Source of the DNA: a bacterium
GTDB lineage: Bacteria; Cyanobacteriota; Vampirovibrionia; Gastranaerophilales; Gastranaerophilaceae
Reading direction: 5' to 3'
DNA: 64,000 nucleotides
Assembly (NCBI GenBank): GCA_017396025.1
Contig: JAFQNF010000037.1
Coordinates: 1-64,000, forward strand
The notes beneath the pieces are model-generated. The model was not told the DNA's origin, ran no database searches, and saw nothing but the letters and a program-made list of their open reading frames with translations. This document shows positions 1 to 64,000 of the stretch, piece by piece. Each line of letters begins with the position of its first letter. The first letter of the stretch is position 1. A program made the translations under genes and the position numbers.

Positions 1-260
1 CCACCTGCAAACAATGGTGATCTGATTGAACCAGCTCTTGCTCTACCTGTACCTTTTTGTTTCCATGGTTTTCTACCACCGCCAGAAACTTCTGCTCTTG
101 TTTTTGCGCAAGCATTTCCGCCTCTAGCATTATTTAATTGTCTTCTTAATGCCATATGCATTACGTGCAAATTTGGCTCTACTCCGAATACTTTATCATC
201 AAGAGCGATTTGGCCAACTTGCTTTCCGCTTGTACTTAATATTGAAACTTCTTTTGTCAT
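1..260 (-). CDS. rplD: 50S ribosomal protein L4 (partial, C-terminus outside window)
   Basis: This is the N-terminal 86 codons of ribosomal protein L4, a 23S rRNA-binding large-subunit protein whose extended loop lines the peptide exit tunnel. The ATG is at 260 on the minus strand. The translation carries the conserved L4 signature [19 protein letters not shown], which identifies the family clearly. It lies downstream of rplC in the usual S10-operon order (S10, L3, L4). The 126-bp gap between rplC and rplD is larger than normal for this operon and contains a degenerate copy of the interspersed repeat found elsewhere in the window. The gene is cut off by the window edge, not truncated biologically. 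Confidence 0.96.
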
Positions 261-299
261 AATTTATTTTTCCTTGTTTTGTTTTTATTTTCTTGAATT

Positions 300-390
300 T
301 CCTTTACGCTCTAGCCTGCCGTTCGTTAGCTTTCGCTGTCCTCTCTTCGGCTCTCGCTTACCGAACTTTGTCCGTCCGGAAATTCGCTAG
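300..390. repeat. Degenerate interspersed repeat in the rplC-rplD gap
   Basis: The segment around 345-388 resembles the tail module of the repeats at 15490-15530 and 17590-17632 (CGCTTnCCGnATTT-ATCCGTCCGnAATTTCGCT). It is GC-richer than its surroundings and overlaps the rplC stop. No second unit or intact terminal repeat is seen, so this looks like a decayed fragment. Confidence 0.55.
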
Positions 391-1022
391 TTCCATTTAA
401 CTCTTGATGGTACAACTGTTACTAATTTTCCTTCAGGACCAGGTACTGAACCTTTAACTAATAACAAATTATTTTCGCTATCAACTCTTACTACTGTAAG
501 TTTTGAAATAGTAACTCTTTCGTTACCCATGTTTCCAGCCATTCTTTTACCTTTGATTACACGGCCTGGTGTTGTACCTGCACCGATTGAACCTGGTTCT
601 CTGTGGTTTTTAGAACCGTGAGCCATTGGTCCACGTCCAAAGTTCCATCTTTTAACTGTACCTTGGAAACCTTTACCGATTGATGTACCTGTTACATCTA
701 CTTTTGTTCCTTCTGTTAGAACTGATAAGTCAATTTTTTGACCTACTGTGTATGCTTCAGGATTATCTAATCTGAATTCTTGTAAATGTCTGAAATTTTC
801 TAGTCCGTTTTTCTTAAAATGTCCTAATTCAGCTTTTGTTAAATGTTTTTCTTTTGCTGGAACTACACCAACTTGAATTGCATTGTAACCATCTGAATCA
901 ACAGTTTTTACTTGTGTAACTGTTAACGGATTAACTTTTATTACTGTTACGGGAATTGCAAGTCCTTGTTCGTCAAATACTTGTGTCATCCCAAGTTTTT
1001 CACCTATTACTCCCAGTGTCAT
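387..1022 (-). CDS. rplC: 50S ribosomal protein L3
   Basis: L3 is an early-assembly large-subunit protein that contacts the peptidyl transferase region of 23S rRNA. At 211 residues it has the normal bacterial length. It starts with the typical IGEKLGMTQVF and carries the conserved tunnel-proximal segment FGRGPMAHGSKNHREPGSIG followed by KRMAGNMG. An AAAGGTG ribosome-binding site lies just upstream of the ATG. It is the second gene of the S10 operon, after rpsJ and before rplD. The start and the family assignment are secure. Confidence 0.98.
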   Translation of the reverse strand: MTLGVIGEKLGMTQVFDEQGLAIPVTVIKVNPLTVTQVKTVDSDGYNAIQVGVVPAKEKHLTKAELGHFKKNGLENFRHLQEFRLDNPEAYTVGQKIDLSVLTEGTKVDVTGTSIGKGFQGTVKRWNFGRGPMAHGSKNHREPGSIGAGTTPGRVIKGKRMAGNMGNERVTISKLTVVRVDSENNLLLVKGSVPGPEGKLVTVVPSRVKWN

Positions 1023-1130
1023 ATTTCACCTTTCTTTTGTGAGCGCTACGTTTGTCTACTTGCCTCGTAGATCACATTCAATTTATAAGGAGATTCCTTC
1101 TATTAAATTGTATGTGCCTGTTAAATCTTT

Positions 1131-1448
1131 TTACAGTTTAACTTCGATATCTACTCCGGCAGGCAAATCCATTCTTGTTAATTCTTCTGTTGTTTGTGCT
1201 GTCGGATCATAAATATCTATGATTCTTTTGTGTATTCTCATCTCAAAATGTTCTCTTGATTTTTTGTCAACGTGAGGTGAGCGAAGTACACAATATAAAC
1301 GACGTTTTGTTGGTAATGGAACAGGTCCAGCTACTCTAGCTTCTGTTCTTTTAACAACTTCTACAATTTTACTTGCAGATAAGTCGATTAATTTATGATC
1401 GTATGCTTTCAAACAAACTCTGATTCTTTGTTGCTTGCTTTCGTTCAT
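1131..1448 (-). CDS. rpsJ: 30S ribosomal protein S10
   Basis: S10 (also the antitermination factor NusE) is a small-subunit head protein. I choose the ATG at 1448, giving 105 residues beginning [22 protein letters not shown]. An AGGAAG ribosome-binding site stands just upstream, and this matches the usual family length. The reading frame stays open upstream to 1508, but those 20 residues are basic and unlike S10, and fall in the leader. Family motifs include the LIDLSA region, [12 protein letters not shown] and [20 protein letters not shown]. It is the first gene of the operon, with its promoter at 1513-1541. Confidence 0.97.
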
Positions 1449-1482
1449 TTCCACTTCCTTTTGTCTGATTGACTTACGCATA

Positions 1483-1500
1483 CGGTAATACATTTTACCG
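1483..1500 (-). promoter_or_regulatory. Leader hairpin before rpsJ
   Basis: A perfect 6-bp stem (CGGTAA / TTACCG) with a 6-nt loop lies in the S10 leader, between the predicted promoter and the rpsJ ribosome-binding site. It has no U tract, so it is not an intrinsic terminator. It may be a leader control element, but no homology to the enterobacterial L4-responsive leader is evident. Confidence 0.35.
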
Positions 1501-1512
1501 CTTAGCATAATA

Positions 1513-1541
1513 ACTGTATGTCAAACATAATTCAGAGTCAA
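1513..1541 (-). promoter_or_regulatory. Predicted promoter of the S10 operon
   Basis: On the minus strand there is TTGACT (1536-1541), a 17-nt spacer and TACAGT (1513-1518). The -35 is near consensus and the -10 matches 4 of 6 positions. This would give a leader of roughly 55-60 nt before rpsJ. Confidence 0.55.
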
Positions 1542-1662
1542 CCAGTATTTTTTCCTTTCTTATTTTTTTCTTAATATTTCTTTATTTTTATGTTAATTTC
1601 GTTGACAATGCCCGAAATATTCAACTTTTAGGCATTATTCCATGTTTTTGTTTCAAAACATA

Positions 1663-1700
1663 AAAAGAACCTGTTACCTTAAATGGTAACAGGTTCTTTT
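1663..1700. terminator. Bidirectional terminator overlapping the helicase 3' end
   Basis: A perfect 16-bp inverted repeat (1663-1678 and 1685-1700) with a 6-nt loop and A/T flanks gives a U tract on both strands. The minus-strand helicase stop codon sits in the loop, so the 3' arm on the plus strand encodes the helicase's last residues. It insulates the helicase from the S10 operon. Confidence 0.85.
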
Positions 1701-4700
1701 ATCAATAATTCTCGTGCTTTCATTGCTGTTTGTTTTAACTCAGTAAAGTACGAATCATCTGTTTGCTCAATACCGACTTGTGCCATCTCTCCAATTTGGC
1801 TTAATAAGTCTGCAGTCTGCATAACATTTCTGTAAATCGTTCCTTCATCGGCAGTTTCTTCTGGTGTCATTCTAACAAGTTGCATCCAGTTTGCCATTGA
1901 ATCTTCTGTGTTAGCTTGGTTTAAAGAAGCCCATGCATAAAGCATTTGAGCAGCATCTTTACTATATTTAGCAGGAAGCGCATTAATTCCATTATTTATT
2001 TCTGTTGAAAATACCTCTGATGAAGTTTTTAACAGCTTTTTGAACGCTTGATTTGTTCTGCTTTCATCCCAACCTTTTGTTGCGTCAAAATCTTCTTCAC
2101 TACATACATCTTCAAAATGTTGTAAAGCTTTTATTTTAGCAACCAATTCATCTTTAAGAGTCAATCTCAAGAACATATTTTCTGCTTTGCCATAATCAAG
2201 CTTAATTTGTTCTGGCGGGTTTTTCTTTAAGAATTGGAAATTATCAGCCATGGCATCTGCTATATTTTCTTCTAAATACTGCATATTAACCGCAAGTTTA
2301 ATATCAGCTTCAAGTTCTTTTTGTTGTCTTTCCAAACGAGCTTTCGCTTTACTTCCCTTTGATGATGGGTCAATAGCTGCATGTTCTGCTCTTAATTTAC
2401 CAATATATTGACCAATTGATTTTGTATTAATTCTCTTTTTATATTTTTCAACAGCATCAAGATGAGTTTCTAAAACTTTTGTTGGCACTGTTTCTTTATT
2501 CAATAATGCATTAACAAGTTCTTCAGGCGTGTATGTACCTGTTGTTTTAGTTATCTTATACATTTTAGAACGCTTTTCGCTCAATTCTTTCATTGCACTT
2601 TTTATTTCTTCTTCTGAAGCTTGTGGTTTTTCAATACTTTGAGCAAACTCTAACATTTCCTCATAGCTTGAGAAACTATCAAATGTCTTACCAAATTTAA
2701 CTAGCATTGAAGTAATTGAACTTGTTAAACGTTGTCCAACATTTTTAATGCCATCTTTTGCTTTATCAAATGTCATTGACATATCAGTTTCATAAGAAAT
2801 AGCACCTTCATTTGATTTTGATGGAATGGCAATAGAAGCAGCTACCATTGCTAAAGCTTGTGGAGTAAAGCCTCTAAATACGCCTGAATTTATAGTTTCT
2901 GCAAGTGTTAAAGCATCATAACCTCTAACTTTTGAAGCCATATTTCCAAGCAATGTTGGATAAACAGCGTCACCCTCTTGAACTAAAAAACCTCTATCTA
3001 ATAATATATTAGTTTTTCTTTCACTTATTTCCATAAGTTCAGACATTTTTGCATCTTTTTGGTCAGTACTCTTTCCTTGAACATAGAATGTTTTATCAAA
3101 TATTCCTTCTAATTTAGAACCATCTTGATTATGTTCATAATATCCAGATAAAAACGCATAGTCTGGATTATAATTACTGTTAATTGGATTACATTGTGTA
3201 ACTTCTAAGAATAAGAAATCTTGTTCAGTTGTTCTATCTGTCGGCATTGTATAAACATAACCAACTGTATCAATACCACGACGACCAGCACGTCCAGCCA
3301 TTTGTTTAAATTCATTTGAAGTTAATAATCGAACAGGAACACCATTATCTTCATCATCGTCATCACCGAAGTGTTCTAACTTAACTGATGGATCGTCCTC
3401 TAATAGTTTACCTACATCAGTATCTTCATCACATGGTTTATACGGACTTGAAATAACAACTGTTTTAGCGGGCATATTAATACCAGCAGCTAATGTTTCT
3501 GTCGCTACAACTACTTTTAATAATTTCTTTTGGAATAATTCCTCAATCAACTCTTTTTGACCAGGAATAATGCCTGCATTGTGAATTGCATAACCTTTTT
3601 TCAATGCTTCAACATCTAAATCCGCACCAACATATTTATTTGCTGTATATTTATCTACAGTTTTTTCAATTTGTTCTTTTTCTTCTTTAGTTGTTAAATC
3701 AACACCCTCTTTTGCAAAATATTCAAGCATTTCACGAGAGTAGTTTCTGCTAAATACAAATAATATTGCAGGAAGTTGTTTTTTAGAATTTAAACTTTCC
3801 ACAACCTTTTTAAAATCGCTTAATTTTGGTTTAGAAACAACCGGAGATTCTTCAACTGTTTCACCTCTTTTTATAGCTTTTTTGATTTTCTTTTCATTCT
3901 TTTCATAAGATTGAGTTTCAATCATATCAAACTGAAGCGGAACATGACGAGCTTCTGATGGAATTGAAATTAATGAAACATTATTACCTTTTAAACCACC
4001 AATCCATTTTTCAAGTTCTTTAGGATTGCCAATTGTTGCACTTAATTCTAATGTTTGCACACCTTCAGGTGTATACATAACTGATTCTTCCCAAACAGGT
4101 CCTCTATCTGGGTCGCCAAGATAATGGAATTCGTCAAAAATAACTGTTCCGATATTTTCCATTAATGGATTTTCATCACCATAGAAGTGAGATAAAGCCA
4201 TATTACGATAAACTTCTGTTGTCATAATAATTATTGGCGCTTCAACATTTTCACGTCTATCACCTGTTAAAATACCAACATTTTCATCACCATAAACAGC
4301 TCTAAATTCATTTAATTTTTGGTTACTTAAAGCCTTTAAAGGGGTTGTATAAAAAGTTGTTTTACCCTCTTTCATATTTTTAGTTGCAGCATAGTGCGCA
4401 ATTGCTGTTTTACCTGTACCTGTTGGAGCTTCAACCAAAACATCTTTTCCCGCTAAAAGTGCCTTACCTGCATCAATTTGGAACTTATCTGGAGTACAAC
4501 CAGGTGGCAATTGGAAATAATTATCTTTTAATGTTTGGTTAAAGTCAGTTCCTTTGAAAGAAACCAAGTCTTTTCCAAAATAAACACCAAACATTTTATT
4601 AGCATCATACTGTTTGTTATTAATAGCCAAATTTACAGGGTTTGAACTATATTTTTGTGCCTTTATTTTTTTTACATCTACAGCACTAATTGATGATATT

Positions 4701-4705
4701 TTCAT
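1679..4705 (-). CDS. Ski2-like DExH-box RNA helicase
   Basis: A superfamily 2 helicase of the Ski2/Mtr4 type, likely an ATP-dependent RNA unwindase. I choose the ATG at 4705 (MKISSISAVDV, 1008 residues) because GAGGA lies at good spacing upstream. The frame is open to 4771, but only from a TTG with no ribosome-binding site. Motif I is APTGTGKT (about residues 93-100), motif II is DEFH (191-194), motif III is SAT (222-224) and motif VI is QMAGRAGRRG. The C-terminal half is helical and lysine-rich, as in the DSHCT-type tails of this family, but I cannot confirm that domain by eye. The N-terminus carries VSFKG (48-52), a motif recurring in other proteins here. Cyanobacteria have related helicases. 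The gene is monocistronic and ends in the hairpin at 1663-1700. Confidence 0.85.
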   Translation of the reverse strand: MKISSISAVDVKKIKAQKYSSNPVNLAINNKQYDANKMFGVYFGKDLVSFKGTDFNQTLKDNYFQLPPGCTPDKFQIDAGKALLAGKDVLVEAPTGTGKTAIAHYAATKNMKEGKTTFYTTPLKALSNQKLNEFRAVYGDENVGILTGDRRENVEAPIIIMTTEVYRNMALSHFYGDENPLMENIGTVIFDEFHYLGDPDRGPVWEESVMYTPEGVQTLELSATIGNPKELEKWIGGLKGNNVSLISIPSEARHVPLQFDMIETQSYEKNEKKIKKAIKRGETVEESPVVSKPKLSDFKKVVESLNSKKQLPAILFVFSRNYSREMLEYFAKEGVDLTTKEEKEQIEKTVDKYTANKYVGADLDVEALKKGYAIHNAGIIPGQKELIEELFQKKLLKVVVATETLAAGINMPAKTVVISSPYKPCDEDTDVGKLLEDDPSVKLEHFGDDDDEDNGVPVRLLTSNEFKQMAGRAGRRGIDTVGYVYTMPTDRTTEQDFLFLEVTQCNPINSNYNPDYAFLSGYYEHNQDGSKLEGIFDKTFYVQGKSTDQKDAKMSELMEISERKTNILLDRGFLVQEGDAVYPTLLGNMASKVRGYDALTLAETINSGVFRGFTPQALAMVAASIAIPSKSNEGAISYETDMSMTFDKAKDGIKNVGQRLTSSITSMLVKFGKTFDSFSSYEEMLEFAQSIEKPQASEEEIKSAMKELSEKRSKMYKITKTTGTYTPEELVNALLNKETVPTKVLETHLDAVEKYKKRINTKSIGQYIGKLRAEHAAIDPSSKGSKAKARLERQQKELEADIKLAVNMQYLEENIADAMADNFQFLKKNPPEQIKLDYGKAENMFLRLTLKDELVAKIKALQHFEDVCSEEDFDATKGWDESRTNQAFKKLLKTSSEVFSTEINNGINALPAKYSKDAAQMLYAWASLNQANTEDSMANWMQLVRMTPEETADEGTIYRNVMQTADLLSQIGEMAQVGIEQTDDSYFTELKQTAMKARELLIKEPVTI

Positions 4706-4786
4706 TAATTTGTCCTCTACATTCCTTGTTTGAACTAAACCTTGAAAATATTTTTTTTGCGCTATAAACAAAACATGTTAACAAAT

Positions 4787-6178
4787 TTAAATATTAATTC
4801 CTGTAAATCGTTTTAGTTCTGCTCTATCAAAAACTTCAATATTTTGTTGATTATGAGCAAAAATTATACAAGAAATTAATGGTTTAAACATTTCAAAATC
4901 ATTATAAGAAAGTTTTTTGATTAAATCAGCCATATTATCTGCCAAAAACTCTGTCAAAAGAACTTTGTTTTTAAACACTAAAGAACCATAGTAATCTAAT
5001 GCATCTTTACTTGTAATTCCCTCAAAATAGATAATATCAGGCGATTGAAACTCAATAAATCTCATAGCTTTTTCCATATTAAAGCCAATATTTTCATTAA
5101 GCTCGCATTGATTTACGTGCTCTAAATTGTATTTTGAAATAGATTCAATTGTCATTATATTCTTACTGCCATCGGCAATTTCAGAAAGTATAGAATAAAT
5201 AATGTGAGTTTTACCAGATAATGACGAACCACACACCAAAATAATTCCGGATGATTGCAATTCATTTTTAATAATATTAATTTGGTTTTCGCTTAAACCG
5301 ATTTCATCCATTTTTTTGGGTGGTTTATAGATTTTAAGAGAAATTCTTTCACCATTAATCGTCGGGAATGCCGAAATACTTGCAGTTAAGACAATATCAT
5401 CAACCTTAAAAACAAGCTTTCCTAGCTGTGGTAATTCGCAAACATTTACATCTAACGCAGATAATGCTTTTAATTTAGAAATAAATGGAACAACAAGAAC
5501 TGTCGGTATTTGTCCTGTATTTATCACTTGCGAATCTTGCCTAAAATTAACACTTAAACCATTCGGAACATGTTCAAAGAAAAGTTCATGAACATTATTT
5601 AAAATCGCTTGTTTTAAAATAGCTCTAATTAATATTTGAATATGTTCATCAGATAAAACATCATTATTTAGTTCTTCTTGCCAATCAAATTTAACTTCAT
5701 CTTTTTCTATTTTTATCTGACCAACACTACTAGCGCTATTATAATATTCTTCAATCTTTTTTAGAACCAAACTTTCAGCAGATACAACTGGTTCAATATC
5801 GCAACCTGTTTGCTCAACTATTTTATCGATAGCAAACAAATCCAAAGGATCTGCCATCGCAACAGTTAAAACATTTTCTATTTTAAATAATGGAATGATT
5901 TTATATTTTTGAGCATCATTAAAACTGATATAAGATAAACATCTCGTATCTAATGTATAATCTTTCAAATCAACATAAGGAATATGAAGTTTGCTTTCTA
6001 GGAACTTTAATAAAACTTCTTCTGTAATAAGATTAGATTTAATTAAAATCTGACCAATATTAACATTCTGAGAAACAGCAAGTTCATGGGCTTTTTCGAT
6101 ATCTTCATAACTTACAAGACCATCACGAACCAAATCATATTTTAATTTCTCAAGAGTTTTATTTGTTACTAATTCCAT
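4787..6178 (-). CDS. Divergent GspE/PilB-type ATPase with MshEN N-domain
   Basis: 463 residues, shorter than typical PilB/GspE (about 560). Residues 8-150 form a T2SSE_N/MshEN domain, with NIGQILIKSNLITEE matching the [RN]LG..L...G... pattern that in MshE binds cyclic di-GMP. The ATPase half keeps a Walker A (GSSLSGKT, 317-324) but has a degenerate Walker B (PDIIYFEGI, 380-388, instead of PDVI.VGEIRD). The arginine before it and the metal-binding Cys tetrad of PilB/GspE are absent. It is probably a regulatory or weakly active relative and not the main pilus extension motor. It is the last gene of an operon with a histidine kinase and a response regulator and starts 5 bp after the regulator's stop, which suggests signalling to pili or secretion. 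Confidence 0.75.
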   Translation of the reverse strand: MELVTNKTLEKLKYDLVRDGLVSYEDIEKAHELAVSQNVNIGQILIKSNLITEEVLLKFLESKLHIPYVDLKDYTLDTRCLSYISFNDAQKYKIIPLFKIENVLTVAMADPLDLFAIDKIVEQTGCDIEPVVSAESLVLKKIEEYYNSASSVGQIKIEKDEVKFDWQEELNNDVLSDEHIQILIRAILKQAILNNVHELFFEHVPNGLSVNFRQDSQVINTGQIPTVLVVPFISKLKALSALDVNVCELPQLGKLVFKVDDIVLTASISAFPTINGERISLKIYKPPKKMDEIGLSENQINIIKNELQSSGIILVCGSSLSGKTHIIYSILSEIADGSKNIMTIESISKYNLEHVNQCELNENIGFNMEKAMRFIEFQSPDIIYFEGITSKDALDYYGSLVFKNKVLLTEFLADNMADLIKKLSYNDFEMFKPLISCIIFAHNQQNIEVFDRAELKRFTGINI

Positions 6179-6182
6179 TCAT

Positions 6183-6545
6183 TTATCCTAAATAGCTTTT
6201 CACTTTTTCTACAACAAAATCAACATTAAACGGTTTTGTTATATATTCGTTTGCACCAGTCTCTTCGCCAATTACCTTATCTTCTTCTTGAGAACGTGCT
6301 GTAATCATTAAAATTGGAATATCTTTATATTTGTTGTCATATTTTAAAAGTCTGCTTATTTTATAGCCATTGATTTTTGGCATCATAACATCAAGAATGA
6401 TTAAATCAGGTGAAATTTCTCTTGCTAATTTTAAACCTTCTTCACCATCCATAGCAGTAACACACTCATAACCATTAGCTTCGAGCATAAACTGCAAAAT
6501 TTCAATTATATCTGCTTCATCATCAACTATTAATATCTTTTTCAT
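6183..6545 (-). CDS. Single-domain response regulator (CheY-like)
   Basis: A 120-residue stand-alone receiver domain. The acidic pair D8/D9, phospho-acceptor D52 (LIILDVMMP), T82 and K104 (ITKPF) are all present, so it should be phosphorylatable. There is no output domain, so it must act by protein contact. A strong AAGGGG ribosome-binding site precedes the ATG. Its start overlaps the end of the upstream histidine kinase by 23 bp, implying translational coupling and a kinase-regulator pair. The downstream MshEN-type ATPase is a plausible partner, but that is inferred from position only. Confidence 0.92.
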   Translation of the reverse strand: MKKILIVDDEADIIEILQFMLEANGYECVTAMDGEEGLKLAREISPDLIILDVMMPKINGYKISRLLKYDNKYKDIPILMITARSQEEDKVIGEETGANEYITKPFNVDFVVEKVKSYLG

Positions 6546-8583
6546 TCATATCCCCTTTTGAAAATTCGTTCAGCTTTTCAACCAAAACATTGATATCTTC
6601 CCCATCTTGAGGACATAATGCTGACGAATACATTATATCATAATTTGAATTCTCTTTATTCAAGGTCGCAACATATGTATCAAGCTTGCGCACTTCAAAA
6701 TCATAAACAAAGGAATCCATATCGACAGAGTAACAATAATAATATTTTTTATCATTTTTGATAAAAGTATAATCTTTAAAATTAGATGTTTTTCTAATTG
6801 CGCCATCATTTAATGCTTTTTCAACACCCTCTTGAGCCCCAATTAAGCACATTAGCGCAACATTCATATGTTCTTGTTTCGCTTTTTGAATATCTTGTTC
6901 TAAAGTATGTATATAAATTTCTTTTTCATTCATCAACGGAATAGCAAGATAGAAGGTTGAACCCTTATTAAGTTCACTATTAAGCCAAATAAAACCTTTA
7001 TGAGCTTCCATCAAACGTTTTGCAATAGGTAAGCCAAGACCAGAACCACCAACTTTACGGCTTAATGAGTTTTCTATTTGCTTAAATTGCTCAAATACTT
7101 TACCCCAATCTTCTTTTGCAATACCAATACCACTATCTTTAACCGCAATTTTAACGTATTCATCGCTTAAGTTTTCTGGAATAGAATCAAAGAAAGTGTT
7201 TCGTCTGATTTCATCTGCACTAATTTTTTCGCTTGTAATTTCAATTGTTCCATTTTCTGGCGTAAACTTAATAGCATTAGAAACAAGGTTAGTAAGAACC
7301 TGTTCCATTCTTTGTGTATCGATATAAACAGAATCCAAATTATTATCTAAATTCATACTGATAGTAATATTCTGGTCTTTTGCAAGATTTTCAAGCGTAT
7401 TTTTAACAAGTTCAATTGGCAAATTAATATTAGTTTTCTCAAAACGAAACTCCATTTTACCTGCTTCAATCTTTGATAAATCTAACAAGTCATAAATAAT
7501 AGCACTTAATCTTGTCACATTACGTTTAGCAAGATTTAAAAACTTTTCCATTGTTTCATTAATCTCACCAGTTGTACCTTTTAAGATAATATCTAAAGCG
7601 CTATTTATAGAAGTCAATGGTGTTCTTAATTCATGTGAAACAATTGAAATAAACTCTGATTTTAAACGTTCAAGTTTTTCTAATTTTATATTAGTATCCT
7701 TAATTTCTTCATATAAAATTGCACTCTCCAATGGAAGCGAAACCTGTTTAACAAGTGTAGTAAAACATTTAGTATCCTCTTGTGCAAAATCTGCTTCTCT
7801 AAAAACTTCTATAATTCCATAAAATTTATTTTTAATATTGATAGGCGCAAATAAATTATCGAAGTTAAATACATTTAAGTCATATTCACCGTACTGGTCT
7901 TTAATATTTTTGCTAATTTTTACATCCTCGATTGAAGGATTAATTGAAAATAAATTTTTAAAATTCAATAAAGCTCTTAATTTAATAGCATTTTCCAAAC
8001 GTGCTGAAAGAGGAAAAACTGACTTAATTATGAGTTTAATATCATTAACTTCGTTCAAAATTAAGGCATAGGATAAAGATAATGACAAGCCTTGATCTAA
8101 CCCATCAGTCATAATTTCAATTAACTTAGTTTTATCTAAAGAACCTGCAAGTTGAGTACTTGTGTTATAAAGCACATTTAACTGATAAAGACTTTTTGCT
8201 AAATCATTATTATTTTTAGATAGAACTCTAAATGTTTCTTTTAATTGCATATTAGAGTTTATTGTTGCTTTAAATAATTCTTCATCAATTGGTCTTATTA
8301 TGTATGAATTCGCATATTTCAAAATATCATAGTTAATATTTTTTTCAGGCAGAAGCACAATAGAGCGCATATCCTTTGTTTGCATTGAAAGTTTCAATTT
8401 TCTAATCAAAGTAACAACATCTATATTTTTAGACTCACAATCAAAAAGAAATAAGCCAGCGACGTCATTTTTTACAGCGTCTTCTACTTCTACCTCTGTC
8501 GATAAACACACAACCTGCCCAGAAATCTTTTGAATTTCCGAAATAGTTTCCTTATTATCTGATACTAATACTATTTGACTCAT
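6523..8583 (-). CDS. Hybrid-type sensor histidine kinase (receiver-like, GAF, HisKA, HATPase)
   Basis: 686 residues from the ATG at 8583; an upstream in-frame ATG at 8604 falls in the predicted -10 element. The order is a receiver-like N-terminus that appears degenerate, a GAF-like region (about 130-300), a HisKA domain with phospho-acceptor His in SIVSHELRTPLTS, and an HATPase with N (LVSNAIKF), G1 (DSGIGIA) and G2 (GSGLGLPIAK) boxes. A roughly 120-residue C-terminal extension of unclear nature follows; its end (ALCPQDGEDINVLVEKL) faintly recalls the end of a GGDEF domain. There is no membrane segment, so it should be cytoplasmic. It is the first gene of the operon with the CheY-like regulator and the MshEN ATPase. 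Confidence 0.88.
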   Translation of the reverse strand: MSQIVLVSDNKETISEIQKISGQVVCLSTEVEVEDAVKNDVAGLFLFDCESKNIDVVTLIRKLKLSMQTKDMRSIVLLPEKNINYDILKYANSYIIRPIDEELFKATINSNMQLKETFRVLSKNNNDLAKSLYQLNVLYNTSTQLAGSLDKTKLIEIMTDGLDQGLSLSLSYALILNEVNDIKLIIKSVFPLSARLENAIKLRALLNFKNLFSINPSIEDVKISKNIKDQYGEYDLNVFNFDNLFAPINIKNKFYGIIEVFREADFAQEDTKCFTTLVKQVSLPLESAILYEEIKDTNIKLEKLERLKSEFISIVSHELRTPLTSINSALDIILKGTTGEINETMEKFLNLAKRNVTRLSAIIYDLLDLSKIEAGKMEFRFEKTNINLPIELVKNTLENLAKDQNITISMNLDNNLDSVYIDTQRMEQVLTNLVSNAIKFTPENGTIEITSEKISADEIRRNTFFDSIPENLSDEYVKIAVKDSGIGIAKEDWGKVFEQFKQIENSLSRKVGGSGLGLPIAKRLMEAHKGFIWLNSELNKGSTFYLAIPLMNEKEIYIHTLEQDIQKAKQEHMNVALMCLIGAQEGVEKALNDGAIRKTSNFKDYTFIKNDKKYYYCYSVDMDSFVYDFEVRKLDTYVATLNKENSNYDIMYSSALCPQDGEDINVLVEKLNEFSKGDMNEKDINS

Positions 8584-8602
8584 ACCTAACCACTTTTTTC
8601 CC

Positions 8603-8608
8603 ATTATA
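8603..8608 (-). promoter_or_regulatory. Candidate -10 box for the kinase operon
   Basis: A consensus TATAAT lies 19 bp upstream of the chosen kinase ATG on the minus strand. No good -35 is visible at 16-18 bp, so this is a weak prediction. Confidence 0.4.
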
Positions 8609-8653
8609 CAAGCAAACTCTAAAACCGCTTAACTATATACAATTCTTAACCAT

Positions 8654-8685
8654 TTGGCATGGGTTTTTCATGTTTGTTTTATAAT
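8654..8685 (+). promoter_or_regulatory. Candidate promoter of obgE
   Basis: TATAAT at 8680-8685 lies 25 bp upstream of the obgE ATG. The best -35 is TTGGCA (8654-8659), but the 20-nt spacer is longer than ideal. It is divergent from the kinase promoter. Confidence 0.4.
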
Positions 8686-8710
8686 TTTTTCTGGAAGTAA
8701 AGGTCAAGAA

Positions 8711-9976
8711 ATGTTTTTAGATAAAGCAAAAATTAAAATCCTTTCAGGAAAAGGCGGCAATGGTATTGTTGCTTGGAGAAGGGAAAAATACGTTGATAAA
8801 GGTGGCCCAGCTGGCGGTAACGGTGGCAAAGGTGGCGACATTTATCTTGTTGCAACAGAAGACCTTTCTACATTGATGGACTTTCAATTTCAATCTGTTT
8901 TTAAAGCAGAAAATGGTGAAAACGGATACATTAAAACACAACACGGAAAATGTGGAAAAGATTTATATATAAAAGTTCCTGTTGGAACAGTTGTTCGTGA
9001 CGTTTCAACCGATAAAATTATCGCAGACTTAAATACACCAGAACAAACAATAATGGTTGCTAAAGGCGGTCGTGGTGGACGCGGAAACGCTTGTTTTGCA
9101 ACAGCACAAAAGCGCGCTCCACAATATTGTGAACCTGGGGAAAATGGTATTGAAAGAACATTAGAACTTGAACTTAAACTTTTAGCTGATGTTGGTTTAC
9201 TTGGTATGCCAAACGCTGGTAAATCAACACTAATTAGCTCAATAAGTTCAGCAAAACCAAAAATTGCAAACTACCCATTCACAACCCTAGTTCCACATTT
9301 AGGTGTCGTAAAAAAAGATTCTGGCGACGGTTATGTTGTTGCTGACATCCCTGGATTAATAGAGGGAGCATCAGAGGGTATTGGGCTTGGTCATGAGTTC
9401 TTACGCCATGTTGAAAGATGCCGTTTCTTAATCCACTTAGTAGATTTAACTCAAGAAAATCCACTAGAAAATTACAGAATTATTAATGAAGAACTAAGAA
9501 AACACTCTGAACAATTAGCAAGTGTTTATCAGGTAATTGCACTAAACAAAATTGACTCTGTTGATGAAGAAATGCGTGAACACTATCTTTCAGAATTTAA
9601 AAAATTATCAAATGACGTTTTCTTAATTTCAGCAGCAACAAGAGAAAATTTAAAAGAATTTATGCACTTTGTTTCTCAAAAAGTTGATGAAATTCCAAAA
9701 CCTGTTATTGTTGTTGAAGTCGAAGAAGATGATGGCGCTATGGATAACGACGATAGTGCATACAGCGTTTATAAAGTAGATAAACATACATACGTTGTTG
9801 AAGGTGGAAAAATCTTCCGCTTAGCTAACGTTACCGATGGCAGAAATACAGAGCAATTATATAGATTTCAAAATATTCTAAAAGCAATGGGCGTGTTTGA
9901 CGCACTTAAAGCCGCTGGAGTTCAAGAGGGTGATGTGGTTAAAATTGGTCACCTTGAGTTTGATTATTTGTATTAA
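8711..9976 (+). CDS. obgE: GTPase Obg
   Basis: Essential ribosome-associated GTPase involved in 50S maturation and stress signalling. I choose the ATG at 8711 (MFLDKAKIKILSG, 421 residues), which fits the family N-terminus exactly and has AAAGG upstream; residues encoded from 8654 do not resemble Obg. The Obg fold has glycine-rich loops (GGKGGNG, GGPAGGNGGKGG, KGGRGGRGN). The G domain follows with G1 (GMPNAGKS), G2/switch I (YPFTTL), G3 (DIPGLIEGA), G4 (NKID) and G5 (SAA). A C-terminal OCT domain ends at HLEFDYLY. It is monocistronic or co-transcribed with the CorC gene 53 bp downstream. Confidence 0.97.
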   Translation: MFLDKAKIKILSGKGGNGIVAWRREKYVDKGGPAGGNGGKGGDIYLVATEDLSTLMDFQFQSVFKAENGENGYIKTQHGKCGKDLYIKVPVGTVVRDVSTDKIIADLNTPEQTIMVAKGGRGGRGNACFATAQKRAPQYCEPGENGIERTLELELKLLADVGLLGMPNAGKSTLISSISSAKPKIANYPFTTLVPHLGVVKKDSGDGYVVADIPGLIEGASEGIGLGHEFLRHVERCRFLIHLVDLTQENPLENYRIINEELRKHSEQLASVYQVIALNKIDSVDEEMREHYLSEFKKLSNDVFLISAATRENLKEFMHFVSQKVDEIPKPVIVVEVEEDDGAMDNDDSAYSVYKVDKHTYVVEGGKIFRLANVTDGRNTEQLYRFQNILKAMGVFDALKAAGVQEGDVVKIGHLEFDYLY

Positions 9977-9995
9977 TTTTAAATTAAATTTATAG

Positions 9996-10019
9996 TATAA
10001 TCAAAATGATACTTATAAT
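9996..10019 (+). promoter_or_regulatory. Candidate -10 boxes before the CorC-family gene
   Basis: Two TATAAT hexamers (9996-10001 and 10014-10019) lie in the short AT-rich gap after obgE. The first is better placed for the downstream gene. No clear -35 is seen. Confidence 0.35.
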
Positions 10020-10029
10020 TTGAGGAAAT

Positions 10030-11349
10030 ATGATTATACTAAATTTATTTATTATCCTACTACTTCTCCTTGCAAATGCATTTTTTGTTGCATCAGAATT
10101 TGCACTTGTAAGCGTTAGACAAACAAGAATTCAACAATTGGCAAATGAGGGGAATAAAACAGCAGATGTTACATTAAAGGCATTATCTTCCCTTGATAGA
10201 TATATTGCAGCAACTCAACTTGGAATAACCATTGCAAGTCTTGGTCTTGGTTGGGTTGGTGAATCAACTTTAGCAACAATAATTCATCCACTATTTGAAT
10301 TTCTTCCTAATATTTCAGGTTCTGTTGCTACACACTCAATAGCTGCAATTATAGCCTTTACACTGATTACTTTCATGCATGTTGTAATCGGAGAATTAAT
10401 GCCAAAATCTATTGCGCTCCAATTCCCAGAAAAAACAACTCTTGTGATTACAAGACCACTTGTTACTGTTGCAAACATACTTGCTCCTTTCATATTTTTA
10501 CTAAATGGATTTGGAAATTGGATGTTAAAACTTATTAACATTGAACCCGCTCAACAACATCATTCTGTTCACTCAGAAGAAGAACTAGATATGATTATTG
10601 ACGAAAGTTTTAAAGGCGGTGTTTTAAACGAAACAGAAAGTTTCTTATTAAAAAATTCTCTTAAATTTACAGACTTAACAGCAAAACAAGTAATGATTCC
10701 TAGATGTAATATGATAGCTATACCTATCGATATTAATGAAGAAGATTACGCAAAATTGGTTTTGGAAAATCAATACACAAGATATCCTGTATATTCAGAA
10801 AATTTAGATAATATTGTTGGTATTCTTCACGTTAAGGATTTATATTCTTGTTTATTACAAAATCAAAAAATTAGTATTAAAGAAGTTTTAAGACAACCTC
10901 TTCTTGTTCCAGAAACAATGACAACTGACAATCTCTTAGAAGAATTTAAGAAAAATAAAACTGAAATAGCAATAGTTATTGATGAATTTGGCGGTGTTTC
11001 TGGCATAGTAACAATGGAAGACATATTAGAAGAAGTTTTTGGTTCAGTGCAAGATGAGTTTGATGAAGAAGAAACAGATATAAAAAAAATTGATGAAAAC
11101 AAATTTATTGTTAACGGATTATTTAGATTTGAAGAATTTTCTGAATACTTTGGTCTTAATCAAGAAGAAGATGAAGATGTTGAAACAATTGGTGGTTTAG
11201 TTCAAAAACTTCTTTGTCGTTTGGCAAAAATTAATGATGAAGTAGAAATTGAAAACCTAAAACTTAGAGTAATCGAATTAAAAGACAGAAGAATTAAAAA
11301 AGTCTTAGTAGAAAAAATTATAAAAGAAGAAAAAAATATAGAGGAATAA
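10030..11349 (+). CDS. CNNM/CorC (HlyC) family transporter
   Basis: 439 residues with the standard order of the CNNM/CorC family of divalent-cation (Mg2+/Co2+) transport-related membrane proteins. A DUF21 domain comes first with an N-terminal membrane helix and further hydrophobic segments to about residue 180, including the family-typical ASEFALVSVRQTRI and VIGELMPKSIA. A CBS pair covers about 215-335 (KQVMIPRCNM, RYPVY, GILHVKDL, DEFGGVSGIVTMEDILEE), and a C-terminal CorC_HlyC domain covers about 350-430. GAGGAAAT lies directly before the ATG. The older haemolysin label is not evidence of haemolytic activity. The exact ion cannot be read from sequence. Confidence 0.9.
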   Translation: MIILNLFIILLLLLANAFFVASEFALVSVRQTRIQQLANEGNKTADVTLKALSSLDRYIAATQLGITIASLGLGWVGESTLATIIHPLFEFLPNISGSVATHSIAAIIAFTLITFMHVVIGELMPKSIALQFPEKTTLVITRPLVTVANILAPFIFLLNGFGNWMLKLINIEPAQQHHSVHSEEELDMIIDESFKGGVLNETESFLLKNSLKFTDLTAKQVMIPRCNMIAIPIDINEEDYAKLVLENQYTRYPVYSENLDNIVGILHVKDLYSCLLQNQKISIKEVLRQPLLVPETMTTDNLLEEFKKNKTEIAIVIDEFGGVSGIVTMEDILEEVFGSVQDEFDEEETDIKKIDENKFIVNGLFRFEEFSEYFGLNQEEDEDVETIGGLVQKLLCRLAKINDEVEIENLKLRVIELKDRRIKKVLVEKIIKEEKNIEE

Positions 11350-11759
11350 TTTTAGCTATTAACATAATTTTGCATCACAAGATTGCTTCGCTAACGCTCG
11401 CAATGACGGTAAAAACACCAATATACATCGTCACTGCGAGAGCCTTTGGCTCGTGGCAGTCTCTTGAAAATATGACTTCGTATCACAAGATTGCTTCGGC
11501 TATTCTAGCCTCGCAATGACGTGGACGTATTCGTCACTGCAACACAAAGTAAAAAACCGCAAAAAAAAAGGAGTTCTTTCGAATTCCTCTGAAATCTTTT
11601 TCAATTTCCTCGTGTGTTAGTAAAGGTAGTAAGTAAGGTAAGTATGAATATAAAATTTAAAATCGTGTATCTTAATTAAAACTTAATTGAATCCTCGTAT
11701 TTATATAAAGTATTTTTTTCAACGAGAATTGCCTAAAAAGTTCAATTATTAATATTTTG
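11350..11759. other. 410-bp gap with interspersed hairpin elements
   Basis: The first 200 bp hold the tail of one repeat unit (to about 11408), a full unit (11429-11521) and the head of another (11540-11568). From about 11600 to 11759 the sequence is plain AT-rich DNA with no gene that I can support. Confidence 0.7.
11429..11521 (+). repeat. Interspersed hairpin element with terminal inverted repeats
   Basis: A 93-bp unit starting CGTCACTGCGA and ending TCGCAATGACG, which are near-perfect inverted repeats. The first 53 bp are identical to 15662-15714. Its 5' part folds into a two-part hairpin: ACTGC/GCAGT outer (11433-11437 with 11456-11460) and GAGCC/GGCTC inner. Confidence 0.85.
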
Positions 11760-12392
11760 TTACAGTATTTCAAAATGGTTTTTAGAGAACTTTAAAATAC
11801 CCTCATCGCGCATTCTACAAAGTTCACGTGACATAGCACTTCTATCTACGCACAAAAATTTCGCCATTTCTTCTCTTGAATAAGGAATAGAAAAAACTTT
11901 TTGACCATTATGGTATGTTTCTAGCAATGCCATAATCTTATCTCTGGTGGTCTTTTGCCCAATAATATCAATCTTATCATTCAATAATGAATTTCTTTTA
12001 GATATCATCTTCATCACATTTTTAATTAATTGCAAATGATATGGGCAAAGTTTTTCACAAGGTGTAACAACCTTTTCAAACGGCAAAAACAAAACTTCAC
12101 ACTCATTTTCAGCAATAACATCCACTGGGCTTTTATCTAGTCCACAACATACAATATTATGACCAAAAATATCATTCATTTTTAATTCTTCAATTACTGT
12201 TTGCTTGCCAAATGAATCCGTTTTACTCATAACAGCTCTTCCGCCTAAAATTACAGCGAGGTAATCTATCTTTGAGCCAGCTTTTAAAATAAAGGCATTT
12301 TTTCTAAAAACCTTTGTTTTAATGCCAATGCATTTTAAAAGTTCTAAAACCTCATTATTTTGTACATTTTCAAACAAATCTATTTGAAGCAT
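11760..12392 (-). CDS. Crp/Fnr-family transcriptional regulator
   Basis: 210 residues. An N-terminal cyclic-nucleotide-binding-type beta barrel (about 15-125) is followed by a long dimerisation helix and a C-terminal winged helix (about 150-210). The recognition helix falls in REEMAKFLCVDRSAMSREL. The cyclic-AMP phosphate-binding consensus (RxxS in GE..ALxxxxPRxA) is not evident, so the effector may be something else. Several cysteines occur (adjacent CC near residue 85; C near 114 and 118), which might allow redox or metal sensing, though no Fnr-type cluster spacing is clear. It begins immediately after the stop of the upstream exported-protein gene, so the two are co-transcribed. Confidence 0.88.
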   Translation of the reverse strand: MLQIDLFENVQNNEVLELLKCIGIKTKVFRKNAFILKAGSKIDYLAVILGGRAVMSKTDSFGKQTVIEELKMNDIFGHNIVCCGLDKSPVDVIAENECEVLFLPFEKVVTPCEKLCPYHLQLIKNVMKMISKRNSLLNDKIDIIGQKTTRDKIMALLETYHNGQKVFSIPYSREEMAKFLCVDRSAMSRELCRMRDEGILKFSKNHFEIL

Positions 12393-13538
12393 CTAAAAAA
12401 CCATCTTATCTTTTTTGCGTCTTTTTTTCTTTTGTTTCTCAAGGTCAGTTATTTTTAAATCTTTCATAGCGTTATTTATTGAAATTTTAGCTAATGGTTT
12501 GCGAGTACGCTTATCATAGAAAACAAGCCAATGCTCACGTTTCGGATTATCAACAGAGAAAGACAAAATACCAGATACACTTTCTCCACGTTTAATATTT
12601 TTCATAGCTAAAGAGTTTTTATAATCAGTAAAAATAGATGGATTATAACTGTGTCTTAAATCACTAACTAAAGCAATGTCAAACGATGAAAAATCTGTTT
12701 TAGAATAATTTTTTATAATTAAATCTAAAGAAATTGTATTTAAATTATCAAATGGGTCTTTTTCAAGAAAAATATCATAGATTAAAACATCTAAGCCAGC
12801 GTATTTTATTTCCTCTTGCCTTACAGATTCATGTGTCATAACAGGGATTGCTTCTGTACTTTTAATTTTTACTTTAATTTCATCCCCTGGCGCAATTAAA
12901 ACATCTTTACCTTTTCTAAAAAGGCTCATACCCAATGCAATAACACCACCAATTGCAGCACCACCTAAAAGTGTATAACCTTGGCTTACTACAGCGCCTT
13001 CTAATCCTAAAAGTTCAACAGCTGCCACAGCGCCATACGCACCACCAACTGCAGTATAGCCAATATTTTCAGCAGTCGTTTTAGCAATCGATTTTGCTGG
13101 ATGCAACTTTGATGTCATACCACCTTCAATAGGAATTTCTCTACCATCAGGCGTTATAAGGTAGTCAAAACCAAGTTCAATATATCCATCACGTCCCATT
13201 CTTTTGGGATCAACAATATTTTTGATTGTACCATGTGCAACTGTTCCTTTTGGAAGAAGCACCCCACTTCCTGCTAAAACATCTTCTGATACTTCAGCAA
13301 AAAACTCATCACCTTCTATAGAGGTTGTACCAGCTAAAACCTGTGAAACCGTCAATTCAATCGTTTTTTCTTGAGTTAATGTTTCAACTTCGTTGGTAAA
13401 AGTAGGGTCCGTCTCTTTGTTATATGTATTAGTTTCTTCAATATGGCCTTTAAATGGCTCTTTTGCAAAAGAAACCATTGCCATATTTGGCATACATAAC
13501 CCGCATAATATTAAAACTGAAACAAGTTTCTTATTCAT
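12393..13538 (-). CDS. Exported protein of unknown function with glycine-rich membrane segment
   Basis: 381 residues. The N-terminus is a Sec-type signal (MNKKLVSVLILCGLCMPNMA, cleavage probably near SFA-KE). The middle region (about 60-160) contains VLLPKGTVAHGTI, resembling the small beta-rich P.Gt...G.I pattern of TrbI/VirB10-like exported domains. A glycine/alanine-rich hydrophobic stretch follows (about 160-210, ending AIGGVIALGMSLFRKGK), then a polar C-terminal domain and a lysine/arginine-rich tail. I do not recognise the gene. It is the first cistron with the Crp/Fnr regulator directly downstream, so the regulator may control this envelope protein. Confidence 0.6.
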   Translation of the reverse strand: MNKKLVSVLILCGLCMPNMAMVSFAKEPFKGHIEETNTYNKETDPTFTNEVETLTQEKTIELTVSQVLAGTTSIEGDEFFAEVSEDVLAGSGVLLPKGTVAHGTIKNIVDPKRMGRDGYIELGFDYLITPDGREIPIEGGMTSKLHPAKSIAKTTAENIGYTAVGGAYGAVAAVELLGLEGAVVSQGYTLLGGAAIGGVIALGMSLFRKGKDVLIAPGDEIKVKIKSTEAIPVMTHESVRQEEIKYAGLDVLIYDIFLEKDPFDNLNTISLDLIIKNYSKTDFSSFDIALVSDLRHSYNPSIFTDYKNSLAMKNIKRGESVSGILSFSVDNPKREHWLVFYDKRTRKPLAKISINNAMKDLKITDLEKQKKKRRKKDKMVF

Positions 13539-13556
13539 AATCCCTACCCAAGTAAT

Positions 13557-13584
13557 ATTTTACTACATTACATTCGGATTTCAA
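13557..13584 (-). promoter_or_regulatory. Predicted promoter of the exported-protein/Crp operon
   Basis: TTGAAA (13579-13584), a 16-nt spacer and TAAAAT (13557-13562) on the minus strand. On the plus strand TATGAT (13602-13607) sits 17 nt from the same hexamer read as TTTCAA and could serve gatB, though with a poor -35. Confidence 0.45.
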
Positions 13585-13647
13585 AATAATTTTGTTCGTG
13601 TTATGATTTTGGCAGAAGAGGGATAATTAGAGGTTTTAAATAAAACT

Positions 13648-15102
13648 ATGGCTACAATGGAAGAATTAAGAAAGAAATATGAAGTTGTAATTGGATTAGA
13701 GGTTCACGCACAATTAAAGACAAAGTCTAAAATTTTTGCATGCGATTCAACAGAATTTGGAAATGAGCAAAATACACAAGTTAGCCCAATCACACTAGGA
13801 ATGCCTGGTGTACTTCCTGTGTTAAATAAAGAAGTTGTTAATATGGGTATTTTGACTGGTTTAGCACTTAACTGTACTATCCCGCAATATTGCAAATTCG
13901 ACAGAAAACAATATTTCTATCCAGATCTTCCAAAAGGCTATCAAATATCACAATATGACCAACCAATTTGTGTAAATGGTCACATTGATATTGAAGGTAA
14001 AAGAATTGGTATTACAAGAGCACACTTAGAAGAAGATGCTGGAAAGCTTGTTCACATGGGTGCTAGTGGCATTGCTGGTTCAAGCTATTCATTGGTTGAC
14101 TTAAATAGAGCAGGCACTCCGTTATTAGAAATCGTATCAGAACCAGATATGCGTTCTAGTGATGAAGCAAGAGCATATATGGAAGAATTAAGAACAACAC
14201 TAAGATACATTGGCGTTTGCGATGGAAACTTAGAAGAAGGTTCAATGAGATGTGACGCAAACATTTCAATTCGTCCAGTTGGTCAAGAAGCATTCGGTAC
14301 AAGAGCAGAAATCAAAAACGTAAACAGCTTCCGTGCACTACAAAGAGCTATTGAATACGAAATCGATAGACAAATCGACCTAGTAGAAGCTGGTGAAGAA
14401 GTGGTGCAAGAAACAAGACTTTGGGATGATAATCAAGGCATTACAAAATCTATGAGAGGCAAAGAAGACGCTCACGATTACAGATACTTCCCAGAACCGG
14501 ACTTAATGCCATTAGAAATTTCTCGTGAATGGGTTGATAGAATTGCACAAACAATGCCAGAACTTCCACAAGCAAGAAGAAACCGTTATGTTTCATACGG
14601 TTTAACACCATATGATGCTAACGTATTAGTTGAACAACAAGATATCGCTTACTTCTACGATAAAGTTGTTGAATTAAAAGCAGACCCTAAAACAGCAAAC
14701 AACTTCTTAATGAAAGAAATTGCAGCATACTTAAAAGAAGAAAAAGTTACTATTGAAGAAACAAAATTAACAGCAGAAAACTTCTCTGAATTAATTAACT
14801 TAGTAACTGCTGGAACTATTTCAAATAATATTGGTAAGCAAATTGTTGTTACTTTATTAAAAGAAGGTGGAAGTGCAAAAGCAATTGTTGAAAAACAAGG
14901 TTTAAGTGTTATTTCTGATGAAAGCGCACTAAAAGAAATCTGCCAAAAGGTTGTTGATGCAAACCCTTCACAAGTTGAATTGTATAGAGGTGGAAGAGAT
15001 AAACTGTTCGGCTTCTTTGTAGGTCAAGTAATGAAAGAAACTCAAGGCAGAGCAAACCCTCAAACATTGAATAAGCTTTTAAAAGAAGCATTAGACCAAT
15101 AA
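13648..15102 (+). CDS. gatB: Asp-tRNA(Asn)/Glu-tRNA(Gln) amidotransferase subunit B
   Basis: The 484-residue tRNA-binding kinase subunit of the GatCAB complex, which converts mischarged Glu-tRNA(Gln) or Asp-tRNA(Asn) to the correct amide form. Family landmarks are IGLEVHAQLKTKSK near the start, the metal-site cysteine region (FACDST), KFDRKQYFYPDLPKGYQISQ, and LEEGSMRCDANISIRP. The C-terminal YqeY-like helical domain ends at NPQTLNKLLKEAL. Its presence implies the indirect pathway for Gln and/or Asn tRNA charging. gatA and gatC are not in this window. The next gene starts on the last base of its stop codon. Confidence 0.97.
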   Translation: MATMEELRKKYEVVIGLEVHAQLKTKSKIFACDSTEFGNEQNTQVSPITLGMPGVLPVLNKEVVNMGILTGLALNCTIPQYCKFDRKQYFYPDLPKGYQISQYDQPICVNGHIDIEGKRIGITRAHLEEDAGKLVHMGASGIAGSSYSLVDLNRAGTPLLEIVSEPDMRSSDEARAYMEELRTTLRYIGVCDGNLEEGSMRCDANISIRPVGQEAFGTRAEIKNVNSFRALQRAIEYEIDRQIDLVEAGEEVVQETRLWDDNQGITKSMRGKEDAHDYRYFPEPDLMPLEISREWVDRIAQTMPELPQARRNRYVSYGLTPYDANVLVEQQDIAYFYDKVVELKADPKTANNFLMKEIAAYLKEEKVTIEETKLTAENFSELINLVTAGTISNNIGKQIVVTLLKEGGSAKAIVEKQGLSVISDESALKEICQKVVDANPSQVELYRGGRDKLFGFFVGQVMKETQGRANPQTLNKLLKEALDQ

Positions 15103-15392
15103 TGCAAAAACAATCATTTGTTTATATATTGTTTAATAAATCGGATGGAGTTCTTTATACAGGAGTAACATCCGATTTAGTTAAGCGAGTTTTTGAACAT
15201 AAATCAAAGGTTATAAAAGGGTTTACTCAAAAATATAATGTGGATAAACTCGGATATTATGAAGTTTTTGAAGATATTGAACAAGCAATTTTAAGAGAAA
15301 AGCAAATAAAAGCTGGTTCTAGAAAGAAAAAAATCGAGTTAATAGAAAGCATAAACCCAGAGTGGAGAGATTTATACGAAGATATTTTGTAG
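15102..15392 (+). CDS. GIY-YIG nuclease superfamily protein
   Basis: A 96-residue single-domain member of the GIY-YIG family (UPF0213/YhbQ group). The motif is split as YILFNKSDGVLYTGVTSDL: VYI at residues 7-9 and YTG at about 19-21, followed by the conserved Arg (KRVFEHKS) and the late Glu and Lys residues (REKQIKAGSRKKKIELIE). Such proteins are structure-specific nucleases, or inactive relatives, of uncertain role. The ATG overlaps the gatB stop by one base (TAATG), so it is translationally coupled to gatB. It is followed at once by the hairpin-element array, with no terminator before it. Confidence 0.88.
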   Translation: MQKQSFVYILFNKSDGVLYTGVTSDLVKRVFEHKSKVIKGFTQKYNVDKLGYYEVFEDIEQAILREKQIKAGSRKKKIELIESINPEWRDLYEDIL

Positions 15393-15409
15393 GAAATAAC
15401 GCTTTAATG

Positions 15410-15540
15410 TCAAAGATTGCTTCGCCGTCTTGAAATTTCTTTGCGCTCGTTGCTGTCGTTCTCAACACTTCGTTCGTGCTCACTTCGCACTCGCTTTCCG
15501 GATTTCATCCGTCCGAAATTTCGCTTCGCTCGCAATGACG
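15410..15540 (+). repeat. Interspersed element, tail-type copy
   Basis: This copy lacks the 5' hairpin but carries the TTGCTTCGCCGTCTTGAAATTTC module, the CGGAT-TTC-ATCCG palindrome and the terminal CGCAATGACG. The same modules recur at 17455-17645 with an extra insert of about 50 bp. Confidence 0.75.
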
Positions 15541-15558
15541 AAAAAATAATATAGAAAC

Positions 15559-15647
15559 CGTCTTTGCGAGACAACTTGTTGGCGTGGCAATCTCTTGAAA
15601 ATATAACTGCATTCCTTAAGATTGCTTCACCTACGGTTCGCAATGAC
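15559..15647 (+). repeat. Interspersed hairpin element (variant stem)
   Basis: A unit of about 90 bp from CGTCTTTGCGA to TCGCAATGAC. Its outer stem reads TTGC/GCAA where the 11429 copy has CTGC/GCAG, while the flanking GA and GTG are unchanged: a compensatory pair change. Confidence 0.8.
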
Positions 15648-15661
15648 AGATAAAAAAGTAT

Positions 15662-15747
15662 CGTCACTGCGAGAGCCTTTGGCTCGTGGCAGTCTCTTGA
15701 AAATATGACTTCGTTCTTTAAGATTGCTTCGCTTCGCTCGCAATGAC
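15662..15747 (+). repeat. Interspersed hairpin element
   Basis: An 86-bp unit, CGTCACTGCGA to TCGCAATGAC. Its first 53 bp are identical to the copy at 11429-11481. Confidence 0.85.
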
Positions 15748-15762
15748 AGATGAAAAAGTACC

Positions 15763-15888
15763 GTCACTGCGATACAAAGCGAAACACCGCAGCAGAGCGA
15801 GGATGATTGAGCCTGTATGCGGTAGCTGGGTGAAACCGTGGCAGTCTTTGTCAAAGATTGCTTCGTCGTTACACTCCTCGCAATGACG
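15763..15888 (+). repeat. Interspersed hairpin element, long-arm variant
   Basis: It has the same ends and outer stem (ACTGC 15766-15770 with GCAGT 15841-15845, flanked by GA and GTG), but the apical part is expanded to about 65 nt. Within it ACCGCA (15786-15791) can pair with TGCGGT (15818-15823). Bases 15773-15820 match 17502-17549 in inverted orientation (43 of 48). Confidence 0.75.
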
Positions 15889-15897
15889 TGAAGACAC

Positions 15898-15930
15898 AAA
15901 AAGAGCGAGAATTTCTTCTCGCTCTTTTTT
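15898..15930. terminator. Bidirectional intrinsic terminator downstream of the pilin gene
   Basis: AAAAAGAGCGAGAA / TTCTCGCTCTTTTT form a perfect 14-bp stem around a 4-nt loop, with T tracts on either strand. It ends the minus-strand pilin transcript and blocks read-through from gatB. Confidence 0.9.
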
Positions 15931-15953
15931 AGACTAATCTATAGTTCAACCAA

Positions 15954-16568
15954 CTATGAACCTGTTGATACTTGTTTATCAAACATAACTTGTTGTGTAG
16001 CATCGCCATAAGGAACGATTTTTTGGTTATAGATGTGAGCTGTATAAATGTCACGTGGTTGGTTAGAAGTTGTTGTTAACTTATTAGGATTTTTTCTTCC
16101 GTTAACGTCGATGTAGAAGTTAGCATCTGCTTCATCATTTGTAGCACCAGTAACACAAGGAATTGTGTTGTAAGAGTTACAAGCAGCATCTTGTGTATCA
16201 GCTGTGTTACCTGCAAAGTTTGAGTTTACACAGAACATAATACCATCTTGAGTTGTAAATGTTGTACCACCACAAGCTGTTGACAATGTGAATGAAGCAT
16301 CGTTATCAGTAGCTTCGATAACATTCATTCTTCTCTTAAATACATCAGATACTAAAGTTTCGTGAGTATAGTCTTGAGCACCTAAACCTTCTAATGCATA
16401 GTGAAGTGTTAACGCTTGGTTAGCACCAGAAATAGCTTTCTTTAATGCTGAACGGAACTCTTGAGAGTTTGTGTTGTTCATTAATGTTGGAACTGTCATA
16501 GCAGCAATTACACCGATGATTACTAATGTAATCAATACTTCGGCAAGGGTGAAACCTAATTTTTTCAT
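15954..16568 (-). CDS. Type IV pilin-like protein (prepilin)
   Basis: 204 residues with a short class III leader. MKKLG is followed by FTLAEVLITLVIIGVIAAM: cleavage would fall between G5 and F6, and E10 is the conserved Glu+5. A long hydrophobic helix and amphipathic alpha1 continue into a globular domain with four or more cysteines. The C-terminal half has the DVNGRKNPN feature common in pseudopilin-like minor pilins. It is a likely pilus or type II secretion pseudopilin subunit processed by PilD. AAAGG precedes the ATG at good spacing. It has a near-consensus promoter and its own terminator, so it is probably a strongly expressed monocistronic gene. Confidence 0.9.
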   Translation of the reverse strand: MKKLGFTLAEVLITLVIIGVIAAMTVPTLMNNTNSQEFRSALKKAISGANQALTLHYALEGLGAQDYTHETLVSDVFKRRMNVIEATDNDASFTLSTACGGTTFTTQDGIMFCVNSNFAGNTADTQDAACNSYNTIPCVTGATNDEADANFYIDVNGRKNPNKLTTTSNQPRDIYTAHIYNQKIVPYGDATQQVMFDKQVSTGS

Positions 16569-17131
16569 AATTTTCTTTACCTTTCGTCTTTTCGAAACTT
16601 AATCCAAATACAAAACCGATTATATACTTTTGTTAAATATCCGTCAAGTCTTTACAAAAATTTACACCTTTTGTCTGATGTACAATCGCCTTATGTTGCA
16701 CACCAGTCAAGAACTATAACGTATTTAATTTACGTATCTAAAAGTTTTAATATTCAAATTTATATATAGTTTCTATTTATTTTCTATTTAATCGCTTTTT
16801 ACAAACCATAAATAAAATAATTGGAAAAATTACACTAAATAAATGCTATACTCAACCAATAAAACTCTTAACAACAATTTATTTCCCCGAGCATACGTCT
16901 AAGGGCTCACAATCAGTTTATATTACTTGTTTATATCTTTTTATTTATTCCTAATTTTCTGTCTTACTTATTCTTTATGATTTATACTTACTCCTATTCC
17001 CATAAAATTTTAAATCTAAACCTACTATTTCATATAAACGTATGATTTTTTTATTAAAAATAAAAAATTATAATGACAAATAAGGATTTCTCATTAATAA
17101 ATTATTGTGTATGTAACATAAGGGAAAAGTT
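16569..17131. other. 563-bp AT-rich intergenic region between divergent genes
   Basis: This holds the pilin promoter near 16620 and, further on, AT-rich DNA. One GC-richer patch (16886-16912) contains a GAGC...GCTC inverted repeat around TTCCCCGAGCATACGTCTAAGGG. I find no open frame with a ribosome-binding site and no recognised RNA family. Confidence 0.6.
16619..16647 (-). promoter_or_regulatory. Strong predicted promoter of the pilin gene
   Basis: TTGACG (16642-16647), a 17-nt spacer and TATAAT (16619-16624): 11 of 12 consensus positions. It gives a leader of roughly 45 nt before the pilin ATG. Confidence 0.8.
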
Positions 17132-17365
17132 ATGATTAATAGATTGAGGACAATGGTATCACAAGTAATGTATGCACCTAGTGCATCACAAACTGCAACC
17201 GTTCAAGTTAGCGGGGGCTACAATCCATTTGAAAACCCTTTTGTGCAACCTCAATCAAAAAGAAATTCATACGCAGTTAACAAACCTGTTAAGGGCGGTT
17301 ATTTTGCTGGATATCACAACGGTAAACCAAACATCGTTGGCAGAAGATTGTTTATTGAGGCATAA
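17132..17365 (+). CDS. Small protein of unknown function (77 aa)
   Basis: A 77-residue protein beginning MINRLRTMVSQVMYAPS, with a Gly/Asn/Pro-rich middle (GGYNPFENPFVQPQ) and a well-formed C-terminal segment GYFAGYHNGKPNIVGRRLF. There is no signal peptide, membrane segment or cysteine. A GGGAAAAG ribosome-binding site at proper spacing supports the start. I do not recognise the family. It stands alone between the pilin's upstream region and an interspersed element. The ordered tyrosine/glycine/arginine C-terminus looks selected and not random, so I accept it as a gene. Confidence 0.65.
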   Translation: MINRLRTMVSQVMYAPSASQTATVQVSGGYNPFENPFVQPQSKRNSYAVNKPVKGGYFAGYHNGKPNIVGRRLFIEA

Positions 17366-17665
17366 TTTTGGACAAGCAATAACATAAATAGATACTCGTC
17401 ATCACGAGGACATTAGTCCATGGTGATTTCTTGCAAATATGACTTCGTTCTTTAAAATTGCTTCGCCGTCTTGAAATTTCTTTTCAGCTACTCTTCGCTT
17501 CGCATACAGGCTCAATCATCCTCACGTCGTTGCGGTGTTTCGCTTTGTAGCTCGTTGCTGTCGTTCGTGCCACTTCGTTTGTCCTCACTGCGCACTCGCT
17601 TTCCGGATTTCATCCGTCCGAAATTTCGCTAACGCTCGCAATGACATAAACGCAATGATGCAAAA
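17366..17665. other. 300-bp gap with a composite interspersed element
   Basis: Apart from about 30 bp at each side, this gap is occupied by the repeat described at 17397-17645. No terminator hairpin is visible for the 77-aa gene or for dnaB other than the repeat's own stems. Confidence 0.7.
17397..17645 (+). repeat. Composite interspersed hairpin element (249 bp)
   Basis: It starts CGTCATCACGA and ends CGCTCGCAATGAC. The 5' hairpin has ATCAC/GTGAT (17401-17405 with 17423-17427) and GGAC/GTCC, so three outer pairs are changed in a compensatory way relative to 11433-11460. The tail module matches 15415-15540 but is interrupted by 17502-17549, an inverted copy of 15773-15820, indicating nested insertion or recombination. 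Confidence 0.8.
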
Positions 17666-19033
17666 TCAGAATTCTGCAGTCTTTGTTGGGTTTTTAAACT
17701 TCGTAATATTTGATTGGAATAACAATTCAATAGTTCCAACAGGACCATTTCTGTGTTTTGCAATAATTACTTCTGCTTTCCCCTTGTTATTAACATCATC
17801 ACGGTTATAATATTCATCTCTATAAATAAACATAATAATATCCGCGTCTTGCTCAATCGCACCAGAATCTCTTAAGTCAGACATCATTGGACGTTTATCT
17901 GGTCTTGATTCAACACCACGTGATAATTGTGACAACGCAATAATTGGAACATCAAGTTCTCTCGCTAAACCTTTTAAAGAACGTGAAATAGCAGAAATTT
18001 GTTGGTTACGGTCGTTCGTGTTTCCGCCACCTTCCATAAGTTGTAAGTAATCTATTACAACAAGACCCAAGTCTTTTTCTTCCATCATCAAACGTCTACA
18101 TTTAGCTTTAATATCAGTTGCAGTAACACCAGCTGTATCATCAATATAAATTCTTGCATCAGAAAGTCTTGTCATTGCATCAACAAGCTTTTCCCAGTCT
18201 TTTGGCTGCATATTACCAGAAGTAATTCTTTGAGTATCAACCTCTGCTTCAGCGCACAACATACGTTTAACAAGCTGTTGCTTAGGCATTTCTAATGAGA
18301 AGATGGCAACACCTTTTTTTGTTTTCATTGCAACATTTTGCGCCAAGTTTAAAGCAAATGCTGTTTTACCCATTGATGGACGAGCCGCTAAAATAATCAA
18401 ATCTGATTTACGAAGCCCAGAAGTTAAAGTGTTTAAATCATAAAAACCAGTATCTACACCAACTAATTCATCTTTGTTGTTAAATCTTTGTTCAATTTCC
18501 TCATAGCTTGTAACAACCAAATCTTGAATTGGAACCAAATCAGATGTATCTTTTTGTGCAGCAATATTAAAAATTAGCTTTTGAGCATTATCTAGAACAT
18601 TATCCGTATCTTCATTTTCATAAGACATAGAAACAATTTCAGAACCAGCATTGATTAACGCCCTTTTTATTTCTTTTTCTTGGATAATCTTTGCATAGAA
18701 CTCAACATTTGCAGTCGTGACAACGTTAAGAGCCAAATCATTAATATACGAACGGCCACCTGCTGTATCAAGTTCTTCTTTATTTCTCAAATGTTCTGAA
18801 ACAGTAACAATATCGATAGGTTCGTTTTTCTTGAAAAGTTCAAGAATAGCTTCATAAATAACTTTATGAGCAGGCTTATAAAATGTTTCTGGTTTTAAAA
18901 ATTCAACAATTCTTCCCAAAGACATTGGGTTAACCAAAATAGCACCTAAAACTGCTTCTTCAGCCTCTATACTTTGAGGAAGCAATTTTAGCATGCTTGT
19001 ATCATTTTGCTGTTTTAGTACTTTGCCTGCCAT
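17666..19033 (-). CDS. dnaB: Replicative DNA helicase DnaB
   Basis: The hexameric replicative helicase that unwinds DNA at the fork; 455 residues, normal length. The N-terminal primase-interacting domain begins LPQSIEAEEAVLGAIL. The RecA-like domain has Walker A AARPSMGKT, Walker B LVVIDYLQLM, and the SLEMP and LSQLSRGVESR motifs. No intein is present. I prefer the ATG at 19033 because AGGA lies 6 nt upstream; the ATG at 19039 would overlap that site. It is the third gene after coaD and a coiled-coil protein, all minus strand and closely spaced. Confidence 0.97.
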   Translation of the reverse strand: MAGKVLKQQNDTSMLKLLPQSIEAEEAVLGAILVNPMSLGRIVEFLKPETFYKPAHKVIYEAILELFKKNEPIDIVTVSEHLRNKEELDTAGGRSYINDLALNVVTTANVEFYAKIIQEKEIKRALINAGSEIVSMSYENEDTDNVLDNAQKLIFNIAAQKDTSDLVPIQDLVVTSYEEIEQRFNNKDELVGVDTGFYDLNTLTSGLRKSDLIILAARPSMGKTAFALNLAQNVAMKTKKGVAIFSLEMPKQQLVKRMLCAEAEVDTQRITSGNMQPKDWEKLVDAMTRLSDARIYIDDTAGVTATDIKAKCRRLMMEEKDLGLVVIDYLQLMEGGGNTNDRNQQISAISRSLKGLARELDVPIIALSQLSRGVESRPDKRPMMSDLRDSGAIEQDADIIMFIYRDEYYNRDDVNNKGKAEVIIAKHRNGPVGTIELLFQSNITKFKNPTKTAEF

Positions 19034-19057
19034 AACCATTCCTATTCAAGAAAACTA

Positions 19058-19621
19058 TTATTGTTCAACAACTGTTTTTTCACGGTTTTGAGCTTCTTTT
19101 GCTCTTTTTTGTTGAGATAAATACTCTTGACCATTTCTCACAATTCTGTGAACTTGTTCAATATCACGTTCTAAGTTATTTAAAACTTGTTCTGCGTACG
19201 CTTGAGCACCCTCTCTTGTTTGCATAGCTTCTTGATAAGCAGCTCTTCTAACATTATCTGCTTCTTCAGCTGCTTTATTTTTCATTTCTTCGCAGCTTTC
19301 TTTAACTTGTTCTTGAATTTTTGCAGCTTTTTCTCTAACAGCTCTAATTAATTCAGATTCGCTTAGAATATTTGCAGCTGTATTTTGCGCTTCAGATATG
19401 ATTCTATCAGCTCTGCTTTGAGCTTCCATATAAATATCATCGCGTCTTTTTAGAATCATTTCTGCTGTTTTTATTTCTTCTGGAAGAATCGCTTTAATTT
19501 TACTTAAAACATCTTGAATATCATCTGTATTCATAAATAAACAATAGCTACCAACGTGGAACTTGTTATCCAACATTTCATCTACTTCGTCTATTAAATG
19601 ACTAACTCTTAATTCTGTCAT
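19058..19621 (-). CDS. Coiled-coil protein of the coaD-linked ATPase/DivIVA-like family
   Basis: 187 residues. A short N-terminal domain (VSHLIDEVDEMLDNKFHVG...) is followed by LPEEIKTAEMILKRRDDIYMEAQSRADRIISEAQ, then a continuous Ala/Glu/Lys-rich coiled coil like an F0 b-subunit stalk but without its membrane anchor. From memory, similar proteins sit next to coaD in Firmicutes (often labelled ATPase) and in cyanobacteria; some resemble DivIVA, which scaffolds division and polar growth. Function is unproven. It starts 4 bp after coaD ends and is followed at 25 bp by dnaB, so the three form an operon. Confidence 0.7.
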   Translation of the reverse strand: MTELRVSHLIDEVDEMLDNKFHVGSYCLFMNTDDIQDVLSKIKAILPEEIKTAEMILKRRDDIYMEAQSRADRIISEAQNTAANILSESELIRAVREKAAKIQEQVKESCEEMKNKAAEEADNVRRAAYQEAMQTREGAQAYAEQVLNNLERDIEQVHRIVRNGQEYLSQQKRAKEAQNREKTVVEQ

Positions 19622-19625
19622 GGTT

Positions 19626-20108
19626 TTAACCTTTCGTATATTTTGCTTGTAAATACTTTGCTACAGGTTCTGGCACGAATTTAGAAATATCGCCTTTCAT
19701 AACCGCGACTTCGCGCACAGTACCAGATGATATAAAATTATATTTTGGTTTTGTAATTAAAAACACAGTGTGAATATCTTTGCATAATGCACTATTAGCC
19801 TGTGATAATTGCATTTCATATTCAAAATCAGAAACAGCTCTTAAGCCTCTAATAAGGACATTAGCATTCTTTTTTTTAGCATATTCGATAGTTAAACCAT
19901 CAAAGCTATCAACTTCAACATTTGGAATATTTTTACAAGATTCTCTGATTAAATTCAGCCTATCTTCAAGAGGTAAAAAGCTTTTTTTATTCATGTTTAC
20001 AGAAACAACAATTATAACTTTATCAAAAATATCCGCAGCACGTTTAAGAACATCTAAATGCCCCTTTGTTATTGGATCAAAGCTCCCCGGATAAATTGCG
20101 ATTTTCAA
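19626..20108 (-). CDS. coaD: Phosphopantetheine adenylyltransferase
   Basis: Catalyses the penultimate step of coenzyme A synthesis, ATP plus 4'-phosphopantetheine giving dephospho-CoA. At 160 residues it has the standard length. Nucleotidyltransferase signatures are GSFDPITKGHLD (the T.GH variant of HIGH), the substrate-binding LIRGLRAVSDFEYE, and the late ISSGTVREV (ISSS.VRE type). Active hexameric bacterial CoaD enzymes share all three. It is the first gene of a three-gene unit with the coiled-coil protein and dnaB. Confidence 0.97.
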   Translation of the reverse strand: MKIAIYPGSFDPITKGHLDVLKRAADIFDKVIIVVSVNMNKKSFLPLEDRLNLIRESCKNIPNVEVDSFDGLTIEYAKKKNANVLIRGLRAVSDFEYEMQLSQANSALCKDIHTVFLITKPKYNFISSGTVREVAVMKGDISKFVPEPVAKYLQAKYTKG

Positions 20109-20204
20109 ACCCTTAACCTCTTGAAATACTCACATGATAATTGTACTTCAATCATGGTTTTTAGAGGATTACAAGGGCAAAAATGTTTCCGATTTTTTAC
20201 AATT

Positions 20205-21800
20205 TCAAGGAATATACTTTGTAAACTGTCCATCAAAATACAAGTGAATACAGTTTTTTCCATTTTCCTTTGAAACGTATAAAGCTTTATCGGCACAATC
20301 AATAAGTTCTTTTATACCATCTGCCGCATTTGGGAATTCAGCAATACCAATACTTACAGTTGGTCTTAAGATTGTATTTTCATCAACTTTAACTTCAATT
20401 TCACTAATTCTTTGTCTTAAACGCTCTGCAATAATTACAGCATTTAATGCAGCTGTTTCCGGAAGAATAATTGTAAATTCTTCACCACCATAACGAGCTG
20501 GAATATCAACGTGTCTAATAGTTTTTTGAATTGTCGCAGCAATCTCTTTAAGAACAATATCACCAACCAAGTGACCATAAGTATCGTTAACTTGTTTAAA
20601 GTTATCAATATCCATCATTAATAATGACAATACATGATGATATCTTTGAACTCTTTTTATTTCAGATTCAAGCAAGAAATAAAAATGTCTGTGGATATAC
20701 AGTTTTGTCAAACCGTCTTTTGTAGCCAACTCATACAATTGAGCATTATCAACAGCAATTGCAGCTTGGTTTGCCAATGCTTCAACAAATTCTAAATCTT
20801 TTTTATTGAATAACTTACCGTTCTTTTTATTTGTAATATTAATAATACCAATACATTCACCTTTTGCAATCAATGGAACACAAATAAGGGATGAAACATT
20901 GTTATCTGTAGCCAGCTGGTTAAATCTTGGGTCATTACCACCCAAGTTTGTAATAATAGATTTCTTTTCCGTAAATACTTTTCCAGCAATACCACTATCT
21001 GGCTTCATTTTTTGGCATTCTACAATACCATTATTAATATCATCTTCGTGTTTTTTATCTTTTAAGCCATAAACAACCTTAACTTGAAGCGTATTATCTT
21101 GTGTATCATAAAGCATCAAAGAACCTTTTTCAGCATTTACAGTTTCAATAGCTTTATCCAAAATTACGCTAATTAAACGTTTTAAGTCATCAATGAAGTT
21201 AACAGCTTGAGAGATATTATACAAAATTGATAAATTATGAAGTGTTTTGTTTAAATCTACAATCTTAGCTTCTTGCTCTTTATTCTTGATAAATTTCCTT
21301 AATATAGGGTCAATACAGCTAAATACTTGATTAAAATACTTAAAATCATCTTCTGTAAAATCGCTTCCATCTTCTTTTTTACTTATAGAACAAAAACAAA
21401 ATGGGATTGTTTCATTATAGAAAATCTTAATATATTCTGTTTCAAGTTCATGTAATTTATAAGTATTCCAAAAAGCTTTATAAATCAAAGTTCCATCAGC
21501 ATTTGTAACTTTAATTAAATCTTCGTTATTATTTTGCAAAAATGGTGCATTATCAATATTAAATTCAAACTCAATATCACTATGAGATACAATATTTTTT
21601 GTTTGAAAAATACCATTATTATTTATAAAAAAACGGATATTTTTCAACGATAGTGATGATTTTGCCAAAAATGCAACCTTTGATAACAAATCTTCAATCG
21701 AACGTGATTGATTTGCTACCATATTCAAGTCAAAAAGATTGTGCAATTCTAGTACATTCTTTTGTAAACTATATACTTTTTCTTCTAAATTATCTGTCAT
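20205..21800 (-). CDS. Diguanylate cyclase with GAF domain(s)
   Basis: 531 residues. The N-terminal 170 residues look like a degenerate GAF-type sensor region. A clearer GAF domain covers about 190-355 (DKAIETVNAEKGSLMLYD, SLICVPLIAKGECIGIINI). The GGDEF domain is at 360-525, with active-site GGEEF (438-442), the metal Asp in MMDIDNFKQVND, and the inhibitory I-site RHVD (429-432). It should therefore make cyclic di-GMP with product inhibition. There is no membrane segment. TATAAT (21807-21812) ends 6 bp before the ATG, so the transcript may be nearly leaderless. The MshEN-type ATPase at 4787-6178 is a candidate effector. Confidence 0.9.
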   Translation of the reverse strand: MTDNLEEKVYSLQKNVLELHNLFDLNMVANQSRSIEDLLSKVAFLAKSSLSLKNIRFFINNNGIFQTKNIVSHSDIEFEFNIDNAPFLQNNNEDLIKVTNADGTLIYKAFWNTYKLHELETEYIKIFYNETIPFCFCSISKKEDGSDFTEDDFKYFNQVFSCIDPILRKFIKNKEQEAKIVDLNKTLHNLSILYNISQAVNFIDDLKRLISVILDKAIETVNAEKGSLMLYDTQDNTLQVKVVYGLKDKKHEDDINNGIVECQKMKPDSGIAGKVFTEKKSIITNLGGNDPRFNQLATDNNVSSLICVPLIAKGECIGIINITNKKNGKLFNKKDLEFVEALANQAAIAVDNAQLYELATKDGLTKLYIHRHFYFLLESEIKRVQRYHHVLSLLMMDIDNFKQVNDTYGHLVGDIVLKEIAATIQKTIRHVDIPARYGGEEFTIILPETAALNAVIIAERLRQRISEIEVKVDENTILRPTVSIGIAEFPNAADGIKELIDCADKALYVSKENGKNCIHLYFDGQFTKYIP

Positions 21801-21826
21801 GACCTTATTATATTCTAAATATTGTT

Positions 21827-22150
21827 TTATGATTTACTACTTTTAGAGGGTTTTTTATTTTCTATTCCCGCAACCAACGCAGATGAAACAATTAATATTG
21901 GAGTAAAGAAAAATGCTAGATTATTTCTTAATGATTTAGCCATTGAAATTTTACCTGTTCCATAATCAAGCAATGACCATAAACCAGTTAAGGCAAGCAA
22001 AGTTGGCGCTGTTTCTTTTGCATTTTTTAAAAAGCTATCAGCATATTGTGTCTTTTTTGAGCCTATAGGCTTTTTAACTTTTTGTTTTTCTGTGGAAGAA
22101 TAGTTTTTTACTCCTGCCGTAAAGGAACAATGAGAAACCTTATTAATCAT
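21827..22150 (-). CDS. Small membrane protein with N-terminal SF.[AG] motif
   Basis: 107 residues of unknown function. The N-terminus (MINKVSHCSFTAGVKNYSS) has the [ST]F.[GA] motif seen in other hypothetical proteins here. Two hydrophobic segments follow (about 47-65, TAPTLLALTGLWSLL, and about 80-97, FFFTPILIVSSALVAG), and the C-terminus is lysine/serine-rich. GAGGAG precedes the ATG at about 9 nt. It follows ribD by 24 bp on the same strand, so it may be co-transcribed, but no functional link to riboflavin synthesis is visible. Confidence 0.6.
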   Translation of the reverse strand: MINKVSHCSFTAGVKNYSSTEKQKVKKPIGSKKTQYADSFLKNAKETAPTLLALTGLWSLLDYGTGKISMAKSLRNNLAFFFTPILIVSSALVAGIENKKPSKSSKS

Positions 22151-22174
22151 TAAAAATATCTCCTCTTAGCAAAC

Positions 22175-23257
22175 TTAAAATTTAAATTTGCCAACAACCA
22201 TTATATCGTTTTTTAAGATTTTAGTCGATACCATAGTTAAATTATTACAAGATGATATTTCATCTCTTTTAAAGCCCTCAACACAATTTATGCCTGCTTT
22301 ATCACCAAGAATTTTTGGTGCTATAAATTGAATTAATTCATCTGGAAGTTGTTCTTCTATAAAAGCTTTATTTAAGGTTCCGCCAGCTTCAACAAGCACA
22401 CTTCTTATTTTCATTTCAAAAAGTTTTTGCATTGCATATTTCAAATCAACATGCCCGTTTTTCGATGGACATACTACAATCTCAACATGTGACGGAAAAT
22501 TTGAATTTTTCTTAGAAGTTAAAACAATAACCCTTGTACCATCATTATTATAAACTTTAGCTTCTGGGGACGTTGAAAGATTTGTATCAACAATAACCCT
22601 CACAGGATTTCTACCACCCCTCATGCGGCAAGTTAAAGAAGGGTTATCTGCAAGAACTGTTTTAGAACTTGTTAAAATTGCATCGTATTTATTTCTTAAT
22701 TTTTGCACTTGTGCGCGAGATTTTTCATCAGTTATCCATTTTGAATTTCCAGTTTTTGTTGCTATTTTTCCATCCAAAGTAGTTGCTGTTTTAATTGCAA
22801 TATAAACTTCTTTTTTTATTTGATTTTTTAAAAATATTTTATTTAATTCTCGGCATTCATCTTCTAAAACACCAACAATAACTTCAATACCAGCTTTTTT
22901 AAGGCGTTCAATGCCTTGCCCTGCCACCTCTGGATTTGGATCAACCAATCCACAAATGACTCGTTTAAAACCTTTTTCAATTAACATATCAGCACAAGGC
23001 GGTGTTTTACCATGATGTGAGCAAGGTTCTAGATTTACAATAATTGATTTACCTTTTAAATCTTCTTTTGCCGATAACACAGCGTTGCGCTCAGCATGGT
23101 TTCCACCATAATATTCATGCCTGCCTTCTGATATAATTCTAAAATCATCATCAAAAATAACAGCACCAACCAATGGGTTCGGCGATGTATGCCCCTCGCT
23201 TTTCTTTGCTAAGGCGTTACATCTTCGCATTAATTTTTTATATTCTTTTTCAAACAT
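22175..23257 (-). CDS. ribD: Bifunctional riboflavin deaminase/reductase
   Basis: Catalyses two early riboflavin steps: deamination of the GTP-derived diaminopyrimidine, then NADPH-dependent side-chain reduction. At 360 residues it has the usual length. The N-terminal deaminase has the zinc motif HAERNAV and PCSHHGKTPPCADML. The C-terminal reductase begins near ATTLDGKIAT and includes NPVRVIVDTN and VEAGGTLNKAF. Its ATG overlaps the stop of the upstream 201-residue protein by one base. No FMN riboswitch is visible upstream, and ribE, ribA and ribH are not in the window. Confidence 0.96.
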   Translation of the reverse strand: MFEKEYKKLMRRCNALAKKSEGHTSPNPLVGAVIFDDDFRIISEGRHEYYGGNHAERNAVLSAKEDLKGKSIIVNLEPCSHHGKTPPCADMLIEKGFKRVICGLVDPNPEVAGQGIERLKKAGIEVIVGVLEDECRELNKIFLKNQIKKEVYIAIKTATTLDGKIATKTGNSKWITDEKSRAQVQKLRNKYDAILTSSKTVLADNPSLTCRMRGGRNPVRVIVDTNLSTSPEAKVYNNDGTRVIVLTSKKNSNFPSHVEIVVCPSKNGHVDLKYAMQKLFEMKIRSVLVEAGGTLNKAFIEEQLPDELIQFIAPKILGDKAGINCVEGFKRDEISSCNNLTMVSTKILKNDIMVVGKFKF

Positions 23258-23862
23258 TATTTAACCTGTTTATAGAAAGCATCTGTAATAATTTGAGAAT
23301 ACTTTCCTTTTTCGTTAACAGAAATAACTATTAAATTTTTACCATTTGAAAGTTCTGCAACACCAAGAATACCCTCAACATCTTTCATTGGAAGATTTGA
23401 TATTTCAGCACTAACTTTAACATATGGAACTTTTTGTCCAACCCCTTGCATCTCACTTTTTTTAGTAACTTTAATATTTTCAAATTTTACTAATTGATAC
23501 TTATATTTTTGGAGTGTAGACTCAATTTTTTCTTGAATGTTTTCAGATGTAATATCTTCCTTGGTTAAAATATTTTCCTTGCGTGGTTCTATCATAATCA
23601 TTTTTTGACCAGTTGCATTATGCTCAGCCACAATCATTCTATTTTTTAGAACCTTTAAATTTTTATCAATTGTATACTCGCCATCCACATTAGATAAATC
23701 AATAACATCTTTTGTTTCTTCAAGCATTTTTTCTTGAGATACACCACCGTTTCTCTCTTCTAATTTATCTTTTATAAAGTCAATCACGCCTAAATGTAAC
23801 AATCCAAAAAAGACCAAAACAGCAATAATTGTCTTGTATATTATAGTTAAACAGCCTTTCAT
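23257..23862 (-). CDS. Membrane-anchored protein of unknown function
   Basis: 201 residues. An N-terminal uncleaved anchor (about 5-28, IIYKTIIAVLVFFGLLHLGV) precedes a soluble, mostly extracytoplasmic domain of mixed beta/alpha character rich in lysine. I do not recognise the domain. AAAGGAG precedes the ATG. It is translationally coupled to ribD (TAATG overlap), an unusual partner. A promoter reading into it lies inside the start of the divergent mutS gene. Confidence 0.55.
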   Translation of the reverse strand: MKGCLTIIYKTIIAVLVFFGLLHLGVIDFIKDKLEERNGGVSQEKMLEETKDVIDLSNVDGEYTIDKNLKVLKNRMIVAEHNATGQKMIMIEPRKENILTKEDITSENIQEKIESTLQKYKYQLVKFENIKVTKKSEMQGVGQKVPYVKVSAEISNLPMKDVEGILGVAELSNGKNLIVISVNEKGKYSQIITDAFYKQVK

Positions 23863-23909
23863 TGATGCTCCTTTGTTTATAATTTGAAAATAACCCTAAT
23901 TTGTAATAC

Positions 23910-23938
23910 AGTATAGCTATGATAGATGAAGAAATCAA
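23910..23938 (-). promoter_or_regulatory. Predicted promoter overlapping the mutS start
   Basis: TTGATT (23933-23938), a 17-nt spacer and TATACT (23910-23915) on the minus strand. It drives the membrane protein and ribD and lies across the first codons of mutS, so the two divergent units may interfere. Confidence 0.55.
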
Positions 23939-26492
23939 GAATAATAACAGTTTAGAAGTAGATATTGAACAAGCAACACCAATGTTCAAACAGTTCCTTG
24001 AAATAAAAAGAAAATATCAAGGGGTTGTTCTTCTTTATCGTATGGGCGATTTTTATGAAGGTTTCTTTGAAGACGCTATCATTTTTAATCGTGAACTAGG
24101 TTTAACATTGACTCATAAAGAAGGTGGCGCACTAGGTAAAGTACCTATGGCAGGCATCCCTGTTAAATCTTTAAATACTTATATTCCAAAGCTTTTAGAA
24201 AAAAACATTAAAGTTGCAATTTGCGAACAATTAGAAAACCCAAAAGACGCAAAAGGGCTTGTAAAACGTGATATCGTTAAAACAATTACAGCTGGCACTT
24301 TAATGGAAATGAATTTACTTGAGCCAACAGGCAACAACTATTTGGCTGCTGTTATCCAAAATGATAAAGTTTTTGGCTTAGCTTATACAGATATTTCAAC
24401 AGGCGAGTTTAAAGTTACAAAAGGTTCATTAGAAGAAATTTTATCAGAACTAGCTAGAATCAAACCTGCTGAAATTCTTACACCAATAAAAAAACAAAAA
24501 CTTACACCATTTCAAATTGTTCCAGAAGAAAAAATCGATTTGCCAGAACAAATCTCTGCAATGTATCCTTGCACAAAAATGTCATGTTCAGCGTTCGACG
24601 AATTAAGAGCAGTTGAAAACTTAAAAAAATTATTCAATGTAGTTTCACTTGAATCCTTTGGATTTAGTGAATATAAAATAGCATTTTGCGCAGCAGGCGC
24701 AATTATTGACTATATTTTTGAAACACAAAAAGGTCAATTACCAAAATTTGATGTAATTTCACCATATTCAATTTCTGAATATTTATCATTAGATGCAAAC
24801 ACAAGAAGAAACTTAGAGTTAATTGAAACATCTAGAGATAAATCAAAATATGGAAGCTTATTATGGGCAATTGATAGAGTTAAAACCCCAATGGGTTCAA
24901 GATTATTAAAATCTTGGTTAACTCAGCCTGTTAAAAATATCGCTGAAATTACAAGAAGACAAAATTCTGTTGAAGAATTAATTGCTAACTCTCAAATGAG
25001 AATAACAATTTCTAACCTTCTAGGCAGAATGACAGATATTGAGCGTTTAGCTGTTAAATTAAGCAACTCTAGCATCAATCCAAGAGATTTTATATCGTTA
25101 AAAGAAACTTTATCACTTCTTCCAAACTTTAAAGCAACTCTTGGTAATTTTCAAAGTGAATACTTACAATGCCCACTAGAAAATATTGATGATTTAGTTG
25201 AATTTGCTTCAATTATCGCAAGAACTATTAAAGAAGAACCACCTGTTAACTTAAAAGATGGCGACATCATAAAAGATGAAGTAAATAGCGATTTAGACTA
25301 TTATAGAAGCCTTTTAAGTGGTGGGGAAGAATGGCTTAAAAACTTTGAAGAAGAACAAAAAGAAATTTCTGGCATTAAAAATTTAAGAGTTAGCTATAAC
25401 AGAAACTTTGGTTTCTTTATTGAAATTACAAAATCCAACTTAGCACAAGTTCCAATGAACTATGTAAGAAAGCAAACTCTTACAAACGCAGAAAGATTTA
25501 TTACAGAAGAATTAAGAAAACACGAAAATGATGTGTTATCAGCTCAATTTAAAACTATTGAGCTTGAACAAAAAATCTTTAACGACTTAGTTGAATATTC
25601 AAAAGCATTTGTGGATGATATTAAATCAATAGCGCATTTCTTATCAAAAGTGGATGTTTTACTTTCCTTTGCAACTGTTGCAATTGAATCAAACTACACA
25701 AGACCAGAAATAACAGATTCAGATGAATTATACATTAAAGATGGTCGTCATCCTGTTGTAGAAAAAATACTTCCAATGGGACAATATGTACCGAATGATT
25801 TGAAATTAATTGCTGATATTCATAACTTTGAAGATACACAATTTATGATTTTGACAGGGCCAAACATGGCAGGTAAATCAACTTATATGCGCCAAAATGC
25901 ATTAATAGTATTGCTTGCTCAAATCGGCTGCTATGTTCCTGCAACATACGCTAGAATTGGTATTGTAGATAAAATTTTCACCCGTGTTGGTGCTGTTGAT
26001 GATTTATCGTTAGGTCAATCTACATTTATGGTAGAAATGAGCGAAACAGCATACATTCTAAACAGCGCAACAGAAAAAAGCTTAATTTTATTAGATGAAA
26101 TCGGCAGAGGCACATCAACTTATGACGGCGTTGCTATTGCATGGTCCGTTGCTGAATACATTGCAACAAAAATAAAAGCACGCACAATATTTGCAACACA
26201 CTATCATGAATTAAATGTAATGCCAAAATCTATTGAACAAATTAAGAATTACAGAATTACATTATCTGAAGAAGATGGTCAAATCCAATTCTTAAGAAAA
26301 GTAGTTCCAGGTAGTGCAAGCAAAAGCTATGGTATCCAAGTAGCAAAAATGGCAGGGCTTCCAGATACAATTATCTCTAAAGCCGAAAATCTTATGACAA
26401 AGATGCAAAAGGATTACACAAAAGATTTATCACGCAAAAAAGCAAAACAAAAAGCAGCTGATGTTCCTCAATTAAGTTTGCTTTTTGACTAG
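23919..26492 (+). CDS. mutS: DNA mismatch repair protein MutS
   Basis: The mismatch-recognition ATPase, MutS1 type, at 857 residues. The N-terminal mismatch-binding domain contains the Phe-x-Glu region in MGDFYEGFFEDA; here it reads FYE, as expected. Connector, lever and clamp regions follow. The ABC-type ATPase has Walker A TGPNMAGKSTY, signature SLGQSTFMVEM, Walker B ILLDEIGRGTSTYDG and the ATHYHEL histidine. No strong ribosome-binding site precedes the ATG (23919); an internal start is less likely because residues from the first ATG are consistent with the family. mutL is not in the window. Confidence 0.97.
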   Translation: MIDEEIKNNNSLEVDIEQATPMFKQFLEIKRKYQGVVLLYRMGDFYEGFFEDAIIFNRELGLTLTHKEGGALGKVPMAGIPVKSLNTYIPKLLEKNIKVAICEQLENPKDAKGLVKRDIVKTITAGTLMEMNLLEPTGNNYLAAVIQNDKVFGLAYTDISTGEFKVTKGSLEEILSELARIKPAEILTPIKKQKLTPFQIVPEEKIDLPEQISAMYPCTKMSCSAFDELRAVENLKKLFNVVSLESFGFSEYKIAFCAAGAIIDYIFETQKGQLPKFDVISPYSISEYLSLDANTRRNLELIETSRDKSKYGSLLWAIDRVKTPMGSRLLKSWLTQPVKNIAEITRRQNSVEELIANSQMRITISNLLGRMTDIERLAVKLSNSSINPRDFISLKETLSLLPNFKATLGNFQSEYLQCPLENIDDLVEFASIIARTIKEEPPVNLKDGDIIKDEVNSDLDYYRSLLSGGEEWLKNFEEEQKEISGIKNLRVSYNRNFGFFIEITKSNLAQVPMNYVRKQTLTNAERFITEELRKHENDVLSAQFKTIELEQKIFNDLVEYSKAFVDDIKSIAHFLSKVDVLLSFATVAIESNYTRPEITDSDELYIKDGRHPVVEKILPMGQYVPNDLKLIADIHNFEDTQFMILTGPNMAGKSTYMRQNALIVLLAQIGCYVPATYARIGIVDKIFTRVGAVDDLSLGQSTFMVEMSETAYILNSATEKSLILLDEIGRGTSTYDGVAIAWSVAEYIATKIKARTIFATHYHELNVMPKSIEQIKNYRITLSEEDGQIQFLRKVVPGSASKSYGIQVAKMAGLPDTIISKAENLMTKMQKDYTKDLSRKKAKQKAADVPQLSLLFD

Positions 26493-26500
26493 AGGTTAAA

Positions 26501-28024
26501 ATGTCTAAGTTTTTTAAAAGCGACATCGGAATTATTTTATTAATAATTGTGCTATTTTTTGTAATTTTAAGCGATTTTTATTTAGCTCAAGGTCTTTTAT
26601 CCATTGACACAGGTAGGGAATTTTATATTCCTCAACAAATGCTAAATGGAGAAGTGCTTTATAAGGACATCTATAATATTTATGGTGCGTTATCATATCA
26701 AATTAATGCTATTTTATTCGCCATTTTTGGAGCTAAAATAACAACTCTTTATTGGGCTGGAATCTTAAATTCACTAGTTATAGTAACAACAATTTATTTA
26801 TTAAGCAGAGAATTTATGAAAAAAGGCTTATCTTTTATGGTAAGCACAGCCATTATGTTCTCTTTGGTATTTTCTACATTTTTGTATAATTCAAATTTAC
26901 CTTATGCTTATGCGATTTCTTACGCATTAAGCAGTTTTTTATTGTCAGTTTTATTTCTAATTAAATACATCAAAACAGAAGATAACAAAATGGCATATTT
27001 ATCCTGTTTATTTTGTGGAATAAGCTTGGCGAATAAATATGAATTCACTCTTCTACCTTTTATTTTGGTTTATGTATTAGGTTTTTTAAAACCAATTGGC
27101 ATAAAAAATGGATTAAAAGCGCTTGGATGTTTTATTTCAGTTCCTGCTATAAGCCATGGTGCACTTTTAATTCAAGGACTAAATTTTACAGATATAAAAG
27201 AAACAATAACACTATTTAAAAACCTTATTAGTGCGCCACTTCTAAAACTATTCTTTGAAAAATTTGGAGTATTTTTCAATGCAGAAGGAATTTTAAATTT
27301 AATAATTTCAAATAAGAGTTTTGCTATTTTTGGCTTATTGCCTATTTTAAACACTTTAGCATTAGCAATATTTTTCAAAAAAATATTTGAAGATAAAACT
27401 TTATTTGTTCTAATCCTATGCGCAATAACAGCTTGTGCAAAAACTTTCTTCTACTTAAATATAATCCACATGGGCGCATTTATGCTTCCTATTATTTTCT
27501 TAGCAACAATATGTTTAATTGATAAATTCACAAAGCAAAAAATATTTGTAAACACAGTTTTAATAGCAAGTATTTTGCTATTTCTTGCATTTGATATAAC
27601 TTCACTCAACGCTAAAAACTACGAACTTAAAACAGAAAAAGGACATCTTTATACTTATGCAAAAGATGGTATTCAAAATGAAACAGCTATTGATTTTGTA
27701 CTAAAAAACACAAACAAAACAGATAAAGTCGTAGTTATGCCAGAGGGCACATTCATCAACTTCACGACGGAGAGAAAAGGGGATGATTTTTATTACAACC
27801 TAAGCCCTCTATTTTATAATGATGTGTTTGGTGAAAAAAGAGTTATTAATCACTTCAAAGAAAACATGCCTGAATATTTTATAATCGTTCCAATTAACCA
27901 TATCGAATATGGAAGCAGTTATTTTGGAAAAGATTATGCACAAAATTTTTATGAGATGATTGTTAATAACTACGAATTAGTTGAAGAGAAAAACGATATT
28001 AAATTTTTTAGAAAGAAAATATAA
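26501..28024 (+). CDS. Multi-pass membrane protein, GT-C (family 39-like) glycosyltransferase candidate
   Basis: 507 residues with about 10-11 hydrophobic helices and a C-terminal extracytoplasmic domain of about 110 residues. The first extracytoplasmic loop has SIDTGREFYIPQQMLNGEVLYKDIYN, matching the D.GRE...p..ml.G..lYkDi pattern of GT-C lipid-linked sugar transferases of the PMT/ArnT type. The loop acidic residue would be catalytic. Donor and acceptor are unknown. GAGG lies 6 nt before the ATG. It starts 8 bp after mutS and overlaps rimO by one base, so the three form an apparent operon. Confidence 0.7.
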   Translation: MSKFFKSDIGIILLIIVLFFVILSDFYLAQGLLSIDTGREFYIPQQMLNGEVLYKDIYNIYGALSYQINAILFAIFGAKITTLYWAGILNSLVIVTTIYLLSREFMKKGLSFMVSTAIMFSLVFSTFLYNSNLPYAYAISYALSSFLLSVLFLIKYIKTEDNKMAYLSCLFCGISLANKYEFTLLPFILVYVLGFLKPIGIKNGLKALGCFISVPAISHGALLIQGLNFTDIKETITLFKNLISAPLLKLFFEKFGVFFNAEGILNLIISNKSFAIFGLLPILNTLALAIFFKKIFEDKTLFVLILCAITACAKTFFYLNIIHMGAFMLPIIFLATICLIDKFTKQKIFVNTVLIASILLFLAFDITSLNAKNYELKTEKGHLYTYAKDGIQNETAIDFVLKNTNKTDKVVVMPEGTFINFTTERKGDDFYYNLSPLFYNDVFGEKRVINHFKENMPEYFIIVPINHIEYGSSYFGKDYAQNFYEMIVNNYELVEEKNDIKFFRKKI

Positions 28025-29328
28025 TGAGACAAATTGCACTAATTAATCATGGCTGCGCTAAAAACCTTATAGATTCTGAATTGATGTTAGGTAAACTCGC
28101 ACAAAATGGCTATAAAATCACGCTTGATGAAACAAAAGCAGATATTGTTATCATAAACACTTGCTCATTTATCAACGATGCAGAAAAAGAATCAGTAGCC
28201 TCTATTTTTGAAATGATTAACGCAGGTAAAAAAATCATCATTGCAGGTTGTCTTCCGCAAAAACATAAAAAAGAATTGCAAGAACTTATCCCAGAAGCAC
28301 TAGCATTCATTGGGACATCTGATATTGATAAGATTGTCGATGTAGTTAAGAAAGTAACTAAAGATAAAAAAATCAGATACGAAGTTAACGAAAAGCCAGA
28401 ATATAACTATCCAGAAGATATTGAGCGTCAACAAATTACAATGGGTGCAAGTTCATACATAAAAATTGCCGAAGGCTGTGACTTTAGATGTGGATATTGC
28501 ATTATTCCAAGCTTAAGAGGTCCATATAAATCAAGAAAAATTGAAAACATAGTGGCAGAAGCAAAAGCACTTGCGGATAAAGGAACAACTGAAATTGTCT
28601 TAATCGCCCAAGACACAACTAGCTACGGAAAAGATTTATACGGAAAACCATCACTTAAAGAGCTGTTAATCGAATTAAACAAAATTGAAAACCTAAGCTG
28701 GATAAGAATAATGTATACATACCCATCACTTTTGAGTGATGACTTACTTGAAACAATTAACAGCCTAGATAAAGTTGTAAAATACATTGATGTTCCGCTT
28801 CAACACGTTAGCAAAAATATGCTTGAAGCTATGAACCGACCTGTTATGGATTATAAAAAGCTAATTAAAAAAATGCGCAAATTAATCCCTAATGTAGCAA
28901 TTAGAACAACATTTATTGTTGGATACCCAACAGAAACCGAAGAAAACTACAAAGAACTTTACGACTTTATAAAAGAAATGAAAATCGATAGACTTGGCGT
29001 ATTTGAGTTTTCAAAAGAAAAAAATACAAAATCATATTCTATGAAGCCTCAAATTTTAGCTAAAGTTAAAAAACAAAGAAAAAATGAACTTATGAAACTT
29101 CAACAACAAGTTTCAAAAGAAATAAACGCAAAATTAATCGGTAAAAATATTGACTGTATTGTTGAATCAATTAATGAAGATGGCGCAATAGTTGCACGTT
29201 CTTACAAAGACGCACCAGAAGTTGACTGCCTCGTATTTATAGAAACAGAAAATCCTGTGCTCCCTGGTGATATAATAACCGTTAAAATAACAGGGGCAAA
29301 TGAATACGATTTAATAGCAAAATATTAA
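28024..29328 (+). CDS. rimO: Ribosomal protein S12 methylthiotransferase RimO
   Basis: A radical-SAM enzyme that methylthiolates the conserved Asp of ribosomal protein S12. At 434 residues it has the normal length. The N-terminal UPF0004 domain carries three cluster cysteines (C11 in HGCAKNLIDSE, C47, C76). The radical SAM domain has CxxxCxxC (C152, C156, C159, GCDFRCGYCIIP). A C-terminal TRAM domain follows. GCAKNLIDSE favours RimO over MiaB. It is the last gene of the mutS-membrane protein-rimO run and ends at a terminator. Confidence 0.95.
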   Translation: MRQIALINHGCAKNLIDSELMLGKLAQNGYKITLDETKADIVIINTCSFINDAEKESVASIFEMINAGKKIIIAGCLPQKHKKELQELIPEALAFIGTSDIDKIVDVVKKVTKDKKIRYEVNEKPEYNYPEDIERQQITMGASSYIKIAEGCDFRCGYCIIPSLRGPYKSRKIENIVAEAKALADKGTTEIVLIAQDTTSYGKDLYGKPSLKELLIELNKIENLSWIRIMYTYPSLLSDDLLETINSLDKVVKYIDVPLQHVSKNMLEAMNRPVMDYKKLIKKMRKLIPNVAIRTTFIVGYPTETEENYKELYDFIKEMKIDRLGVFEFSKEKNTKSYSMKPQILAKVKKQRKNELMKLQQQVSKEINAKLIGKNIDCIVESINEDGAIVARSYKDAPEVDCLVFIETENPVLPGDIITVKITGANEYDLIAKY

Positions 29329-29331
29329 TAA

Positions 29332-29360
29332 AAAAACTCCCGATTAAGTCGGGAGTTTTT
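29332..29360. terminator. Bidirectional terminator between rimO and the metzincin gene
   Basis: AAAAACTCCCGA / TCGGGAGTTTTT form a perfect 12-bp stem with a 5-nt loop and T tracts on both strands, between convergent genes. Confidence 0.92.
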
Positions 29361-29364
29361 ATTT

Positions 29365-30903
29365 TTATGAACCTAAGAATTCTCTTTTTACTTTCTTGTA
29401 TTTCATAACTCTTCTATCATTCATTGATCTTGGATTTTCTCTTACAAGTTTTTCAATAACTTCTTTTGCTTTTCCTTGTTCACGATTTTTGTTGTATACT
29501 TCTGCAAGTTTCAAAGCAATTTCAATATGATCTGGATATGTTCTATTCAACAATTCAAGTTTTTCTCTTGCAATTGATTCTCTGCCAAGTCTCAAATCTA
29601 TAAATGATTCAAGAATTTGTGTTTCTAAATCGTCTTCAATTTTAATAGCATAGTTTAAATATTTTTCTGCCATTTCATACTCTTCCATTTTATAGAAATT
29701 AGCAGCTAAATTATAAAGAATTACATGCTGATTTCTAAAATCACTAGAAACCAATGGAAGCACCTTATTCAAAATGTAATTTGAACGAGGATATTGTTTT
29801 TTATAAGCATAGTTGATAGCTAAATCAACCCAAATAATAATATTTTGTCTATCATCTTTTAATTGAGAAATTAATCTTTGAATTTCTAACTCAAAGTTTT
29901 CCCCTGGATATGTAGTCAAAACATTATGATAATACATATTTGAATATTCTTCAGGTGGTATTGGTTTATCAATAATATCTGGAATCATCTTATAAAGTAA
30001 TAAAACTGTATTTATATCTCTATTAGAAAGTTCTTTTGCAACTGTTGTATGGTCAACCATATCACCAGAATAATACATAACATCATCTTCATTAGCACTA
30101 TGTCCCCATAGACCTAATGCGTGACCAATTTCATGTTGTGCTAAAGAAAGTAATTTATCGCTTGTGTATTCTCTTGAATATGCATCAACTCTTTTCATTT
30201 CGATATCCATTTTTTCCAATTTGATATCTTTAAATACCGGAGTTACTACCGCAGATAAATTAGGGTTATTTTTTGTATATTTTTGATCAAGATGTTCAAC
30301 AAAAGTAACGCCAATTTGAGCAACTTTCGGATTTTGAACTTCTTGGAATTTAATTACACCATTTGTTGCATTTTGCCAATTTTCAAATGCTTGTTTAACA
30401 GTATCTGTATATTCACTTGGAATAGACATATGGCTTGATATGTGATATTTGATTGGTTCAGAATTATTCCAACGAATCAGCATATCCTCATATAAAACGT
30501 TATCTGCATAGTTTGGACCTACTGATTTATCCATCGCTTTACGCATATTTAGAAGAACTTCTTCTGCAACATTACTTGCTTCTTCGCAATCTTCTAATTG
30601 TGCAATTTCATACAATGCTTTTTGATTTTCATAAGTTGGTTCTAATTTAGATAATGTTAAAGCTTTATAATAAACTGGTTCGTCATCATATGGATTTGCA
30701 TCTGCAGCCATATTGAACATTTTCATAGCTTTTTCGTAATTACCAAGTTCATAATATTTTTTACCTTGACTCATCAGATGACTTGGCATCATATTTTTCA
30801 TGTAAAATAAAAATCCAAGAACTAAGAATAATAAAATCCCAAAAATGATTAATGATGTTTTGAGATTTTGAGTTTTCTTCTCTTTTGTTTGAGCATCTAC
30901 CAT
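29365..30903 (-). CDS. Membrane-anchored metzincin-type zinc protease with TPR repeats
   Basis: 512 residues. An N-terminal transmembrane anchor (about 15-36) is followed by a TPR pair (about 42-105). The protease domain is at about 140-290, with the metzincin zinc site HEIGHALGLWGH (257-268) and a Met-turn VMYY (275-278), as in M10 matrixin-like proteases. More TPR-like helices fill 350-490. The catalytic domain probably faces the periplasm. The TPR flanks suggest a partner or self-inhibitory contact. AAGGAGAA precedes the ATG. It is the last gene of the smc-scpA-scpB run, 14 bp after scpB, an unusual neighbour. No propeptide cysteine switch is evident. Confidence 0.8.
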   Translation of the reverse strand: MVDAQTKEKKTQNLKTSLIIFGILLFLVLGFLFYMKNMMPSHLMSQGKKYYELGNYEKAMKMFNMAADANPYDDEPVYYKALTLSKLEPTYENQKALYEIAQLEDCEEASNVAEEVLLNMRKAMDKSVGPNYADNVLYEDMLIRWNNSEPIKYHISSHMSIPSEYTDTVKQAFENWQNATNGVIKFQEVQNPKVAQIGVTFVEHLDQKYTKNNPNLSAVVTPVFKDIKLEKMDIEMKRVDAYSREYTSDKLLSLAQHEIGHALGLWGHSANEDDVMYYSGDMVDHTTVAKELSNRDINTVLLLYKMIPDIIDKPIPPEEYSNMYYHNVLTTYPGENFELEIQRLISQLKDDRQNIIIWVDLAINYAYKKQYPRSNYILNKVLPLVSSDFRNQHVILYNLAANFYKMEEYEMAEKYLNYAIKIEDDLETQILESFIDLRLGRESIAREKLELLNRTYPDHIEIALKLAEVYNKNREQGKAKEVIEKLVRENPRSMNDRRVMKYKKVKREFLGS

Positions 30904-30917
30904 ACATTCTCCTTATA

Positions 30918-31433
30918 TTATTTATTTAATTCCAATATTTCAGATAATTTATTCATTTCCAACTTAGATAATATTTCAGAGTTTCCTTTTATTTTAAAGT
31001 ATTCTGCAAATTTAGGAGTTGTTTTTAAATTATAAGAACGACCATTTGAGTCTTTCTTTCTGCTTATCAAACCTTTTTCAACAAGTTCAGATACATGGTC
31101 ATACGCTGTTGACCCTCTCAATTCTTTCAATAAAGATTGTCTTATAGGTTGTTTTAAAGCAATAACTAAAAGTGTTTTTAATGTTGCATTAGATATATCA
31201 ATAGGGCAAAGTTTTTCAACAATATCCATATATTCATCTTTTACCTGAATAATATATCCATTTTCATCATCAATTTCTAAAGCACCATCACGAGATGAAT
31301 AATCAACAATCAAAGAAAGCATTGCATCTTCAACTTCCATTTCATCTGCTTCTAGAATAGTAGCAATTTCTTTTATATCAACAGCTCGACCTGTTACAAA
31401 TAATACAGCTTCAATTCTTGCTTTTAAATCCAT
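30918..31433 (-). CDS. scpB: Segregation and condensation protein B
   Basis: The winged-helix partner of the SMC-ScpA kleisin complex, which organises and segregates chromosomes. 171 residues, on the short side for the family. Residues from MDLKARIEAVLFVTGRAVDI match the conserved N-terminus. A second winged helix contains LLVIALKQPIRQSLLKELRG and the conserved DHVSELVEKGLI. It lies in the order smc-scpA-scpB with 9 bp to scpA. Confidence 0.92.
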   Translation of the reverse strand: MDLKARIEAVLFVTGRAVDIKEIATILEADEMEVEDAMLSLIVDYSSRDGALEIDDENGYIIQVKDEYMDIVEKLCPIDISNATLKTLLVIALKQPIRQSLLKELRGSTAYDHVSELVEKGLISRKKDSNGRSYNLKTTPKFAEYFKIKGNSEILSKLEMNKLSEILELNK

Positions 31434-31442
31434 ACCGCCCGC

Positions 31443-32315
31443 CTATGCCGTTTGCTCTTCTTCAAGGCGCTGTTCTGGAGCTTTGCCTTTTACTACATAT
31501 AAATCCGAATAGAATTCATCTTGTTCTAAATCAAATTCGCTATCAACAGTCAAAAATAACAATGCCATATAAGCTGAAATTTTATCTAGACCTAATAAAG
31601 TTAAAGTATTCAACTCAACTTTTTCTTCTTTTTCAAAGATTTTAACTAAGTTTTCATGAAGAATTTTTATACTGCTTTCAATATATTCTTCATGTGCCAT
31701 ATTAATAATGTCATCAGCAGACATATTTTTATAACTACGAACTCTTCTTTGTTGAGCACGCTCAATTTGGCTTTGAATTTGTTGTTTTTTTTCAATTTGT
31801 TCGTAGAACTCTAACTGTCTAATTAAATCTTTTAAAGTTACAATTCTGTTTCTATTTAATTTAACACTTGTCCTTCTTTGAATAATATCTTCAATAGGAA
31901 TAACATTATCTGGAAAATCTTGATAATAAAGGTCTTCATTAAATCTTGAATCGTCATCATCATATTCTGGGTTAAATTCTTCTTGAATTTCAAATTGCAT
32001 TGGATCAATGCCAACTAAAACATTAGATTTCAATTTTAAAAGCACTGCCAAGAAAAATAACGCTCTACCTGTAACTCTTAAATTATTTGATTTACTTTCT
32101 GCGATATGAAGCATATATTTATCTGCAATATCAGCAATATCAATATTCCAAGGATCAATTTTACCTTGTTTTGCCATTTGAACTAAAACTTCAATACCGT
32201 CTAATTCTTCACTCGGAGTATCTAAAATAGAATCAGGAGTAAACCCTAAATCTCTTTTGTAAGATTCAGGAGTCGTTTGCATATAAAAATTTTCTGTATC
32301 CTTTGGATTTAACAT
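31443..32315 (-). CDS. scpA: Segregation and condensation protein A (kleisin)
   Basis: The kleisin subunit bridging the two SMC heads; 290 residues. An N-terminal domain with LDGIEVLVQMAKQGKIDPWNIDIADIADKY, highly typical of ScpA, binds the SMC neck. An acidic linker follows (about 120-160), then a C-terminal winged helix (about 220-280) that binds the other SMC head. A long N-terminal segment (about 37 residues) before the typical start may be a lineage extension. It starts 4 bp after smc stops. Confidence 0.92.
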   Translation of the reverse strand: MLNPKDTENFYMQTTPESYKRDLGFTPDSILDTPSEELDGIEVLVQMAKQGKIDPWNIDIADIADKYMLHIAESKSNNLRVTGRALFFLAVLLKLKSNVLVGIDPMQFEIQEEFNPEYDDDDSRFNEDLYYQDFPDNVIPIEDIIQRRTSVKLNRNRIVTLKDLIRQLEFYEQIEKKQQIQSQIERAQQRRVRSYKNMSADDIINMAHEEYIESSIKILHENLVKIFEKEEKVELNTLTLLGLDKISAYMALLFLTVDSEFDLEQDEFYSDLYVVKGKAPEQRLEEEQTA

Positions 32316-32319
32316 CTAA

Positions 32320-35300
32320 TTAGTCCCTAAATTTAACCCCAGTAACCTTGGTTTTTCCACGTTCTTTTTGAGTAACACCTATTGTCCTATTAGCTGATTC
32401 TATCATAGGTTTTCTGTGACTAACTACTATAAATTGCGTATTTTTTGCTTGTTCTTGAATAATATCTGCAAGTTTTTCTACATTTATACCATCTAAGTTA
32501 GCATCTACCTCGTCTAGTGCGTAGAATGGAGCAGGTAAATATTTTTGAATAGCAAATACGAAAGCTAGTGCTGTTAGCGATTTTTCGCCACCTGATAATG
32601 CGCCTAATTTTTGTTTTTGTTTATCTCTTAATTGCGCTTGAATTGTTAAACCACCTTCAAACGGATTTTCTGGATTTTCAAGTAATAATTTACCTTCACC
32701 ATCTGATAACTTACCAAAAATTTCGATAAAGTTATCATTTATATTGTTATAAGTTTTCATGAACGTTTCTTTTTTAATTTGTTCATAACCACTCATTTTT
32801 TCTAAAATTTGTTTGCGCTCATTTGTTAATGTTTCAATTTGCGCTTTCTTTTCTTCTTGTCTTGCTTTTACTTCATCATAAGCTTGAATAGCAAGCATAT
32901 TAACAGGTTCCATCTCTTCCATACGTTTTTGTAAACGCTGAATTTTGTTTGTAATTTCTTCTGTTGAAACTTCTGTTGGAACTAATGCATTAATATCAAC
33001 ATCATTATTTTTTAATTCTTCTCTAATCTCTTCAAGTTGAGGTTCTAACTCACGTCTTCTAGCTTTAAACGCTTCAACTTGCTCACCAATTCTCTCAATT
33101 TCATTGGTGATTTTATTCTTGTTATTTTCAGCAGCTAAAAGTTCTTCTTGAACCAAATCTCTTTGTTTTTGAAGTTCAAGCAATTTTTCACCTAAAGTTT
33201 TAATTTTTTCTTCAAGTTCAGCTGCTTTCACTTCAATTTCTTTAATTTCTTCAGCATATTTAACTTTATCTTGAGCCCCAATTTCGTTGTCTTTTAACAA
33301 TCTTTGGATTTGTTCTTCTTTTGCTTTAATTAATTCTTTATTGAAGTCAATATCTCTATTTGCTTCAGAAATTTCATTATTACATTTTAAAATTTTATTT
33401 TGATATTCTTTGATTTGATTTTCAATTGCAGCAGTCATTTCCTTAAGCTTTTTAAGTTCGCCTTCGGTCATTTTGCTTTCAATTTCAGCAATCTTATCTT
33501 GAAGAACAAGCATTTTATCATTCAAATCAACCATTTTTTCTTCATATTTTTCAAGTTTCTTTTCAATAGCTTGAACTTTTGGTTCATTTTCTTTGATTGT
33601 TTTATTGTATTCTTCAATTCTTTGTTCATTATTTTGAGAATTATTGTTCAAATTATTCAGCTCAATTTTTGCACCATTTAGGGCTGTCATTGTATTTGAA
33701 TAATTTGCTCTAATTTTTTCTTGCTTTGCTTCAAGTTCTTTTCTTGTTGCTTCAAGTGCTTGATATTGTTTTTGTAATTCAGCAAAACGAGTTTTATATT
33801 TATTCAACTCTTCATCTTGATTTTGGCTAAATTTCAAACCAGTATCACGTCTATCACCACCAGTGATAGCACCAGATTTTTCAAACAAGCTTCCATCTAA
33901 AGTAACTAAACGGAATTTACCAATTAATCTTTTTGCGCAATCATAATCTTCAACAATTAAAGTATCACCTAATGCATAGAAGAAAGCATCTAAATATTTA
34001 TCATCAAAATCAATAAGGTTAATAGCATAATCTATAACACCTTTTTCTTTTGGTAATTTCAAACTAGATGGTGCTGGTTTCATTTTATCTAATGGTAAGA
34101 ATGTTGCACTACCTGCTCTTGCAGACTTTAAATAGTCAATACATGTGCGAGCAACATCAACATCATCAACAACAATGTTTTTCATTCTACCGCCCATTGC
34201 AACTTCTAATGCTGTTGAATATTCCTTATCAACACTACCCAATTGCAACAATGGAGCATGAACACCACGTATTTTTGCTTTTAAAATTGAATCAATAGCA
34301 CGGCCAAGATTTACTTCTTCATAAGCACTTTTTTGAGCTTCTATTGTAATAATCTTTCTTTGCGCCATTTGAATATCATGCATTAAGTCAGACAATTCAT
34401 TTTTATTTTTGTCTAAATTATACATAACATTTTCTTGCGCTAATTTATAATCAGCCTGCTCTTTTGTTAATTCTTCCACTTGAATTTGAAGCTTATCTTT
34501 GTTGTCTTTAAAATTAGCTTTAAAAGCAGTTAACTCTGCAAGTGATTTTTTAGCGTTTTCAATATCTTTTTTGCAAGAAGCCAACTCTGTCTCTAATGGA
34601 ATAGTCTCTGATTTTATATTCCACTCATCTTCTTTTAATTTTTCAAGTTCCTTCTTTAAGTTATTTCTTTCTTCAATTTGCTTATCAGCATTTTTGTTTA
34701 AACCAGAAACTTCTTCTAAAATCTTTTGAAGTTCAGCTTCTTGGATTTTAATATTTTCTTCAATTGAAGCAATTTCCGCTTTTTTCTCTTCAATCTTCAA
34801 ATTGATTTTTTCAATTTTTTCTTTATGGTTATCGATACCATTTTTAGAGTTTTCAATGGTTTTTAGGTTATCATGAATAGTTTTTTCAACAGAACTAATT
34901 GCCAAATTTTTTCTTGAAATTTGACCTTTCAATTCTTCTAATTGTTTTTTAGTTTCAATTTGTTCTGCTTCACCATTACTTTTAACAAGTTCTGAAATTT
35001 CTTTGTATCTTTGCTTAATTTCAAGAAGAGAATCTTCTAACTTTTTAAGGTTATTTTCTTCTTCTTTTTTCTTTTTGTTAAACTCCAAAATATTTTGGTG
35101 AGCTAACTCTAAATTTCTTTTTATATCAAAGTATTTAACAGTCGTAATTTGGCTCTCTAGCTGGAATTTTTCAGTTTTTAATTTTTGATATTTTAAAGCT
35201 GTTTCTTTCTCTTGAGCCAATCTTTCGATAGATGATTCAATTTCAGTCAAGATTAAATTAGCATTTTCAACTCTTTCTTCAACAGTTAAAAGCTCTTCTT

Positions 35301-35817
35301 GCGCCTTATCAATTCTTCTATTGAAATCAGCAATACCTGCAATTTCATCAATAATCTTACGTCTTTCAACAGTTGAGCAGTTTGTAATGCTCATAACATC
35401 ACCTTGCATCATAACGTTATAACTGTTTGGAGTAATGCGATATTTTTCAAGGCGTGTATGAATCTCAGTTAAAGTTGAAACTTGGTCGTTTAAGTAATAA
35501 ACACTGTTAAACCCTTGAGATGATTTTCTAATTTTTCTTCCAACGCTAATTGGTTCTTCTTCGCCATTTTCAGGCTCAAAAACAACCTTAACAAACGCTT
35601 CATTCCTTTTTGTGTGGGTAGAGATAAAGTCTGATAGCTGTTCTGTACGCAAATTTCTAGCACTAGCCAGACCTAGCGCAAACAAAATACTATCAATGAT
35701 ATTACTTTTCCCCGAACCATTTGGCCCCGATATCGTAGTGAAGCCCTTTAAAAACGGGATAGTCATATCATTTGCAAAAGATTTAAAGTTGTCGACTTGT
35801 AATTCTTTTATATACAT
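32320..35817 (-). CDS. smc: Chromosome segregation protein SMC
   Basis: The SMC ATPase that forms the condensin core. 1165 residues, typical. Walker A is GPNGSGKSNIID (31-42). A long coiled coil (about 170-490) leads to the hinge (about 500-660, VAMGGRMKNIVVD, GAITGGDRRDTG). The return coil reaches about 1010, then the signature LGALSGGEKSLTALAF and Walker B YALDEVDANLDG. It is the first gene of the smc-scpA-scpB operon. Having all three genes adjacent is not universal, and makes this a complete condensin operon. Confidence 0.98.
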   Translation of the reverse strand: MYIKELQVDNFKSFANDMTIPFLKGFTTISGPNGSGKSNIIDSILFALGLASARNLRTEQLSDFISTHTKRNEAFVKVVFEPENGEEEPISVGRKIRKSSQGFNSVYYLNDQVSTLTEIHTRLEKYRITPNSYNVMMQGDVMSITNCSTVERRKIIDEIAGIADFNRRIDKAQEELLTVEERVENANLILTEIESSIERLAQEKETALKYQKLKTEKFQLESQITTVKYFDIKRNLELAHQNILEFNKKKKEEENNLKKLEDSLLEIKQRYKEISELVKSNGEAEQIETKKQLEELKGQISRKNLAISSVEKTIHDNLKTIENSKNGIDNHKEKIEKINLKIEEKKAEIASIEENIKIQEAELQKILEEVSGLNKNADKQIEERNNLKKELEKLKEDEWNIKSETIPLETELASCKKDIENAKKSLAELTAFKANFKDNKDKLQIQVEELTKEQADYKLAQENVMYNLDKNKNELSDLMHDIQMAQRKIITIEAQKSAYEEVNLGRAIDSILKAKIRGVHAPLLQLGSVDKEYSTALEVAMGGRMKNIVVDDVDVARTCIDYLKSARAGSATFLPLDKMKPAPSSLKLPKEKGVIDYAINLIDFDDKYLDAFFYALGDTLIVEDYDCAKRLIGKFRLVTLDGSLFEKSGAITGGDRRDTGLKFSQNQDEELNKYKTRFAELQKQYQALEATRKELEAKQEKIRANYSNTMTALNGAKIELNNLNNNSQNNEQRIEEYNKTIKENEPKVQAIEKKLEKYEEKMVDLNDKMLVLQDKIAEIESKMTEGELKKLKEMTAAIENQIKEYQNKILKCNNEISEANRDIDFNKELIKAKEEQIQRLLKDNEIGAQDKVKYAEEIKEIEVKAAELEEKIKTLGEKLLELQKQRDLVQEELLAAENNKNKITNEIERIGEQVEAFKARRRELEPQLEEIREELKNNDVDINALVPTEVSTEEITNKIQRLQKRMEEMEPVNMLAIQAYDEVKARQEEKKAQIETLTNERKQILEKMSGYEQIKKETFMKTYNNINDNFIEIFGKLSDGEGKLLLENPENPFEGGLTIQAQLRDKQKQKLGALSGGEKSLTALAFVFAIQKYLPAPFYALDEVDANLDGINVEKLADIIQEQAKNTQFIVVSHRKPMIESANRTIGVTQKERGKTKVTGVKFRD

Positions 35818-35850
35818 TAAATTTGATGGTACCCTAATCTAGATACATTT

Positions 35851-35879
35851 ATTACACAACAAATAAACATAATAGTCAA
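35851..35879 (-). promoter_or_regulatory. Predicted promoter of the smc operon
   Basis: TTGACT (35874-35879), a 17-nt spacer and TGTAAT (35851-35856) on the minus strand, 34 bp upstream of the smc ATG. Confidence 0.6.
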
Positions 35880-35982
35880 AAACATTACATAATATTAATG
35901 TTTGTAAAAAAAGACTAAAAATCAAACTATTTTAATAAGACAACGGGAACTATGATATAAGTGTTCTATTTTGGAGAAATCA

Positions 35983-38900
35983 GTGGATTTTATCAACCCC
36001 AATTTCGAAATTAGAAATAAAAATTCAAATTCGGATAATAAAAAAGACATAAAGAAAAAACAGGATATTTCCGCTGGAAAAAATATCCAAACAAACCTTG
36101 CAAAACCAAGTGGTAAATTATTACAAGCATATAACAAAATATCATTTAAAGGAGATACTTTAACAAACCTACGAAATAAACACCAAAATGTTTTTAGCAA
36201 ATTTAAAAATCCCAACGCTTGGAATCATTTTAGAAATACTTTATGCGCCGAATACTCAGATGCAGAAATAGATGCCCTACTTAACGAAATTTCTTCTAGA
36301 AGAATAGAAGATAGTTCTGTTTGCAATAAATTTTTATCCCTAATAAACATTAATAATGTAGAAAATATTACATATGGTGATGGCATTCAAGACCCTATCA
36401 CAAAAAGAGCAAAGACAATTAATATACCCAGAGCATTAACTCCAATAGAAGCAAAAGAGTTAATTGTAAATAGACTTACAAAAAATTCAAATATTGAAAG
36501 ATATTTTAATTTAGTTGATGATGAAGAGCTTATGCCAGACATTGCAATAAACATAATTAAGTATGACATTAATGACAAAGACAAAATCAGAATAGAAAAC
36601 TTATCAAATGAATTATTTAAAAATAATCGCAAATTGTCAAAAGATGAAATTATGACTTGCCTAGCTTTTAGCTTAGATAAGACTGAAAATATACAAGATT
36701 TTATAGATAGATTAGAAAAAGACTATAGTGGAAAGAAGCTGGATTTATTCGAAGCTGCTTTATGCACAGTTCATAATTTAGATGACGGCAAAACAGAACG
36801 ATTTTTTGAATTAAAATCAAAACAATTACCTTATAAAAAAGAAGATGGAACAGATGATATTTACACTCTATCTTCACAAGAAGCTGTTTTGTGTGCAAAA
36901 GAAGAATTAGATGAAGATGAATTAAAAAGATATGCAGAACTTAAAAATAAGCCATTTATGTATACATCTGTGAGAGACCACAATTCTTCTAAAGTGCTAA
37001 GCTCAGAGTTAATAATAAGCTACATAAAAAATAAAAATTCAAATGAAGAAATAGCACAATTAGCAAAATATGACTTCAAAGATTTTAGGCAATATGAAGA
37101 CTTCAAATCAATGCTAAAAGTTTATGGTTTTAAAGATGAAAAAAATGTGCGTGATTTGGTTAAACAAAACATATCTTATATTGCAAAATTACAAGACAAA
37201 AATGGCAAGAATATTTTTAAAGGCAAAAATGGAGAATTTATTCTTCATAAGTTTAAAATTTCACAACTTACTCCAATAAGAATATACCAATTAACTTCAT
37301 CACAAGCACAAGATTATATTAAAATTTTAACAATTTTAAAATCAATGCCTAATCGTAAACAATACGAAATTTTTCATATTGCCGCTAAATTAGCAAAACT
37401 GCAGGATGGAAATGGCAACAATATTCTAAAAGAAGAAAATGGTGAATTTAACTTTTGTGAATTTAGTTTTGAAGATATTCAAGCAATAAGTAATTATAGA
37501 TTAACTTCATCACAGGTACAAGATTATATACAAATTCGAACTATTATAGAGTCAACTCCTAGTTATCAAAAAGAACTTAGCTGGAGAGAACGTATGGGGT
37601 TTATAGGATCAAATGATCCTATAAGAAAAAAAGAATACTTGGCAGGTTGTGCTCGTGCAAAAAAAGAAGATATTTCAACTCTTGCAGCTCAATTGGCAAG
37701 ACTACAAGATGAAAATGGAAACAATATTTTCAAAAAAGAAAATGGTGAATTTAAATTTGATGAATTTAGTTTTAAAGATATTCAAGCAATAAGCAATTAT
37801 AGATTAACTTCCGCCGAACTTCAGGATTATATAAAACTTAAAAAATCTCACAATTTTAAAAGTTCCTCAATTGCCAAATTAACAAAATTACAAGATGAAA
37901 ATGGAAAAAATATTTTCAAAAAAGAAAACGGTGAATTTGATTTTGGCAACTTTAATGAAAATGATTTTGATGCAATAATGATAAATGAATTAACTGCATC
38001 GCAAGTGAAAGATTATAAACAAATCGTATCTATTTTAAAATCAATGCCTTATGAATGGTTGCGAGTTGAACTTGTTGCTGCTGAACTAGCAAAGCTACAA
38101 GATGAAAATAAAAAAAATATTTTCCAAGAAGAAAATGGTGAATTTGATTTTAATGGATTTACTTATGAAGAAATCGAAGAAATAGGGGAATATAAGTTTA
38201 CTGTATCACAGTGGCAAGATTTTAAATTTACCAGATCACAATTTCAAGACTTTAAACAAATTTTGCCCATTTTAAAATCAAAGTTTAAAAATATTGATGT
38301 TCTTAATGTTGCAGGAGGATTAGCCAAGTTTCAAGATGAAAATGAAAACAATGTTTTCAAAAAAGAAAATGGTGAATTTGATTTTGATGGATTTACCTAT
38401 GATGACCTTGAATTAATGGGTAGATATAAATTAACTGCAATACAATTGCAAGATTATAGACAAATATTACCTATTTTAAAATCAAGATCCAAGAATATGC
38501 ATGTTCCAGACCTTGCTGCAGAATTATCAAAACTACAGGATGAAAATGGTAATAATATTTTCAAAAAAGGAAATGGCGAATTTGATTTTAAAGGATTTAG
38601 TTATAGTGACCTTGAAAAAATCGTTGATAAAAATAAATTGTCATCTCAATACGACAAAAACTATAGATATCTAACGACAACATTAGGTATAGACCCAGAA
38701 AATGCAGTCTTTATAGCCAAAAATGAAGACCTAATGGCTAAGTTTAGATTAGTTGACCCAAATATATTCTGGCAAGGAGCTACGGGTGAGGACAAACAAA
38801 TATTTGATTTATTTAATTCCATTCTAGTATCTGATAATATCGATGGAACAAAGATAAAAAGAAATGATTTTTATTCTTTACCAGAAGAACATACTTTTAA

Positions 38901-39906
38901 CAATGGTACTTTAAGTTTCAATCCAACTGATTCACAAAAACAAGGATATAGTGTTGCATTACAAAAAGCTAGTAAAAACTCAACACCTATTATGATTGTT
39001 AAAAATCAAAATGGGGAAAAAGAAAATTATATTGCATATGATGGTACAATCGCGCTTTTAAGACCATTACAAGCACTTAGTAATGAACAGAAAAAAGCAC
39101 TCAATATCGATTTATCCACTCATCCTTATTTTTCTATTGAAGAAATAAATGCACTTGAAGAAGCTACAAGACACTTTATCGTCGATATTATAGAAGAAAA
39201 TGGTGAATGTATTATTTCTAAAGGCATTGATGGAATTTCAGAACCATTTATTGGTGAAACTCTTGATACTGAAGCTACAAAAAATAAATACAAAAATATT
39301 TTAAGTAGATTACATAACAATAGTAATTCACAAAATATAACTATTGAAAATATATTAAGATTAATGCCAAAAGATGCAATGATTCAAATTAAGCCATATG
39401 CAACTTCTAAATCTAGTCATGATATTTTATACTCTATTTCTGCAGAATGGGAAGACAAAGATGGTAAAGAGTGGCAATTACGTGTTCATAGCCACGATTT
39501 AAAATTTGCAGATAATGGTAAATCTTGGATTTACAGACTTGGTTACCAAGACTCAAATTCATTGGAGCCATTGTTTTATGATAATAATCAAAATGATTTT
39601 ATTGCAGGAAGTAAAAACCCACACACACATATCTTTATAAATTCTCCACAAGAATATAAAAGTAAACTAATTTCTAATCCTTATTTCCAAAAAGCAATTA
39701 GAAATATCAGTATTTCATTTAATAAAACCCAATACATCAACAAGATTGCAGATGAGCTAAATATCCACGAAACAGACAACGAACTAAAGAAAAACAAAAT
39801 TATTGAAAAATGCCAACAAAATACTGGTTACTATTACAAATACAAAAAAGTTGTTGATGGTTTATTAAATGAAAAAGGTCTACCACCGTTAGATAAAACA
39901 TCTTAA
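35983..39906 (+). CDS. Large protein of unknown function with degenerate tandem repeats
   Basis: 1307 residues from a GTG at 35983, chosen because GGAG lies 6 nt upstream. The alternative TTG at 35971 overlaps that site. There is no signal peptide or membrane segment; it is rich in Lys/Asn/Asp/Glu. ISFKG (about 49-53) is the motif shared with other proteins here. Residues from about 400 to 890 contain seven copies of L..LQDENG.NIFKKENGEF with a following [ST]..Q.qDY box, at irregular spacings of about 62-101 residues. The C-terminal 250 residues hold a differently composed domain with RVHSHDLKF and PHTHIFI. I do not recognise any family; effector, adhesin and scaffold roles are all possible. 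It is divergent from smc and no terminator is visible. Confidence 0.7.
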   Translation: MDFINPNFEIRNKNSNSDNKKDIKKKQDISAGKNIQTNLAKPSGKLLQAYNKISFKGDTLTNLRNKHQNVFSKFKNPNAWNHFRNTLCAEYSDAEIDALLNEISSRRIEDSSVCNKFLSLININNVENITYGDGIQDPITKRAKTINIPRALTPIEAKELIVNRLTKNSNIERYFNLVDDEELMPDIAINIIKYDINDKDKIRIENLSNELFKNNRKLSKDEIMTCLAFSLDKTENIQDFIDRLEKDYSGKKLDLFEAALCTVHNLDDGKTERFFELKSKQLPYKKEDGTDDIYTLSSQEAVLCAKEELDEDELKRYAELKNKPFMYTSVRDHNSSKVLSSELIISYIKNKNSNEEIAQLAKYDFKDFRQYEDFKSMLKVYGFKDEKNVRDLVKQNISYIAKLQDKNGKNIFKGKNGEFILHKFKISQLTPIRIYQLTSSQAQDYIKILTILKSMPNRKQYEIFHIAAKLAKLQDGNGNNILKEENGEFNFCEFSFEDIQAISNYRLTSSQVQDYIQIRTIIESTPSYQKELSWRERMGFIGSNDPIRKKEYLAGCARAKKEDISTLAAQLARLQDENGNNIFKKENGEFKFDEFSFKDIQAISNYRLTSAELQDYIKLKKSHNFKSSSIAKLTKLQDENGKNIFKKENGEFDFGNFNENDFDAIMINELTASQVKDYKQIVSILKSMPYEWLRVELVAAELAKLQDENKKNIFQEENGEFDFNGFTYEEIEEIGEYKFTVSQWQDFKFTRSQFQDFKQILPILKSKFKNIDVLNVAGGLAKFQDENENNVFKKENGEFDFDGFTYDDLELMGRYKLTAIQLQDYRQILPILKSRSKNMHVPDLAAELSKLQDENGNNIFKKGNGEFDFKGFSYSDLEKIVDKNKLSSQYDKNYRYLTTTLGIDPENAVFIAKNEDLMAKFRLVDPNIFWQGATGEDKQIFDLFNSILVSDNIDGTKIKRNDFYSLPEEHTFNNGTLSFNPTDSQKQGYSVALQKASKNSTPIMIVKNQNGEKENYIAYDGTIALLRPLQALSNEQKKALNIDLSTHPYFSIEEINALEEATRHFIVDIIEENGECIISKGIDGISEPFIGETLDTEATKNKYKNILSRLHNNSNSQNITIENILRLMPKDAMIQIKPYATSKSSHDILYSISAEWEDKDGKEWQLRVHSHDLKFADNGKSWIYRLGYQDSNSLEPLFYDNNQNDFIAGSKNPHTHIFINSPQEYKSKLISNPYFQKAIRNISISFNKTQYINKIADELNIHETDNELKKNKIIEKCQQNTGYYYKYKKVVDGLLNEKGLPPLDKTS
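37185..38640 (+). repeat. Seven degenerate in-frame repeats inside the 1307-residue gene
   Basis: KLQD-type cores lie near 37187, 37396, 37699, 37886, 38091, 38326 and 38530, each followed by an NIFK..NGEF block. Copies 3 and 4 are closest in sequence. The variable intervals (about 187-303 bp) suggest old duplications with later indels. Confidence 0.85.
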
Positions 39907-39989
39907 TTTTATTATAAATATTGTAAAAATATTCCTCAAAACCTAAAAAAGTAATATACTATTACTATATAGGTTTTTGGAGTAATTAA

Positions 39990-41084
39990 ATGAGCGAATA
40001 CACAATAGATACACTATTAAAAAAGGCAATTGAACTTGGCGCATCAGACTTGCACTTTATTGTAGGTGAAGTTCCATCATTCCGTATTGATGGCAAAATA
40101 ATGAAATCAAAACTACCACCAGTTACAGAACAAGATATGATTGATGCTATTGATTCAATGGCACCTGTTGCAATGAGAGATAAAATTTTCCGTTCATATG
40201 ACTCTGACTTTCCATATGAAATTGAAAACGTATCTCGTTTCAGGGTAAACCTTGCAATGTCATTTGGCCATCATTCAATGACAGTCCGTATGATTCCATA
40301 TGACATTCCTCAAATTGCTCAACTTAATTTACCGCAAAACATTGAAAAATTAACTCAATTTGACAATGGTATTGTTTTAATTACTGGAGCGACTGGTAGT
40401 GGTAAATCAACAACTATTGCTTCAATTTTAGACCACATAAACAATACACAGAAAAAGCACATTGTAACTATTGAAGACCCTATTGAATACATTTATAAAA
40501 GCAAAAAAGCTATATTTACACAAAGACAAATTGGTATCGACACCGCTGATTATATAGATGGTTTAAAATTTGCTTTAAGACAAGACCCAGATGTTATATT
40601 AATCGGCGAAATAAGAGATATGGAGACTGTTCAAAGTGCTCTTCACGCGGCAGAAACTGGTCACTTGGTATTTGCAACACTTCACACATTCAATGCAATT
40701 CAAACAATACACCGTATATTAAGCTTCTTCCCACCATCAGAAAGAGATGCCGTAAGAAGCCAATTTGCAACAGTATTTAGAGGATCCATTTCACAAAAAT
40801 TGTTACCAAAATCATCTGGTAAAGGAAGAATTCCAGCAGTAGAACTTCTTGTTTCTACACCAACAATTAAAGACTTCATTATGAAAGATGAACTTGAAGA
40901 AATCTACAAATTGGTACAAAAGGGTTCTTATGAAGATATGATTACATTTAATATGTCACTTCACGACCTATACAAAAAAGACTTAATCACAAAAGAGGTT
41001 GCACTAGATAATTCTGACAATGTAAATGAACTTCAACAGTTAATACGTGGTGTATACACTGGTAGCGGAAAAATGGATTATTAA
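39990..41084 (+). CDS. pilT: Type IV pilus retraction ATPase PilT
   Basis: Hexameric ATPase that depolymerises the pilus for twitching; 364 residues, the usual PilT length. Landmarks are the PAS-like N-terminus (ASDLHFIVGEVPSFRIDG), Walker A GATGSGKS (133-140), the Asp box, Walker B DVILIGEIRD (201-210) and the AETGHLV His-box region (221-227). A ribosome-binding site (TTGGAG) precedes the ATG. No pilB or pilC is adjacent; instead it overlaps recO by one base and is followed by deoC. Together with two pilin genes in the window it supports a functional retractable pilus. Confidence 0.96.
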   Translation: MSEYTIDTLLKKAIELGASDLHFIVGEVPSFRIDGKIMKSKLPPVTEQDMIDAIDSMAPVAMRDKIFRSYDSDFPYEIENVSRFRVNLAMSFGHHSMTVRMIPYDIPQIAQLNLPQNIEKLTQFDNGIVLITGATGSGKSTTIASILDHINNTQKKHIVTIEDPIEYIYKSKKAIFTQRQIGIDTADYIDGLKFALRQDPDVILIGEIRDMETVQSALHAAETGHLVFATLHTFNAIQTIHRILSFFPPSERDAVRSQFATVFRGSISQKLLPKSSGKGRIPAVELLVSTPTIKDFIMKDELEEIYKLVQKGSYEDMITFNMSLHDLYKKDLITKEVALDNSDNVNELQQLIRGVYTGSGKMDY

Positions 41085-41848
41085 TGAGGGAACAATTTAC
41101 AACAAACGTTATTAACCTAAAATCATACAATATCAGCGAAGCTGATAAAATTATTGTTATGTATTCAAAAGAAAAAGGGTTAATAAAGGGAGTTGCAAAA
41201 GGCATCAAAAAAACAACAAGCAAACTTGGCGGAAGAATGGATATGCTTGTTGCCAATAAATTAATGCTAAACAAAGGTAAAACGCTTGATACAATTTGCC
41301 AAGCAGAAGCATTAAACACATTTTTTAATCTTAGAAATGATATGAATAAATTATTCTATGCAATGTATTGCAGTGAAATAGTGTCAAATTTTGGCATAGA
41401 AAACGATCCAAATAGCGAAGAAATATACAATTTGTTTTATTCATTTCTAGAAAAACTATCTAATGCCAAAACAAAAGAACAAGCAATGCTAAGTGTTCTA
41501 AAATTTCAAATAAAAATAATGCATATAACTGGTTACTCAATTGAATTAAATGACTGCGTAAAATGTCAAAAAGAACCAAATTCAGAAGAAATTTATTTTT
41601 CAATAGAACAAGGTGGTATATTATGCAAAGATTGTGCTATCGATGTATGCAAAAAAATTAAAATTCCACAAAAAATAAAAGAATTCTTAAACACAATCTT
41701 AAAAGAGGATTTTAATACACAAACAAAATATGATGATTTGGTAACAGAAAAAATATGCGATATTTGCATAAACCTATTAAAAAATTATATTGAATATTAT
41801 TCACCAAAAAGATTTAAAACAACGCAAATGCTGGAAAGTATAAGGTAA
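41084..41848 (+). CDS. recO: DNA repair protein RecO
   Basis: 254 residues. RecO works with RecR/RecF to load RecA on gapped DNA. The N-terminal OB fold has VINLKSYNISEADKIIVMYS.EKGLIKGVAKG and the typical LGGRMD. The helical domain carries a zinc-binding set: CVKC (about 159-162) and CKDC (about 182-185). Both CxxC pairs are intact, as in the zinc-containing RecO subgroup. Its ATG overlaps the pilT stop by one base, so it is translationally coupled to a pilus gene. Confidence 0.93.
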   Translation: MREQFTTNVINLKSYNISEADKIIVMYSKEKGLIKGVAKGIKKTTSKLGGRMDMLVANKLMLNKGKTLDTICQAEALNTFFNLRNDMNKLFYAMYCSEIVSNFGIENDPNSEEIYNLFYSFLEKLSNAKTKEQAMLSVLKFQIKIMHITGYSIELNDCVKCQKEPNSEEIYFSIEQGGILCKDCAIDVCKKIKIPQKIKEFLNTILKEDFNTQTKYDDLVTEKICDICINLLKNYIEYYSPKRFKTTQMLESIR

Positions 41849-41851
41849 ACT

Positions 41852-42499
41852 ATGGATTTAAAACAATATATTGAACACACATTATTAAAACAAGACGCAA
41901 CAAAAGAAGATTTAGAAAAATTATTACTAGAAGCAAAAATTAATAATTTCAAAGGTGTTTGTGTTAATGGTTGCAACGTTAAAACTGCAAAAAATTACTT
42001 GAAAGATACCCAAGTTAAAGTAGTAACAGTTGTTGGATTTCCGCTTGGTTCTTGCATCAGCGAAGTTAAAGCTTTTGAAACCACAAAAGCAATTGAAGAT
42101 GGTGCTGATGAAATAGATATGGTAATCAATGTACAATCTATAAAAGATAAAGATTTTGATTATACTCAACAAGACATTGAAACAGTAAAAAAAGCTTGTG
42201 GAAATATTCCATTAAAAGTAATTATTGAAACAGATCTTTTAACAAAAGAAGAAATTGTTAAAGCATGCGAAATAATAATAAAAGCGGGTGCCGATTTTGC
42301 AAAAACATCAACTGGTTTTGTAGAAAATGGCGTTGGAGCAAAAATTGAAGATATAGCATTGATGAATGAAACATTAAAAGGAAGTAATGTTAAAATCAAA
42401 GCTTCTGGCGGAATTAAAGACAAAGAAAAAGCAATTGCCCTTGTGAATGCTGGTGCAACAAGGCTAGGAACAAGTTCTGGCGTTGAATTAATTAAATAA
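41852..42499 (+). CDS. deoC: Deoxyribose-phosphate aldolase
   Basis: A class I aldolase cleaving 2-deoxyribose-5-phosphate to acetaldehyde and glyceraldehyde-3-phosphate; 215 residues. Landmarks are the N-terminal YIEHTLLKQDATKEDLEKLL, the phosphate/metal region VVGFPLGS, the Schiff-base lysine region KVIIETDLL...FAKTSTGF and KASGGIKD. It starts 3 bp after recO with AGG upstream. The end overlaps the convergent small membrane protein by 8 bp. It probably supports nucleoside salvage. Confidence 0.95.
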   Translation: MDLKQYIEHTLLKQDATKEDLEKLLLEAKINNFKGVCVNGCNVKTAKNYLKDTQVKVVTVVGFPLGSCISEVKAFETTKAIEDGADEIDMVINVQSIKDKDFDYTQQDIETVKKACGNIPLKVIIETDLLTKEEIVKACEIIIKAGADFAKTSTGFVENGVGAKIEDIALMNETLKGSNVKIKASGGIKDKEKAIALVNAGATRLGTSSGVELIK

Positions 42500-42878
42500 G
42501 AGTCACAGGTTGAATATCAAAAGCTGGAGGAGGAATAACCGGTGGAGCAATTATTTTCTTCGCTTGTTCTACTTTCTTTGCAGCTTGATCAATTTTGGTG
42601 TATTTAAAGCTACGTTTCATAGCAAAATACAAAATATCTGCAAATAATATTACACCGATTAAACGTTTTACAGCACTTTTAACTCTTTTTGCCTGAAGTT
42701 CTGTTTTTTCTTTTTCTGTTAAAGTTTTTTCTTTAACATCAACTGGTTTATTTTGAAAAGTATCTATAAGCATTTTCCCATTATTATTTATAACACTTTC
42801 AAGCACATTCGCCTTAAATGTTGGACGTGCTTGAGCTTTATTATAATTTTGTACAGAGGGAGAAAGAGAAACTTGCAT
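42492..42878 (-). CDS. Small membrane protein with N-terminal TFKA motif
   Basis: 128 residues of unknown function. The N-terminus is unstructured and contains RPTFKANV (about 18-25), a variant of the [ST]F.[GA] motif. A charged stretch precedes one hydrophobic segment (about 73-92, VKRLIGVILFADILYFAM), then a basic coiled segment and a Pro-rich end (APPVIPPPAF). It is the last gene of a four-gene minus-strand run beginning at 48176, 10 bp after the GH13 gene. It probably has one membrane pass. Confidence 0.6.
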   Translation of the reverse strand: MQVSLSPSVQNYNKAQARPTFKANVLESVINNNGKMLIDTFQNKPVDVKEKTLTEKEKTELQAKRVKSAVKRLIGVILFADILYFAMKRSFKYTKIDQAAKKVEQAKKIIAPPVIPPPAFDIQPVTLI

Positions 42879-42888
42879 TATAAAATAC

Positions 42889-44631
42889 CTATAATTTTTG
42901 TTTTAAAACCTCTAGACCAGATTTCTCAATATTTGGAGTATTAACTTCAAATAAGTGAATTCTGCCAGGTCCTAAGTCGGTAACGATTGCACCATCTCTA
43001 GTTTGGAACTCACTGTTTTCACCATAAGATTTGAACAAGTTAGATAATCTTTGATTTCCGCTCATACCCGGAACTTCAACCAAACCTGATTGTCTATGGT
43101 TTACATCTCTATTTGCTACAACAACTAATGTTTTACCATTTAAGTGACGAGCAAACGCAATAATTTGATTATTTTTATCTTCACCAACTTTTAATGGAAT
43201 ATAAGAACCTTTTGTTAGAATATCTTGATATTTTTTATTACTTCTAACTTCTAATGTATTTTGCATAAAGTCACCACATTCTGGATGGTCACCAATTAAT
43301 GGTCTTGAGAAGTTAAAGATATCAGGTCTTCCTCTGTGAACAGTACATTCTTCAGAGTCAGTATCTGTTTGTTTATCAGATGTTCCTTCAAAATCATATA
43401 AATAGTCATCACCTGTTTGATAACCATCAAAATAATATGGATTCAACATAGGAAGTGTTGCTTGTAGACCAGAAACTAAGTTTGTAAATGTAACACCACC
43501 ATGGTTCATAATTGAAATGTCATCGTGAGTACCAAATGAACCAATTAAAGATTTACCAGCATCTAAGTTTTGAGACATATCAATGTTTTCTTTTACATAG
43601 TTGTGTAAATCTTGAGCTTTTGTCCATTCATGGAAAATATGATATTGACCATAATAGCTATCAAAGCCAGCTCTTAAAGAATCTTCTGGTCTATCATAAT
43701 TCATGTTTAATTGTGGAGATGCATCTTCGTATGTATAGCTTTCTGCCAACCACGCAAATTCTGGATCTCTAGCACGAGAATAATTAATTAAAATATCCCA
43801 AAATTCAGTAGGTTTTGTTCTAGCTACGTCACTACGAATACCATCAACACCAACATCAATGCATAAGTCTACAAAATCTTTGTGCATTTGTAATAATGCT
43901 GGATTTAACTCACGTTTTGTTTCATCCTTCCAAGGAGAGAACATTCTAATATCGTTCCAACCTTGAGGAGTCTTTGGAGTACCATCTTTTTCAAATGCCA
44001 TCAATTCTGGTCTTGCCAAGAATAAATCATAAGATGCACAACTTGGCAAGTCTAACATAACACTGATGCCGCGTTTATGACACTCGTCACAGAACGCTTT
44101 GAATTCTTCTTTTACAGTTCTTGGATCATTTGGGTCATCTAAAGCTGGGTCTATTTTTAAGAAATCTTCTGGAGCATAAACTGAACCTGCTGTACCCATT
44201 GCATTTGTTTTACCAGGAGGGTTTACAGGTAATACGTGTAATGTATTGATGCCAAGTTTTTTCATTTCATCAAGTCTTTTAACAGCGTTGTTAAATGTAC
44301 CTTTAACATCACCTTCTCTTAAAAGCTCATTACCAACTTTGTCTTCAGCACCCCAATTTCTTATAATAACACCCATTATTGTTGCTTGGTTATTTTGAAA
44401 TCTTGTTCTTAAATTGTTTTTATAAACACCTTGTGTTTGGTTATTATTGACAGAAGAAACTTTAGCAGCAGCAACAACACCTTGATTTTGAAGGAATTGT
44501 TCTAATACATTAGAACCTAAAGACTGAATTTGTCTTGGTTGCGCTGTAGTTACAACAGCAACTGGCTCCGGTGTTTTTTGTACTGGAGTCGATGGAGCTA
44601 CTGTAAGATATCTATCAATATAATTAGCCAT
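42889..44631 (-). CDS. Glycoside hydrolase family 13 protein (alpha-amylase-like)
   Basis: 580 residues. A 75-residue Pro/Thr/Gln-rich N-terminal extension without a signal peptide precedes a GH13 (beta/alpha)8 barrel. Active-site regions are MKKLGINTLHVLPVNPP (beta 2-3), GVDGIRSDVARTKP with the nucleophile Asp, WLAESYTYED with the acid Glu, and GTHDDISI with the third acidic residue. The Glu/Asp set is intact, so activity is likely. The substrate cannot be fixed (starch/glycogen-type alpha-glucan hydrolase or transferase). Its start overlaps the end of the upstream 838-residue membrane protein by 8 bp, indicating translational coupling. Confidence 0.85.
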   Translation of the reverse strand: MANYIDRYLTVAPSTPVQKTPEPVAVVTTAQPRQIQSLGSNVLEQFLQNQGVVAAAKVSSVNNNQTQGVYKNNLRTRFQNNQATIMGVIIRNWGAEDKVGNELLREGDVKGTFNNAVKRLDEMKKLGINTLHVLPVNPPGKTNAMGTAGSVYAPEDFLKIDPALDDPNDPRTVKEEFKAFCDECHKRGISVMLDLPSCASYDLFLARPELMAFEKDGTPKTPQGWNDIRMFSPWKDETKRELNPALLQMHKDFVDLCIDVGVDGIRSDVARTKPTEFWDILINYSRARDPEFAWLAESYTYEDASPQLNMNYDRPEDSLRAGFDSYYGQYHIFHEWTKAQDLHNYVKENIDMSQNLDAGKSLIGSFGTHDDISIMNHGGVTFTNLVSGLQATLPMLNPYYFDGYQTGDDYLYDFEGTSDKQTDTDSEECTVHRGRPDIFNFSRPLIGDHPECGDFMQNTLEVRSNKKYQDILTKGSYIPLKVGEDKNNQIIAFARHLNGKTLVVVANRDVNHRQSGLVEVPGMSGNQRLSNLFKSYGENSEFQTRDGAIVTDLGPGRIHLFEVNTPNIEKSGLEVLKQKL

Positions 44632-47140
44632 TTACTTGTTTGCCTTCTTGTTCTAATTGTTTTTCAATTTTGCTTTTTCTTCCGATTGCCAAACCTGCAA
44701 CCAATGTTACAGCTGTTAATGCAATCATTGTACCACCAAAGATTTTTAACCACTTATTAGAATTATAAGTTTGTTTTGCAACATCTCGAACTAATTCACT
44801 AACCGGTTTTCCAGCAAGGTTGTTTCTTTCAATTGCATTTGCACCATTTGTTGCCGCATCTACAACACATCTTGATAATTCTGGAGTCATACCATTTTGC
44901 CAATTAGCAACCTTACTCATAAATTCAGATTTATAAGCACCAAAGCCTCTTAACATTGCACTTGCTTGTTCACCGCCACCTAAAGAAGCTTTAATTGTAG
45001 AACCAGCTTTTTCACCAAACAGTACATTCATAACTGCTTTGTATTCTTTTTCAGAAAGTTCAAAACCAGCACTCTTTAGTTTTTCAACATAATCTGTTGT
45101 TGTTGCATTTAAAACCATATCTTTGCAAGCTTTTAGTAGTTTATCTACAGCAGTACCATTGCAAGGTTTACCAGCCTTTTTCAACACAGAACTAAGTTGG
45201 AATCTTAAATCAGGAGATAATGTTTTTACAATAGATTTGTATTCTTCTTCTGCTAAATCAATTCCTACTTCTTTTAATTTTTTAATATTTTCAGTAGCTG
45301 TAGCACTTAAAGCTATACCTCTGAATGCATCAATTAATTTTTCTACAGCAGCATCATCAGCAACTTTACCCGCATCTTTTAACATTTGAGCAAGTTTAGA
45401 CTCTGCATTTGAAGAACCTATGCGTTTAAATAAATCTAAAGATTGTAATAGTCTATAGAATGATGATTGAGCACCAGCAACTCTTTCTCTTGCAGCACCA
45501 TCAACTACATTTTTTAGTGTTCCCTTAGTTGCTTCAGTTGAAACTTTTTTAGCAACTTCAGCGAAACCACCAGCGCTTAAAGCTTCACTTGCTGCACTAC
45601 TCATTTGAGCTGATTTAGCTTGAACTGTTTCAATGAACTTTTGACCTGTTTTTGCTTCATAGTCACCAATTAATTTCATTAACTTAGAAACTACTTTATT
45701 ATAAGCTTCATCATCAGCAGAGATTGCAGCTAATTTTTTAGATAATATGCTCATATCTCCATCTGCTAATGCTTTTAATTCTTTTCCATTTAATCCTAAT
45801 GATTTAATAAATCCATCACAAACTCTAGACCATTGATTTGCAATATAAGTACCAGATTTGTCACCAACTCTTGCACTTACAAATCTGTCAAGAATTTGTT
45901 TATCCGAAGTCAAACCAGATAAAGAACCATATAAGCCTTTTATTTTCTCAGTAACATCTCCAACAGTTGGTTTAGCACCAGATTTTTGTGCTTTACCAAG
46001 AGTTGCTAACAATTTACCTGATAATTTTTGTTGAGCAACTTTACCTTCAACAGCACTTTGTGAAAGCAATGTAGCAATGTTCTTTAATGAACCTTCTTGA
46101 GCAGCTAATTTAAAGGCATCTGTACCTACTACAGAAGCAATAATTGCATCATCAACTTGACCCTTTAAAGCATTTCTAACGAAGTTTTCGTCAATAGTAA
46201 CTGCTTTTGTCATGCCTGCAATTTCAGAAGCTACAGCTGATTGCATACTTGCAGAGTTTAAATTTAGTCCCATATATGATGCAATTTTGCCAGCCATCTT
46301 TTCATCAACAGTTTTATCTGCATTTTTAGCTAAGAATTTACTAAATGCTTTATCAGCCATTGATTGTTTAATTTTTTGGAAGAAACCAGTCTTACCTGTT
46401 TCTAAAGCCTTTTGAGATGTTTTCAAATCGAATGCTTCAATAGCATTGTTAATTGGTTTTTCTAATCTATTACAAGCCAAAGCACTCATTACAGGAGTTG
46501 CAATACCTGCAGTCATCATCCATAATGTATTACCTTGAGTTGCTGTCTTTTTAGCTCTTTGCTTAATAAAGCTGTCTCTATCAGGAAGATTTTCACTTAC
46601 ACCAAGTTTTTTACCCATTTTATCAAGATCTTCTCTTGAATATAAATCTGTTAAATCATATTGAGGGTCTTGATGTAACATCTTTTTACGGCCTTGAGAA
46701 TCAACATATTTTTGGTGAATATCAACACCAGTTCTCGCTTTAATAGGAGCTTGGATTGCTAATTTAGGCCACAATGCCATAGATGCAAAGAATGTACCAA
46801 AACCAACAAATTCCATTGCCTTACTTAATTTTAATGGATTTTTAGCAAATAAATATGCAGCCAAACCTAAAGAACCAAGTTTCATTGCCACATCATTTAT
46901 TCTACCTAATTCATGGTCATTTGCTTTACCTGTAGCAGCACGACCAATATTTACAACATCTTGTTTTAAATCTTTAACATATTCAATTGGAGAACCAAAA
47001 ATTCTTGATGGTAATAATTTTGCTTTATCATCAAGAGGTTTAATTTTTCCTTCAGCATTAAAAGTAAACGCAGGTAGAGGCGCCTGTTTTGCAGGTTTAA
47101 TAGGCTGATTCGCAATAATATTATTTAAAACGTTTGTCAT
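44624..47140 (-). CDS. Large membrane protein of unknown function (838 aa)
   Basis: 838 residues, alanine/lysine-rich and mostly helical. The N-terminus has AFTFNAEG (about 24-31). Hydrophobic segments cover about 90-130 and 205-222 (LWMMTAGIATPVMSALAC), with a C-terminal helix at about 800-820 (FGGTMIALTAVTLVAGLAI) and a basic tail. Between the N-terminal helices lies a loop with APIKARTGVDIHQKY...YDLTDLYS...GKKLGV that is also present in the adjacent 344-residue protein. A roughly 65-residue unit is duplicated near residues 600-720 (VEKLIDAF..IALSATATENIK / VDKLLKAC..MVLNATTTDYVE). I do not recognise a family. It is translationally coupled to the GH13 gene. Confidence 0.65.
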   Translation of the reverse strand: MTNVLNNIIANQPIKPAKQAPLPAFTFNAEGKIKPLDDKAKLLPSRIFGSPIEYVKDLKQDVVNIGRAATGKANDHELGRINDVAMKLGSLGLAAYLFAKNPLKLSKAMEFVGFGTFFASMALWPKLAIQAPIKARTGVDIHQKYVDSQGRKKMLHQDPQYDLTDLYSREDLDKMGKKLGVSENLPDRDSFIKQRAKKTATQGNTLWMMTAGIATPVMSALACNRLEKPINNAIEAFDLKTSQKALETGKTGFFQKIKQSMADKAFSKFLAKNADKTVDEKMAGKIASYMGLNLNSASMQSAVASEIAGMTKAVTIDENFVRNALKGQVDDAIIASVVGTDAFKLAAQEGSLKNIATLLSQSAVEGKVAQQKLSGKLLATLGKAQKSGAKPTVGDVTEKIKGLYGSLSGLTSDKQILDRFVSARVGDKSGTYIANQWSRVCDGFIKSLGLNGKELKALADGDMSILSKKLAAISADDEAYNKVVSKLMKLIGDYEAKTGQKFIETVQAKSAQMSSAASEALSAGGFAEVAKKVSTEATKGTLKNVVDGAARERVAGAQSSFYRLLQSLDLFKRIGSSNAESKLAQMLKDAGKVADDAAVEKLIDAFRGIALSATATENIKKLKEVGIDLAEEEYKSIVKTLSPDLRFQLSSVLKKAGKPCNGTAVDKLLKACKDMVLNATTTDYVEKLKSAGFELSEKEYKAVMNVLFGEKAGSTIKASLGGGEQASAMLRGFGAYKSEFMSKVANWQNGMTPELSRCVVDAATNGANAIERNNLAGKPVSELVRDVAKQTYNSNKWLKIFGGTMIALTAVTLVAGLAIGRKSKIEKQLEQEGKQVNG

Positions 47141-47141
47141 C

Positions 47142-48176
47142 CTAACATACTACCTTTTCTTTACTATTATCAATCAACGAAGTTGAAGCTTGCGTTTTTG
47201 ACCCCTTATCTTTATTAAAGTCAAAAAGAGTCATGAAATTGCCTAACAAAGTAACCCCAACAGCAGCACCTAATAGGGCTCTACCCGCTATTGTCGCACC
47301 TTTGCTCTCATTTTTAACAAATTGTTTACAACTTTCAACAAATTTTGAACCGAAGTCTTTCACAAAACCTTTACCAAGTTTTAAACTTTCCCAAGGCTTT
47401 TGCATTGCAACACCAACGGCTGTTCCAGCCCATAAATATGATGCTAATGTTGAAAATACTTTTGTTTGAACCAATTTTTCTTTAATTTTTGGTTTAACTT
47501 TTTGATCGGCATGCTCTAAATCACCATCATCCATGCCCATTTTCTTAGCAACTTTTTCAAAATATGCATTTCTTTCTGGACCAAAATTTTCATTTCCGTA
47601 TAATAAATCCCAACGTGGGAAATCTACACTTTCAAACACTTTGTGATATTCATGTGTAACTAAGTTATCTTTATTACCTTCTTCTGGCAATTCATAAACA
47701 ACTTTTTTATATGGCATGTTAACATCAATGCCATGCTTCCATTTAACAGGAAGTTCTATTAGTTTTTTAGAAGCTGTTTTAGCTAATCCATAAGCCAAAA
47801 CACCAAGTCCCATTTTTTTACCTAGTTTAGATGCATTTTTTGCAGCTGGGGTATCAAAAAATTTAGATGCTGCATTAAACACGCCTATCATCATTGCACT
47901 ACCTACAACATAAGGAACACTGCCCATTGTTAGGAATTCATAGAAATTAGCATTTTTACTGCCAGATAAACCTTTTTTGGGATATTTTGTACAAGCATTA
48001 ACAAATTTATCTGCTTGAATTTTCAAGTTAGTGGAAATTGGATGCTTTTTCATTTCCGCAACCATAATTGCGTCATGGTTTTCACACTTACTTCTTTTTT
48101 CTTGCTTTTCAGCACCAAAAGACGGTGTTACCGCCCTGTTACTAATGTTTTGTTGTACCCCTACGTTATAGACCAT
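47142..48176 (-). CDS. Membrane protein related to its 838-residue neighbour (344 aa)
   Basis: 344 residues of unknown function. The N-terminus has TPSFGAEK (about 18-25). Hydrophobic segments sit near 85-105 (VPYVVGSAMMIGVF), 127-140, 245-262 (LASYLWAGTAVGVAM) and 300-318. The loop KWKHGIDVNMPYKK...RWDLLYGNENF...AKKMGMDDGD matches the neighbouring protein's loop in order (P[VI]K..[HT]G[ID], DL.LY, KK[ML]G[MV]), so the two are probably paralogues. GAGGAACA precedes the ATG. It is the first gene of the run leading to the GH13 enzyme. Confidence 0.65.
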   Translation of the reverse strand: MVYNVGVQQNISNRAVTPSFGAEKQEKRSKCENHDAIMVAEMKKHPISTNLKIQADKFVNACTKYPKKGLSGSKNANFYEFLTMGSVPYVVGSAMMIGVFNAASKFFDTPAAKNASKLGKKMGLGVLAYGLAKTASKKLIELPVKWKHGIDVNMPYKKVVYELPEEGNKDNLVTHEYHKVFESVDFPRWDLLYGNENFGPERNAYFEKVAKKMGMDDGDLEHADQKVKPKIKEKLVQTKVFSTLASYLWAGTAVGVAMQKPWESLKLGKGFVKDFGSKFVESCKQFVKNESKGATIAGRALLGAAVGVTLLGNFMTLFDFNKDKGSKTQASTSLIDNSKEKVVC

Positions 48177-48224
48177 TGTTCCTCACAGATGACTACCTGC
48201 AGTTTTAAATCTCCTAAAATAATA

Positions 48225-48243
48225 TTATTGCCACATGTTTGGC
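48225..48243. promoter_or_regulatory. Palindrome upstream of the membrane protein/GH13 operon
   Basis: TGCCA-CATGTT-TGGCA, extended by A/T on both sides, is a 16-18 bp dyad lying 50-65 bp before the operon's first ATG. Its size and symmetry suit a dimeric repressor or activator site. A TATAAT on the minus strand (48274-48279) could be the promoter just upstream of it. Confidence 0.45.
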
Positions 48244-48424
48244 ATGTTTTTTAAATTTTTTACATATCTTAATATTATACTCTAGAAATACTTCTTATCT
48301 TTTTTCTTGCTAAAAACAAAGTAAAATTATACAATATCACTTGTAGATAACTATTTAGTAATAAAACCTTTTATTCCTATCGCAAATTATTTACAAGCAT
48401 TACCCAAATTAAGGAGAAAACTAA

Positions 48425-48694
48425 ATGTACCAAGACGAAAAGCTTATTTGCGAAGATTGCGGAAGTGAATTTGTGTTTACTGCAGGAGAACAAGAATTCT
48501 ATGCATCAAGAGGACTTGTTAACAAACCAAAACGTTGCAATGAATGCAGAAAAAACAGAAGACAAAAAAATAGAAAAAAACTATTTGAAGTAACTTGTAC
48601 AAAATGCGGATGTCAAACAAAAGTTCCATTCAAGCCAATCGAAGGAAAAGAAGTTTATTGTAAAGATTGCTACGCAGCAATGAAACAAGTTTAA
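48425..48694 (+). CDS. Zinc-ribbon protein
   Basis: 89 residues with two CxxC...CxxC zinc sites. The first has CEDC and CNEC around GSEFVFTAGEQEFYASRG; the second has CTKC and CKDC around VPFKPIEGKEVYC. Both halves match a small zinc-ribbon family, and a basic linker (RKNRRQKNRKK) joins them. It is widespread in bacteria and often annotated only as a zinc-ribbon protein; the basic linker suggests nucleic acid contact, but that is unproven. AAGGAGA precedes the ATG, and it ends at a terminator. Confidence 0.85.
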   Translation: MYQDEKLICEDCGSEFVFTAGEQEFYASRGLVNKPKRCNECRKNRRQKNRKKLFEVTCTKCGCQTKVPFKPIEGKEVYCKDCYAAMKQV

Positions 48695-48707
48695 AATTTT
48701 TCTAAAG

Positions 48708-48738
48708 AAAAAGAGATGCTTTAAAAGCATCTCTTTTT
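48708..48738. terminator. Intrinsic terminator after the zinc-ribbon gene
   Basis: AAAAAGAGATGCT / AGCATCTCTTTTT, a 13-bp stem with a 5-nt loop and a T tract. It is symmetrical enough to also end the convergent mini-protein gene. Confidence 0.9.
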
Positions 48739-48764
48739 TTATGTGTATTTACTGTTTTTCCCAT

Positions 48765-48977
48765 TTATGCAATAGCAGAAAAAGAACAACCACCAGAAGA
48801 AGAACCACAAGATGAGCCACAAGATGAACTTGCAACACTGCCAGCTGTCTCGCCACCTAAGCCAGATACACCAACGCTTCTAGCTACACTACCAGCTGTT
48901 TCTCCACCTCGTGACACAGAAAATACAGTACTATTTCCGCCAAATGCTGCGTTACTAAATAATGAAACATATTCCAT
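48765..48977 (-). CDS. Ser/Gly/Cys-rich mini-protein, possible RiPP-type precursor
   Basis: 70 residues. The first half (MEYVSLFSNAAFGGNSTVFS) resembles a leader. The second contains a duplicated GGETAGSVA block and ends SSSCGSSCGSSSGGCSFSAI. There are three cysteines, and Ser plus Gly make up nearly half of the residues, a composition typical of thiazole/oxazole, lanthionine or sactipeptide precursors. AGGAG sits 8 nt before the ATG, and a near-consensus promoter lies further upstream, so it is very likely a real, expressed gene. No modification enzyme or exporter is encoded nearby, so a simple Cys-rich protein is the alternative. Confidence 0.7.
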   Translation of the reverse strand: MEYVSLFSNAAFGGNSTVFSVSRGGETAGSVARSVGVSGLGGETAGSVASSSCGSSCGSSSGGCSFSAIA

Positions 48978-49011
48978 ATCCTGTGCTCCTAGTGTTTATC
49001 TTTTGCTTACA

Positions 49012-49040
49012 TGTATATAAAAACATTTTTTAAGGGTCAA
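49012..49040 (-). promoter_or_regulatory. Strong predicted promoter of the mini-protein gene
   Basis: TTGACC (49035-49040), a 17-nt spacer and TATACA (49012-49017) on the minus strand, giving a short leader of about 30 nt before the ATG at 48977. Confidence 0.7.
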
Positions 49041-49161
49041 ATTCAGAAGTCTTAAATTTCGTTACATTTCTTAAAATCAATTCTTGGAGTATTAATTTAC
49101 AAGGTGTTTTTTATTATTAATTGTGGTTTAATTGTTTTATACACAAATAGTCGGAGAATTT

Positions 49162-50433
49162 ATGAAAGCACTAAAAGTCGGAATCATCGGGTTTGGAACT
49201 GTTGGTGGCGGTGTGTACAATGTACTACAATCGTTTAAAGACATTCAAATCGTTAAAATTGCAGTAAAAAACATCAATAAAAAAAGAAATATTGAAAATT
49301 TTGATGAGACCTTATTAACCGATAACGCATACGAAATTGTTAATAACCCAGAAATTGATGTTGTCATAGAAGTTGCTGGTGGTGTTAACCCAACTTTTGA
49401 CTTATTAAAAACAGCAATAAAAAATGGAAAGCATATAGTTACTGCAAATAAAGAACTACTTGCGAAAAATGGAAGTGAACTTTTTAGAATAGCAAAAGAA
49501 AACAACGTAATCATTTTATATGAAGCAGCAGTAGCTGGCGGTATCCCAATTATAATGCCTGTCAAGACAATACTTTGTGCAAATAAAATTACAAAAATTG
49601 CGGCTATTTTAAATGGAACAACAAATTACATCCTTACAAAAATGGCAGAAAAAGACCTTTCATATGAAACTGCATTAACACAAGCGCAAGAACTTGGTTA
49701 TGCAGAAACGGACCCAACAGGTGATGTTGAAGGATTTGATGCTGCATATAAAATAGCTATTTTATCAACAATTTCTTTCAATAAAAAAGTTGATATAAAT
49801 AAAATTTATCGTGAAGGTATAACTAAAATTACCGCACAAGATATAAAGTCAGCAAAAGAACTTGGTTATAGAATCAAGCTTATCGCTATGGGACAAGTTT
49901 TAGAAAATGGCAAAATAGATGTTAGGGTTCACCCGATGTTAATTTCTAAAAAACACCTATTAGCAAAAATAGATAACGCTACAAATTCTATTATGCTAAG
50001 CGGAAAACCAGTTGGTGATTTGGTTTTAACTGGTGCTGGAGCTGGTGCAGACCCAACAGCAAGTTCTGTTGTTGGCGACTTACTTGTATTGGCTGCCGAA
50101 CTTGAATCATCAGATAGACCAATCCCGCAAGCAATATGTAACCATAACGAAATAGCTGACCAAATTGATATTGGAGATACTTACAACGAGTATTACTTAT
50201 CAATCAATGCAGGTAATAACCCTGGAGCAATTGGTATCATTGGAACTATTTGCGGCAAAAATAATATTAACATTTCAACAATCATGCAAAATGGAATTAA
50301 CGAAGATAATACAGCAGAAATTGTTGTAATCACAGAAAAAAGTAAAGAATCTGATGTTCAAAAGGCTTTAGAAGAACTTTTAAAATCAGAATGTATTATT
50401 AAAATAAATAACCTATTAAGAGTAATGAACTAG
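49162..50433 (+). CDS. hom: Homoserine dehydrogenase
   Basis: Reduces aspartate semialdehyde to homoserine in the threonine/methionine/isoleucine branch. I choose the ATG at 49162 ([17 protein letters not shown], 423 residues), which has GGAG 7 nt upstream; the frame from 49132 adds 10 residues without a site. The NAD(P) motif GFGTVGGGV is near the start, the catalytic domain contains [10 protein letters not shown] and [17 protein letters not shown], and a C-terminal ACT domain (from about residue 345) suggests feedback control. It is followed after 8 bp by thrC. Confidence 0.96.
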
Positions 50434-50441
50434 GAGGCAAT

Positions 50442-51509
50442 ATGGAAAAATATCATTATCAAGGTTTAATCAATAAATATAGAGAATATTTACCTGTTAC
50501 GGACAAAACTCCTATTATTACGCTTAACGAAGGTAATACTCCTTTAATTAAAGCTGATAATTTAGCGAAAAAAATAGGAATAAAAGGCAATGTTTATTTG
50601 AAATACGAAGGTGCCAACCCAACAGGTAGCTTTAAAGATAGAGGCATGACAATGGCTGTTACAAAAGCCGTTGAAGATGGTTCTAAAGCTATTATTTGTG
50701 CTTCAACTGGTAATACTTCTGCTGCTGCAGCTGCTTATGGTGCAAAAGCTGGTGTAAAAGTATATGTTTTAATTCCAGATGGTTACATTGCACTAGGTAA
50801 ATTATCACAAGCAATGATGTATGGTGCCGAAATTATTGCAATTCAAGGTAACTTTGATGAAGCATTAGAAATGGTTATTGAAATTTCTAAAAATGCACCA
50901 ATAACACTTGTAAACTCTGTAAACCCATACAGAATTGAAGGACAGAAGACAGGTGCTTTCGAAATTATTGAAGCATTGGGTGATGCTCCTGATTACCACT
51001 TTATTCCAGTTGGTAACGCAGGAAATATTACTGCTTACTTTAAAGGTTATGAAGAATTCTTTGCACTTAAAAAATCATCACATCTTCCAAAAATGATGGG
51101 ATATGAAGCAGAAGGCGCAGCAGCTATTGTTCGCGGGGAAAGAATTGCAAAACCTGAAACAATTGCAACAGCAATTAGAATAGGAAATCCAGCAAGCTGG
51201 AAACAAGCTGAAAGAGCTAGAGACCTATCTAACGGTACAATTGATTGTGTAACAGATGATGAAATAATTGAAGCATATAAATTAATGGCTTCTACAGAAG
51301 GTATCTTAGCAGAACCAGGTAGTGCTGCATCTGTTGCCGGTTTAATCAAAGCCCATAGAATGGGTCTTGTTAAAGAAGATTCAACATCAGTTTGTATTTT
51401 AACTGGTAATGGACTAAAAGATCCAGATAGCGCTATTAAATATTCTGCGACTGAAGTTAAAAAGACAAAAGCTGACTTACAAGATATTTTAAAAGTTATC
51501 AGTTTATAA
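50442..51509 (+). CDS. thrC: Threonine synthase
   Basis: A PLP-dependent enzyme converting O-phosphohomoserine to threonine; 355 residues, the short bacterial/plant-like type without the long N-terminal domain of the E. coli form. The PLP lysine is in TGSFKDRGM. Further motifs are [17 protein letters not shown] and the phosphate-binding GNAGNI. AGGAGG lies directly upstream of the ATG. It forms the hom-thrC operon. ThrB (kinase) is not adjacent. Confidence 0.96.
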
Positions 51510-51510
51510 A

Positions 51511-51539
51511 TTGCAAAAGCAATAAACAAGATATATAAT
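51511..51539 (+). promoter_or_regulatory. Predicted promoter of the second pilin gene
   Basis: TTGCAA (51511-51516), a 17-nt spacer and TATAAT (51534-51539). The start site should fall near 51546, inside the following hairpin. Confidence 0.65.
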
Positions 51540-51570
51540 CCTTTTATGTATTTATAAAAGGATTATTTTT
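51537..51570 (+). terminator. thrC terminator that overlaps the pilin ribosome-binding site
   Basis: AATCCTTTTAT (51537-51547) and ATAAAAGGATT (51554-51564) form an 11-bp stem followed by ATTTTTT. The right arm contains AAAAGGA, the only ribosome-binding site for the ATG at 51572. Read-through mRNA would hide the site, while mRNA from the local promoter would lack most of the left arm. Confidence 0.75.
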
Positions 51571-51571
51571 T

Positions 51572-52387
51572 ATGATTAAGCATCCTGGTAAAATAAAAAA
51601 TAAAATAAAACTAGGTTTTACCATGGGTGAAGCATTAGTTGCTCTTGTTTTTATAGGTTTCATAGCTGTATATGCTATTCCAACTTTAAATAATCAAATA
51701 AAATGGGCTCAATATTCAAGCTTGGCAAAAAAAGCAAAAACAGTACTTGATCAGGGGTTGTTAAAATATAGCCAAGATAATGGTAATTCCATTTATTGTG
51801 GATATTGGAAAGTAAATCCCTATGGTGGTGGCGCAACTTGTAAGGGTTATGATAGCAAAGGAAATTGTACTGGCTGGATATTTAAAGCAACTGGAGACAA
51901 TATACCATCAGACTACAATGGAAGATTTGATGATTGTAAGGATATTTATGCATCATTCCTTGTAAATATGAATGTTGTAAAAGAATGTAGTTCCAATGCA
52001 TATGCTAAAGGCTGTATTCCTGAAAATATGGAAGGCATCGATACAATTTATAAAAACAAAAATGACGGTGTAAGTGATTTTGATGCAAATAAACAAACAG
52101 CTGGAATTTCTGGTTTTAGAAAAGCCAATATCAGAAGCGGAAAGGCTTTTGTAACTGCAGATGGTATGATATTTATTCCATACGGAAGTTTTTCAATGCC
52201 AATTCTTTTAGTTGATTTAAACGGTCAAAAAGGTCCAAATAAATGGGGACATGACATTCACGGATTTATTGCAAAAATAAATGACCTAAAATCAAATCCA
52301 TCATTCTTGCCTTATATTCAATCTACGGCCTACATAGAAGGTGGGGGACGAACCACGTACCACGTACTTTATGGCAAAACCCATTAA
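51572..52387 (+). CDS. Type IV pilin-like protein (second copy)
   Basis: 271 residues. The leader is longer (MIKHPGKIKNKIKLG) and is followed by FTMGEALVALVFIGFIAVYAIP: cleavage is expected after the Gly before F, with the conserved Glu+5. The globular domain has several cysteines, a Gly-rich loop (NPYGGGATC), and a DLNGQKGPNKWG segment near the C-terminus that is shared in type with the pilin at 15954. It is probably a minor pilin or pseudopilin. It is larger than the first pilin and independently regulated, with its own promoter and a site-hiding hairpin. Confidence 0.88.
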   Translation: MIKHPGKIKNKIKLGFTMGEALVALVFIGFIAVYAIPTLNNQIKWAQYSSLAKKAKTVLDQGLLKYSQDNGNSIYCGYWKVNPYGGGATCKGYDSKGNCTGWIFKATGDNIPSDYNGRFDDCKDIYASFLVNMNVVKECSSNAYAKGCIPENMEGIDTIYKNKNDGVSDFDANKQTAGISGFRKANIRSGKAFVTADGMIFIPYGSFSMPILLVDLNGQKGPNKWGHDIHGFIAKINDLKSNPSFLPYIQSTAYIEGGGRTTYHVLYGKTH

Positions 52388-52402
52388 AACATATAATTTA
52401 AA

Positions 52403-52431
52403 AAAAAGAGAACCTAAAAAGTTCTCTTTTT
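52403..52431. terminator. Intrinsic terminator after the second pilin gene
   Basis: AAAAAGAGAAC / GTTCTCTTTTT, an 11-bp stem with a 7-nt loop and T tracts both ways. It lies between convergent genes. Confidence 0.88.
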
Positions 52432-52445
52432 ACTTATTTATTTTG

Positions 52446-52503
52446 TATGAGATTTCGCTGTCCTGAAATTTTTCATTTTCATTTTCAGCCTCTGCTCGCA
52501 ATC
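52446..52503. repeat. Decayed interspersed element
   Basis: ATTTCGCTGTCCTGAAATTT followed by CTCTGCTCGCAAT resembles the TTGCTTCGCCGTCTTGAAATTTC...CGCTCGCAATGAC module at 15415-15540. The ends are degraded. Confidence 0.45.
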
Positions 52504-52505
52504 CG

Positions 52506-52973
52506 CTATTCAACATACATAAGTACTTGACCGAATTCAACAGAATCTCCATTTTTAACACAAATTTCTGTGATTTTACCAGAAGTTTCTGCTTCAATTT
52601 CGTTCATTAGTTTCATAGCTTCCACAATACATACAACTTGACCTGTTGCAATGCTGTCGCCAACTTTAACAAATGGCGCATCATCTGGTGATGGAGCAGC
52701 ATAGAAAGTACCAACCATAGGTGCTGTAATTGGTTTACCTTTTGGCTCGCTTGGAGCAGCCACAGGAGCTTCAGCAGCCTTTGGTGCAGAAACAACTTGA
52801 GATGTAACTGTTGCAGGCATAACTGCTGGCATGATAGGAGCTACTGCTGGAGCAACTTGTTTTTCACGCTTTAAGCATACTGCTTGTTCATCATCTTCTA
52901 AAGTAATTTCAGAAAGGTCATTTTCATATACTATGTTCGCTAACTTTTCTAAGTATTCTAAATCAAATTTCAT
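52506..52973 (-). CDS. accB: Biotin carboxyl carrier protein of acetyl-CoA carboxylase
   Basis: 155 residues. It carries biotin on the lysine of EAMKLMNEIEAE and shuttles carboxyl groups in the first step of fatty acid synthesis. The N-terminal part is short and helical, a Pro/Ala/Val-rich hinge (about 40-75) follows, and the C-terminal biotinyl fold begins APMVGTFYAAPSPDD. It lies 11 bp downstream of efp on the same strand, a gene order shared with cyanobacteria and several Gram-positives. accC is not in the window. Confidence 0.97.
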   Translation of the reverse strand: MKFDLEYLEKLANIVYENDLSEITLEDDEQAVCLKREKQVAPAVAPIMPAVMPATVTSQVVSAPKAAEAPVAAPSEPKGKPITAPMVGTFYAAPSPDDAPFVKVGDSIATGQVVCIVEAMKLMNEIEAETSGKITEICVKNGDSVEFGQVLMYVE

Positions 52974-52984
52974 TATAATTGTCC

Positions 52985-53542
52985 TTAAACTCTATCTAGA
53001 TACTCGTTTGTTCTGGTGTCAACTCTGATAACTGTTCCGTTTGTTACGAAGAATGGAACGTTAACAACAGCACCTGTTTCTAATGTAGCAGGTTTTGTAC
53101 CACCTTGAGCTGTGTTACCCTTTTCTGCTGGTGGAGTATCAACAACTTCAAGTTCAACAAAGTTAGGAATATCAATACCGATGATATCTGTACCGTGAAG
53201 TAAGATAGCAACGTTCATATTTTCTTTTAAGTATTTAACGCCATCGCCAATTTTATCAGCAGCAACGCCAATTTGTTCGTATGATTCTAAGTCCATCATA
53301 ACGTAGTCGTTACCTTCTTTGTAAAGGTATTGCATATCTCTTTTATCTAAAGTAGCTTTAGCAACTTTTTCGCCAGCTCTGAAAGTTTTTTCTACAACGT
53401 TACCTGTTTCAGCATTTTTTAATTTTGTTCTAACGAATGCTGCACCTTTACCAGGTTTTACGTGCATAAATTCAACAACGTTCCAAAGTCCGCCGTCAAT
53501 TTCAAGTGTTAAGCCTGTTTTTAAATCGTTTACTGAAATCAT
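52985..53542 (-). CDS. efp: Elongation factor P
   Basis: 185 residues. It rescues ribosomes stalled on polyproline. The three domains are intact. The tip of the first has HVKPGKGAAFVRTKLKN, with Lys in the PGKG loop where many species modify the residue. No modification gene (epmA or the rhamnosyl type) is present in the window. AAGGAAAAAA lies before the ATG. It is the first gene of the efp-accB pair. Confidence 0.97.
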   Translation of the reverse strand: MISVNDLKTGLTLEIDGGLWNVVEFMHVKPGKGAAFVRTKLKNAETGNVVEKTFRAGEKVAKATLDKRDMQYLYKEGNDYVMMDLESYEQIGVAADKIGDGVKYLKENMNVAILLHGTDIIGIDIPNFVELEVVDTPPAEKGNTAQGGTKPATLETGAVVNVPFFVTNGTVIRVDTRTNEYLDRV

Positions 53543-53659
53543 TATTTTTTCCTTTTCTTTAATGCTTCTATCGCATTTTCAAATATACCATAAAAGTCTA
53601 ATTTTTAGTAATTTATTACGCTAATGTTTACAAGACTAGTGTTTTAACGTTTTTTATTT

Positions 53660-54304
53660 TTAAAACTTTTCTGCTAAATAGTCAAAAACAGGATTGTTTA
53701 CAAGCCAAAGTTCTTCATTTGATACGTTTTCTGGAAGTTCTAGCGTTACTGTTGGAATATTTCGCTCAACGCCTGCATAATTACCGAAACTACCAGGGGT
53801 AGGGTAGCCAATATCCCCTTGAATTGGATATCCTGTTATTTTAGATAATTTTTCTGCCAATTCTTTAGCAGGTCCATCATAATTAACTATTTCAAAAGGT
53901 GCATGAATGGACAAAATAGCGTCAAATTTGTAATTTTCAAGCACTTCCATCATAAATCTAGTTTCAATTTCACTAGCTGATTCGTTGCCACCAAAATATT
54001 CTTTTCTTGTTGTAACTTTCCAATTTTTTGTAGGAAAACTTCTATTCAAATCTATCCCATTTGCATTTTGGCGTTGATTTTTTGCCATACCATCTGGGTT
54101 TAAACAAGGAATTATAACCAATTTATTTTTTATGTGAGACAAATCAGTTTTAATATATTTGTTAATTAAGTAATTACCTTGTGGTTCTTCACCATGAAAA
54201 ACTCCGACAAGCAGAATTGTCTTGTCGAAGTTTTCATTTGTTGTTTCATAAAGCGTTATTGTATTATTTTCTTTTGTTTGAGCTGTTTTAACTACTTTTA
54301 GCAT
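53660..54304 (-). CDS. M14-family zinc carboxypeptidase/amidase (MpaA-like)
   Basis: 214 residues, a compact M14 domain. The zinc ligands are in VFHGEEPQ (H and E) and the later His in LSIHAPFE. Substrate-binding NPDG and GIDLNRSFPTKNW follow, and the catalytic Glu lies in TVTLELPE. Short, N-terminally trimmed M14 enzymes of this shape include MpaA-like murein-peptide amidases, so recycling of cell-wall peptides is likely but not proven. It starts 2 bp after pepA ends, using an overlapping GGAT site. Confidence 0.85.
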   Translation of the reverse strand: MLKVVKTAQTKENNTITLYETTNENFDKTILLVGVFHGEEPQGNYLINKYIKTDLSHIKNKLVIIPCLNPDGMAKNQRQNANGIDLNRSFPTKNWKVTTRKEYFGGNESASEIETRFMMEVLENYKFDAILSIHAPFEIVNYDGPAKELAEKLSKITGYPIQGDIGYPTPGSFGNYAGVERNIPTVTLELPENVSNEELWLVNNPVFDYLAEKF

Positions 54305-54306
54305 AA

Positions 54307-55758
54307 CTATCCAACAATATATTTAACAAAGCTTTTAACGCCAACACCTGTTGCCATATCGTTTACAAAGGCTGTGCCTGCAATATCAATATGAATCCAA
54401 GGTGTATTTTTGATGAATTTAGATAAGAAAATGCCAGCAGCAGAAGCTCCGCCATTTCTTCCACCTGTATTTTTCATATCAGCGATTTTGCTTTTTAGAC
54501 CTTCACCGTATTCTTCATACATTGGAAGTTGCCAATATCTTTCACCAATTTCATCACCAACAGCAATAAATTCTTTTACTTTTTTGTCGTTGTTACCTAA
54601 AATACCACTTACAACGCTGCCAAATGCAACCATACAAGCACCTGTTAATGTTGCAATATCAATAATTTCATCAACGCCAAGTTCTTCAGCGTAAGCTAAG
54701 GCGTCAGCTAAAGTTACTCTGCCTTCTGCGTCTGTATTATCAATTTCAATAGATTTACCAATTTTTGAAATGATTACGTCACCAGGTTTATATGCGCTTC
54801 CTGATGGCATATTTTCGCAAGCTGCAACAACTGCGTGAACTTCAACATCAGGCTTAAGTTCAGAAATTGCTCTCATTGTTGCAATAACAGCTGCAGCACC
54901 AGACATATCATCACGCATTGTTAGCATAGAAGCTGGCGGCTTTAAATCCAGACCGCCTGCATCAAATGTAATACCTTTACCAACAAGTGCTATTTTCTTT
55001 TTAGCTTTTTTTGCTGGTTTATATTCCATATGGATAAATCTAGGTTCATGTGCGCTGCCTTGTCCAACAGCTAAAAATGCGGTTAAACCTAGTTTTTCAA
55101 TCTGTTTTTTATTATAAACTGTTGTTTTCACGCCAGAATTTTCAACTGCAAAATTTGCTAAAGTTTCAGGATAAATATATTGAGATGAGTCATTGATTAA
55201 ATCTTTAGCCATTGAAACAGAGCGTGCAATTATGCAACCCTTTTCAGCACCTTTTTCAGCTTTTTTAAATTTTGCTGAATCAATTTCAGCAATAGTAAAT
55301 TCTTCAACTTTGTTTTCTTTTTTGTCTGATTTATATTTATCAAAAGCGTATCCGCCAGCACTTGCTCCTTCTGCAATCATTTGTGCGCAAAGTTCAGCAT
55401 CCAAACCAGCAATACCAGCACCATGCAAAATAGAAACAACTTTTTTCTCGTTCTTTCCACAAGCTTTTACTACTTTTTCTGTTAATGTTCTAATTTTAGG
55501 GTATGTAAAATCTACTTGTTTTCCTAAACCAACTACAAAAATTTTCTTACCTTCACTCACAAGTGGTAACTGGTAAATTTCACCAAATTTACCTTCAAAT
55601 TTTTCTTTTTTGATTACGTAATTTGAAATCACATTATTAAAAGCTTTATCTACAATGCCTGTCACACCACCTGGTTTCTTAACACCTTCAAACAGGTTTA
55701 CAACAATAACATCTGCTTTTACATCAAGAATTGATTTTTTTACAACCTTAATTAACAT
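54307..55758 (-). CDS. pepA: Leucyl aminopeptidase (M17)
   Basis: 483 residues; a two-zinc aminopeptidase. The M17 motif NTDAEGR is present (IDNTDAEGRVTLADALAYAEE). The metal ligands Lys and Asp are in LVGKGITFDAGGLDLKP, and MRDDMSGAAAVI supplies the further Asp. In enterobacteria PepA also has a DNA-binding role, which should not be assumed here. GGAG precedes the ATG. It lies in an operon after the kinase and the degenerate-GGDEF regulator and before the M14 enzyme. Confidence 0.96.
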   Translation of the reverse strand: MLIKVVKKSILDVKADVIVVNLFEGVKKPGGVTGIVDKAFNNVISNYVIKKEKFEGKFGEIYQLPLVSEGKKIFVVGLGKQVDFTYPKIRTLTEKVVKACGKNEKKVVSILHGAGIAGLDAELCAQMIAEGASAGGYAFDKYKSDKKENKVEEFTIAEIDSAKFKKAEKGAEKGCIIARSVSMAKDLINDSSQYIYPETLANFAVENSGVKTTVYNKKQIEKLGLTAFLAVGQGSAHEPRFIHMEYKPAKKAKKKIALVGKGITFDAGGLDLKPPASMLTMRDDMSGAAAVIATMRAISELKPDVEVHAVVAACENMPSGSAYKPGDVIISKIGKSIEIDNTDAEGRVTLADALAYAEELGVDEIIDIATLTGACMVAFGSVVSGILGNNDKKVKEFIAVGDEIGERYWQLPMYEEYGEGLKSKIADMKNTGGRNGGASAAGIFLSKFIKNTPWIHIDIAGTAFVNDMATGVGVKSFVKYIVG

Positions 55759-55767
55759 ACTATCTCC

Positions 55768-57081
55768 TTATTCATTAAAATTATCATTAAATTTTTTTAT
55801 CCAACCAAACATAACTGAAAGCTCGTATGGTTTTGGCAAATATAAATCAGCACCAGCATTTAAAACTAATTCTTTATCATGAATAGTTGTGGTAAAAATT
55901 ATATTTGATTTTAAATTTTGCTTTTCAAACTTTAACCTGCGGCACACATCTAATCCTTGAAGCGTATCATTGTTTCCTGCATCAAGAATAATTATTGATG
56001 GGTTAAATTCTTCGATTGCATATTCAATATCAGAAAAAGCACTAACTACTTTTACATTGTAACCTTGAAGTCTAGCTGTTGCTTCAAGCAAAATTGACAA
56101 AGCTTCATCTGGTTCTGCAATCAAAATGTTTCTATTTAATTCTCTTTCCTCAACAGCATTATCAGCACCAATTTTAGGACGTTCAACTACAAATGCTGAA
56201 CCTGTTTTATATTTTGCAAGCTTATGGGTTGTAATTAAAGAGCTAACAACTTGTTTTAGGTCATTGTAGTTTTTATAAAGGTTTGAAATAACACCAATAC
56301 TTGTTGAAACTAAGTTAACTTTGTCTTCTGCTGAATCATCACCATGCATAAAAGTAAAACCACGTTTTGCGTCAGCTTCAGAATAGAATTTTGAAACAAC
56401 TGTATCAAAAGCATAAACCAAGTAATTAGCGATTTTTTCGGCTCTTTCGTTGCTTGTAATTACAACAAAATCTTCTTCACCAAGTTGACCAATATAGTCA
56501 TTAGAATCAAGTGAAGATTTTATAATTGCAGAGTATGTTTGCAATAATTTATCTGTCGCAAGTTCACCATAGATTTCTTTATAAAACTCTAAATTATCAA
56601 TATCAATAAGCATAATTGCCCATTCTGATTGATTATTTAGTACTCTTTTTATCATTTTGTATGAAATTTTAGAGTTAAAAAGCATTGTTTTTTCTGAAAA
56701 AGAGTTTTCAAAATTGCGCCTTAAATGCGCTAATACTCTAGCTTTAAATTCTTCACTATTAATTGGTTCACTTAAAAAGTCATCGGCGCCAGCGTCTAAA
56801 ATTTCAATTTTATCTTGAATATGGTTTGATTTTGATAACGCAACAACAGCAGGACGAGTGTTATAAGTTAAAACCCTAATTTGTTCTAATGCTTTTTTTA
56901 CATCAAAATCTAAACTATCAGAAATTAAGATTAAATCAGGCTCAAAAGAATTCATAAAGTTAAGTGCTTGAGCAAAATCAGAAGCAACAAAAACAGTAAT
57001 ATCACTATTTTCTAGGATTTTTTTATATTTAGTTGATTGCTCTTTTCTTTTATCGATTATTAAAACAACTTTAACTAACAT
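55768..57081 (-). CDS. Response regulator: receiver, degenerate GGDEF, receiver
   Basis: 437 residues. An N-terminal receiver (about 5-120) has PDLILISDSLDF where the acceptor Asp is normally found, so the key Asp is Ser with Asp one position later; it may not be phosphorylated. A middle GGDEF-type domain (about 150-300) has LGEEDFVV in place of GGDEF and is probably inactive. A C-terminal receiver (about 315-435) keeps the acceptor Asp in IIILDAG and the Lys in LPKP. It overlaps the kinase gene by 7 bp, so it is likely the kinase's partner through the C-terminal receiver. A degenerate GGDEF can still bind cyclic di-GMP or GTP. Confidence 0.85.
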   Translation of the reverse strand: MLVKVVLIIDKRKEQSTKYKKILENSDITVFVASDFAQALNFMNSFEPDLILISDSLDFDVKKALEQIRVLTYNTRPAVVALSKSNHIQDKIEILDAGADDFLSEPINSEEFKARVLAHLRRNFENSFSEKTMLFNSKISYKMIKRVLNNQSEWAIMLIDIDNLEFYKEIYGELATDKLLQTYSAIIKSSLDSNDYIGQLGEEDFVVITSNERAEKIANYLVYAFDTVVSKFYSEADAKRGFTFMHGDDSAEDKVNLVSTSIGVISNLYKNYNDLKQVVSSLITTHKLAKYKTGSAFVVERPKIGADNAVEERELNRNILIAEPDEALSILLEATARLQGYNVKVVSAFSDIEYAIEEFNPSIIILDAGNNDTLQGLDVCRRLKFEKQNLKSNIIFTTTIHDKELVLNAGADLYLPKPYELSVMFGWIKKFNDNFNE

Positions 57082-57815
57082 ATCGCTTTTTTTCCGTCAT
57101 CTTCTGGGGTTGCAGATTTAAAAATCACTTTAAATTCACTACCTTTTTCACTGCTTTCAACACAAATTTCGCCATTCATTTTTTCAACAAGAGTCTTTGT
57201 AATGAATAAGCCAAGCCCATTGCCTTGAATTTTTCTTGTAAGAGGTGAATCTATGCGTGAAAATTTATTGAAAATTTTGTTTATATCTTCTTGCGCAATA
57301 CCAATACCTTCATCTTTTACGCTAAGAATAACTGTATTTTCGCTATAATTTTGGCTTACAGAAATCCAAACTGTCGAATTTTCTGGTGAATACTTTGAAG
57401 CATTATCGATTAAATTCAATAAAATTTGTTGGAATTTATCGGTATCTACCATAATTTTAGGCAGATTTTTTTCGTAATTCACAACATATTTATGTGTTTT
57501 ATATTGGTTTTTTATCATTTGAACGCAAGCATCAACAAACGGTGGAACTTCGATTGATTTATAAATCATAAGCTCTTTATCAGATTGCATTTTAGAAACA
57601 GTTAAAAGATTTTCTACAAGATTAATCAATCTATTTGATTGGTCTTTAATGATGTTCAAAAATTTTTCACGTTGCTCTGGAGTTAACCGTTCATAAGAGG
57701 TTAAAAGCGTATCAGCAAAACCTCTAATACTTGTTAGAGGTGTTCTTAATTCGTGGCTGACTGTAGATATAAAATCCAAGTGCGCTTGGTCTAAATTATT
57801 TTGCTTTTCGTCCAT
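57075..57815 (-). CDS. Sensor histidine kinase, short cytoplasmic form
   Basis: 246 residues from the ATG at 57815 (the frame from 57851 adds 12 residues but overlaps the predicted promoter). The HisKA phospho-acceptor is in FISTVSHELRTPLTSIRGF. The HATPase has N (LLNLIDNASKY), G1 (DEGIGIA), F and G2 (GNGLGLFITK) boxes. There is no sensor or membrane domain, so it must be fed by a partner. It is the first gene of the operon with the REC-GGDEF-REC regulator, pepA and the M14 peptidase. No ribosome-binding site is visible, and the transcript is predicted to start at the ATG. Confidence 0.9.
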   Translation of the reverse strand: MDEKQNNLDQAHLDFISTVSHELRTPLTSIRGFADTLLTSYERLTPEQREKFLNIIKDQSNRLINLVENLLTVSKMQSDKELMIYKSIEVPPFVDACVQMIKNQYKTHKYVVNYEKNLPKIMVDTDKFQQILLNLIDNASKYSPENSTVWISVSQNYSENTVILSVKDEGIGIAQEDINKIFNKFSRIDSPLTRKIQGNGLGLFITKTLVEKMNGEICVESSEKGSEFKVIFKSATPEDDGKKAIC

Positions 57816-57822
57816 AGTTACT

Positions 57823-57851
57823 ATTATATAACTGTTTTGGGTTTTCTTCAA
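57823..57851 (-). promoter_or_regulatory. Promoter placing the kinase transcript start at its ATG
   Basis: TTGAAG (57846-57851), a 17-nt spacer and TATAAT (57823-57828). The usual start site, 7-8 nt beyond the -10, coincides with the ATG at 57815, implying a leaderless mRNA. Confidence 0.6.
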
Positions 57852-57957
57852 AACTTAAATTAAAAAATCTAATAACAACAAATTTTTTTATATGTTTTAT
57901 TAGAAATGTTTATAATAAAATATTTATATAAAGCACGAACATTAGGAAACATTAATA

Positions 57958-59751
57958 ATGGATAACACGAAAATAAGGAATGTGGCTATTATTGCCCACG
58001 TTGACCACGGCAAAACAACGCTAGTTGATAGTATTTTAAAACAATGTGGCGTATTTAGAGATAACCAACAAGTACAAGAAAGAGTTTTAGACTCAAACGA
58101 TTTAGAGCGTGAAAGAGGTATTACAATTCTTTCTAAAAACGTATCTGTAGAATATAAAGATTATAAAATCAATATTGTAGATACTCCAGGACACGCAGAC
58201 TTTGGTGGTGAAGTTGAGCGTGTATTAGGTATGGTTGACGGTGCTCTTTTAATCGTTGACGCGCAAGAAGGTCCAATGCCTCAAACAAGATTTGTACTAT
58301 CTAAAGCATTAGAACTTGGTATTAAAATTATTGTTGTTATCAACAAAATTGATAAACAAGGTGCAGACCCAGACGGCGCTGTTGATAAAGTATTCGACTT
58401 GTTTACAGAACTTACTGATAATGAAGAATTAATCGACTTCCCTTACGTATATGCAAACGGCTTAGCTGGCTTTGCTAAAAAGAATATCGAAGACGATTCA
58501 AACACTCTTGAACCATTATTAGATTGCATTTTAGAAAATGTTAAACACCCATCAGGTGATAAAGAAAAAACTCTTCAATTCCAAGTTACAACTCTAGACT
58601 ACAATGACTATGTTGGAAGAATTGCAATCGGTAGAGTTTTAAATGGTACTATTAAATCTCAACAGCAAGTAAACCTACTTAAAGCCGACGGAAGGGTTAT
58701 AAAAGGTAAAATCGTAAAATTATACGTATTTGAAGACCTTGGAAGAGTTGAAGCACAAGAAGCAGTTGCTGGTGATATCGTTGCAATCACAGGTTTTGAT
58801 GATATTCATATTGGCGATACTATAACAATGCCAGATTGTACAGAAGCATTGCCTTTAATCAAAGTTGATGAACCAACCCTTCAAATGATTTTCTCAGTAA
58901 ATGATAGCCCATTTGCTGGTCAAGAAGGTAAGTTTGTAACTTCAAGACAAGTTAGAAAAAGACTTTATGACGAATTAGAAAAGAACGTAAGCTTGCGTGT
59001 TGAAGATACTGATACAACAGAAAGCTTTAGAGTATCTGGTCGTGGTGAACTTCACTTAAGTATCTTAATCGAAACAATGAGACGTGAAGGTTTTGAATTT
59101 CAAGTATCAAAACCAGAAGTTATTATTAAATACATTGATGGCGTTATGATGGAACCATTTGAAGACCTATTAGTTGATGTTCCAGAAGCTTGTGCGGGTG
59201 CTTGCATTGAAAAACTTTCTAACCGTAAAGGCGAAATGTTACACATGCAAAACGCAAAAGGCAGAACAATGCTAAACTTCTCAATTCCAGCAAGAGGCTT
59301 GATTGGGTTTAGAGGTGAATTTATAAGAATGACTCGTGGCGAAGGTATTATGAACCACACATTTGATACTTATAAACCTTATGCTGGCGATATTTCTAAA
59401 CAAAGAAATGGTTCATTAGTTTCTCACGAACAAGGTGAAGCTATCCCATACGCTTTAGCGCAATTTGAAGATAGAGGCGTATTCTTCTTAACACCAAAAA
59501 CAAAGGTATATAGAGGAATGGTAGTAGGCGAACACAATAGACCTCAAGATATCGAAATCAATGTTTGTAAAACTAAAAAACTTACAAACATGAGAAGTGC
59601 AACTGCTGATGTTATGGTTACTTTGCAAGCTCATAGAAAAATGTCTTTAGAAGATTGCATGGAATATATTGCAGACGATGAACTATTAGAAATCACACCA
59701 CAAAATGTAAGAATTAGAAAAGCTGATTTAACAAGAGTTCGCTTTAACTAA
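57958..59751 (+). CDS. typA: Ribosome-associated GTPase TypA/BipA
   Basis: 597 residues, family length. A translational GTPase involved in ribosome assembly and stress response. G1 is AHVDHGKTT, switch [13 protein letters not shown]3 [13 protein letters not shown]4 NKID. EF-G-like domains II-V follow, and the typical BipA C-terminal domain starts near [28 protein letters not shown] lies about 41 bp upstream without a clear -35. It is followed by its own terminator. Confidence 0.97.
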
Positions 59752-59769
59752 TTTATAAATAAAACATAG

Positions 59770-59806
59770 TAACTGCTTCATTTTATAAGTGAAGCAGTTA
59801 TTTTTT
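59770..59806 (+). terminator. Intrinsic terminator after typA
   Basis: TAACTGCTTCA / TGAAGCAGTTA, an 11-bp stem with a 9-nt loop followed by six T. Confidence 0.9.
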
Positions 59807-59917
59807 GCAAAAATCTTAAATATAGCCATCTGTATTAGGTAAGAAGAATTATTTTTTATTATAAAACTAGGCAACTGCCTAATATCTTTGATTTATTTAG
59901 CTTCATATGATTATTTG

Positions 59918-60202
59918 ATGGGCATAGTTGTAAAGACAGAAGCATTAAATAATAAAATTGAGCATAAAAGTATTTTAACAAATAGAGAAATAGAATACTT
60001 AGCTCTAGTTGCCCTTGGCTATAAAAACAACATCGTTGCAAAAAGCTTATCTGTAAGCAAAAGTACTGTTAAAAAAACTCTAGAAAAAATATTTAAAAAA
60101 TTAAATGCAAAAGATAGAACCAATGCTGTGGCCATTGCGTTCACACATAATTTTCTTTCTAATGAAATGTTATTAAATTTTAAAGAAAAATACAATTTAT
60201 AA
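59918..60202 (+). CDS. LuxR-type helix-turn-helix protein
   Basis: 94 residues from the ATG at 59918; an in-frame TTG at 59888 is an alternative start, and no clear ribosome-binding site supports either. The C-terminal HTH_LuxR fold is clear: LTNREIEYLALVALGYKNNIVAKSLSVSKSTVKKTLEKIFKKLNAKDR. There is no receiver domain, unlike most NarL-type regulators, so it is a stand-alone DNA-binding domain, possibly a small regulator acting with a separate sensor. It is flanked by terminators on both sides. Confidence 0.8.
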   Translation: MGIVVKTEALNNKIEHKSILTNREIEYLALVALGYKNNIVAKSLSVSKSTVKKTLEKIFKKLNAKDRTNAVAIAFTHNFLSNEMLLNFKEKYNL

Positions 60203-60231
60203 AAAGAAGTAAGCAAAATGCTTACTTCTTT
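60203..60231. terminator. Bidirectional terminator between the LuxR-type and TolC-family genes
   Basis: AAAGAAGTAAGCA / TGCTTACTTCTTT, a perfect 13-bp stem with a 3-nt loop, flanked by T-rich sequence. Confidence 0.88.
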
Positions 60232-60252
60232 ATAATTTATTATTTTTTTAGA

Positions 60253-62106
60253 TTATAACAAATCAACATCAGATGATTCTAATGGAACACCCATCAAGCG
60301 TTCTAAGTTTGCAGCTGATACGTGATAGTTTAATACAGAGTTATAATAATCTAATTGTGCATTTCTGTAAGTTGTTTCAGCATCTTTTAACTCAATAGCA
60401 TCACCTAAACCTACCTTATATCTACCAGAAGCTTGGTCATATTGTTCTTTAGCTTGATCCATTGATAACTTAGAAACAGTAATACTTTCTTGAGCATTTG
60501 TCATATTAATATGTGCTTGTTTAACTTCAAAATAGATATTTTGTTTTGCACTTTCATAATCCGCAACATCTTTATTATGAGTTGCTTTTGCTTCATCAAC
60601 TTGTTTTTTCAACAACATCAAGTTAACTGTTGTATAGTTAATTTGAGCACCAAGTTGGTAACCATAGTCAGTATCAACTTTTTTACCACCACGAGTATAA
60701 CCGCCAAATGCTGACACGTTTGGCATAAATGCCCTTTTAGAAGCTCTTACCAATAAACCTGAAGCATCAGCTTTCTTTTTAGCAGCTAATAATTGAGGGC
60801 TTGTTTCAAAAGCTGTATTTACAGCATCATCAACTTCTATTGCATAAGCTTTTGTAGTTAATGTATCTGTTACATCGTAATCTGAATAATCTGGTTTACC
60901 CATTGCGTTGCTTAATTGAACATAAGCTACTTTCAACGTATTTTTAGCTTGGATTAAGTTTAATTTAGCACGACCTAAATTATACTCTGCTGTTAAAACA
61001 TCAATTTTCGCTTTTGTACCAATATCATAATATGCTTTAGCTTGTTCTAGGTGAAGAGTAAAGTCTGCCACAGTATCTTCATACACTTTAACTTGTTGTT
61101 GAGCAAATAATAAATTGTAATATGCTTGTTTAACAGTGAAAACAACTGTATTAATACTATTTTCTAAAGCAAATTTTGTTGATTCATAAGTTCTTTTTGC
61201 TAAGTCAGCTTGTGCTTTTGTTTTACCAAAGTCAAATAAAAGCATATTTCCTGAAACTGTTGGCGCGTAGAACATATCATATTCTTGTGTTGGGAATGCA
61301 AAGTTTGCAACTTGCATATCGTTTCTTGAATAGCTTAATCCAGCAGAAAACGTTGGGAAGAAGTTAGACCAAGCTTGTCCAATTTTGCTCTTATAAATTT
61401 CAGAGTTACTTAATGCTGCTTTAATTGCAGGATGATTTTCCATTGCGATTTTAACACAATCATCAACTTTAATAATTTTAGTTGTTTCAACACTGCCTTC
61501 ATAAGCTGTGTTTGTTAATGTTGTTGTATTTTCACCTTCAGCCACAGCAGGAACTTCACCAGCTTCTAACTCAACAGCTTCAGCTTTTTGAGCTTTAGCA
61601 GCTTTTTTTGCTTCTTTTTCGGCAAGTTTTGCTTGTTTTTCAGCTTCTTTTGCAGCCAATTTTGCAGCTTTTTCTGCCTCTTTTGCTTTTTCTTTTGAAG
61701 TCTTTTCTGCAAGTTCGGCTACTTCTTTTGCTTCTTTTTCAGCCTTTTTTGTCGCCTCAAGTTGGGCTTTTTCAGCTTGTTTTGAAGCCTTTTCTGCAGC
61801 CTTACGTGCTTCTTCAATTTCTTTTTCAGCAGCTTTAGCTTTTGCAGCTTGTTCTTTTTCAATAGCCTTAATTTTTGCAGCTGTTTCTTTATCAGGCTCA
61901 ACTACTTTAACATCTTTGGCTTTTTCGATTTTTTCATCTCTAGTAAATAATGATTTTACCTTTTCAGTAAAAGAAGGTTTTTTAACCTCAACTGCAGGAA
62001 GTGTTGGAGGAACTTCGCTAACAACTTCTTCTCTGAATGGATTATCAATAGCAAACACTGGACTTGCCATTACTAGAAACATAAATATAAATAATTTTTT
62101 GTTCAT
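60253..62106 (-). CDS. TolC-family outer membrane efflux protein with Lys/Glu/Ala-rich insert
   Basis: 617 residues from the ATG at 62106 (a GTG at 62115 would add three residues). A signal peptide (MNKKLFIFMFLVMASPVFA) leads to a short Pro-rich region, then a helical Ala/Lys/Glu-rich segment of about 110 residues (about 70-185, KAAEKE.. type repeats) like the TolA linker. The TolC/OEP domain follows (about 215-610), with the duplicated helical hairpins that make the trimeric channel. It is the outer duct for the RND pump gene 23 bp upstream. The linker is unusual for TolC, may span or contact the periplasm or peptidoglycan, and makes it much longer than normal (about 450). Confidence 0.88.
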   Translation of the reverse strand: MNKKLFIFMFLVMASPVFAIDNPFREEVVSEVPPTLPAVEVKKPSFTEKVKSLFTRDEKIEKAKDVKVVEPDKETAAKIKAIEKEQAAKAKAAEKEIEEARKAAEKASKQAEKAQLEATKKAEKEAKEVAELAEKTSKEKAKEAEKAAKLAAKEAEKQAKLAEKEAKKAAKAQKAEAVELEAGEVPAVAEGENTTTLTNTAYEGSVETTKIIKVDDCVKIAMENHPAIKAALSNSEIYKSKIGQAWSNFFPTFSAGLSYSRNDMQVANFAFPTQEYDMFYAPTVSGNMLLFDFGKTKAQADLAKRTYESTKFALENSINTVVFTVKQAYYNLLFAQQQVKVYEDTVADFTLHLEQAKAYYDIGTKAKIDVLTAEYNLGRAKLNLIQAKNTLKVAYVQLSNAMGKPDYSDYDVTDTLTTKAYAIEVDDAVNTAFETSPQLLAAKKKADASGLLVRASKRAFMPNVSAFGGYTRGGKKVDTDYGYQLGAQINYTTVNLMLLKKQVDEAKATHNKDVADYESAKQNIYFEVKQAHINMTNAQESITVSKLSMDQAKEQYDQASGRYKVGLGDAIELKDAETTYRNAQLDYYNSVLNYHVSAANLERLMGVPLESSDVDLL

Positions 62107-62129
62107 TTTATCCACTCTACTCTATTTAA

Positions 62130-64000
62130 TTATTGTGCTTCCTTTGCTTGTTTTCTCTTTGCTGCATTTTCAACCATTGATTGAACTAATACATAGAAAA
62201 CAGGAGTTAAGATTGTACCAATTGTTGCAGCAGCGGTCATACCACCAAATACTGTTGCACCAACCGCAATTCTTGATTGAGCACCAGCGCCTGTTGCAAA
62301 TACCATTGGCAATACCCCAAATACGAATGCCAACGCTGTCATCATAATAGCTCTGAAACGTAATCTAGCCGCTTCAATTGCTGCATCTTCAATGCTCATA
62401 CCTTGTTGTTCATGAAGGTCTCTTGCGAACTCTACAATCAAGATAGATTGTTTAGCTGCAACCCCAATTAATGTAATCATACCAATTTGTGCATACAAGT
62501 CGAATGATAATCCCATCATCATTTGGAATATCAACGCACCTAATGCAGCAATTGGAGCAATTAACAATACCGCAACTGGAATTGACCAACTTTCATACAA
62601 TGCAACTAAGAACAAGTATACGAAAGTTAAAGCTAAAGCTACAACAACTGTTGTTTGACCTGATGATTCTCTTTCTTGCATTGAAGTACCAGACCAGTCG
62701 TAACCTACATCTTGTGGAAGAACTTTATGTGCAACATTTTCCATCGCAATCATAGCTTCACCAGATGATTTACCGCTTGATGGTTGACCAGAGAATTGTA
62801 CTGAGCGGTATTGGTTAAATCTTGTAATAGATGCTGCACCCACCGTTTGTTCTAAAGTTACCATTGTTCTTAGAGGTACCATTTGACCTCTCATATTTTT
62901 TACATAAATTTTATCAATATCAGTTGCCTTGTTTCTAAAATCATCTTCCGCTTGAAGTTGAACTCTGAATACACGGCCTAATTTATTGAAGTCATTTACG
63001 TAATATGAACCTAAAGTTGAAGCCATTGTTGCGTATAATTCTTGGATATCAACATTTTGTGCTAGAACTTTAGCATAATCAATATTTAATCTATATTGTG
63101 GAACGTTAGCTTGGAAAGTTGTATAAACGTTGCTCAAGCTTGGATCTTGGTTTGCTGCAATCATTAATTTTTGAGCAAAACCTTCGATATCTTGAAGCGA
63201 ATGTTCCCCTTTAGATAGCATTTGGAACTCAAAACCACCTAACATACTCATACCAGAAATAGCTGGAGGTGAAAAACAAGCAATTTGTGCTTCATTTATT
63301 TTAGCAAATCTCTTTCTTAATTCAGCCAAAATACCATTATGAGATAAGTCTGTTGGTTTGTTATCTAATTTTCTAATTACCCATTGAATAGGGTTTACTT
63401 GTCTTTCGTGCCACTCTTTTAATGGAGTGATACAGAAAGCCATGTTTGTAGGCCCAATACCTGCAAAAGTAATGATTTTTTCTTTTTCAACACCTTCAAC
63501 TTGTTTTGCTTCTTCTGTCATTTTTAATAAAACTTCTTGAGTTTTGTTTAATGCTGACCCTGGTGGAAGCATAACTTGTGCCATAACTACCGCTTGGTCT
63601 TCATCAGGAATGAAACCTGTTGGAATAATTTTAAATAAAAATCCCATTAAAATTAAGAAAATTGTATATAAAGCAATAGTTAGTTTTTTATTAAATACAA
63701 ATTTTTTAACTACTTCTAAATACCATTTTGTAATTTCATCAAATCTTTTATCAAAAGCAACGAATACTTTTTTGATAAAAGCAGTAAAGAAGTTACTTGG
63801 TTGTCTGTTTGGATCTTCTGCACGAAGTACCATTGTACACATAGCTGGTGATAATGATAAGGCACAAACCGCAGATAATGCAATTGATACTGCAATACAT
63901 ACAGCGAATTGTCTATACATTAAACCTGATAAACCAGCTACAAATGATACAGGAACGAATACTGCCATAAGTACCATAGCCATAGCAACTAATGCGCCAC
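62130..64000 (-). CDS. RND efflux transporter permease (partial, N-terminus outside window)
   Basis: The C-terminal 60 percent of an HAE1/AcrB-type pump; the reading frame is open to the window edge. It begins within the first transmembrane block ([25 protein letters not shown]), then the second periplasmic porter domain ([22 protein letters not shown]) and transmembrane helices 8-12 ending [14 protein letters not shown]. The inner-membrane proton-driven pump would work with the TolC-family protein directly downstream and an adaptor probably encoded upstream, outside the window. Substrates are not predictable. Confidence 0.93.

Follow-up and report, generated by a model that had tools for sequence, protein, structure and literature searches.

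A conserved three-gene cassette of two unnamed membrane protein families and a GH13 enzyme in Gastranaerophilales

Four closely packed minus-strand genes, coding for two large membrane proteins, a GH13 enzyme and a small membrane protein, raise the question whether they form one conserved system and what such a system would do. Here we analyzed the window, a stretch of 64,000 nucleotides (contig JAFQNF010000037.1, positions 1 to 64,000), which belongs to a genome of 1,594,308 bases in 52 contigs with a completeness of 70%, most of whose relatives are listed as Candidatus Gastranaerophilales. The open reading frames were re-derived, and the four frames, their coordinates and their spacing as given in an earlier note on this DNA were correct (Table 1), the ORF listing showing a gap of 1 bp between A and B, an overlap of 8 bp between B and C and a gap of 10 bp between C and the fourth gene. 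Genes were taken to begin at the earliest ATG, GTG or TTG that left the frame open, and true starts may be later. Beyond A, positions 48765-48977 of the minus strand hold a 70-aa ORF rich in Gly, Ser and Cys, with GGETAGSVA repeats and a Cys-rich tail, which has relatives near the cassette in loci L036 (57.9% identity) and L037 (54.7%) and could be a small peptide precursor. At 15410-15899 of the same strand two short overlapping ORFs carry recurring SLRAKR-like stretches, which suggests a repeated intergenic element and not genes.

Table 1. Coordinates of the cassette genes and of the other features discussed in the text (positions without a locus name are those of the window).
Feature	Position	Strand	Basis
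Gene A, membrane protein of 344 aa, opens the cassette	47142..48176	-	ORF
Gene B, 838-aa membrane protein, A-like at residues ~67-238	44624..47140	-	ORF
Gene C, 580-aa GH13 enzyme without signal peptide	42889..44631	-	ORF, PF00128
Fourth gene, 128-aa small membrane protein, lineage-limited	42492..42878	-	ORF
Palindrome TGCCA-N6-TGGCA, divergent gap upstream of A	48229..48244	.	sequence scan
C paralogue	L195:8605-10161	-	34-38% identity
C paralogue	L196:8283-9905	-	34-38% identity
C paralogue	L197:8557-10128	-	34-38% identity
TPR protein	L052:2315-4624		
TPR protein	L166:10740-13079		
TPR protein	L167:1105-3513		
TPR protein	L170:6258-8624		
TPR protein	L171:10635-12992		
D proteins with N-terminal F-x-G	L156:5345, L157:3990, L158:5092, L055:7689 and eight more		
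Proteins with Asn/Ser/Lys-rich start	L179:2151, L183:3584, L183:6377, L177:19369, L196:3351; window 35971-39906, 21827-22150		

The conservation of the gene order was followed in two locus collections, which may share species so that their counts overlap, and whose loci were chosen for holding A or C, so that the synteny counts show adjacency and not presence. A scan with an alignment of A returned 278 stretches encoding a relative, and 80 loci were kept. The order A-B-C on a single strand was found in 69 of the 69 Gastranaerophilales loci long enough to tell, the contig ending before the next gene could be complete in the remaining 11; the A-B gap is 1 bp in 54 of the 69 and the B-C overlap 8 bp in 34. 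The second collection kept the order in 36 of 36 loci, comprising 19/19 from 19 genera and 17/17 more diverged ones, two of the latter with B and C fused. Across the 19 genera only A, B and C recur and the flanking genes vary, so general synteny does not account for the order. A-B-C is a deeply conserved three-gene cassette, an operon beyond chance. The earlier note had expected all four genes to be co-conserved, which holds for these three but not for the fourth, since 33 of 68 loci have a homologue of the 128-aa protein after C, all of them in close relatives (one further locus is cut), and its place in a conserved system was not borne out.

The palindrome upstream of A had been taken to suggest dedicated control, and this too found no support. 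Among 79 upstream regions that of the window alone has its exact arms, the other 78 being without them (the scan considered exact arms only and two too-short regions were dropped), and as the arms are not kept upstream of other cassettes it was rejected as a control site. Promoter-like sites stood at chance level (24 against 24.0 expected) and terminator-like sites numbered 6 against 2.9 expected (sd 1.5), the palindrome being among them on the plus strand.

To survey the distribution of the cassette, 240 genomes of the class were scanned with profiles. Of these, 156 had a match to A, namely 143 of 143 genomes of the window's family (f1), one of another family of the same order (f2), nine of a distant family (f4) and three of a further family (f10), these per-family counts being derived by subtraction from the listing. 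Strong matches to C (E 7.5e-86 or better) were found in 143, 1, 9 and 4 genomes of the same families respectively, and 20 further matches were weak (best 4.9e-19), fitting general GH13 similarity, one of these being the sole C match of the f4 genome G244 (completeness 78%). A second GH13 protein, here called D, lies on a separate contig of the window's genome (1335 aa; L055, 7689-11696; PF00128 50.8 bits) and is strongly matched in 141/143 f1, 1 f2, 9 f4 and 3 f10 genomes, its 10 other matches being weak (2.2e-7 at best); it was unmatched in G045 and G052, both f1 genomes 99% complete. Strong matches to A, C and D are thus confined to the same four families. When 194 genomes were drawn from the phylum, A was matched in 85, all of the window's family, and 109 were without a match, of which 20 are itemised and 89 are not. 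The system, which the earlier note thought might be new to this lineage, is not recent, as A and C were matched in all 143 drawn genomes of the window's family, which points to a core function missed by annotation. The cassette, with two unnamed membrane families and an intact GH13 enzyme, is real and widespread, and a literature search by title or abstract opening, with subscription journals mostly outside its scope, returned no description of it.

The [ST]F.[GA] motif is present in three of the four window proteins, as the earlier note had observed, but as a shared tag it fails, being rare in orthologues (A 6/59, B 1/56, C 3/104). Within residues 5-60 it was observed 10 times against 2.8 expected in 84 genes of the window's genome, which are those of the window and of two other stretches, operon genes included. 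It was not over-represented in samples of two other genomes (8 against 7.0 and 10 against 6.5 expected), nor in 162 gene families compared with shuffles (4 against 5.3), and it was rejected as a tag for want of enrichment in other genomes and for its rarity in orthologues. The looser F[KST][GA] gave 10 against 5.2 in the same genes of the window's genome, and in the other two samples 19 (11.9 expected) and 10 (14.7 expected). The Phe of A's motif is invariant in 59 aligned relatives, and F-x-[GA] near the start was not seen in several of 17 more diverged A proteins. In D, F-x-G stands near the N-terminus in 12 of 12 proteins although the surrounding leaders vary, where it may just belong to a folded domain. 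As a separate observation, several unknown proteins begin with an Asn/Ser/Lys-rich stretch followed by F-[KSTQ]-[GA], the enrichment of the simple pattern being weak.

A and B are related to each other, as had been supposed, the hhalign comparison giving a probability of 91.9 and E 6.9e-7 over 167 columns, and the B profile likewise picks up the six f4 proteins matching A (1.1e-4 to 9.8e-11). With a hydrophobic threshold of 1.2 three segments each were found in the window proteins, with peaks at residues 90-91, 249 and 309 of A and 120, 214 and 810 of B; the family means keep 91 and 309 in A and 120, 214 and 809 in B, peak 249 being extra in window A. The f4 proteins were counted at 1.1, and at this lower threshold each of three A proteins has four peaks, while among the four separate f4 B proteins L159 has three. 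The 128-aa protein has one hydrophobic segment, at 78, and the reading of all three as membrane proteins agrees with these segments. Predicted models of A and B (mean pLDDT 78.8 and 82.2) have in their common part paired helices, a small region of strands and one long helix, and B would have in addition a large, mainly helical, variable middle part and, by the model and hydrophobicity, a final hydrophobic helix near 809.

Both proteins are of unknown family, as the earlier note had stated. There was no supported Pfam match for window A and B or for 20 members of each family (B scores 18.8 bits for PF04286, cut-off 33.8), no supported NCBIfam match for window A and B and no supported PDB sequence match for either, the best for B having E 0.057; the NCBIfam and PADLOC runs covered the window proteins and a few others. 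Foldseek searches of the PDB gave no match at E 0.001 or better for either model. The top Z of VIA-align was 6.0 over 97 residues for A and 8.7 over 199 residues for B, the latter to a designed helical protein, neither being above common helical arrangements, and from such fold matches of predicted models neither a relationship nor novelty of the fold follows. The enzyme family of the cassette is known and its membrane partners are not.

C belongs to GH13 by Pfam, scoring 25.9 bits for PF00128 with a cut-off of 22. The GH13 pattern consists of an Arg and the Asp nucleophile in region II, the Glu acid/base in region III and a His-Asp pair in region IV, and all 106 sequences of C keep the candidate catalytic residues R266, D268, E297, H369 and D370, which bears out an apparently active enzyme as far as sequence can tell; from what is known of the family we take D268 to be the nucleophile and E297 the acid/base, with D370 beside them. 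Region I of GH13 is D-x-x-x-N-H, from which some GH13 enzymes depart. In window C it reads D194-LPS-C198-A-S200, with Asn-His replaced by Cys-Ala, D194 being invariant (106/106) and Cys198 nearly so (104/106). The claim that C has no signal peptide also stood, on a simple Kyte-Doolittle measure, as over the N-terminal 60 residues the highest value of an 11-residue stretch is 1.91 in 104 separate C proteins against 2.53-2.60 in three C paralogues.

The altered region I could also be read as a sign that C is no enzyme at all but a partner of the membrane proteins with a structural or regulatory role. GH13-like folds have such a role elsewhere, in the SLC3-type heavy chains of amino-acid transporters, which are non-enzymatic partners that have lost the catalytic residues; C differs from them exactly here, its five residues being kept in every sequence across very diverged hosts, and we hold this explanation to be very improbable. 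With PADLOC, C matched a GlgB-like model (5.5e-7) and the fourth gene matched BrxC weakly (0.0011), nothing more, and a defence system was rejected.

The link of C to the membrane comes mainly from gene fusions. B and C form one open frame in L156 (genus g44, 1030 aa) and in L158 (genus g61, 986 aa), two genera of f4, a distant family of the same class, and are separate genes in the other four f4 loci. The main match to the B profile covers residues 81-245 in L156 and 52-223 in L158, and four hydrophobic peaks stand before the enzyme, the last of the B part lying at 502 and 459, just ahead of the C-profile match, which begins at 523 and 485. C is thus probably a B-tethered enzyme working at the membrane, these fusions being the main evidence, and they turn the idea of a GH13 enzyme at the membrane into a testable claim. 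If confirmed, it would show how glucan enzymes are organised on a bacterial membrane and suggest a role for two large families of hypothetical proteins.

A fused and adjacent enzyme beside two homologous multi-segment membrane proteins also recalls a heteromeric permease, and it could be argued that A and B form a transporter or channel in which C, with D, trims a sugar entering or leaving. We regard this as quite unlikely, as the 20 members each of A and B show no supported Pfam transporter family and the window proteins none in NCBIfam, nothing beyond A, B and C recurs in the 19 loci, and the hydrophobic segments are few beside a very large variable part in B.

Which sugar chemistry the cassette serves was approached through the genes that accompany it. 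D adjoins the cassette in five of six f4 loci, divergent from A, and follows directly after C in 6 of 110 loci of the window's order, a scan with the window-genome D as query at E 1e-30 in which diverged copies may be missed; in most loci, the window's genome included, D is unlinked to the cassette. Twelve aligned D proteins measure 1266-1493 aa, with a long stretch separating the GH13 pieces, and their invariant residues include R795, D797, E845 and D953, which are read as putative catalytic residues. Paralogues of C, 34-38% identical to it, have strongly hydrophobic, signal-peptide-like N-termini in three genomes (Table 1), and most f1 genomes hold two or more matches to C, the incomplete window genome one.

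Enzymes of glucan metabolism were searched in 12 genomes, hand-chosen mostly for few contigs, where GT5 and GH57 each turned up in 11 and GH77 in all 12. G192, a genome with a B-C fusion and 94% completeness, has D and GH77 and is alone among the 12 in having no match to GT5 and GH57. GH77 has five matches on four contigs in the window's genome, two to three in each of nine f1 relatives and one in each of two f4 genomes. The phosphorylase family PF00343 is above its cut-off in 12/12, at full length only in G006, the matches elsewhere covering about 160-190 positions within frames of 543-612 aa. A replacement of a missing GH13 branching enzyme by C or D was set aside, GH57 being present in 11 of the 12. 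Gut Melainabacteria, including Gastranaerophilales, are found in animals and in humans on several continents (PMC3787301), and starch or glycogen use is inferred in published accounts (PMC3787301, PMC4040986).

The neighbours of the cassette point partly elsewhere. Of 117 loci with A, a sample that has overlapping loci, 42 have BacA/UppP as the gene immediately upstream of A and on its strand (e.g. L041:2130-4832), and in many of them PTPS, HAD and SIS-CBS genes stand further upstream, the HAD gene being KdsC-like. This makes envelope-glycan synthesis the strongest rival, in which the complex builds or trims an envelope glycan or glycolipid rather than a storage glucan, with C and D passing glucosyl or maltosyl units on to an acceptor, lipid-linked or at the surface, that A and B present. 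The membrane tethering by the fusions would suit such a role, and with the signal-peptide-like N-terminus of the C paralogue the same chemistry may serve outside. It is nevertheless an unlikely explanation, though one to be taken seriously, because the BacA/UppP link is limited to part of the family in an overlapping sample, other neighbours being found elsewhere, and because GT5, GH57 and GH77 suit ordinary alpha-glucan metabolism. In 5 of the 117 loci a TPR protein of 769-802 aa lies divergently upstream of A (Table 1), with an AAA match in three of the five, and in all five D also adjoins the cassette; a MalT-like regulator was rejected, TPR_MalT being below cut-off and no Pfam DNA-binding domain being found in the five proteins.

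The explanation which we prefer, though tentatively and at somewhat less than an even chance, is an inner-membrane complex with a B-held cytosolic GH13 enzyme acting on alpha-glucan. A and B would be the membrane part of the enzyme complex and C would be held at the cytosolic face by B; the fusions and the absent signal peptides argue for the complex and its cytosolic side, the absence of signal peptides being the single line that bears on which side of the membrane C occupies. C would be a transglycosylase or hydrolase of an alpha-1,4-glucan or malto-oligosaccharide, working by the GH13 retaining double displacement (D268, E297, D370), perhaps favouring transfer over plain hydrolysis since its nearest relative is a glycosyltransferase, and its -1 subsite should be unusual because Asn-His of region I is replaced by Cys-Ala. 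D probably works on the same glucan pool, as its nearly shared distribution with A and C suggests; its unlinked position in most loci and the absence of a match in G045 and G052 count against this. The membrane-associated alpha-glucan system of the earlier note keeps its membrane part through the two fusions, while we infer the alpha-glucan part from GH13 membership and from GT5, GH57 and GH77 in most of the 12 genomes. The lack of GT5 and GH57 matches in the fusion genome G192 slightly lowers our confidence in this explanation. GH13 also has sucrose- and trehalose-acting enzymes, and the region I replacement could mean a different substrate for C; BacA/UppP upstream would fit an envelope-glycan role equally. 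It is also conceivable, although distinctly improbable, that the cassette is an unrecognised membrane machine making or exporting alpha-glucan, with A and B as its conduit in the inner membrane, C and D building or trimming the chain inside and a secreted C paralogue processing it outside. If true, this machine would characterise Gastranaerophilales together with two further families of the class.

Among known systems several structures of GlgE (GH13_3), whose region I is altered too, match the C profile (best 1.2e-14), but Pfam GLGE_C scores 16.6 in C against a cut-off of 27. GlgE is described with GlgB as its partner in a published account (PMC11046441). C is apart from GlgB as well, with 15.6 bits for NF003811 against an equivalog cut-off of 741. 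The cyclomaltodextrinase, neopullulanase and maltogenic amylase group gives weaker PDB matches to C and the best ones to D (1sma, 2.1e-30), from which D differs by its length and by GH13 pieces lying far apart. In the PDB the C profile comes closest in sequence to the maltodextrin glycosyltransferase (maltosyltransferase) of T. maritima (1gju/1gjw; 5.9e-22), followed by two alpha-amylases (1.1e-20 and 1.1e-17). It is a distant relation, and we know of no membrane partner for the T. maritima enzyme; the stretch of 1gju aligned to C is likewise without the canonical Asn-His of region I, so the change seen in C is no bar to its being a GH13 enzyme.
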